Shown: positions 1 to 64,000 of the stretch, one piece after another | Layout of the letters: every line of letters starts with the position of its first letter | Position numbering within the stretch: the stretch's first letter is position 1 | Origin: Numidum massiliense | GTDB lineage: Bacteria > Bacillota > Bacilli > Thermoactinomycetales > Novibacillaceae | NCBI RefSeq assembly: GCF_001375555.1 | Contig: NZ_CTDZ01000009.1 | Coordinates: forward strand, 675,758 to 739,757 | DNA: 64,000 nucleotides | Direction of reading: 5' to 3' | Translations under genes and position numbers: made by a program | Notes under the pieces: generated by a model | The model's input: the letters and a program-made list of their open reading frames with translations, nothing else | Told to the model about the DNA's origin: nothing | The model's database searches: none

Positions 1-2
1 GG

Positions 3-605
3 CGGGCGTGGCTCGACCACACGCTGGCCGACGGCATCAACCGCGAGCTTGTGCCGGCGCCGCTAACGTGGCGCACCGTCAAGCTTCACCCGCGCAAGCT
101 GAAGGAATGCACCGAATGCGGCCGCGTGTTTTACGACTTGTCGCGCAACGGCCGTACTAGCGTGTGCCACTACCTTGGCGACGCTTGCCACTTGGCTCGC
201 GACCGCAGGCGCAAGCACGAGACGGCCGTGGCGGCAGCGTTAGCGTCGGGCAAGCGGTTAAGAGTGATCGACGGCGCGGCGCACAACTACAGCCCGAAAA
301 CACGTGAACGCATGGAGCGGCAAATGTTCGTGTACGTGTCGTGGCAAGCGGCAACGCCCGAAGAAGAGGCGTATTACACAAACATAGAGGCGGACGCGGC
401 GGGCATTGCGCGGCCGAACTTGCGGCGCGCCGATGGGTACTGGAATAGCGATAAAACACCGTGGAAAGGGCACAGCGAGGCGCCGGAGGAAAAGCAGGTT
501 AAGGCGTATAACCTGCGCGATATGACGACGGAAGAGCGGAAAGAGGCGGGATTAGAAAAATATTTTAGGAGAGTGGCAAAAGTGGGTAAACAAAACGGAA
601 GGTGA
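3..605 (+). CDS. Cys-containing putative zinc-binding protein of an integrative element, 5' end outside the window
   Basis: The reading frame is open from the left edge. A GTG at 51 is the first usable start, but sensible codons run upstream of it, so the gene probably begins outside the window. The visible part has a CTECGRVFYD zinc-knuckle half followed about 25 residues later by a second Cys/His group (VCHYLGDACH), then a basic segment and a charged C-terminus. I do not recognise a named family; a small DNA- or RNA-binding accessory protein is possible. It is the first of a run of same-strand GC-rich genes and is followed by a strong terminator at 690-729. Confidence 0.6.
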   Translation, partial: RAWLDHTLADGINRELVPAPLTWRTVKLHPRKLKECTECGRVFYDLSRNGRTSVCHYLGDACHLARDRRRKHETAVAAALASGKRLRVIDGAAHNYSPKTRERMERQMFVYVSWQAATPEEEAYYTNIEADAAGIARPNLRRADGYWNSDKTPWKGHSEAPEEKQVKAYNLRDMTTEERKEAGLEKYFRRVAKVGKQNGR

Positions 606-689
606 GTCTAATTAGTAGAGGGATAAGGCGAGAACTTGAGCACCGCCGCGGAGTGTTCAACTCCACCTTTTCCCTTCGTAAATTTGTCG

Positions 690-729
690 CCGACCTAGGC
701 AGCTTTTGCCCGGTCGGGGGCTTTTTTTT
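690..729 (+). terminator. Intrinsic terminator
   Basis: CCGACC (690-695) pairs with GGTCGG (712-717), with a nested GGCA/TGCC hairpin inside the loop, followed by eight T residues from 722. It separates the first gene from the XRE regulator. Confidence 0.75.
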
Positions 730-772
730 ATTGCCAACTTGTCACAGAAAACTATGAAAGGGGCTGTTTGTA

Positions 773-1009
773 GTGACACCAACCGACGTAAAAGCGATAC
801 GTGCACACTTTGGCCTATCGCGGCGCGAGTTCGCGGAGAAGATCGGCGTTAGCTGGTCGACGGTGCAGGCGATAGAGACAGGCCGCCGGCGCATCACCGA
901 CGAAACGCGCACGAAAATAACAAGCACATTCGATTTGTCGGCGGACGTTCTCGACACAATTCACCGCGTGAAGCTCGCGGAGCAGTATTATCGCGGGGGT
1001 GGTGATTGA
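773..1009 (+). CDS. XRE/Cro-type helix-turn-helix regulator
   Basis: A 78-residue single-domain HTH protein. Residues 6-60 follow the XRE pattern: helix 1 (VKAIRAHFGLSRREFAEKIG), recognition helix SWSTVQAIETGRR, then closing helices. The GTG start at 773 is preceded by GAAAGGGG at about 8 bases; an upstream ATG is out of frame. The stop at 1009 directly abuts the next ATG at 1010, so the two are co-translated. It is likely a transcriptional regulator of the element's small-gene operon; its operator is not identified. Confidence 0.8.
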   Translation: MTPTDVKAIRAHFGLSRREFAEKIGVSWSTVQAIETGRRRITDETRTKITSTFDLSADVLDTIHRVKLAEQYYRGGGD

Positions 1010-1348
1010 ATGACTGACGCAACCGTGAAAGTGACGCTCACGCCCACCGGCTTCCGCAAGTACGATGCGGCGGTGACGGTAGCGGCAGGCGGTGACGGCC
1101 GCGTGCTGTACGAGCATACCGCGACCTTCGCGAATTCAAACGCCGTCTTTCCCGCATACAAGGCGTTGGGAAAGGCGATTAACCACCTGCCGCGGCTTGG
1201 TGTGGAGGAAATTGACGTAGTGACCAACTGCGCGCCAATGGCGAACGAGCTAACCGGCGGCCGCAACGCAAATACGGCGCTTTTGACGATGATCCGCGAG
1301 CGGTTGGCGCAAGCGGGCGTAACTATCGGCGAGGTAACGAAAATCTAA
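1010..1348 (+). CDS. Small protein with RNase H-like topology
   Basis: 112 residues. The predicted pattern is strand (VKVTLTPTG), strand (DAAVTVAAGG), strand (RVLYEHTATF), a long helix starting ANSNAVFPAYKALGKAINHL, strand (EIDVVTN), then a short helix (CAPMANEL). This is the beta-beta-beta-alpha-beta-alpha order of RNase HI-like folds. The DEDD catalytic carboxylates are not obvious, so catalysis is doubtful. At least three later genes in this block show the same arrangement. The fold assignment is inference from pattern only. It follows the XRE gene without a gap. Confidence 0.55.
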   Translation: MTDATVKVTLTPTGFRKYDAAVTVAAGGDGRVLYEHTATFANSNAVFPAYKALGKAINHLPRLGVEEIDVVTNCAPMANELTGGRNANTALLTMIRERLAQAGVTIGEVTKI

Positions 1349-1377
1349 CACGAGAATGAGAAGGAGAGCGAGAGAGA

Positions 1378-1971
1378 ATGAGCAAACAGGAAATGATCGG
1401 GCAGAAATTTGGACGCTGGACGGTTATTGCGGCGGAACAGGACGATGTGGCGAAGGTGCGCTGTAAATGTGAGTGCGGCACGGTGCGATTGGTTCGCGCT
1501 GCGGACTTGACGGCTGGAAAATCGGGGTCATGCGGCTGCCTGCGGTCGGAAAAGACGACAACACACGGCATGTCAGGCACGCGCTTTTATAAAATTTGGC
1601 AGGACATGCTTCAACGTTGCAATAACGAAAATATAGCGGCATATCCCGACTACGGCGGGCGCGGTATTGCCGTGTGCGACCGCTGGCACACCTTCGAGAA
1701 TTTCCGCGACGACATGTACGCTGAGTACCTGCGGCAAGCGGAAGCGCTTGGCGAGCATCGAATTACAATTGACCGCGTAGACAACGACGGCAACTACACG
1801 CCGGAAAACTGCCGCTGGGCGACGCCGATAATGCAGGCGCAAAACAAGCGCGGCGTGCCCGAGCATGAGCGAGAGTTACGCGAGCTTATACAACGGTTCC
1901 TTGAATTGCAGGAAGAGGTAGAGGAATTTCTCGCGGCACAGGCGGCGGGGGCGGTGGCTGCCCATGGATAA
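1378..1971 (+). CDS. HNH-like phage/element endonuclease-family protein
   Basis: 197 residues with the layout of a common phage and mobile-element family. The N-terminal GQKFGRWTV module is followed by a Cys cluster (CKCECG, SCGCL, about residues 33-60). Next come HGMSGTRFYKIWQDMLQRC, GGRGIAVCDRW, and a C-terminal DRVDNDGNYTPENCRWAT segment resembling the HNH metal site. A coiled, Glu-rich tail (about 160-197) is added. AAGGAGAGCGAGAG precedes ATG 1378. Expected role: nicking or cutting DNA, possibly homing. Overlaps the next gene by 8 bases. Confidence 0.75.
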   Translation: MSKQEMIGQKFGRWTVIAAEQDDVAKVRCKCECGTVRLVRAADLTAGKSGSCGCLRSEKTTTHGMSGTRFYKIWQDMLQRCNNENIAAYPDYGGRGIAVCDRWHTFENFRDDMYAEYLRQAEALGEHRITIDRVDNDGNYTPENCRWATPIMQAQNKRGVPEHERELRELIQRFLELQEEVEEFLAAQAAGAVAAHG

Positions 1972-2116
1972 ATTAGACCGGAACATTGCGGAAGCAAAAG
2001 AGATCCTGCGGGATTGCATGTGGCTAATTGCGGAAGCTCGCGGCATTGTTGCGGGAGAACGCGCAGCACAGGCGCACGCCGACGAGCAGGCGGTGGCGCA
2101 GCATGTCGAAGCTTAA
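1964..2116 (+). CDS. Small helical protein of unknown function (50 aa)
   Basis: ATG at 1964 overlaps the end of the HNH gene, and the stop at 2116 overlaps the next start at 2103. This translationally coupled position supports a real gene. The sequence starts MDKLDRNIAEAKEILRD and looks like one amphipathic helix. No family is recognised. Confidence 0.5.
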   Translation: MDKLDRNIAEAKEILRDCMWLIAEARGIVAGERAAQAHADEQAVAQHVEA

Positions 2117-2486
2117 CCGTGAGCTGCGACGTCACGCCCGCCTGTACTGTGCATGCTTTGACTTGGACACACGCGACGAGTGCTTACTGGAGAAGGGCGA
2201 AGGTTGTACTTGCGCCTATTTTCGCGACGAGGGCGGCCGCTGTGCGTATTTCGAGCGCGCTGTGTTGCCCATTAACCCGCGACTAAACGAAATTTACCGC
2301 CGTTCAGTCATCGGGCACGACGACGGCATGGGCAACGCGGGCACCTGCGCCAACTGCGGGGCAGCATACGCACGGCGTAGCAACCGGCAGAAGTATTGCG
2401 AAAGCTGCCGCGACGGGGCGGCGAAAGATCGGACGAAGCTACGTGTACGCGACTACCGGCAACGACAACGCAAAACGACACGGTAA
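2103..2486 (+). CDS. Cys_rich_VLP-family protein
   Basis: 127 residues. It begins SKLNRELRRHARLYCACFD and has a Cys-rich middle (ECLL, CTCAYF), the AVLP motif that gives the family its name (about residue 58), and a C-terminal zinc ribbon CANCGAAYARRSNRQKYC. This family is typical of prophages and conjugative elements of Bacillota. The ATG at 2103 is preferred because it overlaps the upstream stop and begins the family's conserved N-terminus; the frame is open further upstream but without family-like sequence. Likely nucleic-acid binding; function unknown. Confidence 0.8.
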   Translation: MSKLNRELRRHARLYCACFDLDTRDECLLEKGEGCTCAYFRDEGGRCAYFERAVLPINPRLNEIYRRSVIGHDDGMGNAGTCANCGAAYARRSNRQKYCESCRDGAAKDRTKLRVRDYRQRQRKTTR

Positions 2487-2713
2487 ATGTAACGGTTTAG
2501 GAAAAATAAAGCCTTATGTATCAATGGTTTTCGCGCCTTAATTTTGGTGGTGGCTATGTTACTACCTAAAAGGCGTTTTTGGCGTTCTAAACCGTTACGC
2601 TGTAAATGCGCCTGTGAGGCGACTTGTTCGCGGCAGGTACAAACACCTTAGGCGCCTGCTAAAAACGCCTCACAGCGTCGTATAATCGGCCGCAATCGGA
2701 AGGGGAGGCGGAA
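2487..2713 (+). repeat. Gene-free segment with nested inverted repeats and a promoter-like -10
   Basis: GTAACGGTTTAG (2489-2500) has a perfect inverted copy at 2587-2598. CTGTGAGGCG (2612-2621) has an inverted copy at 2666-2675. A TATAAT box lies at 2681-2686 without a clear -35, ahead of the gene at 2714. The arrangement could be a regulatory region or an origin-like or nicking site; the sequence does not decide. Confidence 0.5.
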
Positions 2714-3106
2714 ATGATGGGAAAACCTGAAGGAGAGGCGACGGAAGAAGCACGCCCGCAGCCAACGCGCCTGTTTAGCGCCTACGAGCGTACAGTTACG
2801 TTTTCAGCCGGCGTGGCGCGCACGACGGTGATACTCTACGACATCGACGCGGACAAAGTGCACAGCCGAACAACGCGGCTGGCGGTGCGCAGTCGGAAAT
2901 CCACTACCGCGCGGCGAATTGCGTTTAACCGACTGCGGAAGTGGGCGAAAGAAAACGGGGAGGTGCCGGCGGTGTTAAATGGGGACGACATAGACGCAAC
3001 AGGCATACCGCGCGACTTGAAACCAACCGATGAACTCCGGGCGAAGTTGGAGGCGGAAGCGGACGAAGAGGCGCGAGGGGAGGCGGCGAATGATGGCGAG
3101 GCCTAA
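2714..3106 (+). CDS. Small acidic-tailed protein of the element, possibly RNase H-like
   Basis: 130 residues with a strong ribosome site AAGGGGAGG before ATG 2714. The core has strands (ERTVTFSAG, ARTTVILYDID, SRTTRLAVRSR) followed by a helix (STTARRIAFNRLRKWAKENG), a partial match to the strand-strand-strand-helix pattern of its neighbours. The last 30 residues are very Glu/Ala rich. It opens a new transcription unit after the inverted-repeat segment and overlaps the next gene by 17 bases. No named family. Confidence 0.55.
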   Translation: MMGKPEGEATEEARPQPTRLFSAYERTVTFSAGVARTTVILYDIDADKVHSRTTRLAVRSRKSTTARRIAFNRLRKWAKENGEVPAVLNGDDIDATGIPRDLKPTDELRAKLEAEADEEARGEAANDGEA

Positions 3107-3437
3107 ATTTCACGTCGTACAACATGCGTATGTAGGCACGCACGGCAAGACGTACGTGCTGACGGTCGTTGAATCGGGTGGCAAAACCTTCCGGCATACG
3201 GAAGAACACGAGCCGTACCCACTGTACGACTGCGCGCTTGACTGCTGGCAGCTGACGCGTGACTGGCTGCTTGACGAATTCAACGCGCGACAGATCACGC
3301 TAAACTGCAACGTGCTTGGACAGATCGAAGTAGACGCGGACGGCAACGAGCGCACAATCGACCAGACCGGCGCGCTGGCGTTTGCGGAGGAACTGCGACA
3401 AGGGGCGAAGGAGGCGCGGGAGAATGGAGGAGAGTAA
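3090..3437 (+). CDS. Small protein with RNase H-like topology
   Basis: 115 residues from ATG 3090, preceded by GGGGAGG. Pattern: strand (KFHVVQHAYV), strand (KTYVLTVVESG), strand (KTFRHTEEHEP), helix (LYDCALDCWQLTRDWLLDEF), strand (QITLNCNV), then a helical tail. It overlaps the upstream gene by 17 bases and the downstream one by 14, so it is tightly coupled. No active-site DEDD set is apparent; a structural or decoy role is possible. Confidence 0.6.
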   Translation: MMARPKFHVVQHAYVGTHGKTYVLTVVESGGKTFRHTEEHEPYPLYDCALDCWQLTRDWLLDEFNARQITLNCNVLGQIEVDADGNERTIDQTGALAFAEELRQGAKEARENGGE

Positions 3438-3840
3438 AGATCATGCACGACGACCCGAGTCGCAAGTGACGCGGGCAAAGGTGGTTGTCATGCGGCACGA
3501 GCAAAACGGCTTCGGGGTTGGCGTTGAGCTGCTGCGGGAGGGCGAAGTTTACCGCGTATTGTCGCTATGGATTGACGATGAGCAAATAACGTCTACGCGG
3601 CAGGTGCTGCATTTTGCGTGTAAACGCGTGATGGACGCCGTGGACGACGACACCAAGCTTATTATATTCGTCGCGCAGAACCGGCACTTCCTAAAAGCGC
3701 GGGAGCTTTCCGCGGCGATGAAGCTGCACAAGCCCGACATAGACGCGGTGTTTTATAGGGCAAAAACGCTGCAAGGTGACGCGTGGGCGCTTGCACAAGA
3801 CGCGTGCGAGCGGCAAACAAACATTATATCGGACGTGTGA
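3424..3840 (+). CDS. Small protein with RNase H-like topology
   Basis: 138 residues from ATG 3424 (AAGGAGG nine bases upstream). Order: strand (KVVVMRHEQNG), strand (FGVGVELLREG), strand (YRVLSLWI), helix (TSTRQVLHFACKRVMDAV), strand (KLIIFVAQN), helix (HFLKARELSAAMK), strand (DAVFYRA), helix. This is the most complete RNase H-like secondary-structure series in the block. An in-frame extension upstream to 3382 lies inside the previous gene and lacks a ribosome site. Function unknown. Confidence 0.6.
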   Translation: MEESKDHARRPESQVTRAKVVVMRHEQNGFGVGVELLREGEVYRVLSLWIDDEQITSTRQVLHFACKRVMDAVDDDTKLIIFVAQNRHFLKARELSAAMKLHKPDIDAVFYRAKTLQGDAWALAQDACERQTNIISDV

Positions 3841-3869
3841 CGAACAAAAATTGCGAAGGAGACGATAGC

Positions 3870-4238
3870 ATGACGAAAAACAAAGGCAACAACGACTGGA
3901 CGACGCAACGGGCGGCACTCGATCGCGAGGTACTCGACTGCAAGGAGGTTATCACGCGGTACAAGCAGACACCGCGGCCGTATCGCGACGTGACCGACAG
4001 CGAGTATGCCCACGCCAGAAAGCGGCTGATCGAAGCCGCAACGGAAATCAAGTATGGCGACTACGAGGCGGCCAAGCCGGCTGATCCGTACGCGAGCATG
4101 TCGCTGGCACAGCTACGGGCGCAGCAGGAGGCGTTTAACAAAGAGCTGGCGGAGCGGCGCGAGGCCGGCGGGCGCGCCAGCCGCCAGGGCTTTGCGGAGG
4201 GTATTACGTCTCTCTTATCAAACAACAGGTGGGCATAA
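3870..4238 (+). CDS. Charged helical protein of unknown function (122 aa)
   Basis: ATG 3870 follows GAAGGAGACG. The product is strongly helical and charged (KRLIEAATEIKYGDYEAA, SLAQLRAQQEAFNKELAERR), lacks Cys and has no recognisable motif. It sits in the same operon 30 bases after the previous gene and overlaps the tiny reading frame at 4229. Confidence 0.55.
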   Translation: MTKNKGNNDWTTQRAALDREVLDCKEVITRYKQTPRPYRDVTDSEYAHARKRLIEAATEIKYGDYEAAKPADPYASMSLAQLRAQQEAFNKELAERREAGGRASRQGFAEGITSLLSNNRWA

Positions 4239-4345
4239 AAGAGCACTCTTACACCTTGCGCCGGAAGGACTTCGCGAAGGTTATGACGCTGGCCGCCCGC
4301 ATACAGGCGCTGGCGCAGCAGGAAGGCGCAGGCGATGGCGAATGA
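4229..4345 (+). CDS. Possible tiny coupled gene (38 aa)
   Basis: GTG 4229 overlaps the end of the preceding gene, and its TGA (4343-4345) overlaps the next ATG at 4342 (ATGA). The peptide is basic then acidic (KEHSYTLRRKDFAKVMTLAA). The exact start is uncertain because the frame continues upstream and no good ribosome site is seen. Confidence 0.35.
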   Translation: MGIKEHSYTLRRKDFAKVMTLAARIQALAQQEGAGDGE

Positions 4346-4824
4346 GGTATTCACTGCACCTTGCGACCGCCGCCGACGACAAGCGCGGGGCTTACGCCTA
4401 CTGCATTACGAATTACAAAGGCGAGCAGGCGCGGGGCGTGTTTGTGACCGCGGGCAGGCGGCGCTTTGACGAAAACTACACCGCACATGTCGCCCTGCAG
4501 CGGGCATTACGGCACGCGGCGCGGCTGGGCGGCATCATTCAGCTAACGGTCGTGCTCGACCACAGCTTAATTGACGCGATTGGCTATGAGCTGGGCGGGC
4601 TAGAGCCGCCAACATATGCGACCCTGAGCCGCACCACCACGCGGCTGACCAAGCGGTTTACTAGCTGCGACCTTGCGGCAATGTCCAACGAGGACGACTT
4701 ACAGCCCGGCGAGGCGACGGCGGCTGACGAGGCGCTGGACGCGCTGGAGCACTACCGCACGCTTAAAGGCCGTTGGCAGCTGTGCCGCGACGCAATTGTG
4801 AACCCGCGAAAACTAATAAAATAA
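4342..4824 (+). CDS. Small protein with RNase H-like topology and helical tail
   Basis: 160 residues from ATG 4342, coupled by ATGA overlap. N-terminal part: strand (YSLHLATAAD), strand (GAYAYCITNYKG), strand (QARGVFVTAG), helix (TAHVALQRALRHAARLGG), strand (IQLTVVLDHS), helix (LIDAIGYEL), again the RNase H-like order. The tail from about residue 105 is helical and acidic. The frame is open further upstream to 4054, but that part lies inside the two preceding genes and is not credible. Confidence 0.6.
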   Translation: MRYSLHLATAADDKRGAYAYCITNYKGEQARGVFVTAGRRRFDENYTAHVALQRALRHAARLGGIIQLTVVLDHSLIDAIGYELGGLEPPTYATLSRTTTRLTKRFTSCDLAAMSNEDDLQPGEATAADEALDALEHYRTLKGRWQLCRDAIVNPRKLIK

Positions 4825-4841
4825 CGAGGAGACGATTAACT

Positions 4842-5483
4842 ATGAAAATTTCCAGCGAATTGCAACGCCTAATGGACGCATACGAGAGCGAAGACAAAGC
4901 GAGCGACGAGCGCAGCAGCCGCGCAGCCACGCAGGTGGACGAGCTGACAGCGGAACTTGCCGCGGCCAAGCACAAACTGGAGCAGGCGATTGACGCGACG
5001 TTAGAAGATCCGACGGCCGCGAACGAAAAGGCCGAGCTTGAGGCGCGTAAGGCGGTATTCGACCTGGAATTGCGCTTACAGGGCGCGCAGGAGCGTAAAA
5101 AGCGGGCGTTCGGTTTCAATGACGCCCGCAAGGAGGCGCTGGCGCAGCAGGCAATCGACAAGGCGCGGGCTGAGGCGGCGGAATACTACGCAAAAAAGCA
5201 GCCGAAAGCGGCGCAAGCGGTGGCCGACGCAAAGCTGGCGTACCTGAACGCGCTGGCCGATTACCACGACTTAGGCGAAGAGGCGCAAGAGATTTACTAC
5301 GGCACGGGGCGACAGGTAGGCTGGACGGGCGACCTGCAACGCATCCACATACAACCGTTGTACCCGTTCTATAGGCTCGGAGACCGGCAAATTTACGGCG
5401 TAAGTGAGGTCGAGATCGACCGCGCATACAATCGCGGCGTGATTGAGCGGCGATCCGTCGAAGAAGGCAAGGAACGGGGCTAG
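4842..5483 (+). CDS. Coiled-coil protein, last gene of the element's plus-strand block
   Basis: 213 residues from ATG 4842 with ACGAGGAGACG upstream. Residues 1-140 are a long Ala/Glu/Lys-rich coiled coil. The C-terminal 70 residues contain aromatic and loop segments (IHIQPLYPFYRLG, GVSEVEIDRAYNRG) that look like a small globular end. No signal peptide or membrane segment. Family unknown. The next landmarks downstream are a promoter-like sequence and the tRNA fragment at 5645. Confidence 0.6.
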   Translation: MKISSELQRLMDAYESEDKASDERSSRAATQVDELTAELAAAKHKLEQAIDATLEDPTAANEKAELEARKAVFDLELRLQGAQERKKRAFGFNDARKEALAQQAIDKARAEAAEYYAKKQPKAAQAVADAKLAYLNALADYHDLGEEAQEIYYGTGRQVGWTGDLQRIHIQPLYPFYRLGDRQIYGVSEVEIDRAYNRGVIERRSVEEGKERG

Positions 5484-5550
5484 GCGGCGCGACAAGTCAA
5501 TGCTGGATTGGCGGCGTGGTGGCTTAACAGCGGCCGCGCCTAATTTTTTC

Positions 5551-5579
5551 TTGCGGAGTGGCGCTACCTACGGTATACT
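5551..5579 (+). promoter_or_regulatory. Sigma-A-type promoter pointing toward the attachment site
   Basis: TTGCGG (5551-5556), 17-bp spacer, TATACT (5574-5579). There is no gene between it and the tRNA fragment, so on an excised circle it would read across the att junction into the other end of the element. Confidence 0.5.
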
Positions 5580-5582
5580 ACA

Positions 5583-5612
5583 TAGGACAGACGGTAGGAC
5601 AGCCGAAGGACA
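5583..5612 (+). repeat. Short direct repeats next to the attachment site
   Basis: TAGGACAG occurs at 5583-5590 and 5595-5602, with a related AAGGACA at 5606-5612. The spacing is close to one helical turn and the group lies just inside the element border, as recombinase arm-type sites do. Function is inferred. Confidence 0.35.
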
Positions 5613-5644
5613 AACGCGCACACAGCGTACACATACCGCGGAGG

Positions 5645-5691
5645 CCTTGACACGGTGGAGGTCGGAAGTTCGATCCTTCTACCGCCCACCA
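5645..5691 (+). other. 3' half of a tRNA-Val(GAC) gene: probable att site of the integrative element
   Basis: From 5645 the sequence reads as a tRNA from the anticodon loop onward: CCTTGACACGG (anticodon GAC), a GGAAG/CTTCT T-arm around TTCGATC, 3' acceptor strand ACCGCCC, discriminator A and CCA ending at 5691. The 5' part (acceptor GGGCGGT, D-arm, proper anticodon stem) is missing; bases upstream of 5645 do not pair. Integration of an element into the anticodon loop leaves exactly such a 3' remnant at the distal end and restores a whole tRNA at the other end. The remnant is followed by a terminator, so chromosomal DNA starts here and the element lies to the left. Confidence 0.75.
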
Positions 5692-5696
5692 CACGC

Positions 5697-5724
5697 AAAA
5701 GACGCGGACTTTGCCGCGTCTTTT
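5697..5724 (+). terminator. tRNA gene terminator
   Basis: A perfect 11-bp stem AAAAGACGCGG/CCGCGTCTTTT (5697-5707 and 5714-5724) with a 6-base loop, directly after the tRNA remnant. Confidence 0.8.
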
Positions 5725-5826
5725 ATGCATTTATGGGCGTTGGACTGTTTAGAGACATTTTTCGACAGTGTGGCGCTCCTAGATTTCGCAAAGTAATGCC
5801 CCACGTTTTCGTGCGGTAAAACATCG

Positions 5827-5869
5827 TAGGAAGGCGTACCGCACAGACATTAGATAGGAAGGCGTACCG
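5827..5869 (+). repeat. Pair of 15-bp direct repeats
   Basis: TAGGAAGGCGTACCG at 5827-5841 and again at 5855-5869, 28 bp start to start, in the gene-free stretch 5725-5931 outside the tRNA remnant. Role unknown; binding sites for a regulator or recombinase are possible. Confidence 0.5.
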
Positions 5870-5931
5870 TCAAAACGTTGTAAGCAAAACAATTATTCTT
5901 GTCGAAAGAAGTTTAATATTATATGTAAATT

Positions 5932-6306
<375 letters not shown>

Positions 6307-6411
6307 TTAAACTATCGGTCTCAGACACTTTTTTTCCAGTATCAGTCTAGTGTTTACGGAACCCAACATAGACGTCTCGGTTGAAAGGTTAGTGCACTTT
6401 GAACGGATTAT

Positions 6412-6822
6412 TTATTGTTCGCCATCATTCCCACCTTCCCCGTTGCAATGTTCGCGTATAACCTCCCACAACTTCATTAACGTATTGATGTTGCGCTCCG
6501 AATCTTGGGCAATGCTATGTAACATCTCTGCATACTCGGGGTGTTTCTTCACTTTTTCTAGTAAGATAAATTCATCGCTTGTCACGTATGTGTTCCGGTC
6601 TTCCACGACGACCATTGGTGCTGGCGATTCCGTTCGACCGAGTAAAAAGTCGGTCGTTACGTCAAATAAGTCGGCTAATTTCATTAAGGTACCGTAATCT
6701 GGCTCGCGATTGCCTGCCTCATAATTGGAATATGTGCCTCGGTGAATCCCTAGTTCATTTGCGATATCTTCTTGTGTAAGCTTTGTTTTTTTCCTCAATT
6801 GCGTTAGTCGGTTTCTAAACAT
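6412..6822 (-). CDS. XRE-family repressor (phage cI-like)
   Basis: 136 residues. N-terminal HTH: FRNRLTQLRKKTKLTQEDIA, ELGIHRGTYSNYEAGNREP, DYGTLMKLADLFDVTTDFLLG. The C-terminal 70 residues are helical and probably dimerise. I prefer the ATG at 6822 (GAGGTG upstream) over one eight codons earlier, because MFRNRL is the usual N-terminus. The divergent promoter at 6911 carries operator-like dyads, so this is likely an autoregulated repressor of the small plus-strand unit that follows. Confidence 0.85.
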   Translation of the reverse strand: MFRNRLTQLRKKTKLTQEDIANELGIHRGTYSNYEAGNREPDYGTLMKLADLFDVTTDFLLGRTESPAPMVVVEDRNTYVTSDEFILLEKVKKHPEYAEMLHSIAQDSERNINTLMKLWEVIREHCNGEGGNDGEQ

Positions 6823-6890
6823 CGCCTGCACCTCAATAAGTATCATTAAGTGTATTATAAAGCCTCAAATTGAATCGTTTAATAAAATGC

Positions 6891-6939
6891 GTCGAAATGA
6901 CTAATATATATTGACATGCGTCGTATCGACTCGTATACT
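6891..6939 (+). promoter_or_regulatory. Consensus promoter with repressor operator dyads
   Basis: TTGACA (6911-6916), 17-bp spacer, TATACT (6934-6939). GTCGTATCGAC (6920-6930), a perfect dyad, fills the spacer, and a related GTCGAAATGAC lies at 6891-6901, 29 bp upstream, both within ATGCGTCG repeats. Binding of the adjacent XRE protein here would block the promoter. The repressor's own -10 is probably the reverse TATAAT near 6854. Confidence 0.7.
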
Positions 6940-6981
6940 ATTTATTAAATAATCTTCATAACGACACGTTAGAGGGGATTT

Positions 6982-7180
6982 ATGCAGTTTGTGAAAAGTT
7001 TAGTGTCAATATGAAGCTGTGAATGCCGCTGTTTCCACTGGCGATGTTTTAATTGTGCAGCTCGCGAACGGACTTAGCTGGGCTAAAGCGGTAGATCGTG
7101 AGACGTTCCAACGCATCCAACGGTTGGCGCTCGAATCTCTCATCGTCGGGGCGATCGCTTCAATTAAGGTGCCATTCTAA
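6982..7180 (+). pseudogene. Broken small gene under the XRE-controlled promoter
   Basis: A well-placed start (AGAGGGG before ATG 6982) opens a frame of only ten codons (MQFVKSLVSI). An overlapping frame, with a GTG at 7019, continues to 7180 and encodes a plausible 53-residue sequence (AVSTGDVLIVQLANGLSW, then a helix). A single frameshift near 7000-7010 would join them. Either the gene is broken or the short frame is a leader peptide. Confidence 0.35.
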
Positions 7181-7670
7181 GGTGCCAGTCGTGTAAGGTG
7201 CCGGTCGTCGCCCACGCTGTACCGCTACTTTTTTTTGGTCGTGACGACGGTGCTCATAGTATGGTACGTGTTTTGGGCGGGTCCGCGGTTATTTGCCCGG
7301 CATTGACTTGAAAGCGCTATCGTAAATTACGGCTCATTAACCGATGTGGCTATGGCCGGATTGATGCGACTACGCACCGTCGATCCGGAGATGAAGACGG
7401 AAGCGGGACCGGGTATGCGTTGCGCTCGCCGTTTACTAGCCCGTTTATCGGGGGGGCGGGTTGGTGACGTCGATGCTACCGTCGCTGGCGTTGGCGTTGA
7501 CGTACGGCGCCCTAAATGTTGGGCTCGTGTTTTTTGGCGATCGGGGGTGGCTTATGTTGGCAAAAGCGACAGGTTATTGGACAGGCTCTCTTTAGGGAAA
7601 GGTCAGTCGAACACGATATAGAACGAGTTAAATGAGATAAACGAGGCAACTATTGAAGGGGGAAAGCAAT
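7181..7670 (+). other. Gene-poor decayed segment with a hydrophobic ORF fragment and a cre-like box
   Basis: About 490 bases. TTGAAAGCGCTATCG at 7308-7322 matches the CcpA cre consensus with one end mismatch. A 44-residue hydrophobic fragment (MLPSLALALTYGALNVGLVF, frame 7461-7595, preceded in frame by a stop) looks like a leftover membrane helix. A 91-codon frame at 7346-7621 has no protein-like features. The last bases hold the ribosome site of the next gene. Confidence 0.4.
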
Positions 7671-8705
7671 GTGTCTACTTACGACTTTTTATATTTGTCG
7701 CAACGCGACGTCATCCGCTGTGGCGGTCAATCGATGTGTGACGTGATGGGTGATGTGGAAACAGTCTTAGCACTTCACTATGAAGGGGATTATATTTTGC
7801 CTCCGAAAGTGGTGTTGCGTTGGGGCGACTTGGATAGCGAAGGGGGGCGGGGGCGCATTAATGCGATGCCCGGTTACGTTGGCGGGAGAGTGAACATCGC
7901 CGGGACGAAGTGGGTCGGGAGTGCGCCACGCAATCCGGTGACGTACGGATTGCCGCGCGCCTCGGCGCTTATTGTGTTGAACGATCCGGAGACGATGTTG
8001 CCGCTCGCCGTTATGGACGGCACCGTGATTAGTGCGATGCGGACGGGGGGAATGACGGGTGTGGCAGCAAAATATTTGGCTCGTTCCGATGCGACGCGGG
8101 TCGGAATCATCGGAGCGGGGACGCAAAACCGTACGCAACTAATGGCCTTGAAGGTTGCTTTGCCACAGCTACGGGCGGTACGCGTGTACGATTTATCGTG
8201 GGAGCGCGCAGAAAAGTTTGCTGAAGAAGTAAGCGACTTGTTAGCCGTCAACGTCGTCCTCGTTGCGACCGGTGAAGCTGCGGTGAGTGGCGCAGATGTC
8301 ATCGTCACCGCGACGACAGCGACAAAGCCGGTCGTGCGAGGAGAGTGGATTGGGGAGGGATGTTTTTATTCGCACGTCGGCGGCTATGAAGCCGACTATG
8401 CGGTCGTAGAGCGGGCAGACCAGATTGTCGTCGACCATTGGGACGGCATCAAGCATCGCGGTGCACAAACGCTAGCGCTTATGCACCGCGAGGGGCTGTT
8501 TACCGACGACCGCATTGACGCCGAATTAGGGGAAATCGTCACGGGTAACAAGTGTGGCCGATCGCGGGACGATGCGTTCATTTACTTTAATGCGGTCGGC
8601 ATGGCGTTGGACGACCTAATCGTAGCGAAAAGGGTGTACGACAACGCCAAGCGTCGCGGCATTGGAACGATGCTACCGTTGTGGGAACAACCGGCATTTA
8701 TATAA
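7671..8705 (+). CDS. Ornithine cyclodeaminase / mu-crystallin family NAD-dependent enzyme
   Basis: 344 residues, the usual family length. The N-terminal half includes GRINAMPGYVGG and the substrate-loop region; the Rossmann motif VGIIGAGTQNRTQ starts at about residue 145; DVIVTATTATKPVV and the GGYEADYAVVE segment follow. The family includes ornithine cyclodeaminase, SbnB-type opine dehydrogenases and ketimine reductases, and the specific substrate cannot be read here. GTG 7671 is chosen for AAGGGGGAAA upstream; a TTG six codons earlier lies within that ribosome site. It stands alone, and its stop codon directly abuts that of the convergent Mg2+ ATPase. Confidence 0.85.
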   Translation: MSTYDFLYLSQRDVIRCGGQSMCDVMGDVETVLALHYEGDYILPPKVVLRWGDLDSEGGRGRINAMPGYVGGRVNIAGTKWVGSAPRNPVTYGLPRASALIVLNDPETMLPLAVMDGTVISAMRTGGMTGVAAKYLARSDATRVGIIGAGTQNRTQLMALKVALPQLRAVRVYDLSWERAEKFAEEVSDLLAVNVVLVATGEAAVSGADVIVTATTATKPVVRGEWIGEGCFYSHVGGYEADYAVVERADQIVVDHWDGIKHRGAQTLALMHREGLFTDDRIDAELGEIVTGNKCGRSRDDAFIYFNAVGMALDDLIVAKRVYDNAKRRGIGTMLPLWEQPAFI

Positions 8706-11459
8706 CTACAACCACTCGTTGAAGCGATAGATATACCACTTTTTAACGGCCTGTGTCACGACAGAGTAGGCTAACAACGTCGCGACGAGCCAAGGGAAAT
8801 ATGCGAGTGGCAGTGGTTGTAGGCCAATGCTCGCTCCGACCCCAGTGAAAGGTAAGGCGGTCCCTAGTGCCATGATCAAGCCTGTTAAGACCATGACAGG
8901 CGTGCTTGCTTTGCTTTGCACAAACGGAATTTTCTCGGTGCGAATCATGTGTACGATGAGTGTTTGCGATAGTAACCCTAAGACGAACCAACCAGAGTGG
9001 AACAATGCTTGGGATTCGACCGTATTGGCGGCGAAAACGTACCACATTAACGCAAACGTCGTCATATCAAAAATGGAGCTGATCGGACCGATAAATAGCG
9101 TAAATCGACCGACGGATTTGGCGTCCCATTGTTGTGGTTTGCGTAAAAACTCTTCGTCCATCGTGTCCCAAGGCACAGCGAGTTGCGAGATGTCGTACAA
9201 CAAGTTTTGAATGAGTAGCTGAATGGGTAGCATCGGTAAAAACGGGATGAATGCACTGGCGACAAGTACGCTGAACATGTTACCGAAGTTGGAGCTGACG
9301 GTCATTTTAATGTACTTAATCATATTGCCGAACGTCTTCCGTCCCTCGACGACTCCTTGCTCTAGGACGAGCAAACTTTTTTCAAGCAAAATGATGTCGG
9401 CCGAATCTTTGGCGATGTCGACAGCGGTGTCGACAGAAATACCGACGTCTGCTTCTTTTAAAGAGATCGCGTCATTAATGCCGTCACCTATGAACCCTAC
9501 CGTATGCCCGTTGTTTTTTAGCGCGCGGACGATTCTCGCCTTTTGCAACGGGTTTACTTTCGCGAACACGGTCGTTTTCTCAGCGGCAACCGCCAGCTGC
9601 TCCTCCGACATGGCGTCGACATCGTTCCCGAGCAGCAGGTGTTCGATGTGAATGCCGACGTCTTTACAAACTTTGCGGGTTACGGCTTCGTTGTCCCCGG
9701 TGATGACTTTAACGTCGACGCTATGTTCTTGCAGCGCCTTGATGGCCGTTTTGGCTGTTTCTTTAGGTGGATCGAGGAAAGCGAGATAGCCGACGAGGGT
9801 AAGGTCCTTTTCATCTTGCAAACCGTAAGTGCCTTTTCGGGCGCCGGGTTGTTTGACGGCAACGGCAAGCACGCGTAAGCCGTCCGCATTCATGTTGTCG
9901 GCAAGCTGCTGCACGCGTTTAGTGATTGTCGCTGTGAGGGGAACGATCTGACCGTCTTTGTATGCGTGCGTACTGATCCGAAGGACTTCTTCCATCGCGC
10001 CCTTACAGATGAGGAGGTGTTCGCCGTCTTGACGCTCGAGTACGACAGACATACGGCGGCGATTGAAATCGAACGGAATCTCGTCGATTTTAGTGTATTT
10101 ATTCCTAATGTCGGCATCTTCGGCATATTGTAGCACGGCGACATCGAGCAAGTTTTTTAGTCCGGTCTGGTGGAAACTATTCAAGTACGCGTATTCGAGC
10201 ACCTGTAAATCTTTCTGCCCTTGTAGGTCGAGATGCTTGGCTAGAATGATTTTGTCTTGGGTCAATGTGCCCGTTTTGTCCGAACACAATATGTCCATCG
10301 CCCCAAGGTTTTGAATGGCGTTGAGCTGTTTAACGACGACTTTATTGCGCGCCAATGTCGCTGCACCTTTAGCTAAGTTGCTCGCAACAATCATCGGCAA
10401 CATTTCTGGCGTCAAGCCGACCGCTACGGATAAACCGAACAAAAGAGCTTGTAGCCAATCGCCTTTTGTAAATCCATTGACGAAAAAAATGATCGGCACC
10501 ATGATCGCCATGAAGCGAATGAGGACGAAAGTGACGCTCCGGATGCCTTTGTCAAAACTCGTCAATGGTGGTTTTTCCAATAGCGTGCTAGCCATGGCGC
10601 CGAAATATGTGTCGGTGCCTGTCGCAACAACGACGGCCGTCGCCGAACCGCTCACAATATTGGTGCCCATGTAGCACATATTGCTCAGTTCGAGCGCGTT
10701 GGGCGGCGTTGTTTGCTTTTGTGACGATGCTTGCGCCTGCGCTTGTGCTTGTGTTTGTGTTTGTGTTTGAGTTTGTGTCGCGGTATGGCCATGTTTAGGA
10801 GAACTAGGCATGATGTCCATTTTTTCGACGGGCATAGCTTCTCCCGTTAGGGCGGCTTCTCCGACATGCACGTCTTTCGATGCGATTAGCCTAACGTCGG
10901 CTGGAACCATGTCGCCTGCCGACAGGTGGATCATGTCTCCCGGCACTAGCAGTTCCATGTCAATTTCTTTTTGCTCCACTAGTAGATTTGGCAACTGTTG
11001 GCCATCTTTCTGTTGCCTAGCCTGCTGCGGATCTTCAGAGCGTCGTATCACTGTTGACGTCGTTTTGACCATTGCTTTAAGCTTTTCTGCCGTACGCATT
11101 GAACGGAACTCTTGCGTAAATGTGATCAGGACGCTAATAGTTACCATCGTCGCAATGATGATGACTGCCTCGAGGTCGTTGTCGATTATATAGGCGAATG
11201 TTGCAAGTGAAAGTAAAATGAGGATAAAAGGGTTTTTAAAGCATGCGAGCAATTGCATATACCAGGACGGCAGCTTTTCATGGACAATTTCATTTTTTCC
11301 ATGCCGTTCTAATCGTTTTTTCGCTTCAGTTTCTGTGAGACCTTGCCGGTTTGTGTCCAAGTCTTTTAACAGGGCTTCTTCAGAGGAAAGAGATGCTTGA
11401 ATAAGCTGTTCGGCGATTTTTTGCGTCAACTTTTCTCTGTCGTTCGCGGGTTTTCTCAT
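8706..11459 (-). CDS. mgtA: Magnesium-transporting P-type ATPase (P3B, MgtA/MgtB type)
   Basis: 917 residues. The order fits P3B ATPases: cation-ATPase N-domain (LTETEAKKRLERHGKNEI), first membrane pair, actuator TGEA (about residue 205), further membrane helices, phosphorylation motif DKTGTLT with Asp near 392, GDGINDA hinge, and a C-terminal membrane bundle. It imports Mg2+ at the cell membrane. Between actuator and membrane, residues about 226-241 are a low-complexity Thr-Gln/Ala-Gln run absent from typical family members. The gene lies downstream of an M-box riboswitch and terminator, so transcription should rise when Mg2+ is low. GAGGAG precedes the ATG. Confidence 0.93.
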   Translation of the reverse strand: MRKPANDREKLTQKIAEQLIQASLSSEEALLKDLDTNRQGLTETEAKKRLERHGKNEIVHEKLPSWYMQLLACFKNPFILILLSLATFAYIIDNDLEAVIIIATMVTISVLITFTQEFRSMRTAEKLKAMVKTTSTVIRRSEDPQQARQQKDGQQLPNLLVEQKEIDMELLVPGDMIHLSAGDMVPADVRLIASKDVHVGEAALTGEAMPVEKMDIMPSSPKHGHTATQTQTQTQTQAQAQAQASSQKQTTPPNALELSNMCYMGTNIVSGSATAVVVATGTDTYFGAMASTLLEKPPLTSFDKGIRSVTFVLIRFMAIMVPIIFFVNGFTKGDWLQALLFGLSVAVGLTPEMLPMIVASNLAKGAATLARNKVVVKQLNAIQNLGAMDILCSDKTGTLTQDKIILAKHLDLQGQKDLQVLEYAYLNSFHQTGLKNLLDVAVLQYAEDADIRNKYTKIDEIPFDFNRRRMSVVLERQDGEHLLICKGAMEEVLRISTHAYKDGQIVPLTATITKRVQQLADNMNADGLRVLAVAVKQPGARKGTYGLQDEKDLTLVGYLAFLDPPKETAKTAIKALQEHSVDVKVITGDNEAVTRKVCKDVGIHIEHLLLGNDVDAMSEEQLAVAAEKTTVFAKVNPLQKARIVRALKNNGHTVGFIGDGINDAISLKEADVGISVDTAVDIAKDSADIILLEKSLLVLEQGVVEGRKTFGNMIKYIKMTVSSNFGNMFSVLVASAFIPFLPMLPIQLLIQNLLYDISQLAVPWDTMDEEFLRKPQQWDAKSVGRFTLFIGPISSIFDMTTFALMWYVFAANTVESQALFHSGWFVLGLLSQTLIVHMIRTEKIPFVQSKASTPVMVLTGLIMALGTALPFTGVGASIGLQPLPLAYFPWLVATLLAYSVVTQAVKKWYIYRFNEWL

Positions 11460-11771
11460 TGTGGCTCCTCCTCACACTTTTTTTCATCCAAAACGGCGGT
11501 TGTCTTCACGCGGTCGATGACGCATTGAAGAAAAAGCTCCCCCTGTAGCAGAGAGAGCGCGTAGTGAGTCATTGAATCACTAATGAAAGCACCCGCAACC
11601 CGTATTTAATGCACGCGCAATTTTGGAGATCAGGTTAAACAGATTTGCGCGAAGTGCTCAGGGAGCAGGTTTTCCCTCTGTACAGAGTTTTGCTCATGAC
11701 AATAGAGCAGCCAGCTTTGCTTACAGTGCATTAGGATGTGCTCCCTCCCTTTATTTGTTGTTTGAAATAAG
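11460..11771 (-). other. Long untranslated leader between riboswitch terminator and mgtA
   Basis: About 310 bases with no convincing gene on either strand. Only the mgtA ribosome site next to the ATG is recognisable, along with a possible hairpin near 11670-11695. Confidence 0.5.
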
Positions 11772-11799
11772 AAAAACCCTTTAGGTGACCTAGAGGGTT
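11772..11799 (-). terminator. Riboswitch expression-platform terminator
   Basis: On the minus strand AACCCTCTAGGT pairs with ACCTAAAGGGTT, followed by a T-run (A-run 11772-11776 on the plus strand). It lies between the M-box and mgtA. Confidence 0.8.
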
Positions 11800-11824
11800 A
11801 ATGTTGTGCACGACGTGCACGTTC

Positions 11825-11995
11825 CGTTCCCCCTAGTCGAGTTTTGGCACTATACAACGTAAAGAGCATATGCTCTTAGCCACATTGAGAGAAGCCTTAT
11901 TCCGGCAACTCCTGTTCTACCCATTGGCATCTTTCGATATTTCCGGGCAGTGGCCTATGTTTGTATAGGAGCCTCACCTAACGAGGACATATATT
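11825..11995 (-). ncRNA. M-box (ykoK) magnesium riboswitch
   Basis: Read on the minus strand, the conserved M-box blocks appear in order: GTTAGGTGAGGCTCCTAT, CATAGGCCACTGCCC, AAATATCGAAAGATGCCAAT, GGGTAGAACAGGAG, GCCGGAATAAGGC and an AATGTGGC block. These are the signature segments of the Mg2+-sensing ykoK leader. Known mechanism: Mg2+ compacts the RNA and favours the downstream terminator. Here the terminator at 11772-11799 and the Mg2+ ATPase gene follow in the expected order. Confidence 0.93.
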
Positions 11996-12008
11996 CGCTT
12001 ACATTTTA

Positions 12009-12037
12009 ATTATAAATCGAAAAGGCCACTTTGTCAA
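12009..12037 (-). promoter_or_regulatory. Perfect sigma-A promoter of the M-box/mgtA unit
   Basis: On the minus strand TTGACA (complement of 12032-12037), 17-bp spacer, TATAAT (complement of 12009-12014). It starts transcription just upstream of the riboswitch. Confidence 0.85.
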
Positions 12038-12175
12038 AAATAGGTAGTTTTAACACGATATGATAATAAAAAGTTTAATAAATTGCTAAGCCGCTAGAAG
12101 GGCATATACATAAAGTCGACACATATACAAATTGGGATGCGCAAACGGATTTGCACGCGAATACTGTAACAGAGG

Positions 12176-12204
12176 TTGACATTTCGCACCGCGGGAAGTA
12201 TGAT
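12176..12204 (+). promoter_or_regulatory. Sigma-A promoter upstream of speD
   Basis: TTGACA (12176-12181), 17-bp spacer, TATGAT (12199-12204), followed by a direct repeat GTCTAACTTC twice in tandem (about 12211-12231). It implies a leader of about 350 nt before speD. Confidence 0.7.
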
Positions 12205-12271
12205 TTTTTTGTCTAACTTCTGTCTAACTTCGATACGCCACATGAATGGAACAAAGGGGGAATGATACGCC

Positions 12272-12379
12272 GTGGACAGTAGCAGTAGTCACTTACCTCA
12301 AAACCCACAATTTAACAAGCTAATCGGGAGAGGTATTACGCGCGTAACAACCTCCGATGGCATTCATCCTTTCGAGTAG
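12272..12379 (+). CDS. Possible leader ORF upstream of speD (35 aa)
   Basis: GTG 12272 lies about 12 bases after AAAGGGGGAA and opens a frame beginning MDSSSSHLPQNPQFNKLIGR. It sits between the promoter at 12176 and speD. The segment 12380-12560 that follows has a short AATCGG/CCGATT hairpin and then only the speD ribosome site. A regulatory upstream peptide or a small protein are both possible; the long ribosome-site spacing weakens the case. Confidence 0.35.
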   Translation: MDSSSSHLPQNPQFNKLIGRGITRVTTSDGIHPFE

Positions 12380-12560
12380 TTTTTCCTTTTTATTACACGA
12401 GTACTGATGAATCGTGAATCGGGTCCGATTAAGAGCCGTTTTTTATTGAGCGGGAATACTTTCGGAACAAACGTGCGATGTCCCCACTCCCTTCGTCTCT
12501 CTGCTAGTCGCAGCGGGACTATTTATTGATTGACCAAAATAAGGAGAGGGAGGAAGCCAA

Positions 12561-12965
12561 ATGACCTATTCTACTTTTGGCCGGCACGTTGCCGCTGATT
12601 TATGGGGAGTCGCCTTCGAACGCATCAATAACTGTGATTACTTGCAAAACCGCCTCGTTGAAGCAGCGGAAATGTGCGGGGCAACCGTATTATCTATTCA
12701 AGGGAAGCAATTTGCGCCGCAAGGAGTTACTGTCTTGCTGTTGTTGTCTGAGAGCCACCTTTCAATTCATACGTATCCCGAAAAAGGGTTTGCCGCGTTA
12801 GACTGCTACACTTGCGGCGATACCGTCGATCCGGAAATTGCGATCCGTTATTTGTTATCTGTGTTGCAGCCGGAGACATTTCATTTGAAAAAGATGATCC
12901 GCGGAATGGGAGAAATTCGCGTCGAATTACCCCATTGTCTCGTAGCGGCTGTGGATGAATGGTGA
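12561..12965 (+). CDS. speD: S-adenosylmethionine decarboxylase proenzyme (SpeH-type)
   Basis: 134 residues, normal for the Bacillota single-chain proenzyme. The self-cleavage region SESHLSIHTYPE is at residues 63-74; cleavage between Glu64 and Ser65 would create the pyruvoyl group on Ser65, with His70 and Cys85 (in DCYTCG) as the expected assisting residues. The product decarboxylates AdoMet for aminopropyl transfer in spermidine synthesis. GGAGAGGGAGG precedes the ATG. No speE neighbour is present; the CRISPR leader starts directly downstream. Confidence 0.93.
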   Translation: MTYSTFGRHVAADLWGVAFERINNCDYLQNRLVEAAEMCGATVLSIQGKQFAPQGVTVLLLLSESHLSIHTYPEKGFAALDCYTCGDTVDPEIAIRYLLSVLQPETFHLKKMIRGMGEIRVELPHCLVAAVDEW

Positions 12966-13297
12966 GTGATATTGGTATTGTTTTGATAATGATCGGGTAT
13001 ATGTCGCGACGGAGGGATAGTGAAAAATTGGGAAGAAATGATCAGTACACGGCTCGTCGTGCAGTTTAGGATATTCACGAACGGCAAAGGTTTAGCCGAC
13101 ACTTTTTGTCGTCGACCCCTTGTAGCGTTGTTACCCTAGGGGATGGACGACAAATTGAAAAATGGAGGTATTGCGAGGTTAGGGGAGAGAATAAGAGGAA
13201 TAGTGGGATTATGGGGAACTGCGACTGGGATTAGACGATTGCCTCGTGCTTGTTTGGGTTATATGATGGGAGTAAGTAGCTATAAGCGTTTTTTTGG
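12966..13297 (+). promoter_or_regulatory. CRISPR leader with a strong dyad
   Basis: 332 bases without a gene before the first repeat. TTGTCGTCGACCCC (13106-13119) and GGGGATGGACGACAA (13139-13153) form a nearly perfect inverted repeat, followed by an ATTGAAAAATGG segment echoing the repeat end and then purine-rich sequence up to the first repeat. Degenerate repeats lie only at the far end of the array, which places the leader here. Confidence 0.65.
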
Positions 13298-16200
13298 GTT
13301 TGGATCTTACCTATGAGGAATTGAAACAGGCTCATACGGGTTGAGCCGCGATACACCGCTCCGCGAGTTTGGATCTTACCTATGAGGAATTGAAACTAAA
13401 ATCGATCATTACTTGTACTTGTTCATCTGACAAGTTTGGATCTTACCTATGAGGAATTGAAACTCGCGTAGCGCCCATGTATCAGCCGGAATGTACAGGT
13501 GTTTGGATCTTACCTATGAGGAATTGAAACGTGTCCGGGACATGGTCAACCTGCTCCGGGAGGCCGGTTTGGATCTTACCTATGAGGAATTGAAACTGAA
13601 AGAATATTGGGGTGTTCATCGTGGAATGAACAGGGTTTGGATCTTACCTATGAGGAATTGAAACCCATGACCGTCTCCTTTCGATGCTTCTACTTGTATC
13701 GTTTGGATCTTACCTATGAGGAATTGAAACCGGGGTTCGTCGATTATCTCCGAACCACCTATGACAGTTTGGATCTTACCTATGAGGAATTGAAACAAAC
13801 GCTTAGGGCGTCTTCGATCCTCTCCCGATCAGCTGTTTGGATCTTACCTATGAGGAATTGAAACATCAGTGATGTATTTCTGAATGTACCGTTGGTCAAC
13901 GAGTTTGGATCTTACCTATGAGGAATTGAAACTAAATCTCTGCCAACTCGCCAAACGTAACAAACTCGGTTTGGATCTTACCTATGAGGAATTGAAACAA
14001 AGTCATGTCAGGTGAGGCATATAATAGTGCTTCGTTTGGATCTTACCTATGAGGAATTGAAACATCCCAGCCATCCCACACTCGTTCCTCCGCGCGCCCG
14101 TTTGGATCTTACCTATGAGGAATTGAAACACGCTAATGCCGGTAACTAACGGCGCTAGCGCGTAGAGTTTGGATCTTACCTATGAGGAATTGAAACAAAG
14201 GAATGACGATCGGCATCATCGGAGGCTGGCGCCGGTTTGGATCTTACCTATGAGGAATTGAAACCCTGCTGGCACCTCGCGAATTACCTTGATGTACTCA
14301 CCAGTTTGGATCTTACCTATGAGGAATTGAAACTCCGAATGCGGCAGCTCGTCCCCTTGAACCTGGAAGTTTGGATCTTACCTATGAGGAATTGAAACCA
14401 AGATCGTCATAATCCAGCCCTATTTCGATTTTCGTTTGGATCTTACCTATGAGGAATTGAAACAGTATAGTGACAGAGTGAAAGAGATCGTTGCGGTGGT
14501 CGTTTGGATCTTACCTATGAGGAATTGAAACGTCGCGGCTAAGCGAGAATTGAGCGCGAGCGGGAGTGTTTGGATCTTACCTATGAGGAATTGAAACTCC
14601 CGTTTTGTGATCAACCCGTACTCCGATTTGGAGGTTTGGATCTTACCTATGAGGAATTGAAACCTGTGAGTGGGATTTCCCCGCTCTGGCACGTAAGCGT
14701 TTGGATCTTACCTATGAGGAATTGAAACCACCACTCGGACACCTTTTCAGGCGCTGGAATGGCCGGTTTGGATCTTACCTATGAGGAATTGAAACTCTAA
14801 TCTGGTCGGTATTCGATAACATCTTCGATTTTCGTTTGGATCTTACCTATGAGGAATTGAAACTCCCGCACAAGCTTTTCCATCCAGCCGAAGTCTTGTT
14901 TGGATCTTACCTATGAGGAATTGAAACTAAAATCTGGTCTCATCCTCGTCCAAGACCCGAAGAAAGTTTGGATCTTACCTATGAGGAATTGAAACACTGA
15001 GGATGAAATACGACGGCGGTTAGGCGTTGCTATGGTTTGGATCTTACCTATGAGGAATTGAAACGGTGTGGCGCGCAGGGTTCACGGGCTAGTGCCGCGT
15101 GTTTGGATCTTACCTATGAGGAATTGAAACGGAATCCAGCGTTGAGTAGCTTGTTTCCGAGCTCTGTTTGGATCTTACCTATGAGGAATTGAAACATTGT
15201 CATCTGCATCGCCTGTTCTCACCAGACGAATATGTTTGGATCTTACCTATGAGGAATTGAAACCGGCTGTACAGAAAAGATAACCGCGACGAGGTATTGA
15301 GTTTGGATCTTACCTATGAGGAATTGAAACGACGCTGGAGTTCACGGGGACATCCAAAAGGGGGCGGTTTGGATCTTACCTATGAGGAATTGAAACGGTG
15401 CTACCACGTCGTCGCGCTGAATTCCAGAATCTTTCAGGTTTGGATCTTACCTATGAGGAATTGAAACCACTGTTCAACCAGGTATTAGAACGGTTCGGCG
15501 CGGAGGTTTGGATCTTACCTATGAGGAATTGAAACATATATGGGGACATGTTGTTTCCATCCGGTCGTGCAGTTTGGATCTTACCTATGAGGAATTGAAA
15601 CCCGATATCGAGAATGTGGATTGGCCGCACGCGACCGTGTTTGGATCTTACCTATGAGGAATTGAAACGTCGAACGAGACAAAGGTGTTTAGCAGCGAGC
15701 ACAAAGTTTGGATCTTACCTATGAGGAATTGAAACGGGAACAATGATATTTGTTAGTGTCTTCATTTCAATGTTTGGATCTTACCTATGAGGAATTGAAA
15801 CGAAAAAATCCAAGAAAAAAATAACCAAAAGGAGAAGTTTGGATCTTACCTATGAGGAATTGAAACCTGCGCATCGCCGACGATAGCACATTGAAGGTGA
15901 TGGTTTGGATCTTACCTATGAGGAATTGAAACTTGTACGGGATATTCGTGGAAACAAAGACAATCCGGTTTGGATCTTACCTATGAGGAATTGAAACCTA
16001 CTATGCAGGCTAGGAATAGTCTAGTGTTTTCAAGTTTGGATCTTACCTATGAGGAATTGAAATGTGATTTCCGCACTGAAAGATTCTGGCATCTCGTGGG
16101 AGTTTGGATCTTACCTATGAGGAATTGAAATCGAAAGACAGGCGTGTACCCGTACGTCGAAGCGCCGTTTGGATCTTACCTATGAGGAATTGAAATATCT

Positions 16201-16601
16201 CGACAAACACGATCCGACCGCCAGGAAACAAACAGTTTGGATCTTACCTATGAGGAATTGAAATACCCACGGGGCGTTCAAAGATGTGCTCGCGTACGAC
16301 GCAGTTTGGATCTTACCTATGAGGAATTGAAATAGAAGAAAATACAAAAGAAGAACAAGACGAAGAACAAGTTTGGATCTTACCTATGAGGAATTGAAAT
16401 CTCGTCCCTAAGGCCATACGAGGATAGAAAAGTGAAGTTTGGATCTTACCTATGAGGAATTGAAACGATGTATTCTACAGTTTCTCGGTACCACGCTCGG
16501 GAGTTTGTATCTTACCTATGAGGAATTGAAACCAGTAATACAGGTGATACCTTTTACCGAGCGCATTTTGAGTTTGGATCTTGCCTATGAGGAATTGAAG
16601 T
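13298..16601 (+). CRISPR. CRISPR array, 50 repeats of 30 bp and 49 spacers
   Basis: The repeat begins GTTTGGATCTTACC and ends GAGGAATTGAAAC. Spacers are 34-41 bp, mostly 35-39. Repeats 1-41 and 48 match by eye. Repeats 42-47 (from 16034, 16102, 16167, 16235, 16304, 16371) end AAAT instead of AAAC. Repeat 49 (16503) has GTTTGTATC. The last repeat (16572-16601) has an A-to-G in the middle and an altered 3' end, marking the leader-distal terminus. The ATTGAAAC 3' end is typical of type I-B and some type III arrays of Bacillota. No cas gene exists anywhere in the window, so processing must depend on Cas6 and effectors encoded elsewhere, or the array is an orphan. Confidence 0.97.
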
Positions 16602-16894
16602 GTGACATTTTCGGGAGGAAACTTGAATTACCTTACGGAATAATATACAATTATGTCCAGATGGGTTGCATCCAGTGACGTTTATTTTTTATGCTTTTCC
16701 AAGCGACCATCTTTTCATTAACTTTTATAGAAAGCGCTAACATCACTCGCATTCATTCGAAGCGAGCTGTAGTAGTGAGATTTCAGAAAGGTATTCTTTA
16801 GAGGTATTCGGTACATCTCTGCAGAATCATCTGAGTAAGAGCAAGACTTCGGATGTAGATGGGTCTTTAAATTGTCATGAGGGGATGGGTTAAA
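16602..16894 (+). promoter_or_regulatory. Intergenic region with a CcpA cre-like box before the secreted lipase
   Basis: TAGAAAGCGCTAACA at 16728-16742 matches the cre consensus with one mismatch. No gene is seen in the segment. Carbon-catabolite repression of the downstream lipase is a reasonable inference. Confidence 0.5.
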
Positions 16895-18157
16895 GTGAGT
16901 AAAAAGTCTTCTATTGTCGCTCTAACTATTGTTATGTTTCTGTCCCTTTCTCTTGCGATTGGTTCCGTCTCCAACGCAATGGGGAGTAGCACTCTTGAGC
17001 TGGAAGAGACGTTTACTACCGTGAGTAACGGTTGGAGTAAAGTTGAACGTTGGAGAGATACGCGCCAACTATTTTCGATGGAAGATTATCCACCGGACGG
17101 TCGGGGTGATCAGGATGGTCAGCGGTTAACTTTTTTTGGCGGGGTGAAGAAACCTCATTCTAGCCGTTTTCTATTGTATTACGGCCCAAACTACGATTCG
17201 AACCCGATGCCTGTTCCGGTGCTTCTCGTTCACGGAGCCAACGATCATGCCGACCGGGCGTGGGCGAACCCGAATGAACTAGGCTCATACGGATGCGGTG
17301 CCATAAAATGTCCTGATACCGGTTTGATGCAGTATCTAGTTGGGAAAGGTTACAAAGTGTTTGCCATTAATTTTCCACACAAGCAGGGTGACAATTACTA
17401 TTCCGCTCAACAAATTAGCGATGCCATTACCATAATTAAGGACGAAACCGGAGCGAGTAAAGTCGATGTCATCGGTTGGAGCAAGGGTGCTTTTGCGGCG
17501 CGGATGTATGTTTCGTCTGTTACCAAGCCTAGTGGTACCGCTTACGCGAATGATGTCCGTAAGCTAGTTCTAATCGGTAATCCTAACAAAGGCTTCGATT
17601 ACATTTTTCGTCACGGTTGGTGGCATAACTTCAGTATCTTTCCAGAATGCGGCGGCCAAGTGAATGCACCATCACCACATACGGAAATGGTTTGTTACGG
17701 ATTATGGAATAAACACCCAGAATTGTCCATATTCAATACTGGCTCTGGTAACTTTTATCCAGGTCAAAAACAGATGTTGTCTAGATGGGACTTGAAATAC
17801 CCTCTCCCAACCTATGAACAGGATTGGTATACAACATATTACGGAGGTAGGGGTCTCTACACAGCAGGTAACGGCATTGACGCGGCTATTGCGCAAGGAT
17901 CGTTAGTACAAAAAATTCTCGATGCGGGCATCCCAGCGTCAATCGAAACGTATTTACTTTCGGGGGACCAGAATGACATTCCGACGATTCATAATGAACA
18001 TATGGGGCCGAGTGATGGTGTCGTTTTTATAGAAAGCGCAGCTTCAAGTGAAGGTATTGGCAATATGGCTGGAAACGTCACTGTCCAGCATAACCATTTG
18101 GAACTCGGATGGGCTTCGGCTTCAGCACATCAGATTGATCGGTGGCTCAGGCAATAG
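16895..18157 (+). CDS. Secreted alpha/beta-hydrolase lipase or esterase
   Basis: 420 residues from GTG 16895 (GAGGGGATGG upstream); an ATG at 16877 overlaps that ribosome site. A signal peptide fits KKSSIVALTIVMFLSLSLAI...VSNA. The mature protein has an oxyanion-type strand VPVLLVHGAND and the nucleophile elbow VIGWSKG with Ser near residue 196, the layout of secreted lipases related to LipA-like enzymes. His and Asp of the triad are probably in the C-terminal third (NEHMGPSDGVV, QHNHLELGW). The substrate is unknown. A second hydrolase gene follows 39 bases downstream. Confidence 0.8.
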   Translation: MSKKSSIVALTIVMFLSLSLAIGSVSNAMGSSTLELEETFTTVSNGWSKVERWRDTRQLFSMEDYPPDGRGDQDGQRLTFFGGVKKPHSSRFLLYYGPNYDSNPMPVPVLLVHGANDHADRAWANPNELGSYGCGAIKCPDTGLMQYLVGKGYKVFAINFPHKQGDNYYSAQQISDAITIIKDETGASKVDVIGWSKGAFAARMYVSSVTKPSGTAYANDVRKLVLIGNPNKGFDYIFRHGWWHNFSIFPECGGQVNAPSPHTEMVCYGLWNKHPELSIFNTGSGNFYPGQKQMLSRWDLKYPLPTYEQDWYTTYYGGRGLYTAGNGIDAAIAQGSLVQKILDAGIPASIETYLLSGDQNDIPTIHNEHMGPSDGVVFIESAASSEGIGNMAGNVTVQHNHLELGWASASAHQIDRWLRQ

Positions 18158-19125
18158 GATAATACTTATGAAAATACTCATAAGGAGGAGCAACACATGG
18201 CACTACAAACGTATGAGAAGCGTTCAATCCAGACAAAGCGGCTCAACGTCTCTTATTTAGTTAGCGGGAAACCAGGGAATGAACCGCTCATTCTCATCCA
18301 CGGAAACGTATCGTCAAATCTTTTCTTAGAAGATACCGTAAAATTGGTAGAAAACTACCATGTGTTCGCCCCAGACCTTCGCGGCTACGGGGAAACGGAG
18401 GCGCTCCCGATCGATGCGACGCACGGGTTGCGGGACTGGGCTGACGACCTAAAATCTTTTGTGGATGCATTAAATATTGATCAGCCGATGCACTTACTTG
18501 GATGGTCTATGGGCGGCGGTATAGCGATTCAGTATGCCATCGATCACCCTAAAGATGTAATGTCTATCACCTTAGTAAACCCCATTTCTCCATACGGGTT
18601 CGGGGGGACAAAGGATATCTCGGGAACTCCTTGTTATCCGAATAACGCTGGATCCGGGGGCGGGACGGTCAACCAGCAATTTGTAGAGAGTATACGTACT
18701 CAAAATCGAAGCACAGAGGATGCAAACAGCCCGCGTCAAGTGCTGAATCAGTTTTACTTCAAACCGCCGTTTCGCGTCACGGAAGATAAGGAGGAAGCGT
18801 TTGTCGATTCGATGCTGTCGACTCGCGTAGGAGAAGGGTTTTATCCAGGTTCGTTTGAAACGTGTAACGAGTGGCCAGGCGTAATCCCCGGGACAGACGG
18901 CGTAAACAATGCGCTTTCACCTAAATATATGAACTTGTCTAGCTTCGTGCAAATTGCGCCGAAGCCACCCGTCTTATGGCTACGCGGATCCGACGATCTA
19001 ATCGTTTCTGACACGTCCTTCTTCGATTTTGCCTATTTGGGGAAGCTCGGTCACGTACCGGGGTGGCCAGGTGACGACGACTTCCCCCCGCAGCCGATGG
19101 TTTCGCAAATGAGGCATTTTTTAGA

Positions 19126-20692
19126 AGCCCGGTGATTTAAATCAACTAAACCGCCTTACCTGTAAGTGAAGCGAAGCGATTAACGATAATAGTGACGAAA
19201 AAAACATGGAAACCTTTGTCCCTATTGTCCTGCGAGTTGGATTTTGGCATGCCAAAATCCCGGTTTGAGTTGGTTTTTTCTTAAACCGGAACCGGCAAAG
19301 TCTTTTGAGGTTCTGAACCATTGCTGTCAATAGCGCTTGTTCTTGCATGCAGTCTAGTCCCCGGCTGCGTGCGCGGTCGAGTCCGTGATCACATTTACTC
19401 TCGGCAAATATATGCTCGCATCGCGTGCGTAGCTTTTGGAGGTGGCGATACTTACTAGATAGCTGAATAAGTCTCGCTTTATTCTTAACCTGAACGGCCT
19501 TGACTTTGGCCAGCCGTTTGCGTTGTAATTTAGGGTTTCGCGTTTGGCGTTTCCATGTAGGGACGTCCTCTAATGTTAGATTTCGCAAAGAAACCAAGGG
19601 GATCATCCCCTGTTCGAACAGGGCATTCAAGTAGTCTGGCGTACCGTATGCTTTATCGGCTGAAAGGGTGCACACACGAATGGTCGGATGACAAAAACGA
19701 ATCGCCGCAAGTTGTTGCATGCTCGTTTCACGTTCAGCCACTCCAGATGCTATGCTGGCTTGTGTCGACAAAATGACGCCCGATGTGACATCTGTTACAT
19801 TGTGTATTAAATACCGTAGGTGAGCCTCTTGCCCCTTTGCCTTTTTATACAACCGTGCATCAGGGTCTGTTTTACTGCGGTGTGTCGCGTTAGAAAAAGT
19901 CTTTCCGTGAAAGTTCTCATGTGTGGCTTCTTCCTGCAGTCCCTGTTTTTTTCTCGATGCTTTGTCGGCTGAACCGGGAGACGATGGCGGGTCATCGTCG
20001 GTGTCATGAGGCGATGAAGACGGTTCAGCTTGACCGTCTTGTTGAGCGATTCTCGCCAAATAGTCCTCAATGGACTCTACGGGTGTACAAGTCATTTCTT
20101 TTAAGCTGTGAATCGAAGCGTTAGCCCGCACCTGAGTCCCGTCGACGCCAACGTGAACATCGGGCTTGACCAATCCTGCTGCAATACATTGATTGATTAC
20201 ATGAACCATAAGCTTTTCAAATATACCGTGTTGCCGCCAAAGTTTCCGAGTCTTGACAAGCGTCGTCCGATCCGGTAGCGATGGGCGGGAGGGATCAGGA
20301 TGTTGAATTGATTCAAAATCGAGCCCACAGAACCACAAGTATCCCGCATGCATAGGAAGTATCTCATACAGGCCGCGTTCGGAGTGGTTAAATAAATAGG
20401 AAAGTAGGATCAATCGCACGATGCGTTCCGGGTCGGCAGCCGGTCGTCCACTTCGTTCCGTATATAACGGAGCCACCCAGTCGTAAACGCAGGAGAAATC
20501 GATCGCTTCATTTAATTGTCGTAAAATATGACTTTTGGGTATGAGTGCTTCCATATCGATGAATTGAAACAGTTGCGGTTGGGTTGCGGATGATTTTTGT
20601 GCTTTCAAGGCTCTCACGCTCATTTCACAAGATCTTGTCACTCACTCTATTTTATACGATTATAACTTCGATGACGACTTTTTCACCGGGCT
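19126..20692 (-). mobile_element. IS1182-like insertion sequence, complete
   Basis: Terminal inverted repeats start AGCCCGGTGA (19126-19135) and end TCACCGGGCT (20683-20692), with weaker matching inward. The flanks carry a TTTAGA duplication (19120-19125 and 20693-20698). If the repeat is read one base longer on each side, the duplication becomes TTAG. Length about 1.57 kb with one transposase gene filling nearly all of it. Confidence 0.88.
19142..20641 (-). CDS. IS1182-family DDE transposase
   Basis: 499 residues. The N-terminal DUF772-type region (LFQFIDMEALIPKSHILRQL, then DPERIVRLILLSYLFNHSER) is followed by a DDE core: GVDGTQVRANAS (first Asp), STLSADKAYGTPDY-like second site (LSADKAYGTPDY), and a C-terminal RTRCEHIFAESKCDHGLDRAR segment with the Glu. 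A charged linker (about residues 205-250) resembles IS1182 proteins. The reading frame is intact, so the element may still move. An internal Met at residue 7 is an alternative start. Confidence 0.9.
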   Translation of the reverse strand: MTRSCEMSVRALKAQKSSATQPQLFQFIDMEALIPKSHILRQLNEAIDFSCVYDWVAPLYTERSGRPAADPERIVRLILLSYLFNHSERGLYEILPMHAGYLWFCGLDFESIQHPDPSRPSLPDRTTLVKTRKLWRQHGIFEKLMVHVINQCIAAGLVKPDVHVGVDGTQVRANASIHSLKEMTCTPVESIEDYLARIAQQDGQAEPSSSPHDTDDDPPSSPGSADKASRKKQGLQEEATHENFHGKTFSNATHRSKTDPDARLYKKAKGQEAHLRYLIHNVTDVTSGVILSTQASIASGVAERETSMQQLAAIRFCHPTIRVCTLSADKAYGTPDYLNALFEQGMIPLVSLRNLTLEDVPTWKRQTRNPKLQRKRLAKVKAVQVKNKARLIQLSSKYRHLQKLRTRCEHIFAESKCDHGLDRARSRGLDCMQEQALLTAMVQNLKRLCRFRFKKKPTQTGILACQNPTRRTIGTKVSMFFSSLLSLIASLHLQVRRFS

Positions 20693-20882
20693 TTTAGAGC
20701 GGTATGAAGAGGCGGGAGGGGCATATTCGGAGATTGTGATCGAAGATGCAGGACATGCGCCCCATATCGAGAAACCGGATATATTTTTAGAGGAATTGTA
20801 TAGTTTTTTACGAGCTAACAGAAAATAGACGTACATCTGTTGGCAATACGGCCTGTAAGACAGCTCTTGTCGACTTCCCTCA

Positions 20883-20916
20883 ATTCACGCTCGATTTGTT
20901 GCGGTCGAGCGTGAAT
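20883..20916. terminator. Stem-loop between convergent genes
   Basis: ATTCACGCTCGA (20883-20894) and TCGAGCGTGAAT (20905-20916) form a perfect 12-bp stem with a 10-base loop. No T-run follows on either strand, so terminator function is likely but not certain. Confidence 0.5.
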
Positions 20917-20939
20917 CGAATCGCACAATCGGCACAACG

Positions 20940-21812
20940 TCAACTGTTGCTCGGACGGGCAAGCAGTTCGCGCTCTTGTTCTGTAAACGTAAATCCTTCG
21001 CCTAATACTTCTTGGACATCACTGACAACGATAAAAGCGTAAGGGTCGACGTGGTGGACGAGTTTTTTTAAGCGGGAAATCTCGCTTTTGTTAACCACAC
21101 AATAAAGCACTTCTTTGTCGTTGCCAGTAAAGCCACCGCGTCCTTTTAACAATGTCGCGCCTCGGTTCATCTCTTTAATGAGGTAGGAGGAGATTTCGGC
21201 TGGTGCAGAAGACACGATGATCGCCGCTTTGGCCGAATAGACCCCTTCTTGGACAATATCGATGACACGGGCGCCCACGTATAAGGACACGATGGTGTAC
21301 ATCGCAATGTCGCGGCCGAGAAAATAGGCTGAAGTGGCAACGACGGCTAAGTCTACGAGAAATAACGAGCGGCCAACACTCCATCCAAGGTGTTTTTCCA
21401 TTAACCGTGCGATAATGGCGGAACCGCCAGACGTTCCGTTGAAGCGGAAGATAATGCCGATGCCGATACCGATCATTACGCCAGCGTACAGTGCGGCGAG
21501 CAACATATCGTCTTTCATCGGCTCGCCGATGCCGTTTGTCATCCATAGGGCCACGGAGGTGGCTGTCGTAGAAATAACGGTATACACCATTGGCGTTCGT
21601 CCGAGTTCGCGCCAACCGATGATTAAGAGGGGGAGGTTAAGCATCAAGTTGGTTAAAGCGGGCGACCAGTCAAATAAATATTTTAAAAGCAGTGTGATTC
21701 CCGTCACACCACCTTCTGCTAAATGGTTCGGAATGGCAAAATAGTTGATCCCGAAGGCAAAAATAAAAGACCCCAGTATTACCATGGATACATTTTTCAC
21801 ATGCTGTTGCAT
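20940..21812 (-). CDS. YitT-family membrane protein (DUF161 + DUF2179)
   Basis: 290 residues. It begins with the typical YitT first helix (MVILGSFIFAFGINYFAIPN followed by HLAEGGVTGI), has four or five more membrane helices including FRFNGTSGGSAIIARL, and ends in a soluble C-terminal DUF2179 domain (GRGGFTGNDKEVLYCVVNKS). Such proteins are common in several copies in Bacillales; the transport or structural role is not established. Monocistronic on the minus strand, with GGTGATGAC before the ATG. Confidence 0.88.
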   Translation of the reverse strand: MQQHVKNVSMVILGSFIFAFGINYFAIPNHLAEGGVTGITLLLKYLFDWSPALTNLMLNLPLLIIGWRELGRTPMVYTVISTTATSVALWMTNGIGEPMKDDMLLAALYAGVMIGIGIGIIFRFNGTSGGSAIIARLMEKHLGWSVGRSLFLVDLAVVATSAYFLGRDIAMYTIVSLYVGARVIDIVQEGVYSAKAAIIVSSAPAEISSYLIKEMNRGATLLKGRGGFTGNDKEVLYCVVNKSEISRLKKLVHHVDPYAFIVVSDVQEVLGEGFTFTEQERELLARPSNS

Positions 21813-21987
21813 ACGTCATCACCTTTTACGATTACAATTTTTCCGTGGTCACCTGTACAATTATATAGATTGCCTTCAACGGGGACAAGAGGGAGTGACA
21901 ACAGCTTTTTTCGGTCTGGCAAGCGGTAAACAACACCGTATAATGATGAGGAATAGGGATCTAGGAGGGGGCTTTTATTGGAGAGAT

Positions 21988-22335
21988 ATGGAAAGACAAA
22001 TCCTTGACGAATTAAAAGCGGACGAATTACAAGCGATCAAACGCGAGTTACAATCGATGAATAACCGAGAAAAGCAGCAGAAGGAAAAGACAGAAACGAC
22101 CAATCACGATAAAAGGTTGTCTCATTTCCTGGCGTTTTTTAAAGGTATCATGAATTGCCGTTGTCGTTGTGGCCCCTACGATTGCTATTGCGATCGGAGT
22201 TATTCAAGTATTGACGAGTTGGCTAACGAAATAAGAAAATATGAAGGACGAAGAACTGCGCCGCCTATGACAACAGATGACGTCACGTGCGGCGCAGTCC
22301 AATTTCGGTCGCATCATTCAAGAAGATACCCTTAG
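21988..22335 (+). CDS. Small Cys-rich hypothetical protein
   Basis: 115 residues. The N-terminal half is a charged helix (ILDELKADELQAIKRELQSM), followed by a Cys cluster NCRCRCGPYDCYCD (about residues 56-69) and a loosely ordered tail. A promoter-like pair CTGGCA (21916-21921) and TATAAT (21939-21944) with a 17-bp spacer precedes it. AGGAGGGGG at 21963 is 16 bases before ATG 21988, further than usual, so the start is uncertain. The Cys cluster suggests metal binding or a spore-coat-like role; no family is recognised. Confidence 0.5.
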   Translation: MERQILDELKADELQAIKRELQSMNNREKQQKEKTETTNHDKRLSHFLAFFKGIMNCRCRCGPYDCYCDRSYSSIDELANEIRKYEGRRTAPPMTTDDVTCGAVQFRSHHSRRYP

Positions 22336-22463
22336 ATGCTCATATACTCACAAAGTCTATATTCGCAGATATTCGAGCCTGATACTTACTTTAACTCCGC
22401 GATTCGAGTCTGATCCTCAGAATATTCAAGTTAGATACTCAAGAATGGCGCTAACGTGAACGG

Positions 22464-23129
22464 TTAGGACTTCTTTTCTTCAACTTTATATACACAGCGA
22501 TTTTCCCCAGTCAGAAGGTGTTCAGTTCGTTCAATGTGAACGTCGTCCCCTAAGAGAGAGCGGAACAGGGACAATTCGTTTTGGCACAGCTGCGTGCAAG
22601 CAGCGGCGGCGTCACAGATCGGGCAGTGCTTCTCCACGAGCAAAAATTGTCCATCCTCTTGTTCGCGAATTTCAGCCATGTATCCTTCATCCGTGCGAAT
22701 CGCGGCTAATCGCCTTAGCTTCTCCTTGAGATCAGTTGCATCCGACATGCGCGCTAAATATTGATCGTGAAGTTTTTTATTGCGGACGTGTAATAATTTA
22801 TCTAGGCCTGATTGCCCGAAGGATTCCTTCATCGCATCGATTAAGCTAACGGTTAGCTCTGAATAGCCGGTTGGAAATAGTCGGTTCGCTTCCGAGGTGA
22901 GACGCCATAGCTTAGCTGGACGTCCCATCGGGCGAGCTTCTTCCTCAAAATCGACCAGTCCTTTTCCCTGTAGGGAGTATAGATGCTGGCGAACAGCCAT
23001 GCCGGTGATTGATAATTCCTGAGAAAGCGTAGCGACGTCCATCGGCCCGTGTTGCTTGAGGAGATCGACGATCGTTTGCCGTGTTTTACTGGACGATTCC
23101 TTTTTCGTACGTGTTCTGTTCGAGTGCAT
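22464..23129 (-). CDS. SufR-like iron-sulfur HTH regulator
   Basis: 221 residues from ATG 23129 (GGAAGGAAG upstream). The N-terminal winged helix is KTRQTIVDLLKQHGPMDVAT followed by LSQELSITGMAVRQHLYSLQ. The C-terminus has the SufR-type cysteine pattern EKHCPICDAAAACTQLCQNE and then ERTEHLLTGENRCVY, which in SufR holds an Fe-S cluster sensing iron or oxidative state. It is divergent from the acetyltransferase gene; the shared 290-bp region contains a promoter and a palindrome. The target genes in this organism are unknown. Confidence 0.8.
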   Translation of the reverse strand: MHSNRTRTKKESSSKTRQTIVDLLKQHGPMDVATLSQELSITGMAVRQHLYSLQGKGLVDFEEEARPMGRPAKLWRLTSEANRLFPTGYSELTVSLIDAMKESFGQSGLDKLLHVRNKKLHDQYLARMSDATDLKEKLRRLAAIRTDEGYMAEIREQEDGQFLLVEKHCPICDAAAACTQLCQNELSLFRSLLGDDVHIERTEHLLTGENRCVYKVEEKKS

Positions 23130-23193
23130 TTCAAAACTTCCTTCCATAGACAGCGCGAAACGCAATTATTAGTAAATATTATAAATAAATATA

Positions 23194-23252
23194 TTGACAA
23201 AGTCAAAGGTAGACCTTAACATCAGCTTTATAAATCAAAAACTTTATAAAGT
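23194..23252 (+). promoter_or_regulatory. Promoter and palindromic operator candidate in the divergent region
   Basis: TTGACA (23194-23199), 17-bp spacer, TAACAT (23217-23222), then a perfect 12-bp palindrome ACTTTATAAAGT (23241-23252) just downstream of the predicted start site. Confidence 0.55.
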
Positions 23253-23276
23253 AATTTATTTGTAAAGGTGGTGGCT

Positions 23277-23312
23277 ATGTGTAGCAAACAGAGGCGTGGG
23301 CGTGGCATGTAG
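23277..23312 (+). CDS. Possible 11-residue leader peptide (MCSKQRRGRGM)
   Basis: A good ribosome site AAAGGTGGTGG precedes ATG 23277, and the frame ends at TAG 23312, in the transcribed leader of the acetyltransferase gene. The Cys at position 2 and Arg cluster are reminiscent of short regulatory uORFs, but nothing else supports it. Confidence 0.3.
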   Translation: MCSKQRRGRGM

Positions 23313-23421
23313 CAGGCATTGGGCGGTGCATACAGTGCAAGATGTGGTCCGTGTGATGAGACCCGAACCGAAAAAGTAGTTTTCCAAATTAAGATACTGT
23401 AACAAAAAGAAAGGGGTTAGG

Positions 23422-24174
23422 ATGATGAACGTTAGCGATTATTTACAGCGGTTGAACGTCGCAGAGGAGCCGAGACTGGACTGGCAGTATTTAGGTGTTT
23501 TGCAAGCACGACACATGTTGACGATACCCTTTGAAAATCTTTACATTATGGAGGGTAGAGAAATCGAGTTGGATGTGAACGCCTTTTTTGACAAGATGGT
23601 TGTTCAGCAGCGAGGCGGGTTTTGTTACGAGTTAAACGGTTTGTTGTATTGGCTTTTACGGGAACTCGGTTTTGACGTGTTTATGCTTTCGGGCCGGGTG
23701 ATGCGCGCGGAGGGCGGATATGGCCCCGAATTTGATCATATGGCATTGCTCGTAAGGCTAGGACAAGATTATCTTGTCGACGTCGGTTTTGGGGACTCTG
23801 TTCGATCGCCGCTACCTTTCTCGGGAGATGAAGTCCACGACGTCAGCGGTACGTATCGTTTGCAGAAGGATTCGCTTGGGGAATCAGCATATTTCTTCCA
23901 GAAGGTCATCGAAGGGCAATGGGTCAGTGAGTTCAAATTTACGACGATTCCTCGGGAGTTAAATGAATTTACTGGGATGTGTCGATACCAACAAACGTCT
24001 CCGGAATCTCATTTTACCCACCGACCGATCGTCTCCATCGCCACCGACGATGGCCGGATCACCTTGTCGGGAGATCAGCTAACGGTAACGGCTGGAGAGG
24101 AAAAAAAGAAGCTTACGATTGCCTCTCCGGAACAGCGCCGCGAAATATTAAGGGACTACTTCGGTATTTCGTAA
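23422..24174 (+). CDS. Arylamine N-acetyltransferase
   Basis: 250 residues. The family's catalytic triad is visible: Cys in RGGFCYELNGLLYWLL (about residue 71), His in GPEFDHMALLV (about 109) and Asp in YLVDVGFGD (about 124). IPFENLYIMEGREI is the typical N-terminal segment. It transfers acetyl from acetyl-CoA to arylamines or hydrazines via the Cys. A double ATG (23422, 23425) follows AAAGGGGTTAGG. Divergent from the SufR-like regulator, which may control it. Confidence 0.92.
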   Translation: MMNVSDYLQRLNVAEEPRLDWQYLGVLQARHMLTIPFENLYIMEGREIELDVNAFFDKMVVQQRGGFCYELNGLLYWLLRELGFDVFMLSGRVMRAEGGYGPEFDHMALLVRLGQDYLVDVGFGDSVRSPLPFSGDEVHDVSGTYRLQKDSLGESAYFFQKVIEGQWVSEFKFTTIPRELNEFTGMCRYQQTSPESHFTHRPIVSIATDDGRITLSGDQLTVTAGEEKKKLTIASPEQRREILRDYFGIS

Positions 24175-24229
24175 TCTGTATCGCCGGTTTAATATTGTGA
24201 GACAGTCCTAGTGAGCTTTGATCGCCGAA

Positions 24230-24262
24230 CATCCCGTTCCCTTGAGGCAAAGGGACGGGATG
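24230..24262. terminator. Stem-loop terminator between convergent genes
   Basis: CATCCCGTTCCCTT pairs with AAGGGACGGGATG (one bulged T) around a short loop, between the convergent acetyltransferase and DeoR genes. A T-rich stretch follows further on. Confidence 0.55.
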
Positions 24263-24332
24263 CTTTACGCAACTTTTTGTTAGGAAGCGTGGCAAGTTTT
24301 GTTCAAGCGAGGGTTTCACGGCTGTTAATCGG

Positions 24333-25109
24333 TTACGAGGTGGTCGTAACTTCTACACCAAAATGATTAAACTGCGCGATTTCCTCATCGGAGAAGTGCG
24401 CATCCGTAATAAACGTATCGACTTGTGATACGTCGGCAAAAGAAGCGATTGAGCTCTTCCCGATTTTTGTATGGTCGACTAAGGCCACAACTTTGCTCGC
24501 TTTCTTGAGCATTTCCCTTTTTAATTCCACTTCGTATATATTAAAATCCGTCAAGCCGGTATCAAACGTGAATCCGTTTGCAGAAGTAAACATCGCGTCA
24601 ACGTTTATTTTGTTCAGGACGTCGACGCCGAGTGTCCCTTCGAGGGAGCTCGAACCGGTTCGGACGACGCCGCCTAGTAAGATCACTGTGATGTCGGGGT
24701 GATCCCTTAACTCTAACGCGGTGTATATGCCGCTGGTGACGACCGTTAGACGTTTTTTTCCTCTCTTTAACAAACGGGCTAATTCTAAAACTGTCGAACT
24801 GGCATCGAATAACACACATTGTCCATCGGTAATTAATTGTACGGCCTGGGAAGCGATGTGCATTTTTTCTTGCTTGTTCTTTTTTTTCCGCGTCGAAAAG
24901 CTCGTTTCGTTTTCGATATAATCGGTAAGTACTGCTCCGCCGTGTGTGCGCGTTAACAAACCTTCTTTTTCCATTTGATTTAAATCGGATCGCAAAGTCG
25001 CTTCAGAAACGTCTATTTCCTTAGCGAGTTCTTTTACTGTTAAGCGTTGGTTTTTATTTAAGATCTCCATGATTTTGTTTCTTCTTTCGGCAACAAATAA
25101 CTTGACCAT
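24333..25109 (-). CDS. DeoR-family sugar/polyol regulator
   Basis: 258 residues. N-terminal DeoR HTH (AERRNKIMEILNKNQRLTVK, then ELAKEIDVSEATLRSDLNQM) and the family signature EGLLTRTHGGAVL. The C-terminal DeoRC sugar-phosphate sensor has VLFDASSTVLELAR and VVTSGIYTALEL. It is divergent from the polyol dehydrogenase, and a repeated AAGTAATGA motif in the intervening region is a plausible operator, so it probably represses the tetritol operon until a phosphorylated intermediate binds. Confidence 0.9.
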   Translation of the reverse strand: MVKLFVAERRNKIMEILNKNQRLTVKELAKEIDVSEATLRSDLNQMEKEGLLTRTHGGAVLTDYIENETSFSTRKKKNKQEKMHIASQAVQLITDGQCVLFDASSTVLELARLLKRGKKRLTVVTSGIYTALELRDHPDITVILLGGVVRTGSSSLEGTLGVDVLNKINVDAMFTSANGFTFDTGLTDFNIYEVELKREMLKKASKVVALVDHTKIGKSSIASFADVSQVDTFITDAHFSDEEIAQFNHFGVEVTTTS

Positions 25110-25293
25110 ACAACCATCCTATCTATTTGCATTCTTCTTCTAATGGTAGTGCAAATCGATGCGCTAATCAAGCGCTCTACTTATGATATTAGAGGCCTTT
25201 TACTCCCTAACTGGATTGCGGAACGAAAGTAACCGCAAATAGATGGTGGGGATGCTAGTGAATAGTAAGTGTTAATGAAACGACAAAAAAGAA

Positions 25294-25350
25294 AAGTAAT
25301 GAGTAAAAACGAAAATAAATCGTTGACAAAACGATAAGTAATGATAAGAT
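25294..25350 (+). promoter_or_regulatory. Promoter of the polyol operon with repeated operator-like motif
   Basis: TTGACA (25323-25328), 16-bp spacer, TAAGAT (25345-25350). AAGTAATGA occurs at 25294-25302 and again at 25336-25344 inside the promoter spacer, where a repressor would block polymerase. Confidence 0.6.
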
Positions 25351-25428
25351 AAAAAATAACTGATCGCAACAAAGCGAGGAACGATGCGTTGAAACCGATT
25401 GCAAAACTGCAAAAGGAGGAGATCAATC

Positions 25429-26538
25429 ATGCCGAAAACGAGTGTGCAACGAAAGGCACAGCCAGTTGACATTCCGAAAACGATGAAAGCGGTTGTCGCT
25501 TATGCGCCCGGGGACTACCGGTTCGAGGAAGTAGCGACGCCGACAGTGGACAATCCGCAGGAAATAGTCATTAAAGTTGAAGCTTGCGGGATTTGCGCCG
25601 GGGACATTAAAGCGTTTGACGGTGCACCTAGCTTTTGGGGCGACGAGACACAGCCGGCTTACATTAAAGCGCCGATGATCCCTGGGCACGAGTTTATCGG
25701 GCGGGTTGTCGATAAGGGGGCGGCAGTGACGGATTTTGAAATCGGTGACAGAGTCATTTCCGAGCAAATTGTACCGTGTTGGGAGTGTCGCTTTTGTAGG
25801 CGCGGGCAGTATTGGATGTGTGAAACGCACGATTTGTACGGGTTTCAGAACAACGTGAACGGCGGTATGGCCGAATACATGAAGTTTACGAAAGAAGCCA
25901 TTAACTATAAAGTTCCAGAGGATTTGCCGATTGAGCAGGCGATTTTAATTGAGCCGTATGCGTGTAGTTTGCACGCCGTACAGCGTGCCCACATTCAGTT
26001 GGGGGACATCGTCGTCATTTCCGGTGCGGGAACGCTCGGTCTAGGGATGGTCGGCGCGGCCAAAAAGTCGGGACCAGAAAAGCTGATCGTCCTCGACCTG
26101 AAAGACGAGCGTTTGGAATTAGCGGCGAAATTCGGAGCCGACCTTGTGTTAAATCCGACAAAAGTCGATGTCGTAAAAGAAATTAAGGCGCTGACGGACG
26201 GGTACGGCTGTGACGTATACATCGAAGCGACGGGACACCCGAAATCGGTGGAACAAGGCTTGCACATGATCCGCAAACTCGGTCGTTTTGTCGAATTCAG
26301 CGTGTTTAAAGACCCGGTGACTGTCGATTGGAGTATCATTAGCGATCGGAAGGAACTGGACGTCTTAGGGTCGCATTTAGGACCATACTGTTACGATCTC
26401 GTCATTAAAGGCATCCATAGCGGCGATTTGCCAACGGAAGGTGTCGTGACGCATAAATTGCCGCTCGAAGCTTTTGCAGAAGGATTTGCTTTGATGAAGA
26501 AAGGGGATAAATCGTTAAAGATAATTCTTGAACCGTAG
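25429..26538 (+). CDS. Erythritol/L-threitol dehydrogenase-like zinc MDR alcohol dehydrogenase
   Basis: 369 residues from ATG 25429 (AAAAGGAGGAG). Zinc MDR features: catalytic Cys in ACGICAGDIK, IPGHEFIGRV, structural-zinc Cys set WECRFCRRGQYWMC, and Rossmann motif VVISGAGTLGLG. The sequence closely recalls EltD/LthA of mycobacteria: FWGDE near residue 70, RVISEQIVPCWEC, CETHDLYGF, TVDWSIISDRKELDVLGSHL and GPYC. Those enzymes oxidise erythritol or L-threitol to L-erythrulose with NAD. Neighbouring permease, kinase and isomerase genes fit a tetritol pathway. Specificity is inferred from remembered similarity, not from a search. Confidence 0.82.
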   Translation: MPKTSVQRKAQPVDIPKTMKAVVAYAPGDYRFEEVATPTVDNPQEIVIKVEACGICAGDIKAFDGAPSFWGDETQPAYIKAPMIPGHEFIGRVVDKGAAVTDFEIGDRVISEQIVPCWECRFCRRGQYWMCETHDLYGFQNNVNGGMAEYMKFTKEAINYKVPEDLPIEQAILIEPYACSLHAVQRAHIQLGDIVVISGAGTLGLGMVGAAKKSGPEKLIVLDLKDERLELAAKFGADLVLNPTKVDVVKEIKALTDGYGCDVYIEATGHPKSVEQGLHMIRKLGRFVEFSVFKDPVTVDWSIISDRKELDVLGSHLGPYCYDLVIKGIHSGDLPTEGVVTHKLPLEAFAEGFALMKKGDKSLKIILEP

Positions 26539-26554
26539 GTTAGAATCGGCGTTC

Positions 26555-26640
26555 AGGACCGAATTGAGGATCGTAATTTTAGGATCGCGGGAAGACCGTA
26601 ATTCAGGACCGTAATTAAGGACCGAATGAAAGGATCCCAG
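26555..26640 (+). repeat. Seven degenerate 12-14-bp direct repeats
   Basis: Units of AGGACCGTAATT type follow each other at about 26555, 26567, 26581, 26593, 26605, 26618 and 26631 in the gap between the dehydrogenase and permease genes. Purpose unknown. Confidence 0.55.
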
Positions 26641-26674
26641 TTCTAGAAACCGGCACGGATGGCGTTACGCAAGC

Positions 26675-26720
26675 TGACGGGGAATAGGCATGAATGGACG
26701 AGATGCATATTTCCCCGTCA
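26675..26720 (+). other. Intercistronic stem-loop
   Basis: TGACGGGGAA (26675-26684) and TTCCCCGTCA (26711-26720) are perfectly complementary with a 26-base loop and no T-run, 50 bases before the permease gene. It may act as an mRNA stability or processing element. Confidence 0.45.
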
Positions 26721-26773
26721 CTTTATCGGTTCTTATATCAGAAGATTAACAACGTTAAAGAGGGGCGTATCAA

Positions 26774-28099
26774 ATGACGGATCTCGTACATAAAGGCCGT
26801 TTTATCGATAAAATTGGCATCCCGTCAAAAATTTTTTGGGGCTATGTCGGCGTCCTTATTTTTATGATGGGGGACGGCCTAGAACTCGGTTGGCTCAGTC
26901 CTTATCTACTCGACCAAGGCATGACGATGCAACAGTCAGCATTTTTACTAACTGCGTACGGCGTGACGATTGCCATTTCTTCATGGTTTTCCGGTGTGCT
27001 CGTGGAAATGTTCGGTCCGCGGAAGACGATGCTTCTAGGCCTGCTGCTGTACATTTTCGGGACGATCGGGTTTGTCGGGTTCGCGATCCCCAACCTTTCT
27101 TATGCGCTCATGCTCCCGACATACGCCCTCCGAGGGTTCGGGTACCCACTCTTTGCGTACAGTTTTCTCGTATGGATTGCCTACCGTAGCCCGCAAAAAC
27201 AGCTCGGTGCAGCCGTCGGCTGGTTCTGGTTTGTGTTTACGGGCGGTTTGAGTGTGCTGGGCGCCTACTACTCAAGTTGGGCGATTAAGCACTTAGGACA
27301 TATTAACACGTTATGGAGCGCCCTTTTTTGGGTTGTGCTCGGTGCGATTTTTGCACTCCTGTTTAACCGGGACAGGATGGTACGAGGTTCAACTGACCGA
27401 AAAAGTAGGGCCTCTAAAGTGAAGGGGCTGTTGAAAGGGATCACTATTGTGAAAAGAGAGCCGAAAGTCGGCATCGCGGGTATTGTACGCATCATTAACC
27501 AAGCGGCCCAATACGCGTTTCCCGTCTTTCTACCGACTTATATGGCTCGGTACGGCATTGAAACAACCGTTTGGCTTAATTTATGGGGGTCGATTTTCCT
27601 TTCAAATATTGCCTTCAACCTCTTTTTTGGGTTTATCGGAGACAAATTTGGCTGGCGCAACACGGTGATGTGGTTCGGTGGCGTAGGATGTGGGACGTTT
27701 ACATTGCTATTGTTCTATGTGCCACAATGGTTCGGCGGCAATTTGTTGTTGATCCAAATTGTCGGCATTTTGTGGGGGGCGTGTCTTGCCGGTTACGTGC
27801 CACTATCGGCGCTTGTTCCTTCTCTCGTTAGAGAGGACAAAGGTGCCGCGATGTCTATTCTCAACCTCGGGGCCGGTCTTTGTGTCTTCGTTGGTCCGGC
27901 TATCGTCGGTTTATTCTATGATTTAGTCGGTAGCGAAGGGGTCATTTGGATCCTCGCGTGCTTGTACTTTTTTGGCGCGTATTTGACGAAATTTATCCAT
28001 TTGCCCGATCGTGCGAAAACAGCCGGAGATGCGCCCGTAGGACATGAAAGTGGAAAACGTTCAGATGACCCCTTAGCCGTGAACGGTACTGTTAGGTAA
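26774..28099 (+). CDS. MFS polyol permease (RbtT/DalT-like)
   Basis: 441 residues with about twelve membrane helices. Typical features are GWLSPYLLDQGM after helix 1, FGPRKTMLLG (MFS loop 2-3 motif), YALRGFGYPLFAYSFLVW and a large central loop with charged residues (about 205-225). This subgroup of the major facilitator family transports pentitols and related polyols. Located between the dehydrogenase and the isomerase gene, so the likely cargo is a tetritol. GAGGGGCGTATCAA precedes the ATG. Confidence 0.85.
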   Translation: MTDLVHKGRFIDKIGIPSKIFWGYVGVLIFMMGDGLELGWLSPYLLDQGMTMQQSAFLLTAYGVTIAISSWFSGVLVEMFGPRKTMLLGLLLYIFGTIGFVGFAIPNLSYALMLPTYALRGFGYPLFAYSFLVWIAYRSPQKQLGAAVGWFWFVFTGGLSVLGAYYSSWAIKHLGHINTLWSALFWVVLGAIFALLFNRDRMVRGSTDRKSRASKVKGLLKGITIVKREPKVGIAGIVRIINQAAQYAFPVFLPTYMARYGIETTVWLNLWGSIFLSNIAFNLFFGFIGDKFGWRNTVMWFGGVGCGTFTLLLFYVPQWFGGNLLLIQIVGILWGACLAGYVPLSALVPSLVREDKGAAMSILNLGAGLCVFVGPAIVGLFYDLVGSEGVIWILACLYFFGAYLTKFIHLPDRAKTAGDAPVGHESGKRSDDPLAVNGTVR

Positions 28100-28193
28100 G
28101 GTGAGGCAAAGCGAGTAAGTGGACTAGCAAAACAGGGAGTCATCGCCAAGCTCCGAATGTGACATTCAAATACGTAGCGGGGAGAGATTAATC

Positions 28194-28676
28194 GTGAGAA
28201 TCGCGTTAGGATCCGACCACAACGGGTATTTCCTTAAAGAAGAGCTAAAAAAGCACGTGCAGGATCTCGGACACGACGTCATTGACTACGGATGTGATTC
28301 GTGTGAAGCTGTCGACTACCCAGATGTCGCCTTTCGCGTGGCTGAAGATATCGTGAGTAAAAAAGTGTCGCGAGGTATCTTGATTTGTGGGACGGGGATC
28401 GGTGTCGCCATTGCAGCAGGAAAAGTTCCTGGGGTCCGAGCGGCTCTCTGCCACGATACGTATTCGGCGGAGCGGGCACAAAAAAGTAACAATGCGCAAA
28501 TTTTAACGATGGGTGCCCAAGTGATTGGCGTACAATTGGCGAAGAAGGTAGTAGATGCGTATTTGAAGGCGCAATTTAGCGGGGGTAACTCCGGGCGGAA
28601 GGTACAGAAAATTATTAATAAGGAAAACGAGTTATTGAAAGGGGAGGCAAACGGTTATGAAGAAACTCATCAATAA
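28194..28676 (+). CDS. rpiB: RpiB/LacAB-family sugar-phosphate isomerase
   Basis: 160 residues from GTG 28194 (GGGGAGAG upstream). Family features: RIALGSDHNGYFLKEELKKH, VDYPDVAFRVAEDI, and the CGTGIGVAIAAGKVPGVRAA active-site loop with its conserved Cys. In tetritol operons the RpiB homologue (EryI/DerI) converts D-erythrulose 4-phosphate and D-erythrose 4-phosphate, and in other contexts it is ribose-5-phosphate isomerase. The 3' end overlaps dhaK by 20 bases, indicating co-translation. Context favours the tetrose role. Confidence 0.9.
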   Translation: MRIALGSDHNGYFLKEELKKHVQDLGHDVIDYGCDSCEAVDYPDVAFRVAEDIVSKKVSRGILICGTGIGVAIAAGKVPGVRAALCHDTYSAERAQKSNNAQILTMGAQVIGVQLAKKVVDAYLKAQFSGGNSGRKVQKIINKENELLKGEANGYEETHQ

Positions 28677-29661
28677 TGCAAGAGACGTTGTCGAAGAGAC
28701 GCTTGAAGGGTATGTAGAGGCACATCCGTCATACGTCAAACAACTTCCCACAAGTAAGCGGTCACTAGTGACTGCTAAAAAGACGCGCGACGGTAAAGTT
28801 GGCGTATTAATCGGCGGGGGCTCCGGTCACGAACCGGCATTTTTGGGCTATGTCGGTGCAGGCATGGCTGATGCCGTGGCAGTCGGAAATATTTTTGCCT
28901 CCCCACCACCTAATCCAATTTTAGAAGCGACGAAAGCAATCGACAAAGGAGCCGGTGTCGTCTACGTTTACGGAAATTATGCCGGCGATGTGATGAACTT
29001 CGGCATGGCCGCTGAACTTGCTGAGCTAGAAGCGGGGATCCGCGTCGGGCAAGTGATTGCCACAGACGATGTCGCCTCAGCCCCTAAGGAAGAGGCAAAC
29101 AAACGTCGCGGCATTGCTGGAGAGTTTTTCGTTTGGAAAGTAGCGGGTGCGGCTGCGGACAGAGGATACGGTATGGACGAAGTGATGCGGCTCGCCAACA
29201 AGGCTAACGCCAACACCCGCACGATGGGCGTCGGGCTTGGCCCGTGTTACATCCCGCAAACTGGCAAGCCGAGCTTCGAACTTGCGGGCGATGAGATGGA
29301 AATCGGGCTCGGACACCACGGTGAACCAGGGATTGAAAAAGGAAAGCTACAATCGGCTGATCAGGTGGCCGACCGCCTGCTAACTGACATTTTAACCGAT
29401 ATGCCGCTCGCACGAGGTGCAAAAGTTGCCGTTCTCGTCAACGGGTTAGGCGCAACCCCACGTATGGAATTATATATTATTTTCCGGAGGGTTAAACAGC
29501 TGCTTAGCGAAAAGGGCATCGCCATTTACCGGACGTATGTCGGCGATTACATCACCTCGCTAGAGATGAGTGGCTGTTCGCTGACGGTGATGACATTGGA
29601 TGACGAATTGGCAGTGGCCGTGGACTATCCTGTCGATTGTCCGATGTTCGTGCAAAAATAG
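28657..29661 (+). CDS. dhaK: Dihydroxyacetone-kinase K subunit, probable erythrulose kinase part
   Basis: 334 residues. DhaK features: GGGSGHEPAFLGYVGAGMAD, GNYAGDVMNFGMAAELAE, and the substrate-binding His in GLGHHGEPG (His221 by analogy with the family), which forms a hemiaminal with the ketose. It binds a short ketose for phosphorylation by the ADP-loaded L subunit encoded next. In tetritol loci the equivalent LerK/DerK kinases phosphorylate erythrulose. No EIIA-type DhaM lies beside it, so an ATP-dependent form is likely. Confidence 0.9.
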   Translation: MKKLINNARDVVEETLEGYVEAHPSYVKQLPTSKRSLVTAKKTRDGKVGVLIGGGSGHEPAFLGYVGAGMADAVAVGNIFASPPPNPILEATKAIDKGAGVVYVYGNYAGDVMNFGMAAELAELEAGIRVGQVIATDDVASAPKEEANKRRGIAGEFFVWKVAGAAADRGYGMDEVMRLANKANANTRTMGVGLGPCYIPQTGKPSFELAGDEMEIGLGHHGEPGIEKGKLQSADQVADRLLTDILTDMPLARGAKVAVLVNGLGATPRMELYIIFRRVKQLLSEKGIAIYRTYVGDYITSLEMSGCSLTVMTLDDELAVAVDYPVDCPMFVQK

Positions 29662-29677
29662 AGGGGGGTCGCCTGCG

Positions 29678-30325
29678 ATGTACACCGTAGAAGACTGGAA
29701 AAGATATTTTAAATCCGTTGCAGTAGCGATTGATAAGGAAAAAGACATTCTTTCAGAACTCGATCGGAAGATCGGCGACGGCGATCACGGCGTGACAATG
29801 TCGATCGGTTGGCAAGCGGTTAAGGAAAAACTAGAAGGCGAATTAAAGGATGTGCAAGATTGCGGGAAGATTTGTGTCGCGGTTGGCCTAACTTTTTTAA
29901 ATGCCGTCGGTTCGACGGTCGGGCCGTTGTACGCGACTGGTTTTCTAAGGGGCGCAATCGTGCTACAACAAAAATCGATGCTGTCGGGAGAGGACCTTGT
30001 GCAATTTTGGACGGCTTTTGTCGACGGGATTAAGGCGCGTGGACAGGCGGAAGTTGGCGACAAAACGATGGTCGATACGTTTGCTCCCGCCAGCGATGCC
30101 TTGAGAGAAAACTTTGCACAAAGTGGTGATTTGCTCCGTGCTTTTACGGAAGCCGTTGCTGCTGGGGAACAGGGCATGCGATCGACACGAGAACTTATCT
30201 CGAAAAAAGGCCGTTCGAGCTGCTTGGGACAGCGGTCGGTAGGCAATCAAGACCCGGGGGCTACGTCGGCGTATATCTTATTGCAGACGTTCCTGCAATC
30301 GATCCGCGCCGTGCAAAACGTATAA
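29678..30325 (+). CDS. dhaL: Dihydroxyacetone-kinase L subunit
   Basis: 215 residues from ATG 29678, preceded by GAGGGGGG. The nucleotide- and Mg-binding motif KIGDGDHGVTM is at about residues 31-41, followed by the helical barrel (GSTVGPLYATGF, GDKTMVDTFAPA) and GNQDPGATSAYILLQTF at the end. It supplies the phosphate to the ketose held by DhaK. An in-frame extension upstream lies inside dhaK and is not used. Last gene of the operon; a terminator lies at 30471. Confidence 0.9.
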   Translation: MYTVEDWKRYFKSVAVAIDKEKDILSELDRKIGDGDHGVTMSIGWQAVKEKLEGELKDVQDCGKICVAVGLTFLNAVGSTVGPLYATGFLRGAIVLQQKSMLSGEDLVQFWTAFVDGIKARGQAEVGDKTMVDTFAPASDALRENFAQSGDLLRAFTEAVAAGEQGMRSTRELISKKGRSSCLGQRSVGNQDPGATSAYILLQTFLQSIRAVQNV

Positions 30326-30953
30326 GGTTTAATGCTGGATGGTTCCCTGTTACGGTAACCGTGGCGACTACCATTTCGTTTATCACAACAGCAACAAGCT
30401 ATCACACAGCAACAAGCGGGAACCACCATTTGGTGAGTCGTTTCAAATGGGGTCTCATTTGTAAAGTTAGGCCGCCTTCTGCAGGCGGCTTCTTCATTTG
30501 CCACTCTCGTAGATATTTCCCATTCTTATCGCAGTGGGAGATCAGCCAATGGTTCGCATTTACATCCTTTGTGCGACAACGGTAAATCTGTATTCATCAC
30601 TTTTAAAATATAGCTCGGTGTATTCGAACGGCGTATTGTCTTCTAACATATACCATAGTCTGACTTTTATCGCGGGCTTGATGTCGTTTATCTGGCCCCT
30701 ATGCACAAGCAGGAACCGACACATTCAGTCAAACGTTGATGGGGCTTGGGGCACTAGGGGTCTTCATCTTCGGTTTGGCGAAGAATCGTCGGATCGGAAA
30801 TAACCTATAATGATTGACACTATTGTTTATCATATTTTCACTTCAAAAACAGTCCGCTCATCCTCGGTAGCGTGTTTTGCGGAGTTGGCGTAGTTTTGGT
30901 CATTAGAAATTTATTTTAGTATAGTAGTATAAAACGTTCCGGGGGGATTGTCC
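30326..30953 (+). other. Gene-poor region: tandem repeat, terminator and membrane-protein fragment
   Basis: About 630 bases. TATCACAACAGCAACAAGC (30381-30399) is followed at once by a near copy (30400-30417). GCCGCCT/AGGCGGC (30471-30477 and 30483-30489) is a likely terminator of the dhaL operon. A 23-codon frame at 30739-30810 (MGLGALGVFIFGLAKNRR) looks like the last helix of a lost membrane protein. No intact gene is seen. Confidence 0.45.
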
Positions 30954-31646
30954 GTGAAAGTCATTGGTCTCATTGGTGGGATGAGTTGGGAATCTACTGT
31001 TGAGTATTATCGGATCATTAACGAGTCGGTGAAACAAACACTCGGGGGGTTGCATTCCGCGAAGTGCATTTTGTACAGTGTGGATTTTGCCGAGATCGAA
31101 CGGGATCAAGTAGCAGGGAACTGGAAAAAGGCAGGGCACACTTTAGGCGCTGCAGCGGCAGCTCTGCAAAAAGCGGGGGCGGACTTTATCGTCATATGTA
31201 CGAATACGATGCATAAAGTCGTCGACGACGTTGCCGCACATATTAGTATACCGATTTTACATATTGCCGAGGCTACGGCAACGCAAATTAAAGAAAAGGA
31301 CTTGCAAACCGTAGGACTACTCGGTACGAAATATACGATGGAGCAAGATTTTTATATTTCGCGTATCGAACGTCACGGCATCGATGTATTAGTACCCGTG
31401 GGAGAAGCGCGAGATGTCGTTAATAAGGTCATATTTGAGGAGTTGTGCCTAGGCGATATTCAACAATCATCGCGCGAGTATTACATGCAAGTGATTAAGA
31501 ATCTCGTAGACCGTGGGGCTGAAGGCATTATTTTAGGTTGTACCGAGATTGGGTTATTACTCGAACAAGAAGATTCCCCTGTGCCACTATTCGATACGAC
31601 TGTCATCCACGCGCAAGAAGCGGTCCGCAAGGCGTTAGGGGAATAA
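30954..31646 (+). CDS. Aspartate/glutamate racemase-family protein
   Basis: 230 residues from GTG 30954 (GGGGGGA upstream; a TTG two codons earlier is the alternative). Family marks are KVIGLIGGMSWESTVEYYR at the N-terminus and the two catalytic cysteines in ICTNTMHK (about residue 80) and LGCTEIGLLL (about 192). Both cysteines are present, so two-base racemisation of an amino acid is plausible (YgeA-like broad-specificity group). It stands alone, upstream of the lactam/aminovalerate cluster, and could supply an L-amino acid to it. Confidence 0.88.
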   Translation: MKVIGLIGGMSWESTVEYYRIINESVKQTLGGLHSAKCILYSVDFAEIERDQVAGNWKKAGHTLGAAAAALQKAGADFIVICTNTMHKVVDDVAAHISIPILHIAEATATQIKEKDLQTVGLLGTKYTMEQDFYISRIERHGIDVLVPVGEARDVVNKVIFEELCLGDIQQSSREYYMQVIKNLVDRGAEGIILGCTEIGLLLEQEDSPVPLFDTTVIHAQEAVRKALGE

Positions 31647-31797
31647 CTTGCATTAAGGTGCTTGACAAATTTTAAAAGATGTCATGACGCGCGGAGGAAG
31701 CTTCCGCGCCGTATATTTACGCGACTTACGATACTTGTTAGTCTCCTATATTTTCCCTGAGAATACTTTCCCTTATAAAAAAAATGATAAAATACGC

Positions 31798-32024
31798 TTG
31801 TCATCTAATCTTGAGTTTGCTATAATAACAATCATTACTTTGTGATAGATTTCCCTTTAAACCATAGAACTTACAGAAACTAACTACCTAGCGTCATTGA
31901 ACGGTTTCCAACAGTTACTGGCGCTCTGGCTGTCTAAATCGGTTGACTTGTTTTCCGACAAGCAGTTCCCGATTGTGAGCCAGTCCTAATGGGTCGCTGA
32001 CGACCGATTTTGGGCTGGCTTTTA
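31798..32024 (+). promoter_or_regulatory. Promoter and attenuator-type leader of the hyuA operon
   Basis: TTGTCA (31798-31803), 17-bp spacer, TATAAT (31821-31826) give a leader of about 215 nt. It ends in a terminator whose stem is AGCCAGTCC (31978-31986) with GGGCTGGCT (32012-32020), followed by a T-rich run directly before the ribosome site. AATCGG (31937-31942) can pair with either of two CCGATT copies (31969-31974, 32004-32009), and an upstream CTGGCT (near 31926) can compete for the terminator's 5' strand. These alternative pairings suggest a riboswitch or other attenuator. A simple terminator of upstream transcription is the alternative. Confidence 0.55.
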
Positions 32025-32048
32025 CTATTTTATGAGGAGGGGTTGCGT

Positions 32049-34184
32049 GTGGCAGATGTACGCGTTGCCGTCGATGTGGGCGGCACATTTACGGATGTAT
32101 TCGTGTTTAATCAGTCGACAGGAGATATTTCGGTGACGAAAGTGTCCTCGGTGCCTGCGAATCCCGCAGTCGGGATCATTAACGGAGTGAAAAAAAGCGG
32201 GGTCCCCGCCGCGGACATCCGTTTGTTCAGTCACGGGACGACGGTGGGAACGAATGCGCTCATTACGCGGCGGTTGCCGCGAGCAGGGTTGGTGGCAACG
32301 AGAGGGTTTCGCGACGTGTTGGAAATTGGTCGGGCGACGAAGGAAGATTTATGGGACGCCTATAAAGACCGTGCGACCCCTTATATCCCGCGCCGGGATC
32401 GGCTGGAAGTGACGGAACGGATTAACTACGACGGACGGGTAGTCGCTGCGCTCGACGAGGCGGAGGCACGGCGGGTGGCACGCATTTTCAAGCGGCGGGA
32501 AGTCGAGTCGATCGCTGTCTGCTTTATTAACGCTTATGTAAACGGTGTCCACGAACGACGGATGAAAGAAATTTTGGAAGAAGAAATTCCCGGGGTGATG
32601 GTGTCCATTTCTAGTGAAGTGTTGCCGGAAATTTTTGAAGCCGAGCGCACGAGTACGACGGCTGTTAACGCGGTTCTCGGTCCGGTGTTAGACAAGTACA
32701 TGAACCACCTCACCCGGGAATTGAAACATATGGGCTATGAACGGGAGGTGCTCGTTCTTCACTCGGGCGGCGGTGTAATGACGGCCGAGACGACCTCCCG
32801 CTTCGCCGCGCGAATTGCCGCTTCGGGGTTGGCGGGTGGCGCGGTTGCAATGTCCCACGTCGCCAAACTGTGCGGTTACCCGCATGCGATGGGACTAGAT
32901 ATGGGTGGTACGAGTACGGATGTGTCGCTCATGTGGGACGGCGACCTCCGGGTGACGAAAGACTGGAGTATCGAATACGGTTACCCGATTCGCTTTCCGG
33001 CGATCGAGATTAAGACGATCGGTGCGGGCGGCGGTTCAGAAGCGTGGATTGACGACGGCGATTCCTTGCGCAACGGCCCACAGAGCGCGGGCGCTGATCC
33101 CGGCCCTGTCTGCTACCGCAAAGGCGGTGAGACGCCGACCAATACGGATGCTAATGTCGTGTTAGGACGACTGGGGGTCAGTCTGTTGAGCGGGGACATG
33201 GCGTTAGACGAGGCGGCTGCGCATCGGGCGATCGAAGAAGAAATCGCCGTTCCCTTAGGAATGGACACTGTTGAAGCAGCGGCAGCTATTATTCAATTGG
33301 CAAACGCTAACATGTGTGATGCGCTGCGTCTCATTTCTGTACAGAAAGGGTATGATCCGCGTGACTTTGCGCTTGTTGCTTTCGGTGGAGCGGGGCCGTT
33401 ACACGGAGCGGAAGTGGCGAAGGAGATGCACATACCGACAGTGATCGTGCCGCCGCACCCAGGCATTGCCTCGGCGATGGGCTGCTTGCTTGTCGATATC
33501 GCACACGATTTTTCACAGTCGATGGTCGTGTCGGCGACGGAAGAAGGTTTAGCGGAACTTGAAGGCACGTTTCGTTCCTTGGAAGAGCAGGCATTGGAAC
33601 AGTTAGTGAAAGACGGGGCTGCAGCGAAAGACGTCGAATTGTTGCGTTTTGTGGACATGCGCTATACGGGACAGTGGCGCACCCAAGCGATTCTGTGGCA
33701 AAAGGGAGGCATAGACGAGCTGTTGACAGCGTTTCACCGCGAACACGAGCGGGAATTCGCTTTTTCTCGCCCCGAGCAGCCGGTGGAAATCTTCGGTGTG
33801 AGACTGCGGGCGGTCGGACGGATTCCAAAACCAGCTTTACCGCGTCATCAGAAGAGAGAGGTAACCATTTTATCTGCTCATGAAACGGTGGGAACCGCTT
33901 CTGCATGTCGGCGGGGCGGAGATGACACTCCTTCGAATCAGTCGCATGAACAAACCGTTGTCGTCCGCCCGTTCGACTCGCGACAAGTGTACTTTAAGGA
34001 AGCGAGTGGTTTCACGCATACACCAGTCTTTAACCGAAGTGAATTGCCTGCGGGCACGCGCATCGTCGGACCGGCAATCGTCGAACAGATGGATTCGACC
34101 ACCGTCATTCCACCGGATGTCGTCGCAGAAGTGGACGAGTACTTGAACATTATGATGCACATCGAGCAGGGGGTGTCGTCGTGA
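32049..34184 (+). CDS. hyuA: HyuA-type ATP-dependent amidohydrolase A subunit (hydantoinase/oxoprolinase/lactamase family)
   Basis: 711 residues from GTG 32049 (GAGGAGGGG upstream). ATP-binding ASKHA-type motif AVDVGGTFTDVFVF at the N-terminus, SHGTTVGTNALI, central LDMGGTSTDVSL and IKTIGAGGGSEAW, and a C-terminal HyuA domain. The family cleaves cyclic amides with ATP hydrolysis (N-methylhydantoin, 5-oxoproline, and, in Pseudomonas OplBA/CapAB, valerolactam and caprolactam). Genes downstream handle 5-aminovalerate and glutarate, so a lactamase giving an omega-amino acid is the most coherent role. Partner HyuB overlaps by 4 bases. Confidence 0.85.
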   Translation: MADVRVAVDVGGTFTDVFVFNQSTGDISVTKVSSVPANPAVGIINGVKKSGVPAADIRLFSHGTTVGTNALITRRLPRAGLVATRGFRDVLEIGRATKEDLWDAYKDRATPYIPRRDRLEVTERINYDGRVVAALDEAEARRVARIFKRREVESIAVCFINAYVNGVHERRMKEILEEEIPGVMVSISSEVLPEIFEAERTSTTAVNAVLGPVLDKYMNHLTRELKHMGYEREVLVLHSGGGVMTAETTSRFAARIAASGLAGGAVAMSHVAKLCGYPHAMGLDMGGTSTDVSLMWDGDLRVTKDWSIEYGYPIRFPAIEIKTIGAGGGSEAWIDDGDSLRNGPQSAGADPGPVCYRKGGETPTNTDANVVLGRLGVSLLSGDMALDEAAAHRAIEEEIAVPLGMDTVEAAAAIIQLANANMCDALRLISVQKGYDPRDFALVAFGGAGPLHGAEVAKEMHIPTVIVPPHPGIASAMGCLLVDIAHDFSQSMVVSATEEGLAELEGTFRSLEEQALEQLVKDGAAAKDVELLRFVDMRYTGQWRTQAILWQKGGIDELLTAFHREHEREFAFSRPEQPVEIFGVRLRAVGRIPKPALPRHQKREVTILSAHETVGTASACRRGGDDTPSNQSHEQTVVVRPFDSRQVYFKEASGFTHTPVFNRSELPAGTRIVGPAIVEQMDSTTVIPPDVVAEVDEYLNIMMHIEQGVSS

Positions 34185-36211
34185 ACAAAGTGAGCGCTGC
34201 AAACAAATTAGAGCCTCTTAATAAGGTAGATGCCGTCGGAGAAGGACATGTTGCGAATGAAATGAACGAACAGTTGGATCCTGTCACATTTGAAGTGTTG
34301 AAAAATGCGTTTATCAATTTGGTCGACCAGATGTCGGAACAAATTTTGCGCACGTGCTATTCTTTCGTCATTTATTGCCGCGATTTTTCCAATGCGCTCA
34401 GCGATGCCGCAGGGAATACGGTGATGCAGGGAAGTCAAGACATCGCCGTCCACGTCGGGACGCTGCACCAGACCGCTAAGGCGGTGCTCAAGCAGTTCGC
34501 AGACGACATCCACCCGGGGGACGTGTTTCTCATTAATGACCCTTATCTCGGAGGCACGCACTTTTGCGATGTGCGGGTGATCCGGCCGGTGTTTGTCGAC
34601 GGGGAATTGCTCGCATTGCTGCAATCGAATGGTCACTGGGCAGACGTCGGAGGCAGTGTGCCCGGTTCCTTCGACGTGAAGGCGAAAGACTACTACGGCG
34701 AAGGGTTGCGCATTCCGCCGCTCAAAGTGTGGGATCGCGGAAAGTATCGCCAAGATGTCGCCAATTTGTTGGCCGCGAACATGCGCGTGCCGGAAGATCG
34801 GTTGGGCGATTTGCGCGCCCAGGCTGAGGCGACGCGCGTCGGAGAGAAACGATTGTTGGAGTTGGTAGAGAAATACGGAAAAGAGACCGTAAAAGCGGCC
34901 TTTCGCGAGAGTCAAGACTACGTGACGCGGGTCACTGCGAGCCGGATCGAAAAATTGCCCCGGGGCACGTGGGAAACGGAAGATTACATCGATAGCGACC
35001 CGACGATCGGGGACGGCATGATCCCGATCCGCGTTAAAATGCGCATCGACGAAGAAGGAATACATTACGACCTCACGGGCACGCATCCGTACATTAATTG
35101 TTTTTTGAATTCGGGCTACGGGGCGACGTATTCTGCACTACTCGCGGGAACGAAGACGTTTTTCCCCGATATTCCGCTCAACTCCGGGTTTTATCGCCTG
35201 ATTAAGGCGACGATCCCCGAGGGGACGGTCGTGAACGCACCCGATCCTGTCGCTGTGACCGGTTTTTGTTCCGGCGTCTTTGAAAAAGTGATGAATGCCA
35301 TTTTTGAGCTGTGGTCGGGGATCGTTCCGGAACGGGCTATGGCCTGCTCCTTTAACTTGGAATACTTGCTCGTCGGCGGAAGGGATAAGCGGCCTGGCTA
35401 CGATTCATTCTTCATGTGGTACGACTGGATGGCGGGAGGCTGGGGCGCTCGGCAGGGAAAAGATGGCTCAAATGCGACAGCGCCCGTCTTCGGCGTCGGG
35501 TTGTCTGTGCAGCCGGTGGAAGGGCAAGAACGGCTCAGCCCGGTCGTGACGACACAGCACCAAATGATTACCGACTCTGGAGGTCCGGGGCAGTTTCGCG
35601 GCGGTTGCGGCGTGGAAAAAGGTGGCGTTCTCACCGACAGTGAGAAGGTCGTCATCTCTAACTGCTGTGACCGCAGTATCTCCTTGACGTGGGGCATCTT
35701 TGGTGGGCAGCCGTCCATCCCGCACGGCGTATGGCTCAATCCGCAAACAGCGGGTGAAAGTTATTTGGGAGCCGTTTTTTCCGGAGAGCCTTTACAGACG
35801 GGCGATTGTTTCACTCGTCCGAGTGCGGGTGGGGGCGGTTTAGGCGACCCGCTCAAGCGGGACCCGCGCCAAGTGTTAGAGGATGTCATTGACGAGTACG
35901 TCTCTGTCGAACGGGCGCGGAAGGACTACGGCGTCGTCATTGAGCCGATCGACCCTGAAGTGTGTAAGTACGCCATCGACTGGGAACAGACGGAAGCCGT
36001 GCGGAGAGACATCCGCGCCCAGCGGAAGCAGTGGCTGCAGCAAGATCCGCTGGAGGTGCTGCAAGACTTCATCGACGAAAAGATCGATGCGCTAGACGTC
36101 GTTCGGCGCTACGGGGTCATCGTCGATCGCGCCAAACAGCAGGTGCTACCGCGTTCGACGGAACAGTTCCGCGCGATGCTACACCGGCGTACAGTACCGT
36201 TCTGGGAGTGA
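34181..36211 (+). CDS. hyuB: HyuB-type amidohydrolase B subunit
   Basis: 676 residues from GTG 34181, overlapping hyuA by GTGA. HyuB features include LDPVTFEVLKNAFINLVDQM, CRDFSNALSDAAG, HVGTLHQTAKAVL, the metal-site segment INDPYLGGTHFCDV and GGGGLGDPLKRDP near residue 550. It forms the heteromeric enzyme with HyuA. About 30 residues of unusual sequence precede the conserved N-terminus. The C-terminal 100 residues carry two similar segments, EDVIDEYVSVERARKDYGVV and QDFIDEKIDALDVVRRYGVI, an internal duplication. Confidence 0.87.
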   Translation: MNKVSAANKLEPLNKVDAVGEGHVANEMNEQLDPVTFEVLKNAFINLVDQMSEQILRTCYSFVIYCRDFSNALSDAAGNTVMQGSQDIAVHVGTLHQTAKAVLKQFADDIHPGDVFLINDPYLGGTHFCDVRVIRPVFVDGELLALLQSNGHWADVGGSVPGSFDVKAKDYYGEGLRIPPLKVWDRGKYRQDVANLLAANMRVPEDRLGDLRAQAEATRVGEKRLLELVEKYGKETVKAAFRESQDYVTRVTASRIEKLPRGTWETEDYIDSDPTIGDGMIPIRVKMRIDEEGIHYDLTGTHPYINCFLNSGYGATYSALLAGTKTFFPDIPLNSGFYRLIKATIPEGTVVNAPDPVAVTGFCSGVFEKVMNAIFELWSGIVPERAMACSFNLEYLLVGGRDKRPGYDSFFMWYDWMAGGWGARQGKDGSNATAPVFGVGLSVQPVEGQERLSPVVTTQHQMITDSGGPGQFRGGCGVEKGGVLTDSEKVVISNCCDRSISLTWGIFGGQPSIPHGVWLNPQTAGESYLGAVFSGEPLQTGDCFTRPSAGGGGLGDPLKRDPRQVLEDVIDEYVSVERARKDYGVVIEPIDPEVCKYAIDWEQTEAVRRDIRAQRKQWLQQDPLEVLQDFIDEKIDALDVVRRYGVIVDRAKQQVLPRSTEQFRAMLHRRTVPFWE

Positions 36212-36330
36212 GTGGCGTCGTCCACCGGGTTGCCGCCTAAATAAACGCGATTGTTACAAGCTAATGGCGCACAAGCTAGCGTGCGATGAAACATATATAA
36301 AATTTCGTAGAAACAGAGAGGAAGATCGCC

Positions 36331-37665
36331 ATGACAACGACACAAACAGAAAAAATGTTACCAGGGAAACTTTCTTCCGCACTTCATGTGCGCCGCCAAG
36401 CGGCAGTGCCAAGAGGACCGTACAACGTTTCCCCTTTATATGTAAAAAAGGCAGAAGGTGCAATTCTCACGGATGTCGACGGGAATGAGCTCATCGATTT
36501 TGCTGGCGGGATCGGCATGCAAAACGTGGGACACTGTCACCCGAAAGTCGTTAAGGCCGTGCAAGAACAAGCATCCAGCTGCATGCACAGTTGTTTTCAC
36601 GTCATGCCCTATGAAAATTATATCGAGCTAGCAGAAAAATTGAACGAGCTCGTTCCCGGAGACTGGGAAAAGAAGACACTGTTTATTAACAGTGGTGCGG
36701 AAGCGGTAGAAAATGCGGTTAAAATTGCACGCAAAGCGACGGGGAGGAGTGGCATTCTCTCCTTTCAGCGCGGTTACCACGGACGGACGCTCATGACGAT
36801 GTCCTTAACGAGCAAAGTGAAACCGTATAAGCACGGGTTTGGTCCCTTTGCGACAGATACGTACAAATTGCCTTATCCGTATTATTACCGAGCGTCGCTA
36901 GGCACGACGCCGGATGAGGTAGACGCAAGCATTTTACAACAAATCGAGCAGTTTTTCATCGAGGAGGTTGCGGCGAGCGACATCGCGGCGATCGTGATGG
37001 AGCCGGTGCAAGGGGAAGGCGGCTTCGTCGTCCCGTCGCGCACCTTTGTACAGGGCATCCGCGACATTTGCGACAAGTATGGCATTCTCTTCATTGCCGA
37101 TGAAATCCAGACGGGTTTCGGGCGTACGGGAAAAATGTTTGCCATTGAGCATTTCGGGGTGGCCGCCGACTTGGTAACGATGTCGAAGTCGATCGCCGCC
37201 GGGATGCCTCTCAGTGCGGTAACGGGTCGGGCAGAGTTGATGGACGCACCGGAGAGTGGACAGTTGGGAGGTACCTTTGCCGGGAGCCCGGTATCGTGTG
37301 CCGCGGCACTCGCTGTACTAGAAGTGCTCGAAGAGGAAAAATTGTTAGCACGCGCGGCGGTCATCGGCGAGCGCATGCACGCAGCATTTACAGAGATGGC
37401 GACAACGTACGACATCATCGGCGATGTTCGCGGACTCGGGGCGATGACAGCGATCGAACTCGTGGAAAACCGCGCCACGAAACAGCCGGCGACAGCGGCG
37501 ACGGCGCGCATTTTGGAGCGCTGCTGGAAAAATGGGCTACTCGCCGTCAGCGCAGGCATTAACGGGAATGTCCTCCGCTTCCTACCGCCTCTCGTCATTG
37601 CGGACGAACAACTGACGGCGGGATTAAATATATTGACGACGGCGATTGCCGCGGAGTACCGCTAA
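36331..37665 (+). CDS. gabT: Class III omega-amino acid aminotransferase (GabT/DavT type)
   Basis: 444 residues. PLP fold I features: INSGAEAVENAVKIARKATG, GRTLMTMSLT, EPVQGEGGFV, IADEIQTGFGRTG and the Schiff-base Lys in TMSKSIAAGMP (Lys286). It moves the terminal amino group of 4-aminobutyrate or 5-aminovalerate to 2-oxoglutarate. The position before a semialdehyde dehydrogenase and CsiD/LhgO favours 5-aminovalerate as substrate, making glutarate semialdehyde. The ribosome site AGAGGAAG is modest. The 119-bp gap to hyuB has no terminator, so one operon is likely. Confidence 0.92.
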   Translation: MTTTQTEKMLPGKLSSALHVRRQAAVPRGPYNVSPLYVKKAEGAILTDVDGNELIDFAGGIGMQNVGHCHPKVVKAVQEQASSCMHSCFHVMPYENYIELAEKLNELVPGDWEKKTLFINSGAEAVENAVKIARKATGRSGILSFQRGYHGRTLMTMSLTSKVKPYKHGFGPFATDTYKLPYPYYYRASLGTTPDEVDASILQQIEQFFIEEVAASDIAAIVMEPVQGEGGFVVPSRTFVQGIRDICDKYGILFIADEIQTGFGRTGKMFAIEHFGVAADLVTMSKSIAAGMPLSAVTGRAELMDAPESGQLGGTFAGSPVSCAAALAVLEVLEEEKLLARAAVIGERMHAAFTEMATTYDIIGDVRGLGAMTAIELVENRATKQPATAATARILERCWKNGLLAVSAGINGNVLRFLPPLVIADEQLTAGLNILTTAIAAEYR

Positions 37666-37877
37666 CAGAGGTTTTTACGGGCCATGCGTAGCAGGAATAG
37701 CAGCGATAAGAACGGCTGATCGAGTGGAGCCAAAAGTGTCCACTCGATCGACTAAAGGCAACGAATCGTGCCCGTCCGATCGACTGGGTGCAACGAACGG
37801 TGTTTACAAAGTTGACGACAACGTATGTCGTTTGTGTGGTCGACCGCAAAGCGGAAAAAAGAAGCGGAGGATGATTT

Positions 37878-39290
37878 GTGAAACAAGAAGCTCAACTGGA
37901 TAAAGTGTTGTCGCGATTTGACGTCTTAGCGCTCGCTTTTGGCGCGATGATTGGTTGGGGATGGGTTGTGCTCGCCGGGGAGTGGATTAGCCAAGCAGGT
38001 GTGCTCGGATCGGTCGCCGCCTTTCTCGGCGGCGGAGCGATGGTGCTGTTTGTCGGGCTCGTCTACTCGGAACTGACGTCCGCCATGCCGGAAACAGGCG
38101 GGGTTAATATTTTTTTAACTCGGGCGTTGGGGAGTCGCTGGGCGTTCATCGGTTGTTGGTCGCTCGCGATGGGATACATCTCGGTCGTCGCCTTTGAGGC
38201 GGTCGCGCTCCCTACCGTCATCGACTATTTGTTTCCCGGTTTTCAGGCGGGCTATTTGTGGGAAGTTGCCGGCTTTGAAGTTTACCTATCGTGGGCGGGG
38301 ATCGGCATTGCCGGATCGCTTATCGTCATGTGGATCAACTACCGTGGCATTAAGCAAGCCGCCTTTTTCCAAATTGTATGTACCGTTATGCTCACACTCA
38401 TCGGACTCGTACTCATTGTAGGTAGTCCGCTGACGGAAAGCCCCGCTGGGGTGTCACCGCTATTTGCGGGGGGAGCGGTCGGTTTGTTCGGCGTGCTAAT
38501 CATGACGCCGTTCATGTTTGTCGGGTTTGACGTCATCCCGCAAACGGCGGCAGAAATCAATCTACCCTATAGGCAAATCGGGAAAGTGTTAATTTTGTCC
38601 GTCGCGATGGCCGTCGTCTGGTATATCGGCATCGTATATGCCGTCGGCCATTCTCTTAGCCGCGAGGCGATTACTACCTCTTCCTTACCGACAGCCGATG
38701 CGCTTGCAGCCGTTTTGGGGACGCCTTGGGGCGGGAAGTTACTCATAATCGGCGGCATTGGCGGGATTTTGACGAGTTGGAACGCCTTTTTTGTCGGGGG
38801 TAGCCGCATTTTGTACGTCATGGCGCAAAAAGGGATGCTGCCGCAAATATTCGGTAGGTTGCACCCAAAGTATCATACACCAGCTAATGCGATCTTGCTT
38901 ATCGGCGGTGTGTCGTTGCTCGCCCCTTTATTCGGCCGTCAGACGCTGCTCTGGCTGACGAACGCGGGTAGTCTCTCCATTATGATTACGTATATCCTCG
39001 TGTCTATCGCGTTCGTGTGGCTGCGGAAGCGGGAACCGCAGATGGAACGGCCGTTTCGCGCTGGTAAATCTGCTTGGATTGGCTGGGCAGCTATTGTGAC
39101 CAGTGTGATTTTAGGTGTGCTTTACTTACCGGGAATGCCAGCCGCACTCGAGTGGCCGTATGAATGGGCGATGTTACTCGCTTGGTGGGGCGTCGGTGCC
39201 GTCTATTTTTTCCGTCTGCGCGCGAGAGAGAAGTCTCGGGAGGGCGAGGTTGCAGAACGAACGACCGCAACGGTGGATCGTGCTCAATAA
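37878..39290 (+). CDS. APC-superfamily amino-acid permease
   Basis: 470 residues with about twelve membrane helices. Typical APC marks: FDVLALAFGAMIGWGWVVLA in helix 1, SAMPETGGVNIFLTRALG (helices 2-3), and MTPFMFVGFDVIPQTAAEIN. GTG 37878 follows GGAGGATG. The cytoplasmic C-terminal tail is charged. Located inside the degradation operon, it likely imports the lactam-derived amino acid or lysine catabolite; the cargo cannot be read from sequence. Confidence 0.85.
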   Translation: MKQEAQLDKVLSRFDVLALAFGAMIGWGWVVLAGEWISQAGVLGSVAAFLGGGAMVLFVGLVYSELTSAMPETGGVNIFLTRALGSRWAFIGCWSLAMGYISVVAFEAVALPTVIDYLFPGFQAGYLWEVAGFEVYLSWAGIGIAGSLIVMWINYRGIKQAAFFQIVCTVMLTLIGLVLIVGSPLTESPAGVSPLFAGGAVGLFGVLIMTPFMFVGFDVIPQTAAEINLPYRQIGKVLILSVAMAVVWYIGIVYAVGHSLSREAITTSSLPTADALAAVLGTPWGGKLLIIGGIGGILTSWNAFFVGGSRILYVMAQKGMLPQIFGRLHPKYHTPANAILLIGGVSLLAPLFGRQTLLWLTNAGSLSIMITYILVSIAFVWLRKREPQMERPFRAGKSAWIGWAAIVTSVILGVLYLPGMPAALEWPYEWAMLLAWWGVGAVYFFRLRAREKSREGEVAERTTATVDRAQ

Positions 39291-39390
39291 CCACCGCCCT
39301 GAATGGTGGTGTGCCCAATAACGGATCGCTGGTCATGATAGCTTATGCGCACACAATAATGGATCAATCGTAAACAGGAGTGAGAGAAAG

Positions 39391-40833
39391 ATGAGAATTG
39401 ACAACTACATTCGCGGGTGGCGCAAGCCTGAGCGAGGGGAGTATGTCCAGTGTGTGAGTCCGCACGACGCGAAGGAAGTGTGTGCGGCGTATCCCCGAAG
39501 TACCGCGGAAGATGTGCGGCTGGCAATTGCAGCGGCGAAAGAGGCGTTTCCCGCTTGGAAAAAGTTAACTGCTCCACAGCGCGGCGCTTATTTGCAGCGT
39601 GCGGCGCAAATATTGAAGGAAGAGGCTAAAACGATCGGGCGGGATTTGACTCGCGAAGAAGGAAAAACGTTGGCTGAAGGGATCGGGGAAACATTGCGCG
39701 CTGCGGCTATCTTGGAGTTTTTCGCTGGCGAAGGGTTTCAACCAGCGGGAGAAGTCATCCCTTCGGCAGACCGAGGAACATTTTTGTACACGACGCGGAT
39801 GCCGCACGGACCGGTCGGACTCATTACGCCGTGGAATTTTCCGATCGCCATACCGGCGTGGAAAATGGCGCCAGCACTCATATACGGCAACACAGTTGTC
39901 CTTAAGCCAGCGGAGTTGACGCCCGTATCCGTCTACCACCTCGTACGGGCGCTGCACGAAGCGGGGATCCCGGAAGGTGTCGTCAACTGTGTATTTGGTT
40001 CGGGATCCGTCTTAGGAGCGGAGATGGTGGGGCATCCGGATGTAAAAGCGATTTCCTTTACTGGTTCAAACAGCGTCGGGTCGCGCATCCGCGAACAGTG
40101 TGCTGCCCTCGGTAAGCCAGCGCAGCTAGAGTTAGGCGGCAAAAACCCACTCATCGTGCTCGAGGACGCTGACCTTGAGCAGGCCGTATCGCTTGCGATC
40201 TCCGGTGCGTTCCGTTCTACCGGACAGAAGTGTACTGCCACGAGTCGTGTGATCGTCGCCGAAAAAGTGTATGATGAGTTTCGGGAACGGTTACTGACGG
40301 AGACGAAACGAGTGCGGGTCGGCAATCCTTTGGACGCGGCGACGTTTATGGGACCGCTCGCTTCCCGTGAGCAGTGGGAAACAGTGAGGCGCATGATTGC
40401 CGCGGGCAAAGCAGAAGCAGCGTTGCTCACCGGGGGCGAAGTGCCTGAAGATGAACACTTAGCGGGTGGTTATTACATTCAGCCGACGATTTTTGAAAAT
40501 GTGCCGCGGGAGGCGACGATTGCACGGGAAGAAATTTTCGGCCCAGTGATCGCACTGTTCAAAGTGAAAACGTTTGACGAAGCGGTTGCGTTGGCAAACG
40601 ATACAACCTTCGGATTGAGTGCCTCTGTCTGCACGCGCGATTTGTCGCTTGCGCACCGCTTTGCGGAAGAAATCGAAGTCGGAATGGTCCACATAAACTC
40701 CGAGACGGCCGGAGCCGAGCCACAGGCGCCGTTTGGCGGGTGTAAAGGGTCCGGAACGGGGCTGCGCGAACAAGGAAAGACCGCGATCGATTTTTACACC
40801 CAAGTGAAGACCGTTTACATGACTCACAGTTAA
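39391..40833 (+). CDS. Semialdehyde dehydrogenase (aldehyde dehydrogenase family, GabD/DavD role)
   Basis: 480 residues. ALDH features: TPWNFPIAIPAWKMAPALIY, VLKPAELTPVS, SFTGSNSVGSRI, the general-base Glu in LELGGKNPLIV (about residue 247), the nucleophile Cys in FRSTGQKCTATSR (Cys281) and EIFGPVIALFKV. The sequence is close in style to YcbD-type 2-oxoglutarate-semialdehyde dehydrogenases; in this operon oxidation of glutarate semialdehyde to glutarate is the expected step. AGGAGTGAGAG precedes the ATG. Confidence 0.88.
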   Translation: MRIDNYIRGWRKPERGEYVQCVSPHDAKEVCAAYPRSTAEDVRLAIAAAKEAFPAWKKLTAPQRGAYLQRAAQILKEEAKTIGRDLTREEGKTLAEGIGETLRAAAILEFFAGEGFQPAGEVIPSADRGTFLYTTRMPHGPVGLITPWNFPIAIPAWKMAPALIYGNTVVLKPAELTPVSVYHLVRALHEAGIPEGVVNCVFGSGSVLGAEMVGHPDVKAISFTGSNSVGSRIREQCAALGKPAQLELGGKNPLIVLEDADLEQAVSLAISGAFRSTGQKCTATSRVIVAEKVYDEFRERLLTETKRVRVGNPLDAATFMGPLASREQWETVRRMIAAGKAEAALLTGGEVPEDEHLAGGYYIQPTIFENVPREATIAREEIFGPVIALFKVKTFDEAVALANDTTFGLSASVCTRDLSLAHRFAEEIEVGMVHINSETAGAEPQAPFGGCKGSGTGLREQGKTAIDFYTQVKTVYMTHS

Positions 40834-40852
40834 AACGGGAGAGGGATAGCAC

Positions 40853-41188
40853 ATGTTTACTGGGAAAACGTATTTTTTAGCGGGACACGCCCGCCTGCCG
40901 CAAGGTATTGCGGCGCATAGTGTGTACGACGTCTTGACGATTACGGTCGAGGTGGACAATAAATACCAAGTAATCCTCGAAGCGTCATGCACGCTGGCGA
41001 CCGACCATGGAAGGGATTATGTCAGCCAAATTTTACGGGGCTGCAGCCTACAAGATGACTTCGAACAGTTGCGCCGCCGCATTATGAATTACTACAAAGG
41101 TAAGGCGCAAAGCGCGATCGTCGCTGCGTTGAAGGACTTGTACAACCAATACTTAGAGCAGCAACAAAAAAACGGTGCAAAACAATAA
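40853..41188 (+). CDS. DUF3870-family protein
   Basis: 111 residues, starting MFTGKTYFLAGHARLPQGIA and containing FEQLRRRIMNYYKGKAQSAI, the conserved core of DUF3870. No catalytic motif is visible. It lies 19 bases after the dehydrogenase in the same operon. The family has no known function; members sit in similar amino-acid or amide catabolic operons as far as I recall. Confidence 0.75.
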   Translation: MFTGKTYFLAGHARLPQGIAAHSVYDVLTITVEVDNKYQVILEASCTLATDHGRDYVSQILRGCSLQDDFEQLRRRIMNYYKGKAQSAIVAALKDLYNQYLEQQQKNGAKQ

Positions 41189-41253
41189 ATTTAGGACTTC
41201 GAACGACACAAAGGCACCAGAACAGGGACAAGAAAATAAACAAACGAAACCAC

Positions 41254-41484
41254 TTGACAAATAGGAATAGTGGGTTTAAAATGAACTCATAATTGATGAA
41301 ACGGATCGTATTCATGGGTGGCTGATCCCTTCCCAACTCCGATACGAACGCTCGTCAATCGCACACACAACCGTAAATACGGACTGCCTACATTTGCCGG
41401 ACTTTGAGCGATCAAAGCACCACGCAAACAGAACAGCCAGTCACACCATCCTAAGGGGTGGTATGACTGGCTTTATATTTTTTC
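41254..41484 (+). promoter_or_regulatory. Promoter and attenuator-type leader of csiD/glaH
   Basis: TTGACA (41254-41259), 17-bp spacer, TAAAAT (41277-41282) give a leader of about 200 nt. It ends in a very stable terminator: AGCCAGTCA (41435-41443) with TGACTGGCT (41464-41472), extended by seven more pairs after one mismatch, then TTTATATTTTTT (41473-41484). The csiD ribosome site follows immediately. The layout, and even the AGCCAGTC stem start, mirror the hyuA leader. Smaller hairpins (CCGTAAATACGG, TTTGAGCGATCAAA) lie upstream. A regulated read-through is implied; the ligand or protein is unknown. Confidence 0.6.
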
Positions 41485-41498
41485 GAGGAGGAAAAAAC

Positions 41499-42437
41499 AT
41501 GGGATTAGTAACGAGTGAAAAAGAGCGAAAGTATGTCCAGAAGCACCGCGCCTACGAGGTGATGCCGCACCCGAAGCACCCGCGCCTTTACCATTTGCAG
41601 CTTGATGGGGAACTGTTGGCCCGCTTTTTCGACAAATGCAAAGAGGAGACGGAACAGTCGTTAGAATACGTACCGTATGCGCGGCACGTGATCGCCCACT
41701 ACATGCGGGAGTTGTTCGGCGGCTCCTTCCAAGAAACGCTGCGCGGCATTCTCCACGACCGCGAGAGCGGTGGATTTACGATCGGGGTGCAGGGGTGCAC
41801 GACTAACCCCGCCGACTATGTGAAGTTTGCCACCGCCCTCACCCACTTAGTCGGGATTCCCAACTTTGACGCGATGAGCGGCAAGTACTACGCCCGCTTT
41901 ACAGTTAAAGATACGGATAACAGCGATTCGTATTTGCGTCAGGCGTATCGCCTGTTTACACTACACACCGACGGCACGTTCGTCGATGAAGCGACGGATT
42001 GGCTGCTCATGATGAAGATGGCAGAAGAAAATGCGGTTGGTGGGGAATCGCGTTTGCTCCATCTCGACGATTGGGAGGATTTAGAGAAGTTTAGCACCGA
42101 TCCGCTCGCCACGTATGAGATGACGTATAAGGCGCCGCCGAGCAAAAACGTGCAAGAAGTGGTACGGCGGAGCACGTTTTTCCAGCACAACAACGCCCCG
42201 TGCATTTGCTTTATCGACCAGTTTGCCCATCCGGAGACGGTCGAGCAGGCCCTTTACTTAAAGAAATTGTCGCATTCGGTAGAAAACAGTCCCGCGACGC
42301 ACGCTTTAAAGCTTCCCGTAGGGGATCTCGTCATGCTGAACAACTTGTTCTGGATGCACGGGCGGGCCGCTTTTGAGAAACACCCCCAACTGCATCGCGA
42401 GCTCATGCGACAACGGGGCCGCTTCGCGCAAGTGTAG
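41499..42437 (+). CDS. glaH: Glutarate 2-hydroxylase (CsiD/GlaH)
   Basis: 312 residues from ATG 41499 (CGAGGAGG). Fe(II)/2-oxoglutarate dioxygenase ligands are visible as His156 and Asp158 in TLHTDGTFVDE and His287 in NNLFWMHGRAAF. RHVIAHYMRELFGGSFQETL, IGVQGCTTNP and FFQHNNAPCICFIDQF match CsiD. It hydroxylates glutarate to L-2-hydroxyglutarate, consuming 2-oxoglutarate and O2. LhgO, the next enzyme, is encoded directly downstream. Expression is probably controlled by the leader terminator just before it. Confidence 0.92.
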   Translation: MGLVTSEKERKYVQKHRAYEVMPHPKHPRLYHLQLDGELLARFFDKCKEETEQSLEYVPYARHVIAHYMRELFGGSFQETLRGILHDRESGGFTIGVQGCTTNPADYVKFATALTHLVGIPNFDAMSGKYYARFTVKDTDNSDSYLRQAYRLFTLHTDGTFVDEATDWLLMMKMAEENAVGGESRLLHLDDWEDLEKFSTDPLATYEMTYKAPPSKNVQEVVRRSTFFQHNNAPCICFIDQFAHPETVEQALYLKKLSHSVENSPATHALKLPVGDLVMLNNLFWMHGRAAFEKHPQLHRELMRQRGRFAQV

Positions 42438-42571
42438 CATGCATCCGTACACACTGATGTTTAACAAAGGAGCGCTTGGAACACGAACGCGTATCGATCG
42501 ACTTACGCGCCGAAACATTAACTGCGGCAGACACATTAACTTCGTTAATAAGAATTAAGGAACGATTTACA

Positions 42572-42600
42572 GGCAGGCTCTCCGGCGGAGGAAGCCTGCC
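42572..42600 (+). terminator. Stem-loop between glaH and lhgO
   Basis: GGCAGGCT (42572-42579) and AGCCTGCC (42593-42600), 13-base loop, followed by TTCTTATACAATTT. It may end the glaH transcript or act as a third attenuator in this cluster; the remaining 100 bases show no clear promoter. Confidence 0.6.
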
Positions 42601-42700
42601 TTCTTATACAATTTAAAACGAAGGTTGCCTTCTTGTGTTAACGATCGGAGGTTGTTTTCCAAGACAAAAAAAAGGGAAGCAACTTAGGAGGTAGTGTACA

Positions 42701-43963
42701 TTGTACGATGTAGTCATTATCGGGGGTGGCATCGTCGGTTTATCGACCGGGAGATTGCTCGCCGAACAGGCACCCCACGCAAAAATAGCAGTTATCGAAA
42801 AAGAAGATGGTCCGGCTCGCCATCAAACCGGCCGCAACAGCGGCGTGATTCACTCCGGCATATATTACACACCGGGCAGCCTGAAAGCAAAATTGGCGCG
42901 GCAGGGAAATGCTGCCATGGTGCGGTTTTGTGAAACACACGACATCCCTTACGACGTCTGCGGCAAAGTCATCGTTGCGACGGAACGGGAAGAGGTACCG
43001 CTGTTGGAGCGGTTGTACGAAAGGGGACAGCAAAATGAGATCGCCGTCAGTATGCTCGGCTCCGAAGAATTGCGCGAGATTGAGCCCCACGTCAAAGGCA
43101 TACAGGCGATTCGCGTACCGAGCTGTGGCATCGTCGACTACAAAGCCGTATCCACGGCACTTGCCCGTATCATTCGCGAGCAAGGGGGTGACCTGCTTTA
43201 CGGGACGAAAGTGGAAAAGATCGCGGAAGGAAAGGACGGCGTCACGTTGGAGACGAACAAAGGCAGTTTCCAGTCCCGCTTCGTCATTAACTGTGCGGGC
43301 TTGTACAGCGACAAGGTAGCACAAGGAAGCGGCGTGCGCACAGGCATGAAAATTGTCCCCTTCCGCGGGGAGTATTACGAGCTCGTGCCGGAAAAGCGCC
43401 ATTTGGTGAAGAACTTGATCTATCCCGTGCCGAATCCGGATTTCCCTTTTTTAGGTGTCCATTTTACGCGCATGATGGACGGTTCCATTCACGCTGGGCC
43501 CAATGCGGTGCTCAGTTTTAAGCGCGAAGGCTATCGGAAAACGTCGTTTAACATACGAGAGTTTTCCGAGGTGATGGTTTACACCGGCTTTTGGAAGCTC
43601 GCCATTGCCAATATGGGTGAAGGATTGAAAGAGATGTGGCGTTCGTTAAGCAAAAAGGCGTTCCTAAAAAGCTTGCAACGGATGATTCCGGAGCTTACGT
43701 TAGAAGATATTCGCCCCGCCGATGCAGGCGTACGTGCGCAAGCGTTAAAGCCGAACGGTGATTTAGTGGACGATTTTGCGATTTTTCACGGAGAACACTC
43801 GCTGCACGTCTGTAACGCTCCTTCGCCGGCGGCGACGGCGTCGATTTTGATCGGCCAGACGATTGTCGAAAGCATACCGGACGCGGTTCTCGCGTCGCGC
43901 GTGTCGATGAACGTTTCTAATGGTACGGTGTCTTCGGCGAAAATACCAGCAACGAATCCGTAG
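42701..43963 (+). CDS. lhgO: L-2-hydroxyglutarate oxidase (LhgO)
   Basis: 420 residues from TTG 42701, which has a strong TTAGGAGGTAG. FAD-binding GxGxxG is YDVVIIGGGIVGLSTGRLLA; RHQTGRNSGVIHSGIYY is the characteristic L2HGDH segment; FVINCAGLYSDKVA and the C-terminal ADAGVRAQALKPNG and HVCNAPSPAATAS follow. It oxidises L-2-hydroxyglutarate to 2-oxoglutarate, giving electrons to the respiratory chain. It completes glutarate degradation begun by GlaH and regenerates the GlaH co-substrate. Confidence 0.93.
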   Translation: MYDVVIIGGGIVGLSTGRLLAEQAPHAKIAVIEKEDGPARHQTGRNSGVIHSGIYYTPGSLKAKLARQGNAAMVRFCETHDIPYDVCGKVIVATEREEVPLLERLYERGQQNEIAVSMLGSEELREIEPHVKGIQAIRVPSCGIVDYKAVSTALARIIREQGGDLLYGTKVEKIAEGKDGVTLETNKGSFQSRFVINCAGLYSDKVAQGSGVRTGMKIVPFRGEYYELVPEKRHLVKNLIYPVPNPDFPFLGVHFTRMMDGSIHAGPNAVLSFKREGYRKTSFNIREFSEVMVYTGFWKLAIANMGEGLKEMWRSLSKKAFLKSLQRMIPELTLEDIRPADAGVRAQALKPNGDLVDDFAIFHGEHSLHVCNAPSPAATASILIGQTIVESIPDAVLASRVSMNVSNGTVSSAKIPATNP

Positions 43964-44028
43964 GTCACGCTGTGTTTTCATGCAACTCCGTAGCTCCCCT
44001 CGTATTTTCACGCATCTAACGGGGGAAG

Positions 44029-44050
44029 ACCGCCTAAATGGGCGGTTTTT
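44029..44050 (+). terminator. Intrinsic terminator after lhgO
   Basis: ACCGCC (44029-44034) and GGCGGT (44041-44046) around a 6-base loop, followed by T residues. Confidence 0.75.
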
Positions 44051-44106
44051 CTGTTATATTATATTATAGTTGCATACAACAAACGACAATAAGGTGTGTT
44101 TTAAAC

Positions 44107-44781
44107 GTGGCAATTTTAAAAAATGATTGGGCGCCGTTGTTGGAACAGGAATTTACGAAACCGTATTACCTTAAGCTACGGCGTTTTTTAGTAGACGAGT
44201 ACAACAATCGCGTCATTTATCCCGACAAATATGACATTTACAACGCTCTACACTATACGTCTTACGAAAACACGAAGGTCGTTATTTTAGGTCAAGACCC
44301 GTATCACGGCCCCGGACAAGCCCACGGTTTGAGTTTTTCGGTCCAACCGGGAGTGAAAGCGCCGCCGTCTTTGCAAAATATTTTCAAAGAACTGCACGAC
44401 GACTTAGGTTGCGCGATCCCGAATAACGGGTGTCTTATTAAGTGGGCCGAGCAAGGCGTGTTGTTGCTCAACACGGTACTCACCGTCAGACAGAGGATGC
44501 CTCATTCACACAAGGGCATGGGTTGGGAGACGTTTACCGACGAAGTGATCCGCACGTTGAACGAACGAGAGACGCCAGTCGTATTCATTTTATGGGGCAG
44601 GCATGCGCAGGCGAAGCAAGAACTGATTACGTCGGCCAAACATTGCATAATAAAATCCCCTCATCCGAGCCCGTTTTCGGCGAACAGGGGCTTTTTCGGA
44701 AGCCGCCCGTTCTCGCGCACGAATCGGTTTTTGCGGGAAATTGGGCGGGCGGAGATTGACTGGCAGCTACCGGACGTTTGA
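44107..44781 (+). CDS. ung: Uracil-DNA glycosylase, family 1
   Basis: 224 residues. Water-activating motif [20 protein letters not shown], uracil-binding NTVLTVRQ and DNA-intercalation [13 protein letters not shown] are all present, so the enzyme should be active in removing uracil from DNA. GTG 44107 gives the usual N-terminus ([11 protein letters not shown]). The frame is open upstream to 44038, but that part overlaps the lhgO terminator. The ribosome site AAGGTG is somewhat distant. It is flanked by terminators and stands alone. Confidence 0.95.
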
Positions 44782-44850
44782 GCTGGAGACGTGTGTTAAA
44801 CGAGCCAATTATTAAGAATTGTTCAGTATATGTGTGACATGAGCGGTATT

Positions 44851-44888
44851 CGTCGACGTTTCCTGAATAAACAGATGAAACGTCGACG
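44851..44888 (+). terminator. Terminator after ung
   Basis: A perfect 12-bp stem CGTCGACGTTTC/GAAACGTCGACG (44851-44862, 44877-44888) followed by TTTTC, between convergent genes. Confidence 0.65.
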
Positions 44889-44946
44889 TTTTCACTGTGA
44901 GACAGGTTGAAAAATAGCTGGGAGTATATCAGTAACGTAACGATGA

Positions 44947-46367
44947 TCACTCGCTATGTTCTTTCTTCTTTTCTCCCGCTTCATTCATTTTCTTGTTGCC
45001 TTCTTCGACATATTCCTTCCACTGTTGGTTGCCACTATCTACAGCTTGTTTCCATGCCTCATTCCCGGTATCCACAGCATAGCGCCATTTTTCATTTGCG
45101 TAATTAACTACTTTGGAAAACATTGTTGAAGAAGGGTGTTCACGATCATTATATTTTTCTTTTAAATAAGCTTGTGCCGATTTCAAGCGTTCTTTCTCGC
45201 GCTCGCTCTTCTTTTTCATGCTTTCCTTCGTACTTAAAGCTAATTTTTTCATCCTTTCCTTAATTTGAATAGATTGCTCTTTTCCTTCTTCCTTCCATTC
45301 TAACCAGCTTTTCTGTATTTGTTCGTACTGCTCCCTCATGTATTTCTTTAATTCGCGTTCCGAATCGACATACGTAAATTCCCCATTACCTGCACTCGCC
45401 ACTTTTTTTAATAGGTTTTTCCCTTCATTATCTACATCAAAACCAATGATGTTCACGATTGTTTCAATATCGGAAGAAACCAAATCTTTTGCTGCTTTAA
45501 CCGGATTACCGCCACACGTTTCGATCCCGTCGCTCACGACATACACCACGACGTCATCTGTATTTTTAGGAATATCGTCCTTAACTGTTTCTAGGGCGAG
45601 GGCAATCGGCGTCCAACCTGCCGGCTTCACTTTATTCAAAGCATTTTTGAATTTTTCACTATCGTAATTCCCTTCATAATACTTTTCCGAACTACCACAT
45701 GACAATTTTTTATCCGCTTCGCTGCCGGATCCTTTGTGACCATAGACGCGCATTGAAATTGTCGCTTCTTCCGGAACCTGCTTAGCAAATTCCAAAACGG
45801 CTTCTTTTGCCGCTTCAATTCTTGTCTTATTGCCCACCATTTCTTCCATACTTCCACTTGCGTCAATTAAAATGGCATAATGTGCGGTTTTTAAAGTGGG
45901 CGAGTTATGGTTTCGTCAGGTCGTTCAACATTGACATCAAATGAAAAGTCAAAATTTACAAATGTCTCCACTTCCTCGTGGTAATCTTCGGATAGTAAGT
46001 AGAGCATTTCCTCTAAATATTGTTCCTCCGTTAGGTTATCTGGCAATTTATCAAGTGTTTCGTTAACCTTTGCTTCATCGTATCGATCACCGCTAAAAAC
46101 ACCAGGATATCGTAGCAACTCTTTTTCAATATCTGTTAATGTACGTTTAGGATTTTCAATTTCGTAATATTTCACTTTCCTCGGTATGTATTTATCTTCC
46201 GTTTTATTTTTGGTATTATTTTCTGCTTGTTTCGGTTTATTTTCCTTACTTTCGGGCGCCTGAGATTTAACTGGCTGCTCGTCCTTTTTTACTGACTGAT
46301 CATCTGTAAAAGAACATGCTGTTAGAAAAATTGCCAAAAAGATAACCGAGTATAAGATTCTCTTCAT
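44947..46367 (-). pseudogene. VWA-domain lipoprotein with a frameshift
   Basis: The first frame starts at ATG 46367 (GAGGGAC upstream): signal peptide RILYSVIFLAIF with lipobox LTAC, a linker rich in Lys, Gln and Asn, then FDVNVERPDETITRPL and a stop at 45891. One base out of frame, the sequence continues TLKTAHYAILIDASGSMEEM, containing the MIDAS motif DASGS (45851-45865), then a full VWA domain (TPIALALETV, VVYVVSDGIETCGG) and a long coiled-coil tail to 44947. Loss of one C in the CCC near 45898-45900 explains the break. Whole-gene length would be about 473 residues, resembling YwmC/YwmD-type surface proteins. A true mutation and a sequencing error cannot be told apart here. Confidence 0.82.
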
Positions 46368-46388
46368 TAAAGTCCCTCTTCCTTCCAA

Positions 46389-46708
46389 GTGTATTTTTCC
46401 ACTCTAGTATTCTATCATAATTATCATTTATTGAGGAGTGCGATTGTAGAATAATTCGTCTATGTCCTACGGTTCAGGGATACTAAGTAGTTCATCGAAG
46501 TGTTTTCTACCTTTTGCACGGATGGGCGCAAGTGTGGCTTTTTGTCGAATAAGGTTCTTCCTCGCGTCGCAAGTTGTGTTTTTGTACTTGCATCGCTTAC
46601 ATAAACGACGTATACTTGATTAAAATACAGTATATTGTACTTTGTAGAGGCGAGCTACGACGGTTTAAGAGCGTATGGAACAGCCTCATATAGAAGAGGA
46701 GGTGGGTT
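46389..46708 (+). promoter_or_regulatory. Regulatory region of yhfZ with operator-like dyad
   Basis: TACAGTATATTGTA at 46626-46639 is a near-perfect dyad. The same 12-base core TACAGTATATTG recurs at 47728-47739 immediately before the second gene of the cluster. Nothing else is seen in the 320-bp gap except the ribosome site GAGGAGGTGG. Confidence 0.55.
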
Positions 46709-47641
46709 ATGGCGTCCTTATCCGAACGTCTATATACAAAAAACGGATTGGCGGCTCGCTCGATTGCACGCCGACTGCTGTCGATGGCGGTAGGAGAACA
46801 AATTCCTCGCGTCAGCGACTTTGCGAGTGAACTGTCGCTCGGGCGAGGGACGGTACAAGGGGCGCTCAGGTTGCTGGAGGAGGTCGGTGCGATTCAATTA
46901 GAGTCGCGAGGACATTTAGGGACTTATTTGGTTAATCGCGATGTGAGCTTGTTGTGGAAAGTAGCTGGAATCACCCAATTAATGGGCGTGATGCCCCTCC
47001 CGTATTCTCGAAAATACGAAGGCTTAGCGACAGGGTTAGTCGAGGCGTTTAGCGAGATTGCCGTACCGTTTAACCTTGCCTTTATGCGCGGGTCAGAACA
47101 CCGGTTGGATGCGTTAAAAAATGGCCGTTACGATTTCGCGGTCACTTCGCGCATGGTTGGTGAGCTCGCGCGAAAACAGATGGAAGGGTTCCACATTGCT
47201 AAACGGTTAGGCCCGTCTTCTTTTGTATCTGGGCATGAAATATTTTTTGCCGATCGCCACGAAGTGGCGATTCGCGATGGTATGCGCGTTGGCATCGATT
47301 ACTCGTCACCCGACCAATACATGTTGACGTCGTATGAATGTCGCTTATTGCGTGTTGAATTTGTCGAAATGAATTACATGCAATTACTAGATATGCTAAA
47401 AGAAGGGGTCATCGACGCCGCTGTATGGAACAAAGACGAACTGCGTTACGCGGAATACTTAGGGCGTGCGCCGTTTCAAACGGAACATGCACGTCATCTT
47501 TCGCGAGCAGTGAGCGAAGCGGTGTTAATCGTCGACGGCGAACGTCCGGAAGTCGAACAGCGGATTGCAGATTTGTCCATTGACACGATACACGGTGTGC
47601 AAAGGGCAGTGGAACAAGGGCAGAAGTTCCCGTGTTACTAA
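46709..47641 (+). CDS. yhfZ: YhfZ-family regulator (GntR-type HTH plus solute-binding-like domain)
   Basis: 310 residues. The N-terminal winged helix (AVGEQIPRVSDFASELSLGR, then GTVQGALRLLEEVGAIQLES) is GntR-like. The C-terminal 220 residues (MGVMPLPYSRKYEGLATGLV, GRYDFAVTSRMVGELA, VIDAAVWNKDEL) match the YhfZ C-terminal domain, a periplasmic-binding-protein-like sensor. It heads the yhf cluster, and a dyad is repeated before it and before yhfY, so it probably controls both in response to a pathway metabolite. Confidence 0.88.
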   Translation: MASLSERLYTKNGLAARSIARRLLSMAVGEQIPRVSDFASELSLGRGTVQGALRLLEEVGAIQLESRGHLGTYLVNRDVSLLWKVAGITQLMGVMPLPYSRKYEGLATGLVEAFSEIAVPFNLAFMRGSEHRLDALKNGRYDFAVTSRMVGELARKQMEGFHIAKRLGPSSFVSGHEIFFADRHEVAIRDGMRVGIDYSSPDQYMLTSYECRLLRVEFVEMNYMQLLDMLKEGVIDAAVWNKDELRYAEYLGRAPFQTEHARHLSRAVSEAVLIVDGERPEVEQRIADLSIDTIHGVQRAVEQGQKFPCY

Positions 47642-47727
47642 AAGAACATTTAATTTTACAGATTTTCATTGGGTGAGCTTTCGTTTTAAAAAAGCAATAT
47701 CCCACTTCTAATGACAAAAATACTAAA

Positions 47728-47739
47728 TACAGTATATTG
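47728..47739 (+). promoter_or_regulatory. Second copy of the yhfZ operator-like motif
   Basis: TACAGTATATTG, identical to the core at 46626, lies 11 bases before GTG 47751 and overlaps the expected ribosome-site region, a position suited to repression. Confidence 0.5.
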
Positions 47740-47750
47740 GAGAGATTGAT

Positions 47751-48128
47751 GTGTTGCAGCAGTTGGACGATCGGCTAACGATTTTGGTCAATGGCGATGT
47801 CGTCGTTCCGCAGGCAGCTGAACTTGCGAAAAAGGCGGCGCTCAAGTTACAGGATGCTTACGGCGCGTTACCGGTAGATCAGGTAAACATGCTGGTGACA
47901 CACCTTGCGACGGCGTTGACGCGCCTCGAGCGAGGTGAAGCGGTGCAAGCTCCCCCAGAAGCACTACTCGCAGAAATAACGACTTCGCCGCTCATGGAAA
48001 AGGCGGTCCAAGAAATTGCGTGGATCGAGCGCGAGTGGGACAGTACCTTACCGGACGAAGAAAAACAGTTTTTATGTGTGCACTATGTATCTGTTTTAAA
48101 TCAGCTCACAGGAGGCGGAAACGAATGA
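47751..48128 (+). CDS. yhfY: PRD-domain protein (YhfY-like)
   Basis: 125 residues from GTG 47751. A single PRD-type helical bundle: LPVDQVNMLVTHLATALTRL early and DEEKQFLCVHYVSVLNQL at the end, where PRDs carry the conserved His (in VTHL and VHYV). No HTH or catalytic domain is attached, so it may regulate by interacting with another protein such as YhfZ. It overlaps yhfU by ATGA. Confidence 0.8.
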   Translation: MLQQLDDRLTILVNGDVVVPQAAELAKKAALKLQDAYGALPVDQVNMLVTHLATALTRLERGEAVQAPPEALLAEITTSPLMEKAVQEIAWIEREWDSTLPDEEKQFLCVHYVSVLNQLTGGGNE

Positions 48129-48487
48129 AAGTCGTAATTGGCGGACAAGTCGACAAGAAGGAAGTTGCCGCGTTAGTGGAAGCACACGGGCCAGAAGGCG
48201 TAGAGACGACGATTAAATCGGACATTGAGGCTGCGATGGCAATTAAAACGGGTGCGGCCGATTACTACTTCGGCGCCTGCCATACGGGTGGGGGTGGCGC
48301 ACTAGCTATGGCGATTGCAATCCTTGGACGCGATCAGTGTGAAACGGTTTCTATGCCAGGGCGGAAGCCGGATGAAACAAAAGTACGTGAAGCGGTGCAA
48401 GCGGGAAAAAAGGCGTTCGGATTCACTGCCGATCATAAAGAAACAGCTGTACCGCTCATTTTGCAAGCGATTAAAGAATTAACCTAA
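48125..48487 (+). CDS. yhfU: YhfU-family protein (DUF2620)
   Basis: 120 residues from ATG 48125, overlapping yhfY. Gly-rich conserved centre ADYYFGACHTGGGGALAMAI, N-terminal KVVIGGQVDKKEVA, C-terminal helix. The family occurs only in yhf-type clusters as far as I recall and has no established biochemical role; the glycine loop near the conserved Cys-His could form a small ligand or phosphate site. Confidence 0.85.
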   Translation: MKVVIGGQVDKKEVAALVEAHGPEGVETTIKSDIEAAMAIKTGAADYYFGACHTGGGGALAMAIAILGRDQCETVSMPGRKPDETKVREAVQAGKKAFGFTADHKETAVPLILQAIKELT

Positions 48488-48521
48488 ACCGCAACTAAGG
48501 GAGAGAAAGGGGAAAGCTTCC

Positions 48522-49817
48522 ATGGAAATGATTATCGTCATTTTAGTCGGGGCACTCGCTGCGGTATTGGCAAACAAGGGGATCGCCGTCTTTAACGACG
48601 GTTTGCGTCCCATCGTACCCGAACATATCGAAGGGCGTCTCAGTCGGCGGGAATTGGCGCTTACTTCCTTTGCCATGGGGTTTGGTCTGGTGATCGGGTT
48701 CGGGATTCCGTTTACGTTGACGGCTAGCATTATTCTCATTCACAGCATAATGCTCGGGACAGACATTATTGGACTGGCGACACCGAACAACAAGTGGGGC
48801 ACACCGCTGGCAGCTGTTTTTGGCGGTGCTTACGGGGCAGCTTTGTTCGCTGGGCTGGAAGGGTTTGTGAAACTGTTTGATTATTTGCCGGTGAATTTTC
48901 TCGAACAGATGGGTGAGGTTGGTACGCCAGTAGTCGTCACGTTTATGGCGTTCCCGGCACTGGCAGTTGCTCTCCAGTTTAGCGTAAAAAAAGGTATTTG
49001 GACGTTTTTGGTGTCAGCTTTCGTGAGGCAACTCGCTGTTTGGTTTAACGAAAGTGGGTTTTTAACTTTTGGTGGTACGACGGTGACCTTAAACCAAGAA
49101 GGGATGGCTCTCATTACGGGGATGATTTTCCTCTTCACGTACGCCATTCGACAAAAGCCGGCCACAGAAGGTGCAACGATCGATTTGGCAGCCGTCTTTA
49201 GTGACCGCGTCAGTCGCATTCGTAAAAATGTCGTCTACTTTATGCTAATGGGCGGACTAGTCGCTGCCGGTACGAGTTTATTAATTATGGCTGGTGACCC
49301 GATTTCCCTCAATTTATTGGCGGAAGGGAAGCAGACGGATGCGGCTATTGCGGCGTTGGCACGTGCTGTAGGGTTTATTCCGCTCGTCGCTAGTACGGCG
49401 ATTGCGACCGGTGTGTACGGGCCGGTCGGGTTTACGCTCGTGTTTGTCGTCGGCTTGTTAATACCGAATGCTTGGTTGGCCGGGATCGTTGGCGCGGTCG
49501 TCATTTTTGCCGAAGTAATGTTGCTCAGCCACATCGCGCGCTTTCTCGACAAATACCCAGGTGTACGGGAGTCGGGTGAGAACATTCGCACCGCGATGAC
49601 GCGCATTTTAGAAGTGGCGCTGCTGATTGGTGGCGCGAACGCCGCGAATGCGATTGCCCCGGGATTCGGATTTTTCATGATTGCTGGCTTTTATTTGCTG
49701 AATGAAATCGCAGGACGTCCGATCGTACGCATGGCTGTCGGGCCGATCGGCGCAATTGCAGTCGGGATTATCGCGAACTTACTCGTACTTGTCGGCTTAA
49801 TGCCGCCACCGCAATAA
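48522..49817 (+). CDS. yhfT: YhfT-family membrane protein, probable transporter
   Basis: 431 residues with about eleven or twelve hydrophobic segments. The N-terminal IIVILVGALAAVLANKGIAV and FNDGLRPI, NNKWGTPLAAVFGGAYGAAL and the C-terminal IGGANAANAIAPGFGFFMIA are typical of YhfT. It is the only membrane protein of the cluster and the likely importer of the substrate; direction and cargo are unknown. AAGGGAGAGAAAGGGG precedes the ATG. Confidence 0.85.
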   Translation: MEMIIVILVGALAAVLANKGIAVFNDGLRPIVPEHIEGRLSRRELALTSFAMGFGLVIGFGIPFTLTASIILIHSIMLGTDIIGLATPNNKWGTPLAAVFGGAYGAALFAGLEGFVKLFDYLPVNFLEQMGEVGTPVVVTFMAFPALAVALQFSVKKGIWTFLVSAFVRQLAVWFNESGFLTFGGTTVTLNQEGMALITGMIFLFTYAIRQKPATEGATIDLAAVFSDRVSRIRKNVVYFMLMGGLVAAGTSLLIMAGDPISLNLLAEGKQTDAAIAALARAVGFIPLVASTAIATGVYGPVGFTLVFVVGLLIPNAWLAGIVGAVVIFAEVMLLSHIARFLDKYPGVRESGENIRTAMTRILEVALLIGGANAANAIAPGFGFFMIAGFYLLNEIAGRPIVRMAVGPIGAIAVGIIANLLVLVGLMPPPQ

Positions 49818-49834
49818 GGAAAGGGGAGACTCGC

Positions 49835-50749
49835 ATGATACAGACAGTCACCGGATCGATCCAACCGTCAGAGCTCGGGGTTTGCTCCGTACATGAGCAT
49901 TTGTGTATCGACTTGTCGCGAGTAAAGAAAGACCCGGACACCGTATTAGACGATCCGGAAGGGATGCGACTGGAATTAGAGCTTTTTCGCCGCGCTGGCG
50001 GACAGGCGATTGTGGAAGTGACGAATGAAGGTATGGGACGAAACGTCACGTTGCTGAGACAGCTCAGTCAGCAGACAAATGTCCACATCATCGCTAGCAC
50101 GGGATTTTATAAAGATCCTTTCTTACCGGATAAAACGATCGGCTGGGAGGCGGACGACTTCGCTGCCCATATCACGGGCGAGGTGGTGAACGGGATTGAT
50201 GACAGCGGTATTTATCCGGGGATCATCGGAGAAGTCGGAAGTAGTCGCGGCGAAATCAAACCGATTGAGGAAGCGCTATTGACAGGGGCAGCTCTTGCAG
50301 CCAAGGCGACAGGGCTACCAGTTACGACACATACGACGCTCGGCACGATGGCGATGGCTCAAGTTGAACTGTTTCAGCGTCTCGACTTGCCGATGACGCA
50401 GGTTATTATTGGGCACCAAGATTTGAATGGCGACGAAGGGGAAGTTCTCGCCGTCGCCGAAGCTGGCGCGTACGTCGGCTTCGACACGATCGGCAAGACG
50501 AACTACCGGTCAGACGAGGAGCGGTTGCGTACACTGTTGTCTTTATGGGAGCGGGGATACGGGGAGCAAATTTTGCTTTCGGCCGACCTCACGCGCAAGT
50601 CTCACTGGGAACAACACGGTGGATCCGGCTACTCCCTCGTTCTCCGTTCGTTCGTACCGAAACTGCGCCAGGCGGGATTGACAGAAGGCGACGTGCATCA
50701 ACTACTCGTAGACAATCCGGCGCGAGCATTGAATCGAAAGGGAGATTAA
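49835..50749 (+). CDS. php: Phosphotriesterase homology protein
   Basis: 304 residues of the amidohydrolase/PTE family. Metal ligands expected in this family are visible: HEHL near residue 22, Glu in IGEVGSSRGEIKP, His in TTHTTLG, His in IIGHQDLN and Asp in LSADLTRKS. Family members hydrolyse lactones, carbamoyl or phosphate esters; the natural substrate of Php is not known. Translationally close to yhfT (17 bases) and yhfS. Confidence 0.9.
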   Translation: MIQTVTGSIQPSELGVCSVHEHLCIDLSRVKKDPDTVLDDPEGMRLELELFRRAGGQAIVEVTNEGMGRNVTLLRQLSQQTNVHIIASTGFYKDPFLPDKTIGWEADDFAAHITGEVVNGIDDSGIYPGIIGEVGSSRGEIKPIEEALLTGAALAAKATGLPVTTHTTLGTMAMAQVELFQRLDLPMTQVIIGHQDLNGDEGEVLAVAEAGAYVGFDTIGKTNYRSDEERLRTLLSLWERGYGEQILLSADLTRKSHWEQHGGSGYSLVLRSFVPKLRQAGLTEGDVHQLLVDNPARALNRKGD

Positions 50750-50750
50750 T

Positions 50751-51851
50751 GTGACATATCGGTCATCCGTTCTGCAGTCGATGACAGTCAATGAGGCGAA
50801 AGAACGACAATTTGCGTTAGTAGATACGATTTCGCGCCACTTCAGCGGCGAGGAAATGCTAGAGATGGGAGATGTCGGGGTGCATCCGCTCGTGAAGCGG
50901 CCGCGGCGAACGGCAAAAGTGGAAGCCGTACTCGCTGACGTGTTCGGTACGGAAGCAGCAGCGCTCGTCCGTGGGGCTGGTACCGGGGCAATTCGCCAGC
51001 TACTGGCGGCGTTGCTTGAGCCTGGGGACGCGATGTTCGTCCATCGCGCCCCGATGTACACGACGACGAAAGAAACGGTGCGCTCGTTGTCTCTCACACC
51101 GATCGTCGTCGATTACAACGACTTAGCGGCGGTGGAAGAGGCACTCCGGTGCCATCCGGAAGGCAAGCTGTTTTATGTACAGCACGCGCGGCAACAGCCG
51201 ACCGACACATACGATTTGGGAGAAGTTATTCGACGCGTAAAAACAGTAGCCCCCGACTTACCGATCGTCGTCGACGATAACTACTGCGTGTTTAAAGTGC
51301 CGCAAAGCGGTGTGGAACTCGGTGCCGATTACGCGACCTTTTCGGCGTTTAAACTGCTCGGTCCGGAAGGGATCGGTGTCATCGTCGGCAAACAGGCAGC
51401 CATTGACGTGGTCCGCGGACGTAATTACTCGGGCGGAAGTCAAGTGCAAGGACCGGAGGCGACGGAAGTGTTACGCGCCCTGACTTTAGCACCTGTGACA
51501 CTAGCCGTACAAAACGAACAAGTAGAACGCTTGTGCGAGCTGCTAAATGAAGGGGTACCTGGTATAAAAACGGCCTACGTGACGAATTCGCAATCGAAAA
51601 ACGTCATCGTCGAACTGGAGGCACCTGTGGCTAAAAAGGTGATTGCTGCCAGTGAAGCGTTAGGAGCTGTCGTTTATCCGGTGGGGGCCGAGTCGCGATA
51701 CGAAGTATTACCGATGATTTACCGCGTGTCGGGAAGCTTTCTAGAAAGTAGACCAGAGCTTAGCGAATACGGTCTACGCATCAACCCGATGAAGGCAGGA
51801 GCGGATACAGTCCTACGCATTTTACGGGACGCGATTGCAAGAGTCACTTAA
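50751..51851 (+). CDS. yhfS: YhfS-family PLP enzyme
   Basis: 366 residues from GTG 50751, two bases after the php stop. Fold-type I PLP features: GTGAIRQLLAALLEPGDAMF, PIVVDDNYCVFKVPQSGVEL, the Lys in YATFSAFKLLGPEGIGVIVG, and the YSGGSQVQGPEATEVLRAL loop. It belongs to the Cys/Met-metabolism-like aminotransferase/lyase branch and may carry out transamination or C-N/C-S cleavage in the yhf pathway. The next cluster gene is separated by an inserted IS110-type element. Confidence 0.85.
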   Translation: MTYRSSVLQSMTVNEAKERQFALVDTISRHFSGEEMLEMGDVGVHPLVKRPRRTAKVEAVLADVFGTEAAALVRGAGTGAIRQLLAALLEPGDAMFVHRAPMYTTTKETVRSLSLTPIVVDYNDLAAVEEALRCHPEGKLFYVQHARQQPTDTYDLGEVIRRVKTVAPDLPIVVDDNYCVFKVPQSGVELGADYATFSAFKLLGPEGIGVIVGKQAAIDVVRGRNYSGGSQVQGPEATEVLRALTLAPVTLAVQNEQVERLCELLNEGVPGIKTAYVTNSQSKNVIVELEAPVAKKVIAASEALGAVVYPVGAESRYEVLPMIYRVSGSFLESRPELSEYGLRINPMKAGADTVLRILRDAIARVT

Positions 51852-52025
51852 CTCGGACGGAGGTGGAAAAATCATTTAGATGGGAAATTATAGGGGAAAT
51901 TGTACAAAGGGAGCCATTCCTGTAATGAATTAATTTGAGGTTTGCACAAAAAAAGTGCCTCCAGTAAGCTTGGGTTAGAATGTAGCGCTACACTCATTCA
52001 TCCCAAGGCAAAAGGAGACACTCAC

Positions 52026-53321
52026 ATGAAGTATAAGATGAAACAGAAGAAAAATCAACGCATTTTACGCATGACCGAAAAAACCTTAATCGTTGGGGCA
52101 GACATTGCCAAGCAGACACACGTCGCTCGTGCGATCGACTTTCGGGGGATCGAACTCGGAAAAGACTGCGTGTTCGAGAATACGCACCAAGGGCTAACCA
52201 AACTGGTGAAGTGGATGAAGGACTTAAAACAGGTTCACAACAAAACAGATGTGCTGTTTGGCGTTGAACCAACTGGACACTATTGGTTTCCTTTAGCGGC
52301 ATTTTTAAAAGAAGAAGGCATCAAAGTCGTTGTGGTTAACCCACATCATGTCAACCGAAGTAAAGAGTTGGAAGACAACTCACCGACGAAAAACGACTAC
52401 AAAGATGCCAAAGTGATCGCGGATCTTATCCGCAACGGTCACTACGCTGAACCGAAGTTCCCGACACAGGTTTATGCCGATTTACGGATCATCATGAACC
52501 TGCGAGAAAAAGTAATGGTGAACTTTAATCAAGCAAAACTGCGTATTCAGAACTGGCTAGACCGCTTCTTCCCTGAGTACCATCAAGTGTTTAAAGACTG
52601 GGAAGGCAAAGCATCGCTAATGACCTTGCGTGAATTTCCAATGCCCAATGAGATTGTCGCTTTAGGCGCCGAAGCCATTCTCAAGCATTGGAAATCGGAA
52701 GTGAAGCGGGCTGTCGGGATAAAGCGCGCCGAGAAGTTGGTGAAAGTAGCGACAACTTCTATCGGGCTTACAGAAGGCATGTATGCCGCGAAGATTGAAT
52801 GTTCGATGCTGCTAGATCAGTACACCTTGTTAGCTGACCAACTAGAAGAGATCATGCGGCAAGTGGAGCAACTGCTTGAGAAAATCCCCGGTACCGAAGC
52901 AATGATGACCATTCCCGGTGTGGGCATTGTCACACTCGCTGGTTTTCTAGCAGAAGTGGGTGATTTAAATGACTACGACCACGGGCAACAAATCATCCGC
53001 TTGGCGGGGTTGAATCTCAAAGAGAATAGCTCAGGCAAGAAGAAGGGGAAAGCGAGTATTAGTAAACGAGGACGTGCAAGGTTACGTGCCCTGCTATTCC
53101 GATGTGTCCTCCCGATGGTCGCTAAAAATGCCGAGTTTAAAGCGATGCATCGTTACTACACGACACGTCGTCACAATCCCCTGAAAAAGAAGCAATCGCT
53201 TATTGCCCTATGCTGCAAACTGATCAAAGTTCTGCATACGCTCGGTACGAGGCAGATTGCGTATGATGCGAAGGATGTTCTGGGTCCAGTGCGCCAGCAA
53301 CAGTTACAGATGGCTGCTTAA
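52026..53321 (+). CDS. IS110-family DEDD transposase
   Basis: 431 residues from ATG 52026 (AAAAGGAGAC). N-terminal RuvC-like DEDD domain: LIVGADIAKQTHVARAIDFR (first Asp), LFGVEPTGHYWFPL (Glu) and NDYKDAKVIADLI (Asp pair). The C-terminal transposase_20 part has the helix-hairpin MTIPGVGIVTLAGFLAEVGD and the catalytic-Ser region KASISKRGRARLRALL. The reading frame is intact. Such recombinases work with a bridge RNA encoded in the element. Confidence 0.93.
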   Translation: MKYKMKQKKNQRILRMTEKTLIVGADIAKQTHVARAIDFRGIELGKDCVFENTHQGLTKLVKWMKDLKQVHNKTDVLFGVEPTGHYWFPLAAFLKEEGIKVVVVNPHHVNRSKELEDNSPTKNDYKDAKVIADLIRNGHYAEPKFPTQVYADLRIIMNLREKVMVNFNQAKLRIQNWLDRFFPEYHQVFKDWEGKASLMTLREFPMPNEIVALGAEAILKHWKSEVKRAVGIKRAEKLVKVATTSIGLTEGMYAAKIECSMLLDQYTLLADQLEEIMRQVEQLLEKIPGTEAMMTIPGVGIVTLAGFLAEVGDLNDYDHGQQIIRLAGLNLKENSSGKKKGKASISKRGRARLRALLFRCVLPMVAKNAEFKAMHRYYTTRRHNPLKKKQSLIALCCKLIKVLHTLGTRQIAYDAKDVLGPVRQQQLQMAA

Positions 53322-53580
53322 AACGAATTAGCCAATCGTCGTGTGACCTTAAGTTTTTCCGTAGGGAAGGCAAAGACAACTGAAGCACGGAGTAGCCGCA
53401 GTACAATTTCCATAAGGGCAACGACCCAGTAAGGGAGCAAGAAGCGGCCTCCACCCCTTGAGAGGTAGAACGAAGGAATGTAAGGGCAATAGACCCCGTG
53501 TGACATGGGAGGGTAAACCGCAAGGGTGAAAGTGGAGATCCAGGGTGCGATCATCGCATAATGACTGGGGGAATATGGAA
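53322..53580 (+). ncRNA. Candidate bridge RNA region of the IS110-family element
   Basis: A non-coding, GC-richer, structured segment directly after the transposase gene. Short complementary blocks suggest hairpins (for example CCACCCCTTGAGAGG, CCCCGTGTGACATGGG, GCGATCATCGC). In IS1111-type elements the bridge RNA is encoded at this end. No expression evidence is possible here. Confidence 0.45.
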
Positions 53581-53830
53581 TTTAGTGTTATTTCTCTGTT
53601 CCCGCACCAAACCCCGATCCCATAAAAACACAGTTATGCACTTATTATCCATCACACTCAAATGTCAAGGGCTGAAATACGGTGAATGAGTGAGGAAACA
53701 CGAGATAAAACTAATTTATAGTGGGAGAGAAACCATATGTTACATGCGATGGGTCAATTTACGAGAGTTCGCACACAATCGACGGACAACGGTTGGCTTA
53801 GCCAATTGGCGATCGGGGGAGGGTTCGCTC

Positions 53831-54985
53831 GTGTTCCTCAATACGACTAGACGACGCAATCCGGACCTCATGCGTGCCGCTGTCAAGCTCCATCAAGCGG
53901 GGGACATCCCACCGAATACTTACCTCATCGACCTCGATACCGTCGCTGATAACACGCGCTTGCTCGCGAATGAGGCGGCGCAGTACGGGGTAAAACTGTA
54001 CTTTATGAGTAAGCAAGTAGGGCGTGTCCCCGCCTTTGCCCGCTGGGTAGCTGAGCACGGAATCCCACAAGCGGTCGCGGTAGATGTCGCAGAAGCGCGC
54101 ATCTTATCCGAAGCAGGGGTTCGCCTCGGTCACGTCGGCCATTTAGTGCAACCTGGCCGTTCCGAATGGGGGGACATTTTGCGACTGAAGCCGGAAGTCG
54201 TGACTGTTTTTTCCTTGACGCGTGCGCGGCAGTTGTCTATGGCGGCAGAGCGGCTCGGCTGTGTACAGCCAGTTCTCCTTCGCGTCGTAAGAAGCGGAGA
54301 TACGCTCTACCCGGGGCAATACGGAGGGTTTAAGCTGGAGGAACTGTCCGCTATGTTGCCTGAGCTACAACGATTGCCCGGTATTCGCATCGTCGGCGTC
54401 ACCTCTTTTCCCGTGCTGTTGATGGACGGACAGAAGCATGAGATGCAGTTAACCCCGAATGCCGAAACGCTGCTGCTGGCAAACCAGGCGCTAGCGCAGG
54501 CCGGGATTCGTGTCACACAAATTAACGGACCGAGTGGCACGAGCTGTACGACGATCCCGCTGTTACACCGCGCTGGCATCACGCACGGAGAACCGGGGCA
54601 CGCCTTAACGGGGACGACGCCGCTTCACGCAATGCATCCTTTACCCGAGCGGCCGGCAATCGTTTATGTGACAGAAGTGTCTCATCGCGATGACGATGAT
54701 ATCTACGTCATCGGCGGAGGCTTTTACACGCGCTCACACGTCGCGGCAGCAGCTGTGTCCAACCGACCAGCGGACATCGTCGACAACATTCTTCCTGCGG
54801 CGCCACTTTCTCCGGAGAATATTGACTATTACGGTGCGCTTAAGCCGGAACGAGACGTCCAGGCGGGGGACACCGCAGTATACGCCTTCCGTACGCAAAT
54901 ATTTGTCACCCGTGCACACGTCGCGTTAATTCGCGGCGTTCGCGAAGGCCAACCCGAAATCGTCCATCTGCAAAGGAGAGGATAG
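53831..54985 (+). CDS. yhfX: YhfX-family PLP protein (alanine-racemase-like fold)
   Basis: 384 residues from GTG 53831. This start has GGGGGAGGG seven bases upstream and gives the family's usual beginning VFLNTTRRRNPDLMRAAVKL; longer in-frame starts run into the IS flank. PLP Lys is in KLYFMSKQVGRVP, with GVTSFPVLL, INGPSGTSC and the C-terminal GGGFYTRSHV. Barrel-type III PLP enzymes racemise or decarboxylate amino acids. It is followed after one base by yhfW. Confidence 0.87.
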   Translation: MFLNTTRRRNPDLMRAAVKLHQAGDIPPNTYLIDLDTVADNTRLLANEAAQYGVKLYFMSKQVGRVPAFARWVAEHGIPQAVAVDVAEARILSEAGVRLGHVGHLVQPGRSEWGDILRLKPEVVTVFSLTRARQLSMAAERLGCVQPVLLRVVRSGDTLYPGQYGGFKLEELSAMLPELQRLPGIRIVGVTSFPVLLMDGQKHEMQLTPNAETLLLANQALAQAGIRVTQINGPSGTSCTTIPLLHRAGITHGEPGHALTGTTPLHAMHPLPERPAIVYVTEVSHRDDDDIYVIGGGFYTRSHVAAAAVSNRPADIVDNILPAAPLSPENIDYYGALKPERDVQAGDTAVYAFRTQIFVTRAHVALIRGVREGQPEIVHLQRRG

Positions 54986-54986
54986 T

Positions 54987-56189
54987 ATGGCAAAAATCGT
55001 GTTGCTCGTGCTTGACAGTTTCGGGATCGGCGCGATGGCCGACTGTTCTGAAGTGAAACCGGAAGATAGCGGCGCCCATACGTACCGACACATTCGCGAA
55101 ACAGCGGCATTACACATCTCGACGATGTACACCCTCGGTTTAAATCAACTGGTCGATGGAAAAGGTGAGCCGCGAGGCGCGTATGGGAAGGCTGCCTTGG
55201 CGCACTACGGCGCCGATACGTTCATGGGCCACCAAGAGCTCGTCGGGAGCATCCCACGCAAGCCGAACAAACGATTAATGAAAGATGTCCACTTAACTGT
55301 GGCTCAAGCGATCGAGCAGGCGGGTTATCGCGTACGCCAGCCGTGGGCGGATCGCCCCGTCTTATTAGTGAACGAAGCGGCTGTCGTCGCCGACAATATC
55401 GAGTCTGAAGTAGGGAACATCATTAACGTGACGGCCGATTTGACACGCATGCCTTTTCCGGAAGTGGTCGCCTTAGGCAAAGTCGTGCGCAGCGTCGTCG
55501 ATGTTAGTCGCGTCATTGCCCTCGGTGGGCCGTATACATCGATTGACCACATTTTGTCTGTCGTCAAAGAAAACGAACCTAATCAGTGGGGCGTGGACAG
55601 TCCGCGGGCGAACGTATACGGAGAAGGGTATTGTGTGCGGCACATGGGGCACGGTGTCACTGTCGAGCGACAGTTTCCTTACATCGCCGAACAGCACGGC
55701 ATACGCGTGCACCGCATCGGCAAAACAGCGGATGTGTTGTACGGCACGGGTCCGGCACAATCGATCGTCGAGACGCGATCCGTTCTAAGTACGTTGGAGG
55801 AAATGTACCACCGGGAGCAAAGCGATGCCGCTTTTCTCGTCACAGTGCAAGAGACGGATTTGGCGGGCCACAAAGAAGATCCCGCATGGTACGCCTCACT
55901 CTTAAATGAGACCGACCGATGGCTAGCGGCGTTTATTCCAGAAATGGGTGCCGAGGATGTACTGATCGTAACCGCCGATCACGGAAACGACCCGACGATC
56001 GGGCATTCGCGCCATACACGCGAGTATACCCCGATTCTCATCACTGGACCGAAGGTAAGTCGGACATCGATTGGCACGCGTCCCACGATGGCCGACATCG
56101 GCGCGACGTTGAGCGATTTTTTTGGACTGCCACCGACGGAAGCAGGGAGTAGTTTTTTAGCCGACGTTTTTAAAATCACATATGCGTAA
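54987..56189 (+). CDS. yhfW: YhfW-family phosphopentomutase-like metalloenzyme
   Basis: 400 residues. Alkaline-phosphatase-superfamily features: VLLVLDSFGIGAMADC (first metal site and nucleophile region), LVGSIPRKP, VTVQETDLAGHKEDP (metal Asp/His) and VLIVTADHGNDPTIGHSRHT (second metal site). It resembles phosphopentomutase, which moves phosphate between C1 and C5 of pentoses, but the Gly/Thr pattern around the nucleophile differs, so the substrate may not be a pentose phosphate. AAAGGAGAGG precedes ATG 54987, which begins one base after the yhfX stop. Confidence 0.88.
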   Translation: MAKIVLLVLDSFGIGAMADCSEVKPEDSGAHTYRHIRETAALHISTMYTLGLNQLVDGKGEPRGAYGKAALAHYGADTFMGHQELVGSIPRKPNKRLMKDVHLTVAQAIEQAGYRVRQPWADRPVLLVNEAAVVADNIESEVGNIINVTADLTRMPFPEVVALGKVVRSVVDVSRVIALGGPYTSIDHILSVVKENEPNQWGVDSPRANVYGEGYCVRHMGHGVTVERQFPYIAEQHGIRVHRIGKTADVLYGTGPAQSIVETRSVLSTLEEMYHREQSDAAFLVTVQETDLAGHKEDPAWYASLLNETDRWLAAFIPEMGAEDVLIVTADHGNDPTIGHSRHTREYTPILITGPKVSRTSIGTRPTMADIGATLSDFFGLPPTEAGSSFLADVFKITYA

Positions 56190-56201
56190 GGAGGAAGAGA
56201 G

Positions 56202-57794
56202 ATGAAAAAGTATGTCGCTGTCGTATTAGTTGCTGCTTTGTGTGTGCTGCCTTTTTCTTTTTCCGGCGGAATAGTGGATGCGAAGGGACAACCGACGATT
56301 GCCGGTCAGCTAGAAATACTGTTGGATAAACACGAGGTATCCAAAGAAGGGCGTTTTTTTGCCCACGAAGGGCGGGGCACGTTAATATTAGAAGCAACTG
56401 GAAAAAAGGTGAAACACAATATCGACATTTTCATCAACGGCAGGCGAGTCGATATTTCTCCGCACACGAAAGGGAAACCGAAATCGCATATTGAAATTGA
56501 TGTCGGCGCCTATCTACTAGACGGGCTTAACGATATAATAGTAAAACGCACAAATAACGGCGCGAAAGTGCCAAAAGTGATTGTACCTTATCCTGAACTG
56601 ATCGACGGGACTCCGGAACAAGTCGGTATGAATAGCAGCAAATTAGCAGCGATCGATCGGATCGTCGAGGAAGCGATCGAAGAAGGGATCACACCCGGGG
56701 CAGTCGTCTTGGTAGCTAAAGATAATAAAGTTGTTAAAGAAAAAGCGTACGGATTAGCTTACAAATACGACATGGGGCAGTTACTCGACAATCCGCGAGC
56801 GATGACGACATCGACAATTTTTGACCTCGCCTCTGTGACAAAAGTGATGGGAACGACACAAGGTATTATGAAGCTCGTCGCTGAAGGGAAAATACGTATA
56901 GAGGACAGCGTCGCCAAGTACATGCCCGATTTCGCGGCCAACGGAAAAGAACACATTACGATTGCCGATTTGCTTACTCATACATCGGGTTTGACACCGT
57001 GGAAACCGACTTATTTTTATGCGGAAAACGAACGGGAAGTGCGTCGTTATATTAACGAACTGCCACTGGAATATCCGAGCGGCACGAAGCGGGCATACAG
57101 CGACTTTAGCTTCATGGTGCTAGGTTTCATCATTGAAGAAGTTTCGGGTGAGCCACTCGATGCATATCTCGAAAAAAACATATACGCCCCGTTAAAGATG
57201 CAGGATACGATGTTCAACCCTTCTGATCGTTTGAAACAGCGGATTGCCGCCACTTCTTGGGGAAATCCGTACGAGTACAAAATGGTTGACGATCCTAACT
57301 TCGGCTATTATGTGGAAGAGGATGCAGACGATTTTTGTTGTTGGCGGGATTATACGCTTATCGGGGAAGTGAACGACGGGAACAGTTACTACGCAAACGA
57401 AGGGGTCGCTGGGCACGCCGGTCTCTTTTCGACGGCGCGAGATTTGGCTGTGTTAGGTCAAGCGATGCTTAACGGCGGGGGATACGGGACGAACAAGTTA
57501 TACGACAGTGAAACTGTGGCAACATTTACGGCTGAGCAGCGGTTCGGTCACGGCTTCGGCTGGGAACGAAACGGAAGTTACATGGGGAGCCAGCACTCTG
57601 GAGAAGCTTTCGGCCACACCGGCTTTACTGGTACCCAGGTGATCTTCGATCCGGTGCACCGGTTACAAATCGTCGTTTTGACGAACAAGCAAAACAACGG
57701 ACCGCGGGAGAGCGGCAGTTATTACAGTACGTTTGCGTTGACGCGGAACATCGCTGACACTGTCTACGAGTCATTCGCTCAGACGAACAAGTAG
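56202..57794 (+). CDS. Secreted serine hydrolase of the class C beta-lactamase family
   Basis: 530 residues with a signal peptide (KKYVAVVLVAALCVLPFSFS, cleaved near VDA). Residues about 40-130 form a beta-rich extra domain. The catalytic domain has the Ser-x-x-Lys motif ASVTK (near residue 211), Tyr-x-Asn-like YSDFSFMVLG (near 299) and HTGFTG near 470. Family members are esterases, D-aminopeptidases or penicillin-binding-like proteins. It starts 12 bases after yhfW with AAGGAGGAAG, so it is in the yhf operon and may release the imported substrate outside the cell. Confidence 0.88.
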   Translation: MKKYVAVVLVAALCVLPFSFSGGIVDAKGQPTIAGQLEILLDKHEVSKEGRFFAHEGRGTLILEATGKKVKHNIDIFINGRRVDISPHTKGKPKSHIEIDVGAYLLDGLNDIIVKRTNNGAKVPKVIVPYPELIDGTPEQVGMNSSKLAAIDRIVEEAIEEGITPGAVVLVAKDNKVVKEKAYGLAYKYDMGQLLDNPRAMTTSTIFDLASVTKVMGTTQGIMKLVAEGKIRIEDSVAKYMPDFAANGKEHITIADLLTHTSGLTPWKPTYFYAENEREVRRYINELPLEYPSGTKRAYSDFSFMVLGFIIEEVSGEPLDAYLEKNIYAPLKMQDTMFNPSDRLKQRIAATSWGNPYEYKMVDDPNFGYYVEEDADDFCCWRDYTLIGEVNDGNSYYANEGVAGHAGLFSTARDLAVLGQAMLNGGGYGTNKLYDSETVATFTAEQRFGHGFGWERNGSYMGSQHSGEAFGHTGFTGTQVIFDPVHRLQIVVLTNKQNNGPRESGSYYSTFALTRNIADTVYESFAQTNK

Positions 57795-57918
57795 ACGTTA
57801 CCGCTGCCGGCGACGGCAGCTGGTCGATGATTGCTACGGGAAGAGGCAACAGAGGCATCTTTTCCGTTCTAGTTGACTTAACCGTTCACTCAAATCTATC
57901 TTTCAATGGAAATTACTT

Positions 57919-57952
57919 GACGCCGTCCACTTACGGGACGGCGTCTTTTTTC
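57919..57952 (+). terminator. Intrinsic terminator of the yhf operon
   Basis: GACGCCGTCC (57919-57928) and GGACGGCGTC (57936-57945) form a perfect stem followed by seven T residues. Confidence 0.9.
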
Positions 57953-57998
57953 TGAAGAAAGTCATGGATCTCTCGTAGTTTCGTTTTCGTTTCCTCGG

Positions 57999-58853
57999 TT
58001 ACTTAATTCTTCGTGCACCCTTATATTTATCCTTCCAAAAGTCGCTCGTTATGTATGCAATTTTTACTCCGTCCGCAGTCGAGACGTGAAAAAACTGGCC
58101 ATTCGCATAGTAAAGTCCGACATTGTTCACTTGGCCGTCAGTGCGCGTACTGAAAAAGACGAGGTCACCGGCCCTTAAGTTACTTTTGCTCACAGCTGAG
58201 CCTGTTTCCCACTGTTGGTCGACCCATTGTGGTAGCGCCGTATTCAACGCCTTTTTGTACACGTATTGCGTAAACCCAGACGTGTTAAAACCGGTTGGCG
58301 TCGTTCCGCCCGCCTTATACGGCGTGCCTAACAGCGCCTTCGCTTCTTTAATTAACGGCGTATCTGCAACCGTGCGGTATCGTTTGGCACCTTCATAACG
58401 GACGTCCCAATACGAACCTTTTGTCAATGTGTCAATTTTGACGCCTTTGCTCACTGTGGCGTGAATGATTTTGTTATTGCCGATGTAGATGGCGTCGTGG
58501 GTGATCTGATCCTTCTCCTTATCTTTGAAAAAGATCAAGTCCCCAGGTTGTAAGTTGGCACGGCTCACTGACGTGCCGTATTGCCACTGCTCTCTAGAGC
58601 TTCGCGGTAACTGAAAGTCGATCGCTTCGCGGTAAACGTATTGGATAAGGCCAGAACAGTCGAACGCCTGCGGCGTCGTGCCGCCAAACTTATAAGGTGT
58701 TCCTAAGTACTTATGGGCTTCATCCACGACTTTTTGACCGTTACTTTCGGCGGCCTCTGCTGTCTGTCCCGTTCCGAGGACGAAAATCGTTAACAAGGTG
58801 AAAAGAACGGGAAAACATAACTTTACAATTCTACTATTTACCAAATCTTTCAC
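57999..58853 (-). CDS. Secreted protein with two NlpC/P60 domains, the second lacking catalytic residues
   Basis: 284 residues. Signal peptide up to about AEAAES (residue 36). Domain 1 (about 40-160) has the active Cys66 in FDCSGLIQYV and His119 in THDAIYIG. Domain 2 (about 165-284) repeats the sequence (GTPYKAGGTTPTGFNTSGFT), but Cys is replaced by Thr191 and His by Asn244, so it cannot be a peptidase. Expected role: cutting peptidoglycan stem peptides outside the cell, with the second copy perhaps binding the wall. The GTG start is very near GAAGGAG; a TTG three codons later is an alternative. Confidence 0.87.
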   Translation of the reverse strand: MKDLVNSRIVKLCFPVLFTLLTIFVLGTGQTAEAAESNGQKVVDEAHKYLGTPYKFGGTTPQAFDCSGLIQYVYREAIDFQLPRSSREQWQYGTSVSRANLQPGDLIFFKDKEKDQITHDAIYIGNNKIIHATVSKGVKIDTLTKGSYWDVRYEGAKRYRTVADTPLIKEAKALLGTPYKAGGTTPTGFNTSGFTQYVYKKALNTALPQWVDQQWETGSAVSKSNLRAGDLVFFSTRTDGQVNNVGLYYANGQFFHVSTADGVKIAYITSDFWKDKYKGARRIK

Positions 58854-58931
58854 ACTCCTTCTTCCATATGTTATAAGTTTTTCCTGTGCGACGTCAAGTG
58901 TAAAAGTGAAACGGGAAGTACATGAGGATTA

Positions 58932-58951
58932 CCCACGTCTGAAACCGTGGG
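58932..58951. repeat. Solo IS200/IS605-type end hairpin
   Basis: CCCACG (58932-58937) pairs with CGTGGG (58946-58951) around TCTGAAAC, the hairpin commonly found at ends of IS605/TnpB elements. No tnpA or tnpB is nearby; likely a relic. Confidence 0.4.
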
Positions 58952-59111
58952 CGTTCAGTCAGCTGTATCTTTAACGGAGTAAGCATACTAGCTACAAGCG
59001 GTGTCCTTGTAATATACTGTGTATTACCTTGATAGGATTCGTTTACTGCCAAACAGCAGGTGTTCTATAGGTACTTCGCACTTTCATACGGATGGCAAAA
59101 GGAGAATGATT

Positions 59112-59261
59112 ATGTGTTGGTTATGGATCGTACTCGCATTTGTAGGGGGGACGTATTTTGGCATAGTCATCTTTTCGCTCATTTCAGCTTCAAAGCTTGC
59201 AGATCGAAAATACGAACAGCTCGAGCGAAAAGAAGGACAAAAAGCAGACCGAGACAACTAA
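59112..59261 (+). CDS. Small single-pass membrane protein (49 aa, DUF3789-like)
   Basis: ATG 59112 lies seven bases after AAAAGGAG; an ATG two codons earlier is too close to it. One membrane helix (LWIVLAFVGGTYFGIVIFSL) is followed by a charged tail (SASKLADRKYEQLERKEGQ). Layout and the ASKLAD motif recall DUF3789 proteins, often phage-linked. Function unknown. The 184 bases after it (59262-59445) show nothing clear. Confidence 0.55.
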   Translation: MCWLWIVLAFVGGTYFGIVIFSLISASKLADRKYEQLERKEGQKADRDN

Positions 59262-59445
59262 CCCGATTGACAAGACGATGGACACGCTCCTAGACTCAAG
59301 GTGGTGGGGCCGTTCACTGTGAGAAAAGAATGCCGTAACCACACCGTAATATCACCTGAATAGCATCGTCACGCGGTAACCGTATGTGTCATCGAGTTAC
59401 TACCTAATGGTATGTATTCACTGTCGGCTCTTTTGGCGGCAGACT

Positions 59446-60963
59446 CTAAAATTGCGGCGTTCGTCCCCTCTGGTCTAATTCCGAGATGTGTGCGGCGATG
59501 AGCGCGCATAACCGCTCAATCCCCGTTTGGAGCTCTTTTTCGTGTACATAAGAGAAGCTGAGGCGCAAATGGTTAAATTGCAACTCGCCGGGGTAGCATG
59601 TTGAACCCGGTAAAAACGAGATGTCAGAGGCTTCGGCTTTAAGCAGCAGGTCGTTCGTGTTTACCCATGTCGGGAACGAGAGCCAAATGTTGAAGCCGCC
59701 ACTCGGTGTGTGCCACTTTACTTCGGGTGGCGCATACCGTTCCAACGCGGCAAGCGTCGTATCGCGGCGCCGTTTTAAGTGTTCGCGCAGCCGCGCCAGT
59801 TGTGAAAAAACGTTTTTTGACTGCATAAGGGGCAAAATCGCTTTTTGTGTAAGTAATGGACTGCCTAAATCAGTCAACGTTTTGGCGACGAGTAGACGGT
59901 TAAACACGTTGCCGGACGCGACGATGGCGGCGATGCGACAGCCGGGCGCTAAAATTTTGCTCAGACCTTTAATATAAATCGTGCTTCCGGACCGATCTAA
60001 ACTCTTAATGTGGGGCGGCGGCGTCTGTTCAAAATACATTTCACTCCACGGGTCATCTTCGACGATGATACAGTTCATACTTTGCGCAAGGTCGAGCAGC
60101 TGCAAGCGACGGCGGAAGGAGAGGACGGTGCCTGTCGGGTTTTGGAAAGTCGGAACGGTGTAGATCAGTTTTGGCGTGTACGTATCGCATAAGCGGATTA
60201 AATGATCGACTTGCATTCCATCGACGTCCACCGGTACTGGTATGACTGTTGCGCCTCTCCCGCGAAATACGTCGATCGCTTCCGTGTACGTCGGTTCTTC
60301 GGCGACGACGATATCCCCGGGGCCAAGAAAACTGCGCGCGACGAGGTCGATCGCTTGTTGCGACCCGTTGGCGATGAGAATCTCGGCGGCGTGCGCCTCG
60401 ACACTTTGGCTTTGCAAATAGTCGGCCATGGCGTGACGCAGTTGCAAATCCCCTTGAATTTCCCCGTATGCCGCGAGTGCTTCCGGATGGTGTAAAACGG
60501 TGTGACTGATGTTTTGCGCCAAATAATCGGTAGGTAGGAGGCGCGGGTTGACGACGGACAAGGCAAAGTTGGCGGCGGCGTCCGTTTGATGGTAGCGCAA
60601 CGATTGCGAACGGTGCAAGTAATCGGCGACTTGGACAGGTAATCTGTCGTCAGGTGCCATGTCGCTATGACGCGCACCGAGCGCGTTGTCCGTACTGTGA
60701 CGGTCGCGGGGCGAATCGATTGGCGCTTCGCCGCTAACAAACGTCCCTTTTCCTTGAATGCGTTCAATGAGCCCTTTTTGCTCCAAACGTTTATACGCTT
60801 GTACGACTGTGACCGGACTGACGCTGATGTTTTGTGCCAATTGCCTAACGGAAGGCAAGCGTCCCCCTGGCGTGAAATAGCCGGACAAAATACGATCGGC
60901 GATCGCTTGATAAATTTGGGTGACGAGCGGTATTTGTGACTGCCGGTTCAGTTCGATTTGCAT
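59446..60963 (-). CDS. pdxR: MocR-type regulator of pyridoxine synthesis (PdxR)
   Basis: 505 residues. The N-terminal GntR winged helix (ILSGYFTPGGRLPSVRQLAQ, NISVSPVTVVQAYKRLEQKG) is fused to a class I aminotransferase domain with the PLP Lys in TIYIKGLSKILAPGCRI and GDIVVAEEPTYTEAIDVFRG. MocR proteins use PLP as effector. It is divergent from pdxS, and direct and inverted repeats fill the 316-bp gap, the arrangement of PdxR-controlled vitamin B6 synthesis. GGGGAGAATA precedes the ATG. Confidence 0.88.
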   Translation of the reverse strand: MQIELNRQSQIPLVTQIYQAIADRILSGYFTPGGRLPSVRQLAQNISVSPVTVVQAYKRLEQKGLIERIQGKGTFVSGEAPIDSPRDRHSTDNALGARHSDMAPDDRLPVQVADYLHRSQSLRYHQTDAAANFALSVVNPRLLPTDYLAQNISHTVLHHPEALAAYGEIQGDLQLRHAMADYLQSQSVEAHAAEILIANGSQQAIDLVARSFLGPGDIVVAEEPTYTEAIDVFRGRGATVIPVPVDVDGMQVDHLIRLCDTYTPKLIYTVPTFQNPTGTVLSFRRRLQLLDLAQSMNCIIVEDDPWSEMYFEQTPPPHIKSLDRSGSTIYIKGLSKILAPGCRIAAIVASGNVFNRLLVAKTLTDLGSPLLTQKAILPLMQSKNVFSQLARLREHLKRRRDTTLAALERYAPPEVKWHTPSGGFNIWLSFPTWVNTNDLLLKAEASDISFLPGSTCYPGELQFNHLRLSFSYVHEKELQTGIERLCALIAAHISELDQRGRTPQF

Positions 60964-60979
60964 CAGTTATTCTCCCCTA

Positions 60980-61192
60980 TTTACATATATTCCACTTATT
61001 TACATGGATTGGCTTTACATAGATTGGCGTACGTTTTTTTATTGTTTCGGTTAGTTGGAAGAGTTACCGCGTTACTGCGTTAAAGGTGCTCGTAAAAGTA
61101 GCGATGATTTTTGCAGCGACAATTTAAACTGTTACAACGCTGCTGTAACAGTTTACGCCCCTAACTGTTACACAGTGATCTTTACTGTTACA
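60980..61192. promoter_or_regulatory. Operator array between pdxR and pdxS
   Basis: TTTACATGGATTGGC (60999-61013) is directly followed by TTTACATAGATTGGC (61014-61028), with a weaker copy at 60980-60994. Further on, AAACTGTTACA (61126-61136) has a perfect inverted copy at 61144-61154, and CTGTTACA recurs at 61165-61172 and 61185-61192, 20 bp apart. Two motif classes suggest separate sites for repression of pdxR and activation of pdxS. Confidence 0.65.
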
Positions 61193-61279
61193 ACCAATGC
61201 TATATAAACTATAAATTAACGTAAGTCATTACGCAAGGACATAGCTCGACACATAACGCACAATGCATGAGGGGAAGGA

Positions 61280-62224
61280 ATGGTGGCTAGAATGACGAAT
61301 CAGAAGCACAGGACTGTGACTGAGGGCACGCAAGAGTCGCCCGCGACCGAAACAGCGGCTAAAGGCAAGCGAGGTGGACTGAAAGTGCCGCGGGGCGGGG
61401 TCATTATGGACGTCGTCAACGCGGAACAGGCGAAAGTAGCGGAAGCAGCTGGGGCGGTTGCGGTCATGGCGTTAGAACGCGTACCGGCGGACATTCGCGC
61501 GGCCGGAGGAGTGGCACGGATGGCTGACCCGCGCCTCGTCGAAGACGTGCAGCGAGCCGTCAGCATTCCCGTGATGGCGAAAGTGCGGATCGGTCACTTT
61601 GTCGAGGCGCGTCTCCTAGAAGCGCTCGCCGTCGACTACATCGATGAAAGTGAAGTGCTTACCCCGGCAGACAACAAGTTTCACATTGACAAAACGCAAT
61701 TTTCCGTTCCGTTCGTGTGCGGTGCACGCCATTTAGGGGAGGCGCTCAGACGGATCGGTGAAGGGGCGCAAATGATTCGCACGAAAGGAGAGCCGGGTAC
61801 CGGTAACATCGTCGAAGCGGTCAAACATATGCGGGCGATGATGAGCGATATTCGCAAGGTGCGCGCGATGTCGCGGGATGAATTGATGGCAGAAGCGAAG
61901 CAGATCGAGGCGCCGTACGAGTTGCTCGTGCAAGTACACGAGACAGGTAAGTTGCCGGTGCCAAACTTAGCAGCTGGCGGCGTGGCCACCCCTGCCGATG
62001 CCGCACTGATGATGCATTTAGGGGCGGACGGCGTATTTGTCGGATCGGGCATTTTTAAAGCGGCCCACCCAGAAAAATTCGCCCGCGCGATCGTACGCGC
62101 AGCTACGAATTTCGACGATTACGCCCTCATCGCCCGATTGTCGGCGGATTTAGGTGAGGCGATGCCAGGGATCGACGTGGCACAACTCGCGCCGGAAAAA
62201 CAGATGCAAACGCGCGGTTGGTGA
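61280..62224 (+). CDS. pdxS: Pyridoxal 5'-phosphate synthase subunit PdxS
   Basis: 314 residues. Conserved sequence from [20 protein letters not shown] through [60 protein letters not shown] and GVFVGSGIF to MQTRGW at the end. Catalytic lysines are expected in VMAKVRIGH and RTKGEPG. It builds PLP from ribose 5-phosphate, glyceraldehyde 3-phosphate and ammonia. The N-terminus is longer than usual, and ATG 61292 is an alternative start. The glutaminase partner pdxT does not follow, unlike in most Bacillales. Confidence 0.95.
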
Positions 62225-62269
62225 ACAGGGGACGCGAATCGCATGAGCCAACCAGTTAGCTATGAAAAA

Positions 62270-62307
62270 AACAACGTACCGATGCGAATCTGTGTCGGTA
62301 CGTTGTT
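62270..62307. terminator. Bidirectional terminator between pdxS and ctaG
   Basis: AACAACGTACCGA (62270-62282) and TCGGTACGTTGTT (62295-62307) form a 13-bp stem, A-rich on the left and T-rich on the right, serving both convergent genes. Confidence 0.8.
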
Positions 62308-62376
62308 TCCTAATTAGCCTGTGAGAATAACCTGTGAGTCGATTGTTACAGTAGAGACGTGTTTTTAGCTTGTTTA

Positions 62377-63297
62377 TTACTTGTTGGTCGCGGCACTGTA
62401 GGCGCTCGCGTAAGGACGCTGATATTCTTCGATGTTGGCCACTTTTTTCTCCCGCCGCACCCACTGTGTAAAGATCTTTACCAAGAAGGTCATGAACATC
62501 GTCTCTTGGGCTAGTTTCATAATGATACCACCCAATTGTTGATCTTCACCCGGTGAAAACAGGTTGAGCTGCGAGAACAGTTCCGGCGGTACAGATGACC
62601 CCGGCGGCAAACAATAGCCTAAAGCGAGTGACCACAAGTTCGGATCGTTATACGTCGCATAGAGTGGCCCCGTGGCAAAAATAATCATCGCACACGCAGG
62701 TAACAACAAACCGCTGTTGCCAAACAGATAGGCAATACGCTTCAATTCGGATAGGTTGCTGCGGTCGGGAACAGGGGCGACGATGTGCCACCACATTAAA
62801 AGAGCTGTACTAAACAGTAAAAACTGAAAGATGCGGTGCAACGTGTAATTCATCATTAAGAAGTCGAGCAAGCTCGGCAAATGGTAAAACGATAATAAGA
62901 CGTTAAACAAGATCAGCCCGATAAACGGGTTCAATACGGCTTTATAGATCCGGTTTAACACGCGTATCTCGTTCATCCACGTAAAAAACCAGCTCGGGCT
63001 ACCGAGTAACAGTAACGGTGGCGCCACGAAAAACAAAACGCCCATTTGCGCCATATGGGCACTGAACATGACGTGGCCGAGAATGTAAAGCGGGCCGCCA
63101 TACGCAAAGTAAAAGACGACGAGTCCGATGAGAAATGTTACTTTTTGCTTTTTTGGTACGGGGGCAGATCCCGGAATATGTTCGCGCGCTGATCCGACGA
63201 TCCATAAGTAAGCGACCCCGAGTGCGATCGTCAAAATCATGAAGCTCGGGTTCCACAACGCGGTAAAGCTGAATTGATCCATAAACATGCTGACCAA
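62377..63297 (-). CDS. ctaG: Cytochrome c oxidase assembly factor CtaG (caa3 type)
   Basis: About 306 residues with seven membrane helices. CtaG_BC features: FSFTALWNPSFMILTIALGV, YGGPLYILGHVMFSAHMAQM (His residues thought to bind copper), PSWFFTWMNEIRVLN, YHLPSLLDFLMMN and MWWHIVAPVPD. It helps insert copper in the caa3 oxidase. TTG 63297 lies eight bases after AGGAGG; ATG 63288 is the alternative. It follows the YtkA-like gene on the same strand and has its own promoter. Confidence 0.9.
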   Translation of the reverse strand: MVSMFMDQFSFTALWNPSFMILTIALGVAYLWIVGSAREHIPGSAPVPKKQKVTFLIGLVVFYFAYGGPLYILGHVMFSAHMAQMGVLFFVAPPLLLLGSPSWFFTWMNEIRVLNRIYKAVLNPFIGLILFNVLLSFYHLPSLLDFLMMNYTLHRIFQFLLFSTALLMWWHIVAPVPDRSNLSELKRIAYLFGNSGLLLPACAMIIFATGPLYATYNDPNLWSLALGYCLPPGSSVPPELFSQLNLFSPGEDQQLGGIIMKLAQETMFMTFLVKIFTQWVRREKKVANIEEYQRPYASAYSAATNK

Positions 63298-63454
63298 AAG
63301 AAGCACCTCCTAAACAGGTGGATACGAGTAACGAGTAAGTATAGCTAACGACAAGACAGCGGCTTGACAGTGATAGTATGCGTGATCATCTTAACGACTG
63401 AGCGAAAACAGGACGATGGCTCCCGAGACACACTTAACCGTATTCTGTATATAA

Positions 63455-63482
63455 ATTGTACCGTAAATCGCGACAGTGTCAA
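63455..63482 (-). promoter_or_regulatory. Promoter of ctaG
   Basis: On the minus strand TTGACA (complement of 63477-63482), 16-bp spacer, TACAAT (complement of 63455-63460), between the YtkA-like gene and ctaG. Confidence 0.55.
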
Positions 63483-63492
63483 TTCCATTCAC

Positions 63493-63936
63493 TTATTCGA
63501 CGGTAAAGGGTTGCTTAGGCATATTATGCATCCCGCGTGCCGTAACATGTGCGATCACGTAATACGTCCCTTTCTCCTCAAACGTTTTGTCGATGGCGTA
63601 AACGCCGTCGCCCGTGTGCTTACCTTCGATTTTATCGTGTTTATCCTCGCCGTCGCGCCACACTTCGAACAGCACTTCATCCGCGTCGGTCACTTTTTCC
63701 TCTGCTTGGGTGACGGTCGCTTTAATGGTTGTCGCTTTTCCTTTTGCCACTTTCTCCGGTAAGTCGATCGCGACTTCGATCGGGTCTAACGCTGTCGGTG
63801 TGGAGTCATCTTGCCCGGTATCAGCATGCGCGTCCGACGCGTGATCGTCCGCAGATCCGGCTTGATCGTCCGTACCAGCGGCGCAGCCAGTCGCGACAAG
63901 TAGACAGACAGCGAAAAGCGCTACGATTTTTTTCAA
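63493..63936 (-). CDS. YtkA-like domain lipoprotein
   Basis: 147 residues. Signal peptide KKIVALFAVCLLVATGC with the lipobox Cys at position 18, an Asp/His-rich linker (DDHASDAHADTG) and a beta-sandwich YtkA/FixH-like domain (EVAIDLPEKVAKGKATTIKA, VLFEVWRDGEDKHD, GTYYVIAHVTARGMHNM). The His/Met-rich end may bind copper. The neighbours (SCO1-like tail upstream, ctaG downstream) point to cytochrome oxidase assembly at the outer face of the membrane. GGAGGTAC precedes the ATG. Confidence 0.85.
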   Translation of the reverse strand: MKKIVALFAVCLLVATGCAAGTDDQAGSADDHASDAHADTGQDDSTPTALDPIEVAIDLPEKVAKGKATTIKATVTQAEEKVTDADEVLFEVWRDGEDKHDKIEGKHTGDGVYAIDKTFEEKGTYYVIAHVTARGMHNMPKQPFTVE

Positions 63937-63948
63937 CGCGAGTACCTC

Positions 63949-64000
63949 CTATTTTAATGCTTTAATGTCTTTAATAATGTCGTCAACCGGCGGTTTTAAA
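63949..64000 (-). CDS. C-terminal end of a probable SCO1-family copper chaperone
   Basis: Only the last 16 codons are in the window, ending LKPPVDDIIKDIKALK before TAG. This is the usual ending of SCO1/SenC proteins (a PP-x(2-3)-I-x-D-I-K-x-L helix), and the next genes are oxidase assembly factors. The stop lies 12 bases before the YtkA-like ATG, indicating one operon. Confidence 0.5.
   Translation of the reverse strand, partial: LKPPVDDIIKDIKALK

Follow-up and report, generated by a model that had tools for sequence, protein, structure and literature searches.

The right border of a 15.9-kb integrative element at a tRNA-Val(GAC) gene of Numidum massiliense, and its kinship with other tRNA-inserted elements

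Positions 5645-5694 of the stretch of DNA analysed here (the window; 64 kb, G000:C9:675758-739757) are, with near certainty, the attR site of a 15.9-kb integrative element inserted at a tRNA-Val gene. The element extends over about G000:C9 665528-681451, and it can be stated with high confidence that the rebuilt tRNA gene at its far end is the matching attL. An equally firm conviction attaches to the explanation as a whole, in which the element is one of a set of tRNA-inserted elements of 5.0-18.5 kb sharing a phrog_2467 protein, mostly with a related integrase beside the tRNA. This type of border is textbook material; its value lies in the exact ends and in a clean element from a little-studied lineage. 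Moreover, the border leads to recurrent tRNA-inserted elements in which a terminase small subunit (TerS) and a short tape-measure protein (TMP) can be found, while searches for TerL, portal and tail tube came back empty.

Structure of the element ends

Positions below are those of the window or of L003, a 19-kb stretch spanning both repeat copies (L003 position = C9 position - 663999; window position = L003 position - 11758).

G000:C9:665528-675757: the 10.2 kb of the element left of the window
L003:1626-1652: triple GGACA direct repeat just inside attL, 11- and 11-bp steps
L003:1748-2806: tyrosine integrase, 352 aa (Phage_integrase 3.1e-34, phrog_1 3.9e-53)
Window 1..5644, + strand: right-hand 5.6 kb of the element
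Window 5585..5612, + strand: triple GGACA direct repeat of the right end, 12- and 11-bp steps
Window 5645..5694, + strand: attR core, a 50-bp copy of the tRNA-Val(GAC) 3' part from the anticodon stem-loop to CCA, plus CAC
Window about 5695..5728, + strand: hairpin right of attR, folding at -19.1 kcal/mol

The original prediction, made from the window alone, had described a 47-bp 3' remnant of tRNA-Val(GAC), followed by the tRNA terminator, as the right border of an integrative element, and had expected an intact tRNA-Val(GAC) carrying the same bases, together with an integrase gene, beyond the left edge of the window. Both are present. ARAGORN, which calls no tRNA in the window, finds an intact tRNA-Val(GAC) at L003:1501-1575, 15.9 kb left of the attR copy and last in a tRNA array Met-Asp-Met-Val, and the integrase ORF starts 172 bp past it. 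When the own genome was searched with window 5500-5800, the only place matched besides the query itself was G000:C9:665528-665577, which is identical to window 5645-5694 (100% over 50 bp). This repeat consists of tRNA positions 29-75, thus confirming the 47-bp remnant, plus CAC. The remnant had been said to start at the anticodon loop, which is right in substance, the exact start being two bases 5' of the loop. A chance repeat was rejected, as the 50-mer, with up to three mismatches allowed, occurs twice in L003 and in none of 200 shuffles.

Regarding the terminator expected after the remnant, a strong hairpin is indeed found there (z -4.9; 1 of 200 shuffles equally good), but a simple terminator pattern scan did not list it, in our opinion because its T run lies mostly inside the stem. 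This hairpin probably terminated the tRNA operon of the chromosome before the element inserted. At the other end, a terminator-like hairpin lies 3' of the rebuilt tRNA (L003:1583-1610) and is weak by folding (z -1.6; 13 of 200 shuffles equally good).

The two GGACA triplets listed above, one per end, are the only ones in L003, with none in 200 shuffles, and the 64-kb window contains a single one. Because such same-strand repeats just inside both ends resemble the arm-type sites of tyrosine integrases, they are probably arm-type sites of this integrase, a role suggested by position and likeness. Among the relatives examined, just one relic has the GGACA triplet as well; it lies in G001, the nearest genome, from another genus of the same family. 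Chains of 5-base repeats follow the tRNA in 3 of 13 elements and precede the 3' copy in 2 of 12, the present element included.

The element was expected to the left and the chromosome to the right. This orientation agrees with the element genes, which occupy the left side, and with the GC content, which falls from about 0.6 left of attR to 0.40-0.48 immediately right of it. The exact 50-bp pair, the integrase and the paired GGACA triplets likewise support the predicted right border. The first 2 kb right of attR, AT-rich and harboring a short ORF and an XRE-type regulator, may be acquired DNA too. Within them, window 5932-6846 was noted as an AT-rich region that contains the short ORF, GIY-YIG-like by eye, and the XRE regulator and is possibly older acquired DNA.

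On this explanation, integration took place as follows. The tyrosine integrase encoded just inside the left end recombined the chromosomal tRNA-Val gene with a circle that bore the final 47 bp of tRNA-Val(GAC), with exchange at the anticodon stem-loop and the triple GGACA repeats inside both ends as the probable arm-type sites. A complete tRNA gene was thereby rebuilt at the left (attL) and acquired a new terminator-like hairpin, and the displaced 3' half remained at the right with the old terminator. Excision by the reverse route, replication as a circle and mobility of the element can be proposed from the same arrangement.

Extent, assembly and flanks

The assembly has a single N inside the element at L003:11758, directly before the start of the window. 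The 256 bp on either side of it are identical, which resembles a scaffold join of overlapping contig ends, and since the same protein stretch is read from both copies, one continuous gene across this position is likely. The continuity of the element at this point rests on the 256-bp overlap, and the length of 15.9 kb may exceed the true one by about 0.26 kb. Part of it looks decayed: at about 3.9-5.7 kb of L003, the only long ORF is a HicB-like one matching just the start of its family.

The left flank can be taken as old chromosome because a gene about 2 kb upstream of the tRNA array recurs just upstream of the same array in G001, with 77% identity over the 95 aa compared. The comparison contained one genome per species, and an element-free site was sought in this nearest genome: the upstream gene is common to both, but the right flank has no match at the tRNA-Val locus of G001. 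In the 6-19 kb downstream of tRNA-Val(GAC), the integrase was detected in none of 19 relatives at E 1e-3 (19 of 20 such stretches were taken, G014, 67% complete, being excluded).

Further observations concern this tRNA in other genomes. G001 harbors a lone tRNA-Val 3' half (L041, G001:C1:1585210-1585255; 96% identity over 46 bp) at 0.9 Mb from the tRNA gene. Three TTGATGTAAAA-like repeats lie before it, and after it come a hairpin and a GGACA triplet with 11-bp steps; the surrounding 55 kb contain no match to this integrase, and the locus is a relic of an att end of this type. Behind the tRNA-Val of the same genome, one can see by eye a hairpin as well as a pair of GGACA words with 11-bp spacing (L040:1136-1240), perhaps a second relic, at the native site. 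In G016, an integrase N-terminal-like fragment was seen by eye downstream of tRNA-Val(GAC) (L045:690-850), which suggests that the site may be used often in the order; it was not reported by tblastn with this integrase. Each of two relatives has a pair of whole tRNA-Val(GAC) genes, at L060:217-291 and 6942-7016 (6.7 kb apart) and at L063:6570-6644 and 6876-6950 (0.3 kb apart).

Kinship of the integrase

The only other match to the 352-aa integrase in the own genome is distant (27%). Among 60 relatives, the best match (38%) is encoded in G030 beside tRNA-Ala(GGC). In a tree of 17 integrases, a clade with 100/99 support unites the present element, a Caldalkalibacillus element at tRNA-Val(GAC), the Bacillus temperate phages KLEB27-1 (vB_BauS_KLEB27-1) and phi18-2, whose integrases are 50% and 45% identical to that of the element, and a Paenibacillus taiwanensis locus. 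Before int, both phages display, by eye, direct repeats of about 11 bp, a tRNA 3' half and more repeats, the half having a GAC anticodon loop in KLEB27-1 and being tRNA-Ala(GGC)-like in phi18-2. In P. taiwanensis (L082:3330-3680), the 5' half of tRNA-Ala(GGC) runs by eye toward the integrase gene with no adjacent 3' half, and this copy seems broken. Owing to these tRNA halves next to int, the clade seems tied to Val(GAC) and Ala(GGC). Both phages also encode HTH_36 or helix-turn-helix proteins beside int. Unlike the 15.9-kb element, in which no virion gene is convincingly recognised, these phages are 64-65 kb long and have virion genes.

Gene content of the element

From the left, the element encodes the integrase, an HTH_36 protein resembling phage replication initiators (phrog_1835 1.2e-36), two small XRE-type genes on the opposite strand, one with a partial HicB match, and HTH and ParB-like ORFs. 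Then come a phrog_1733 protein, an XRE protein, a 413-aa P-loop protein, another XRE protein, an HNH endonuclease, several unknowns and, before attR, a coiled-coil-like protein. The 413-aa protein matches phrog_2467 (1.5e-69), of unknown function in PHROGs; it is called "helicase" below as shorthand for a putative activity. Genes in the window part of the element include the following (window positions).

773..1009, + strand: XRE-type HTH protein, 78 aa (HTH_3 2.9e-11)
1010..1348, + strand: 112-aa protein common to Laceyella-type elements (28-30% identity, E 2e-4 and 3e-4)
1378..1971, + strand: HNH endonuclease (phrog_374 1.4e-57)
2028..2486, + strand: Cys-rich protein, 152 aa, common to the Virgibacillus and Caldalkalibacillus elements
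3382..3840, + strand: 152-aa protein common to the Cytobacillus praedii element
4054..4824, + strand: 256-aa ORF, true start probably internal, common to the Virgibacillus element (cluster 13)
4773..5483, + strand: 236-aa ORF, the final gene ahead of attR, with 53% identity to a protein of the Virgibacillus element

The 78-aa XRE protein has a relative in the Virgibacillus element and another, over 40 aa, in a Macrococcoides canis plasmid. The 112-aa protein is RNase H-like by eye, with no match in the Pfam and PHROG searches; the Cys-rich protein matches Cys_rich_VLP below the cut-off (4.9e-5), and the 236-aa ORF is coiled-coil-like by eye.

Overall, the element is small and combines int, regulators and replication-type genes, so named by family, without a full virion set. 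The 20 ORFs scanned against Pfam and the 20 scanned against PHROGs yielded no relaxase, conjugation, portal, capsid or tail family; a complete prophage was accordingly rejected for want of a convincing virion gene, and an ICE or IME for want of a relaxase or transfer gene in the Pfam scan. Virion and packaging queries from KLEB27-1 and Sporosarcina phage Lietuvens, as well as the TerS and TMP profiles of the family, had no match in the element. One 111-aa HTH ORF was considered as a TerS candidate (phrog_7067 6.4e-4) and discarded, since other HTH or transposase families score higher and the family TerS profile does not match it. PADLOC gave nothing convincing (best 2.9e-4, an HTH), and megablast of the element against phages gave no match.

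Related tRNA-inserted elements

Relatives of the phrog_2467 protein can be found in 55 phage records (SPbeta-like and others), all below 60% identity, and in 28 plasmid records, including two Macrococcoides circles of 10-12 kb. In the 42 genomes of the own order, the protein was detected at E 1e-20 only in the own genome and in G030. Among the matches listed, SPbeta-like phages have the phrog_2467 protein at 36.7-40.3% identity, and also a phrog_1733 protein (48% over 155 aa), in genomes of about 124-134 kb, as against 15.9 kb for the element.

An alignment scan of species genomes with this protein, in which the best 80 of 125 relatives were used, showed that at 20 of the 80 loci the helicase gene is flanked by a tRNA gene on one side and by a copy of the 3' end of that tRNA gene on the other, at a distance of 5.0-18.5 kb from each other, loci ended by contig edges being scored as misses. 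An integrase lies within 1.2 kb of the tRNA in 16 of these 20 bounded loci, and a related integrase is present at E 1e-10 in 48 of the 80. Eleven of the bounded loci are from Bacilli, the others being Clostridia-like apart from three proteobacterial or desulfobacterial ones. In viral contigs, where the alignment scan found 103 loci and 80 were kept, the layout of tRNA, helicase and 3' copy occurs in 0 of 80, a poor control as most of these are slices of +-10 kb from much longer contigs; a single-protein scan of viral contigs confirmed no relative.

Thirteen elements were compared, namely the present one, the 11 bounded Bacilli loci and the Caldalkalibacillus element at tRNA-Val(GAC), whose right end lies beyond its contig; the comparison leaves aside the nine other bounded loci. 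The helicase is encoded in every one of the 13, as is a related integrase next to the tRNA, and some also share an HTH_36 replication-initiator-like protein. The tRNAs used are Val(GAC), Ala(GGC), Leu(CAA), Ser(CGA, TGA), Arg(CCT, TCT, CCG) and one called SeC by ARAGORN. Kinship of the present element with other tRNA-inserted elements through integrase and helicase is well supported.

Two side observations concern such loci. In a Laceyella-type element (L049, G009:C2), the tRNA-Ala 3' half recurs at 11.1 kb and again 1.9 kb further, which reflects tandem or successive insertions at one site. In two pairs of viral-contig loci with same-source names (L155/L214 and L157/L174), one locus has the element-type integrase and the other a second phrog_2467 copy; the second copies lie in a contig >150 kb, and L157 and L174 are on one contig.

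Packaging and tail genes, and the possibility of a phage satellite

The first of the possible lifestyles, to which somewhat less than an even chance is given, is that of a phage satellite, or of one whose packaging genes have been lost; the helper moving it would be of the KLEB27-1/Lietuvens type. It is favored by the content of elements with the same core. A short TMP can be found in 7 of the 13 compared elements and TerS in 5. A protein of 567-699 aa is common to five of them, and the one scanned with profiles, from Caldalkalibacillus, is a TMP (PhageMin_Tail 3.7e-57; phrog_1533 4.5e-126); PHROGs also identify as TMPs a 661-aa protein of Bacillus sp. DNRA2 and a 614-aa one of Virgibacillus. 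As for TerS, the Paenibacillus qinlingensis protein (the only one of five scanned) matches phrog_7344 at 2.5e-19. The Lysinibacillus fusiformis element has in addition a major head protein (phrog_1328 6.6e-80; 49% identical to the Lietuvens MCP) and a scaffold-like protein, detected with the Lietuvens query and not through PHROGs, and two elements have DUF2577, which Lietuvens encodes in its tail region. A weak match of the Lietuvens scaffold to a Laceyella element (45 aa, 2e-4, outside long ORFs) was not counted.

By BLAST, five of the seven TMPs match that of KLEB27-1 or Lietuvens, both phages of about 65 kb, e.g., 47% over 311 aa in P. qinlingensis, and three of the five TerS match the KLEB27-1 TerS. 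Queries from the same two phages for TerL, portal, major tail or tube, sheath, Dit and baseplate-J found nothing in any of the 13 elements, the Caldalkalibacillus one being incomplete. The Virgibacillus element shares the last genes of the present element and continues with TerS, and the integrase of the present element has its best phage match in KLEB27-1. For these reasons, the relatives bearing TMP or TerS look like phage satellites.

Against this reading, six of the 13 elements, the present one included, have neither TMP nor TerS, and neither the Lysinibacillus MCP nor the Paenibacillus TerS had a match in the own genome, in searches run without a positive control. The DNRA2 and Virgibacillus TMPs are unmatched to those of KLEB27-1 and Lietuvens by BLAST. 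Nor is a short TMP proof of a satellite, since phage D6E has one with an annotated length of about 636 aa. The window's element may move as a phage satellite, and this is more likely for its TMP- or TerS-bearing relatives.

A more specific proposal, put forward tentatively, is that the element belongs to an undescribed satellite family of Bacilli, whose members would integrate at tRNA genes, replicate by means of the phrog_2467 protein and take over KLEB27-1/Lietuvens-like virions through their own TerS and a short TMP (567-699 aa vs 934 and 914 aa in KLEB27-1 and Lietuvens), giving shorter tails. The window's element would be a stripped member keeping only integration, control and replication.

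The phage satellites called PICIs, cf-PICIs and Vibrio PLEs are likewise small integrated elements, and TerS and TMP genes are present in some relatives of the window's element, as far as the available part of PMC12987554 allows the comparison. These satellites have other hosts, and the window's element itself has no TerS, TMP, capsid gene or known helper. In the same part of that source, the alteration of tail assembly by a satellite's own TMP is described for Vibrio PLEs in 2026: PLE11 brings its own TMP and gives chimeric tails about 10 nm shorter, putative tmp genes are mapped in cf-PICIs and other satellites, and the benefit is said to need further work (PMC12987554). A Gram-positive panel with and without TMP would make this benefit testable. 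A Pseudomonas helper-satellite pair with a satellite of 16.8 kb has also been reported (PMC4936722, available part). In the portions available, the literature joining satellite, tape measure, PICI and terminase small subunit concerns SaPI capsids. Searches on satellites with tail or Bacillales, on both phages and on attP, tRNA and terminators, with a coverage mostly outside subscription journals, returned no description of the element family, a silence that is weak evidence of novelty.

Other possible lifestyles

As a second possibility, entertained with more reserve, the element may be an integrating plasmid-like replicon without its own transfer system. Two circular Macrococcoides plasmids, p19Msa0936-1 and pMiCAN82c (10.5 and 11.9 kb), typed as non-mobilizable, encode a phrog_2467 protein with 40-41% identity and an HTH protein related to the initiator-like protein of the element (30-38% over 112-148 aa). 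However, these two proteins and the 40-aa XRE match are all that they share with the element and, unlike it, they are not integrated and have no annotated integrase.

That the elements are decayed prophages, trimmed separately in each host, is unlikely. Several element genes do have phage relatives, some regions look decayed, and the best profiles for the TMP and minor head protein of Virgibacillus are matched only in their C-terminal parts. Yet, in different species and at different tRNAs, the elements show the same gene set, similar sizes (11.8-17.3 kb in the 12 two-ended ones) and direct repeats of at least 30-45 bp, an outcome hardly expected of independent decay, although these 12 were chosen for clear ends, a choice that favors the argument. 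Finally, the 3' half at window 5645-5694 is most improbably a chance or non-integrative tRNA fragment: such fragments can come from rearrangement, as the lone 3' half of G001 recalls, but this one comes with an integrase, paired end repeats, a GC step and recurrence of the layout in related elements.

CRISPR array in the window

The idea that the element is a target of the CRISPR array in the window was dropped, as none of its 42 spacers matches the element; outside the array itself, other loci yielded just two weak spacer matches, 17 and 20 bases long. The array lies at window 13298-16601, with 44 matches to a 30-bp repeat (up to five errors), and includes one 439-bp stretch that departs from the repeat pattern.
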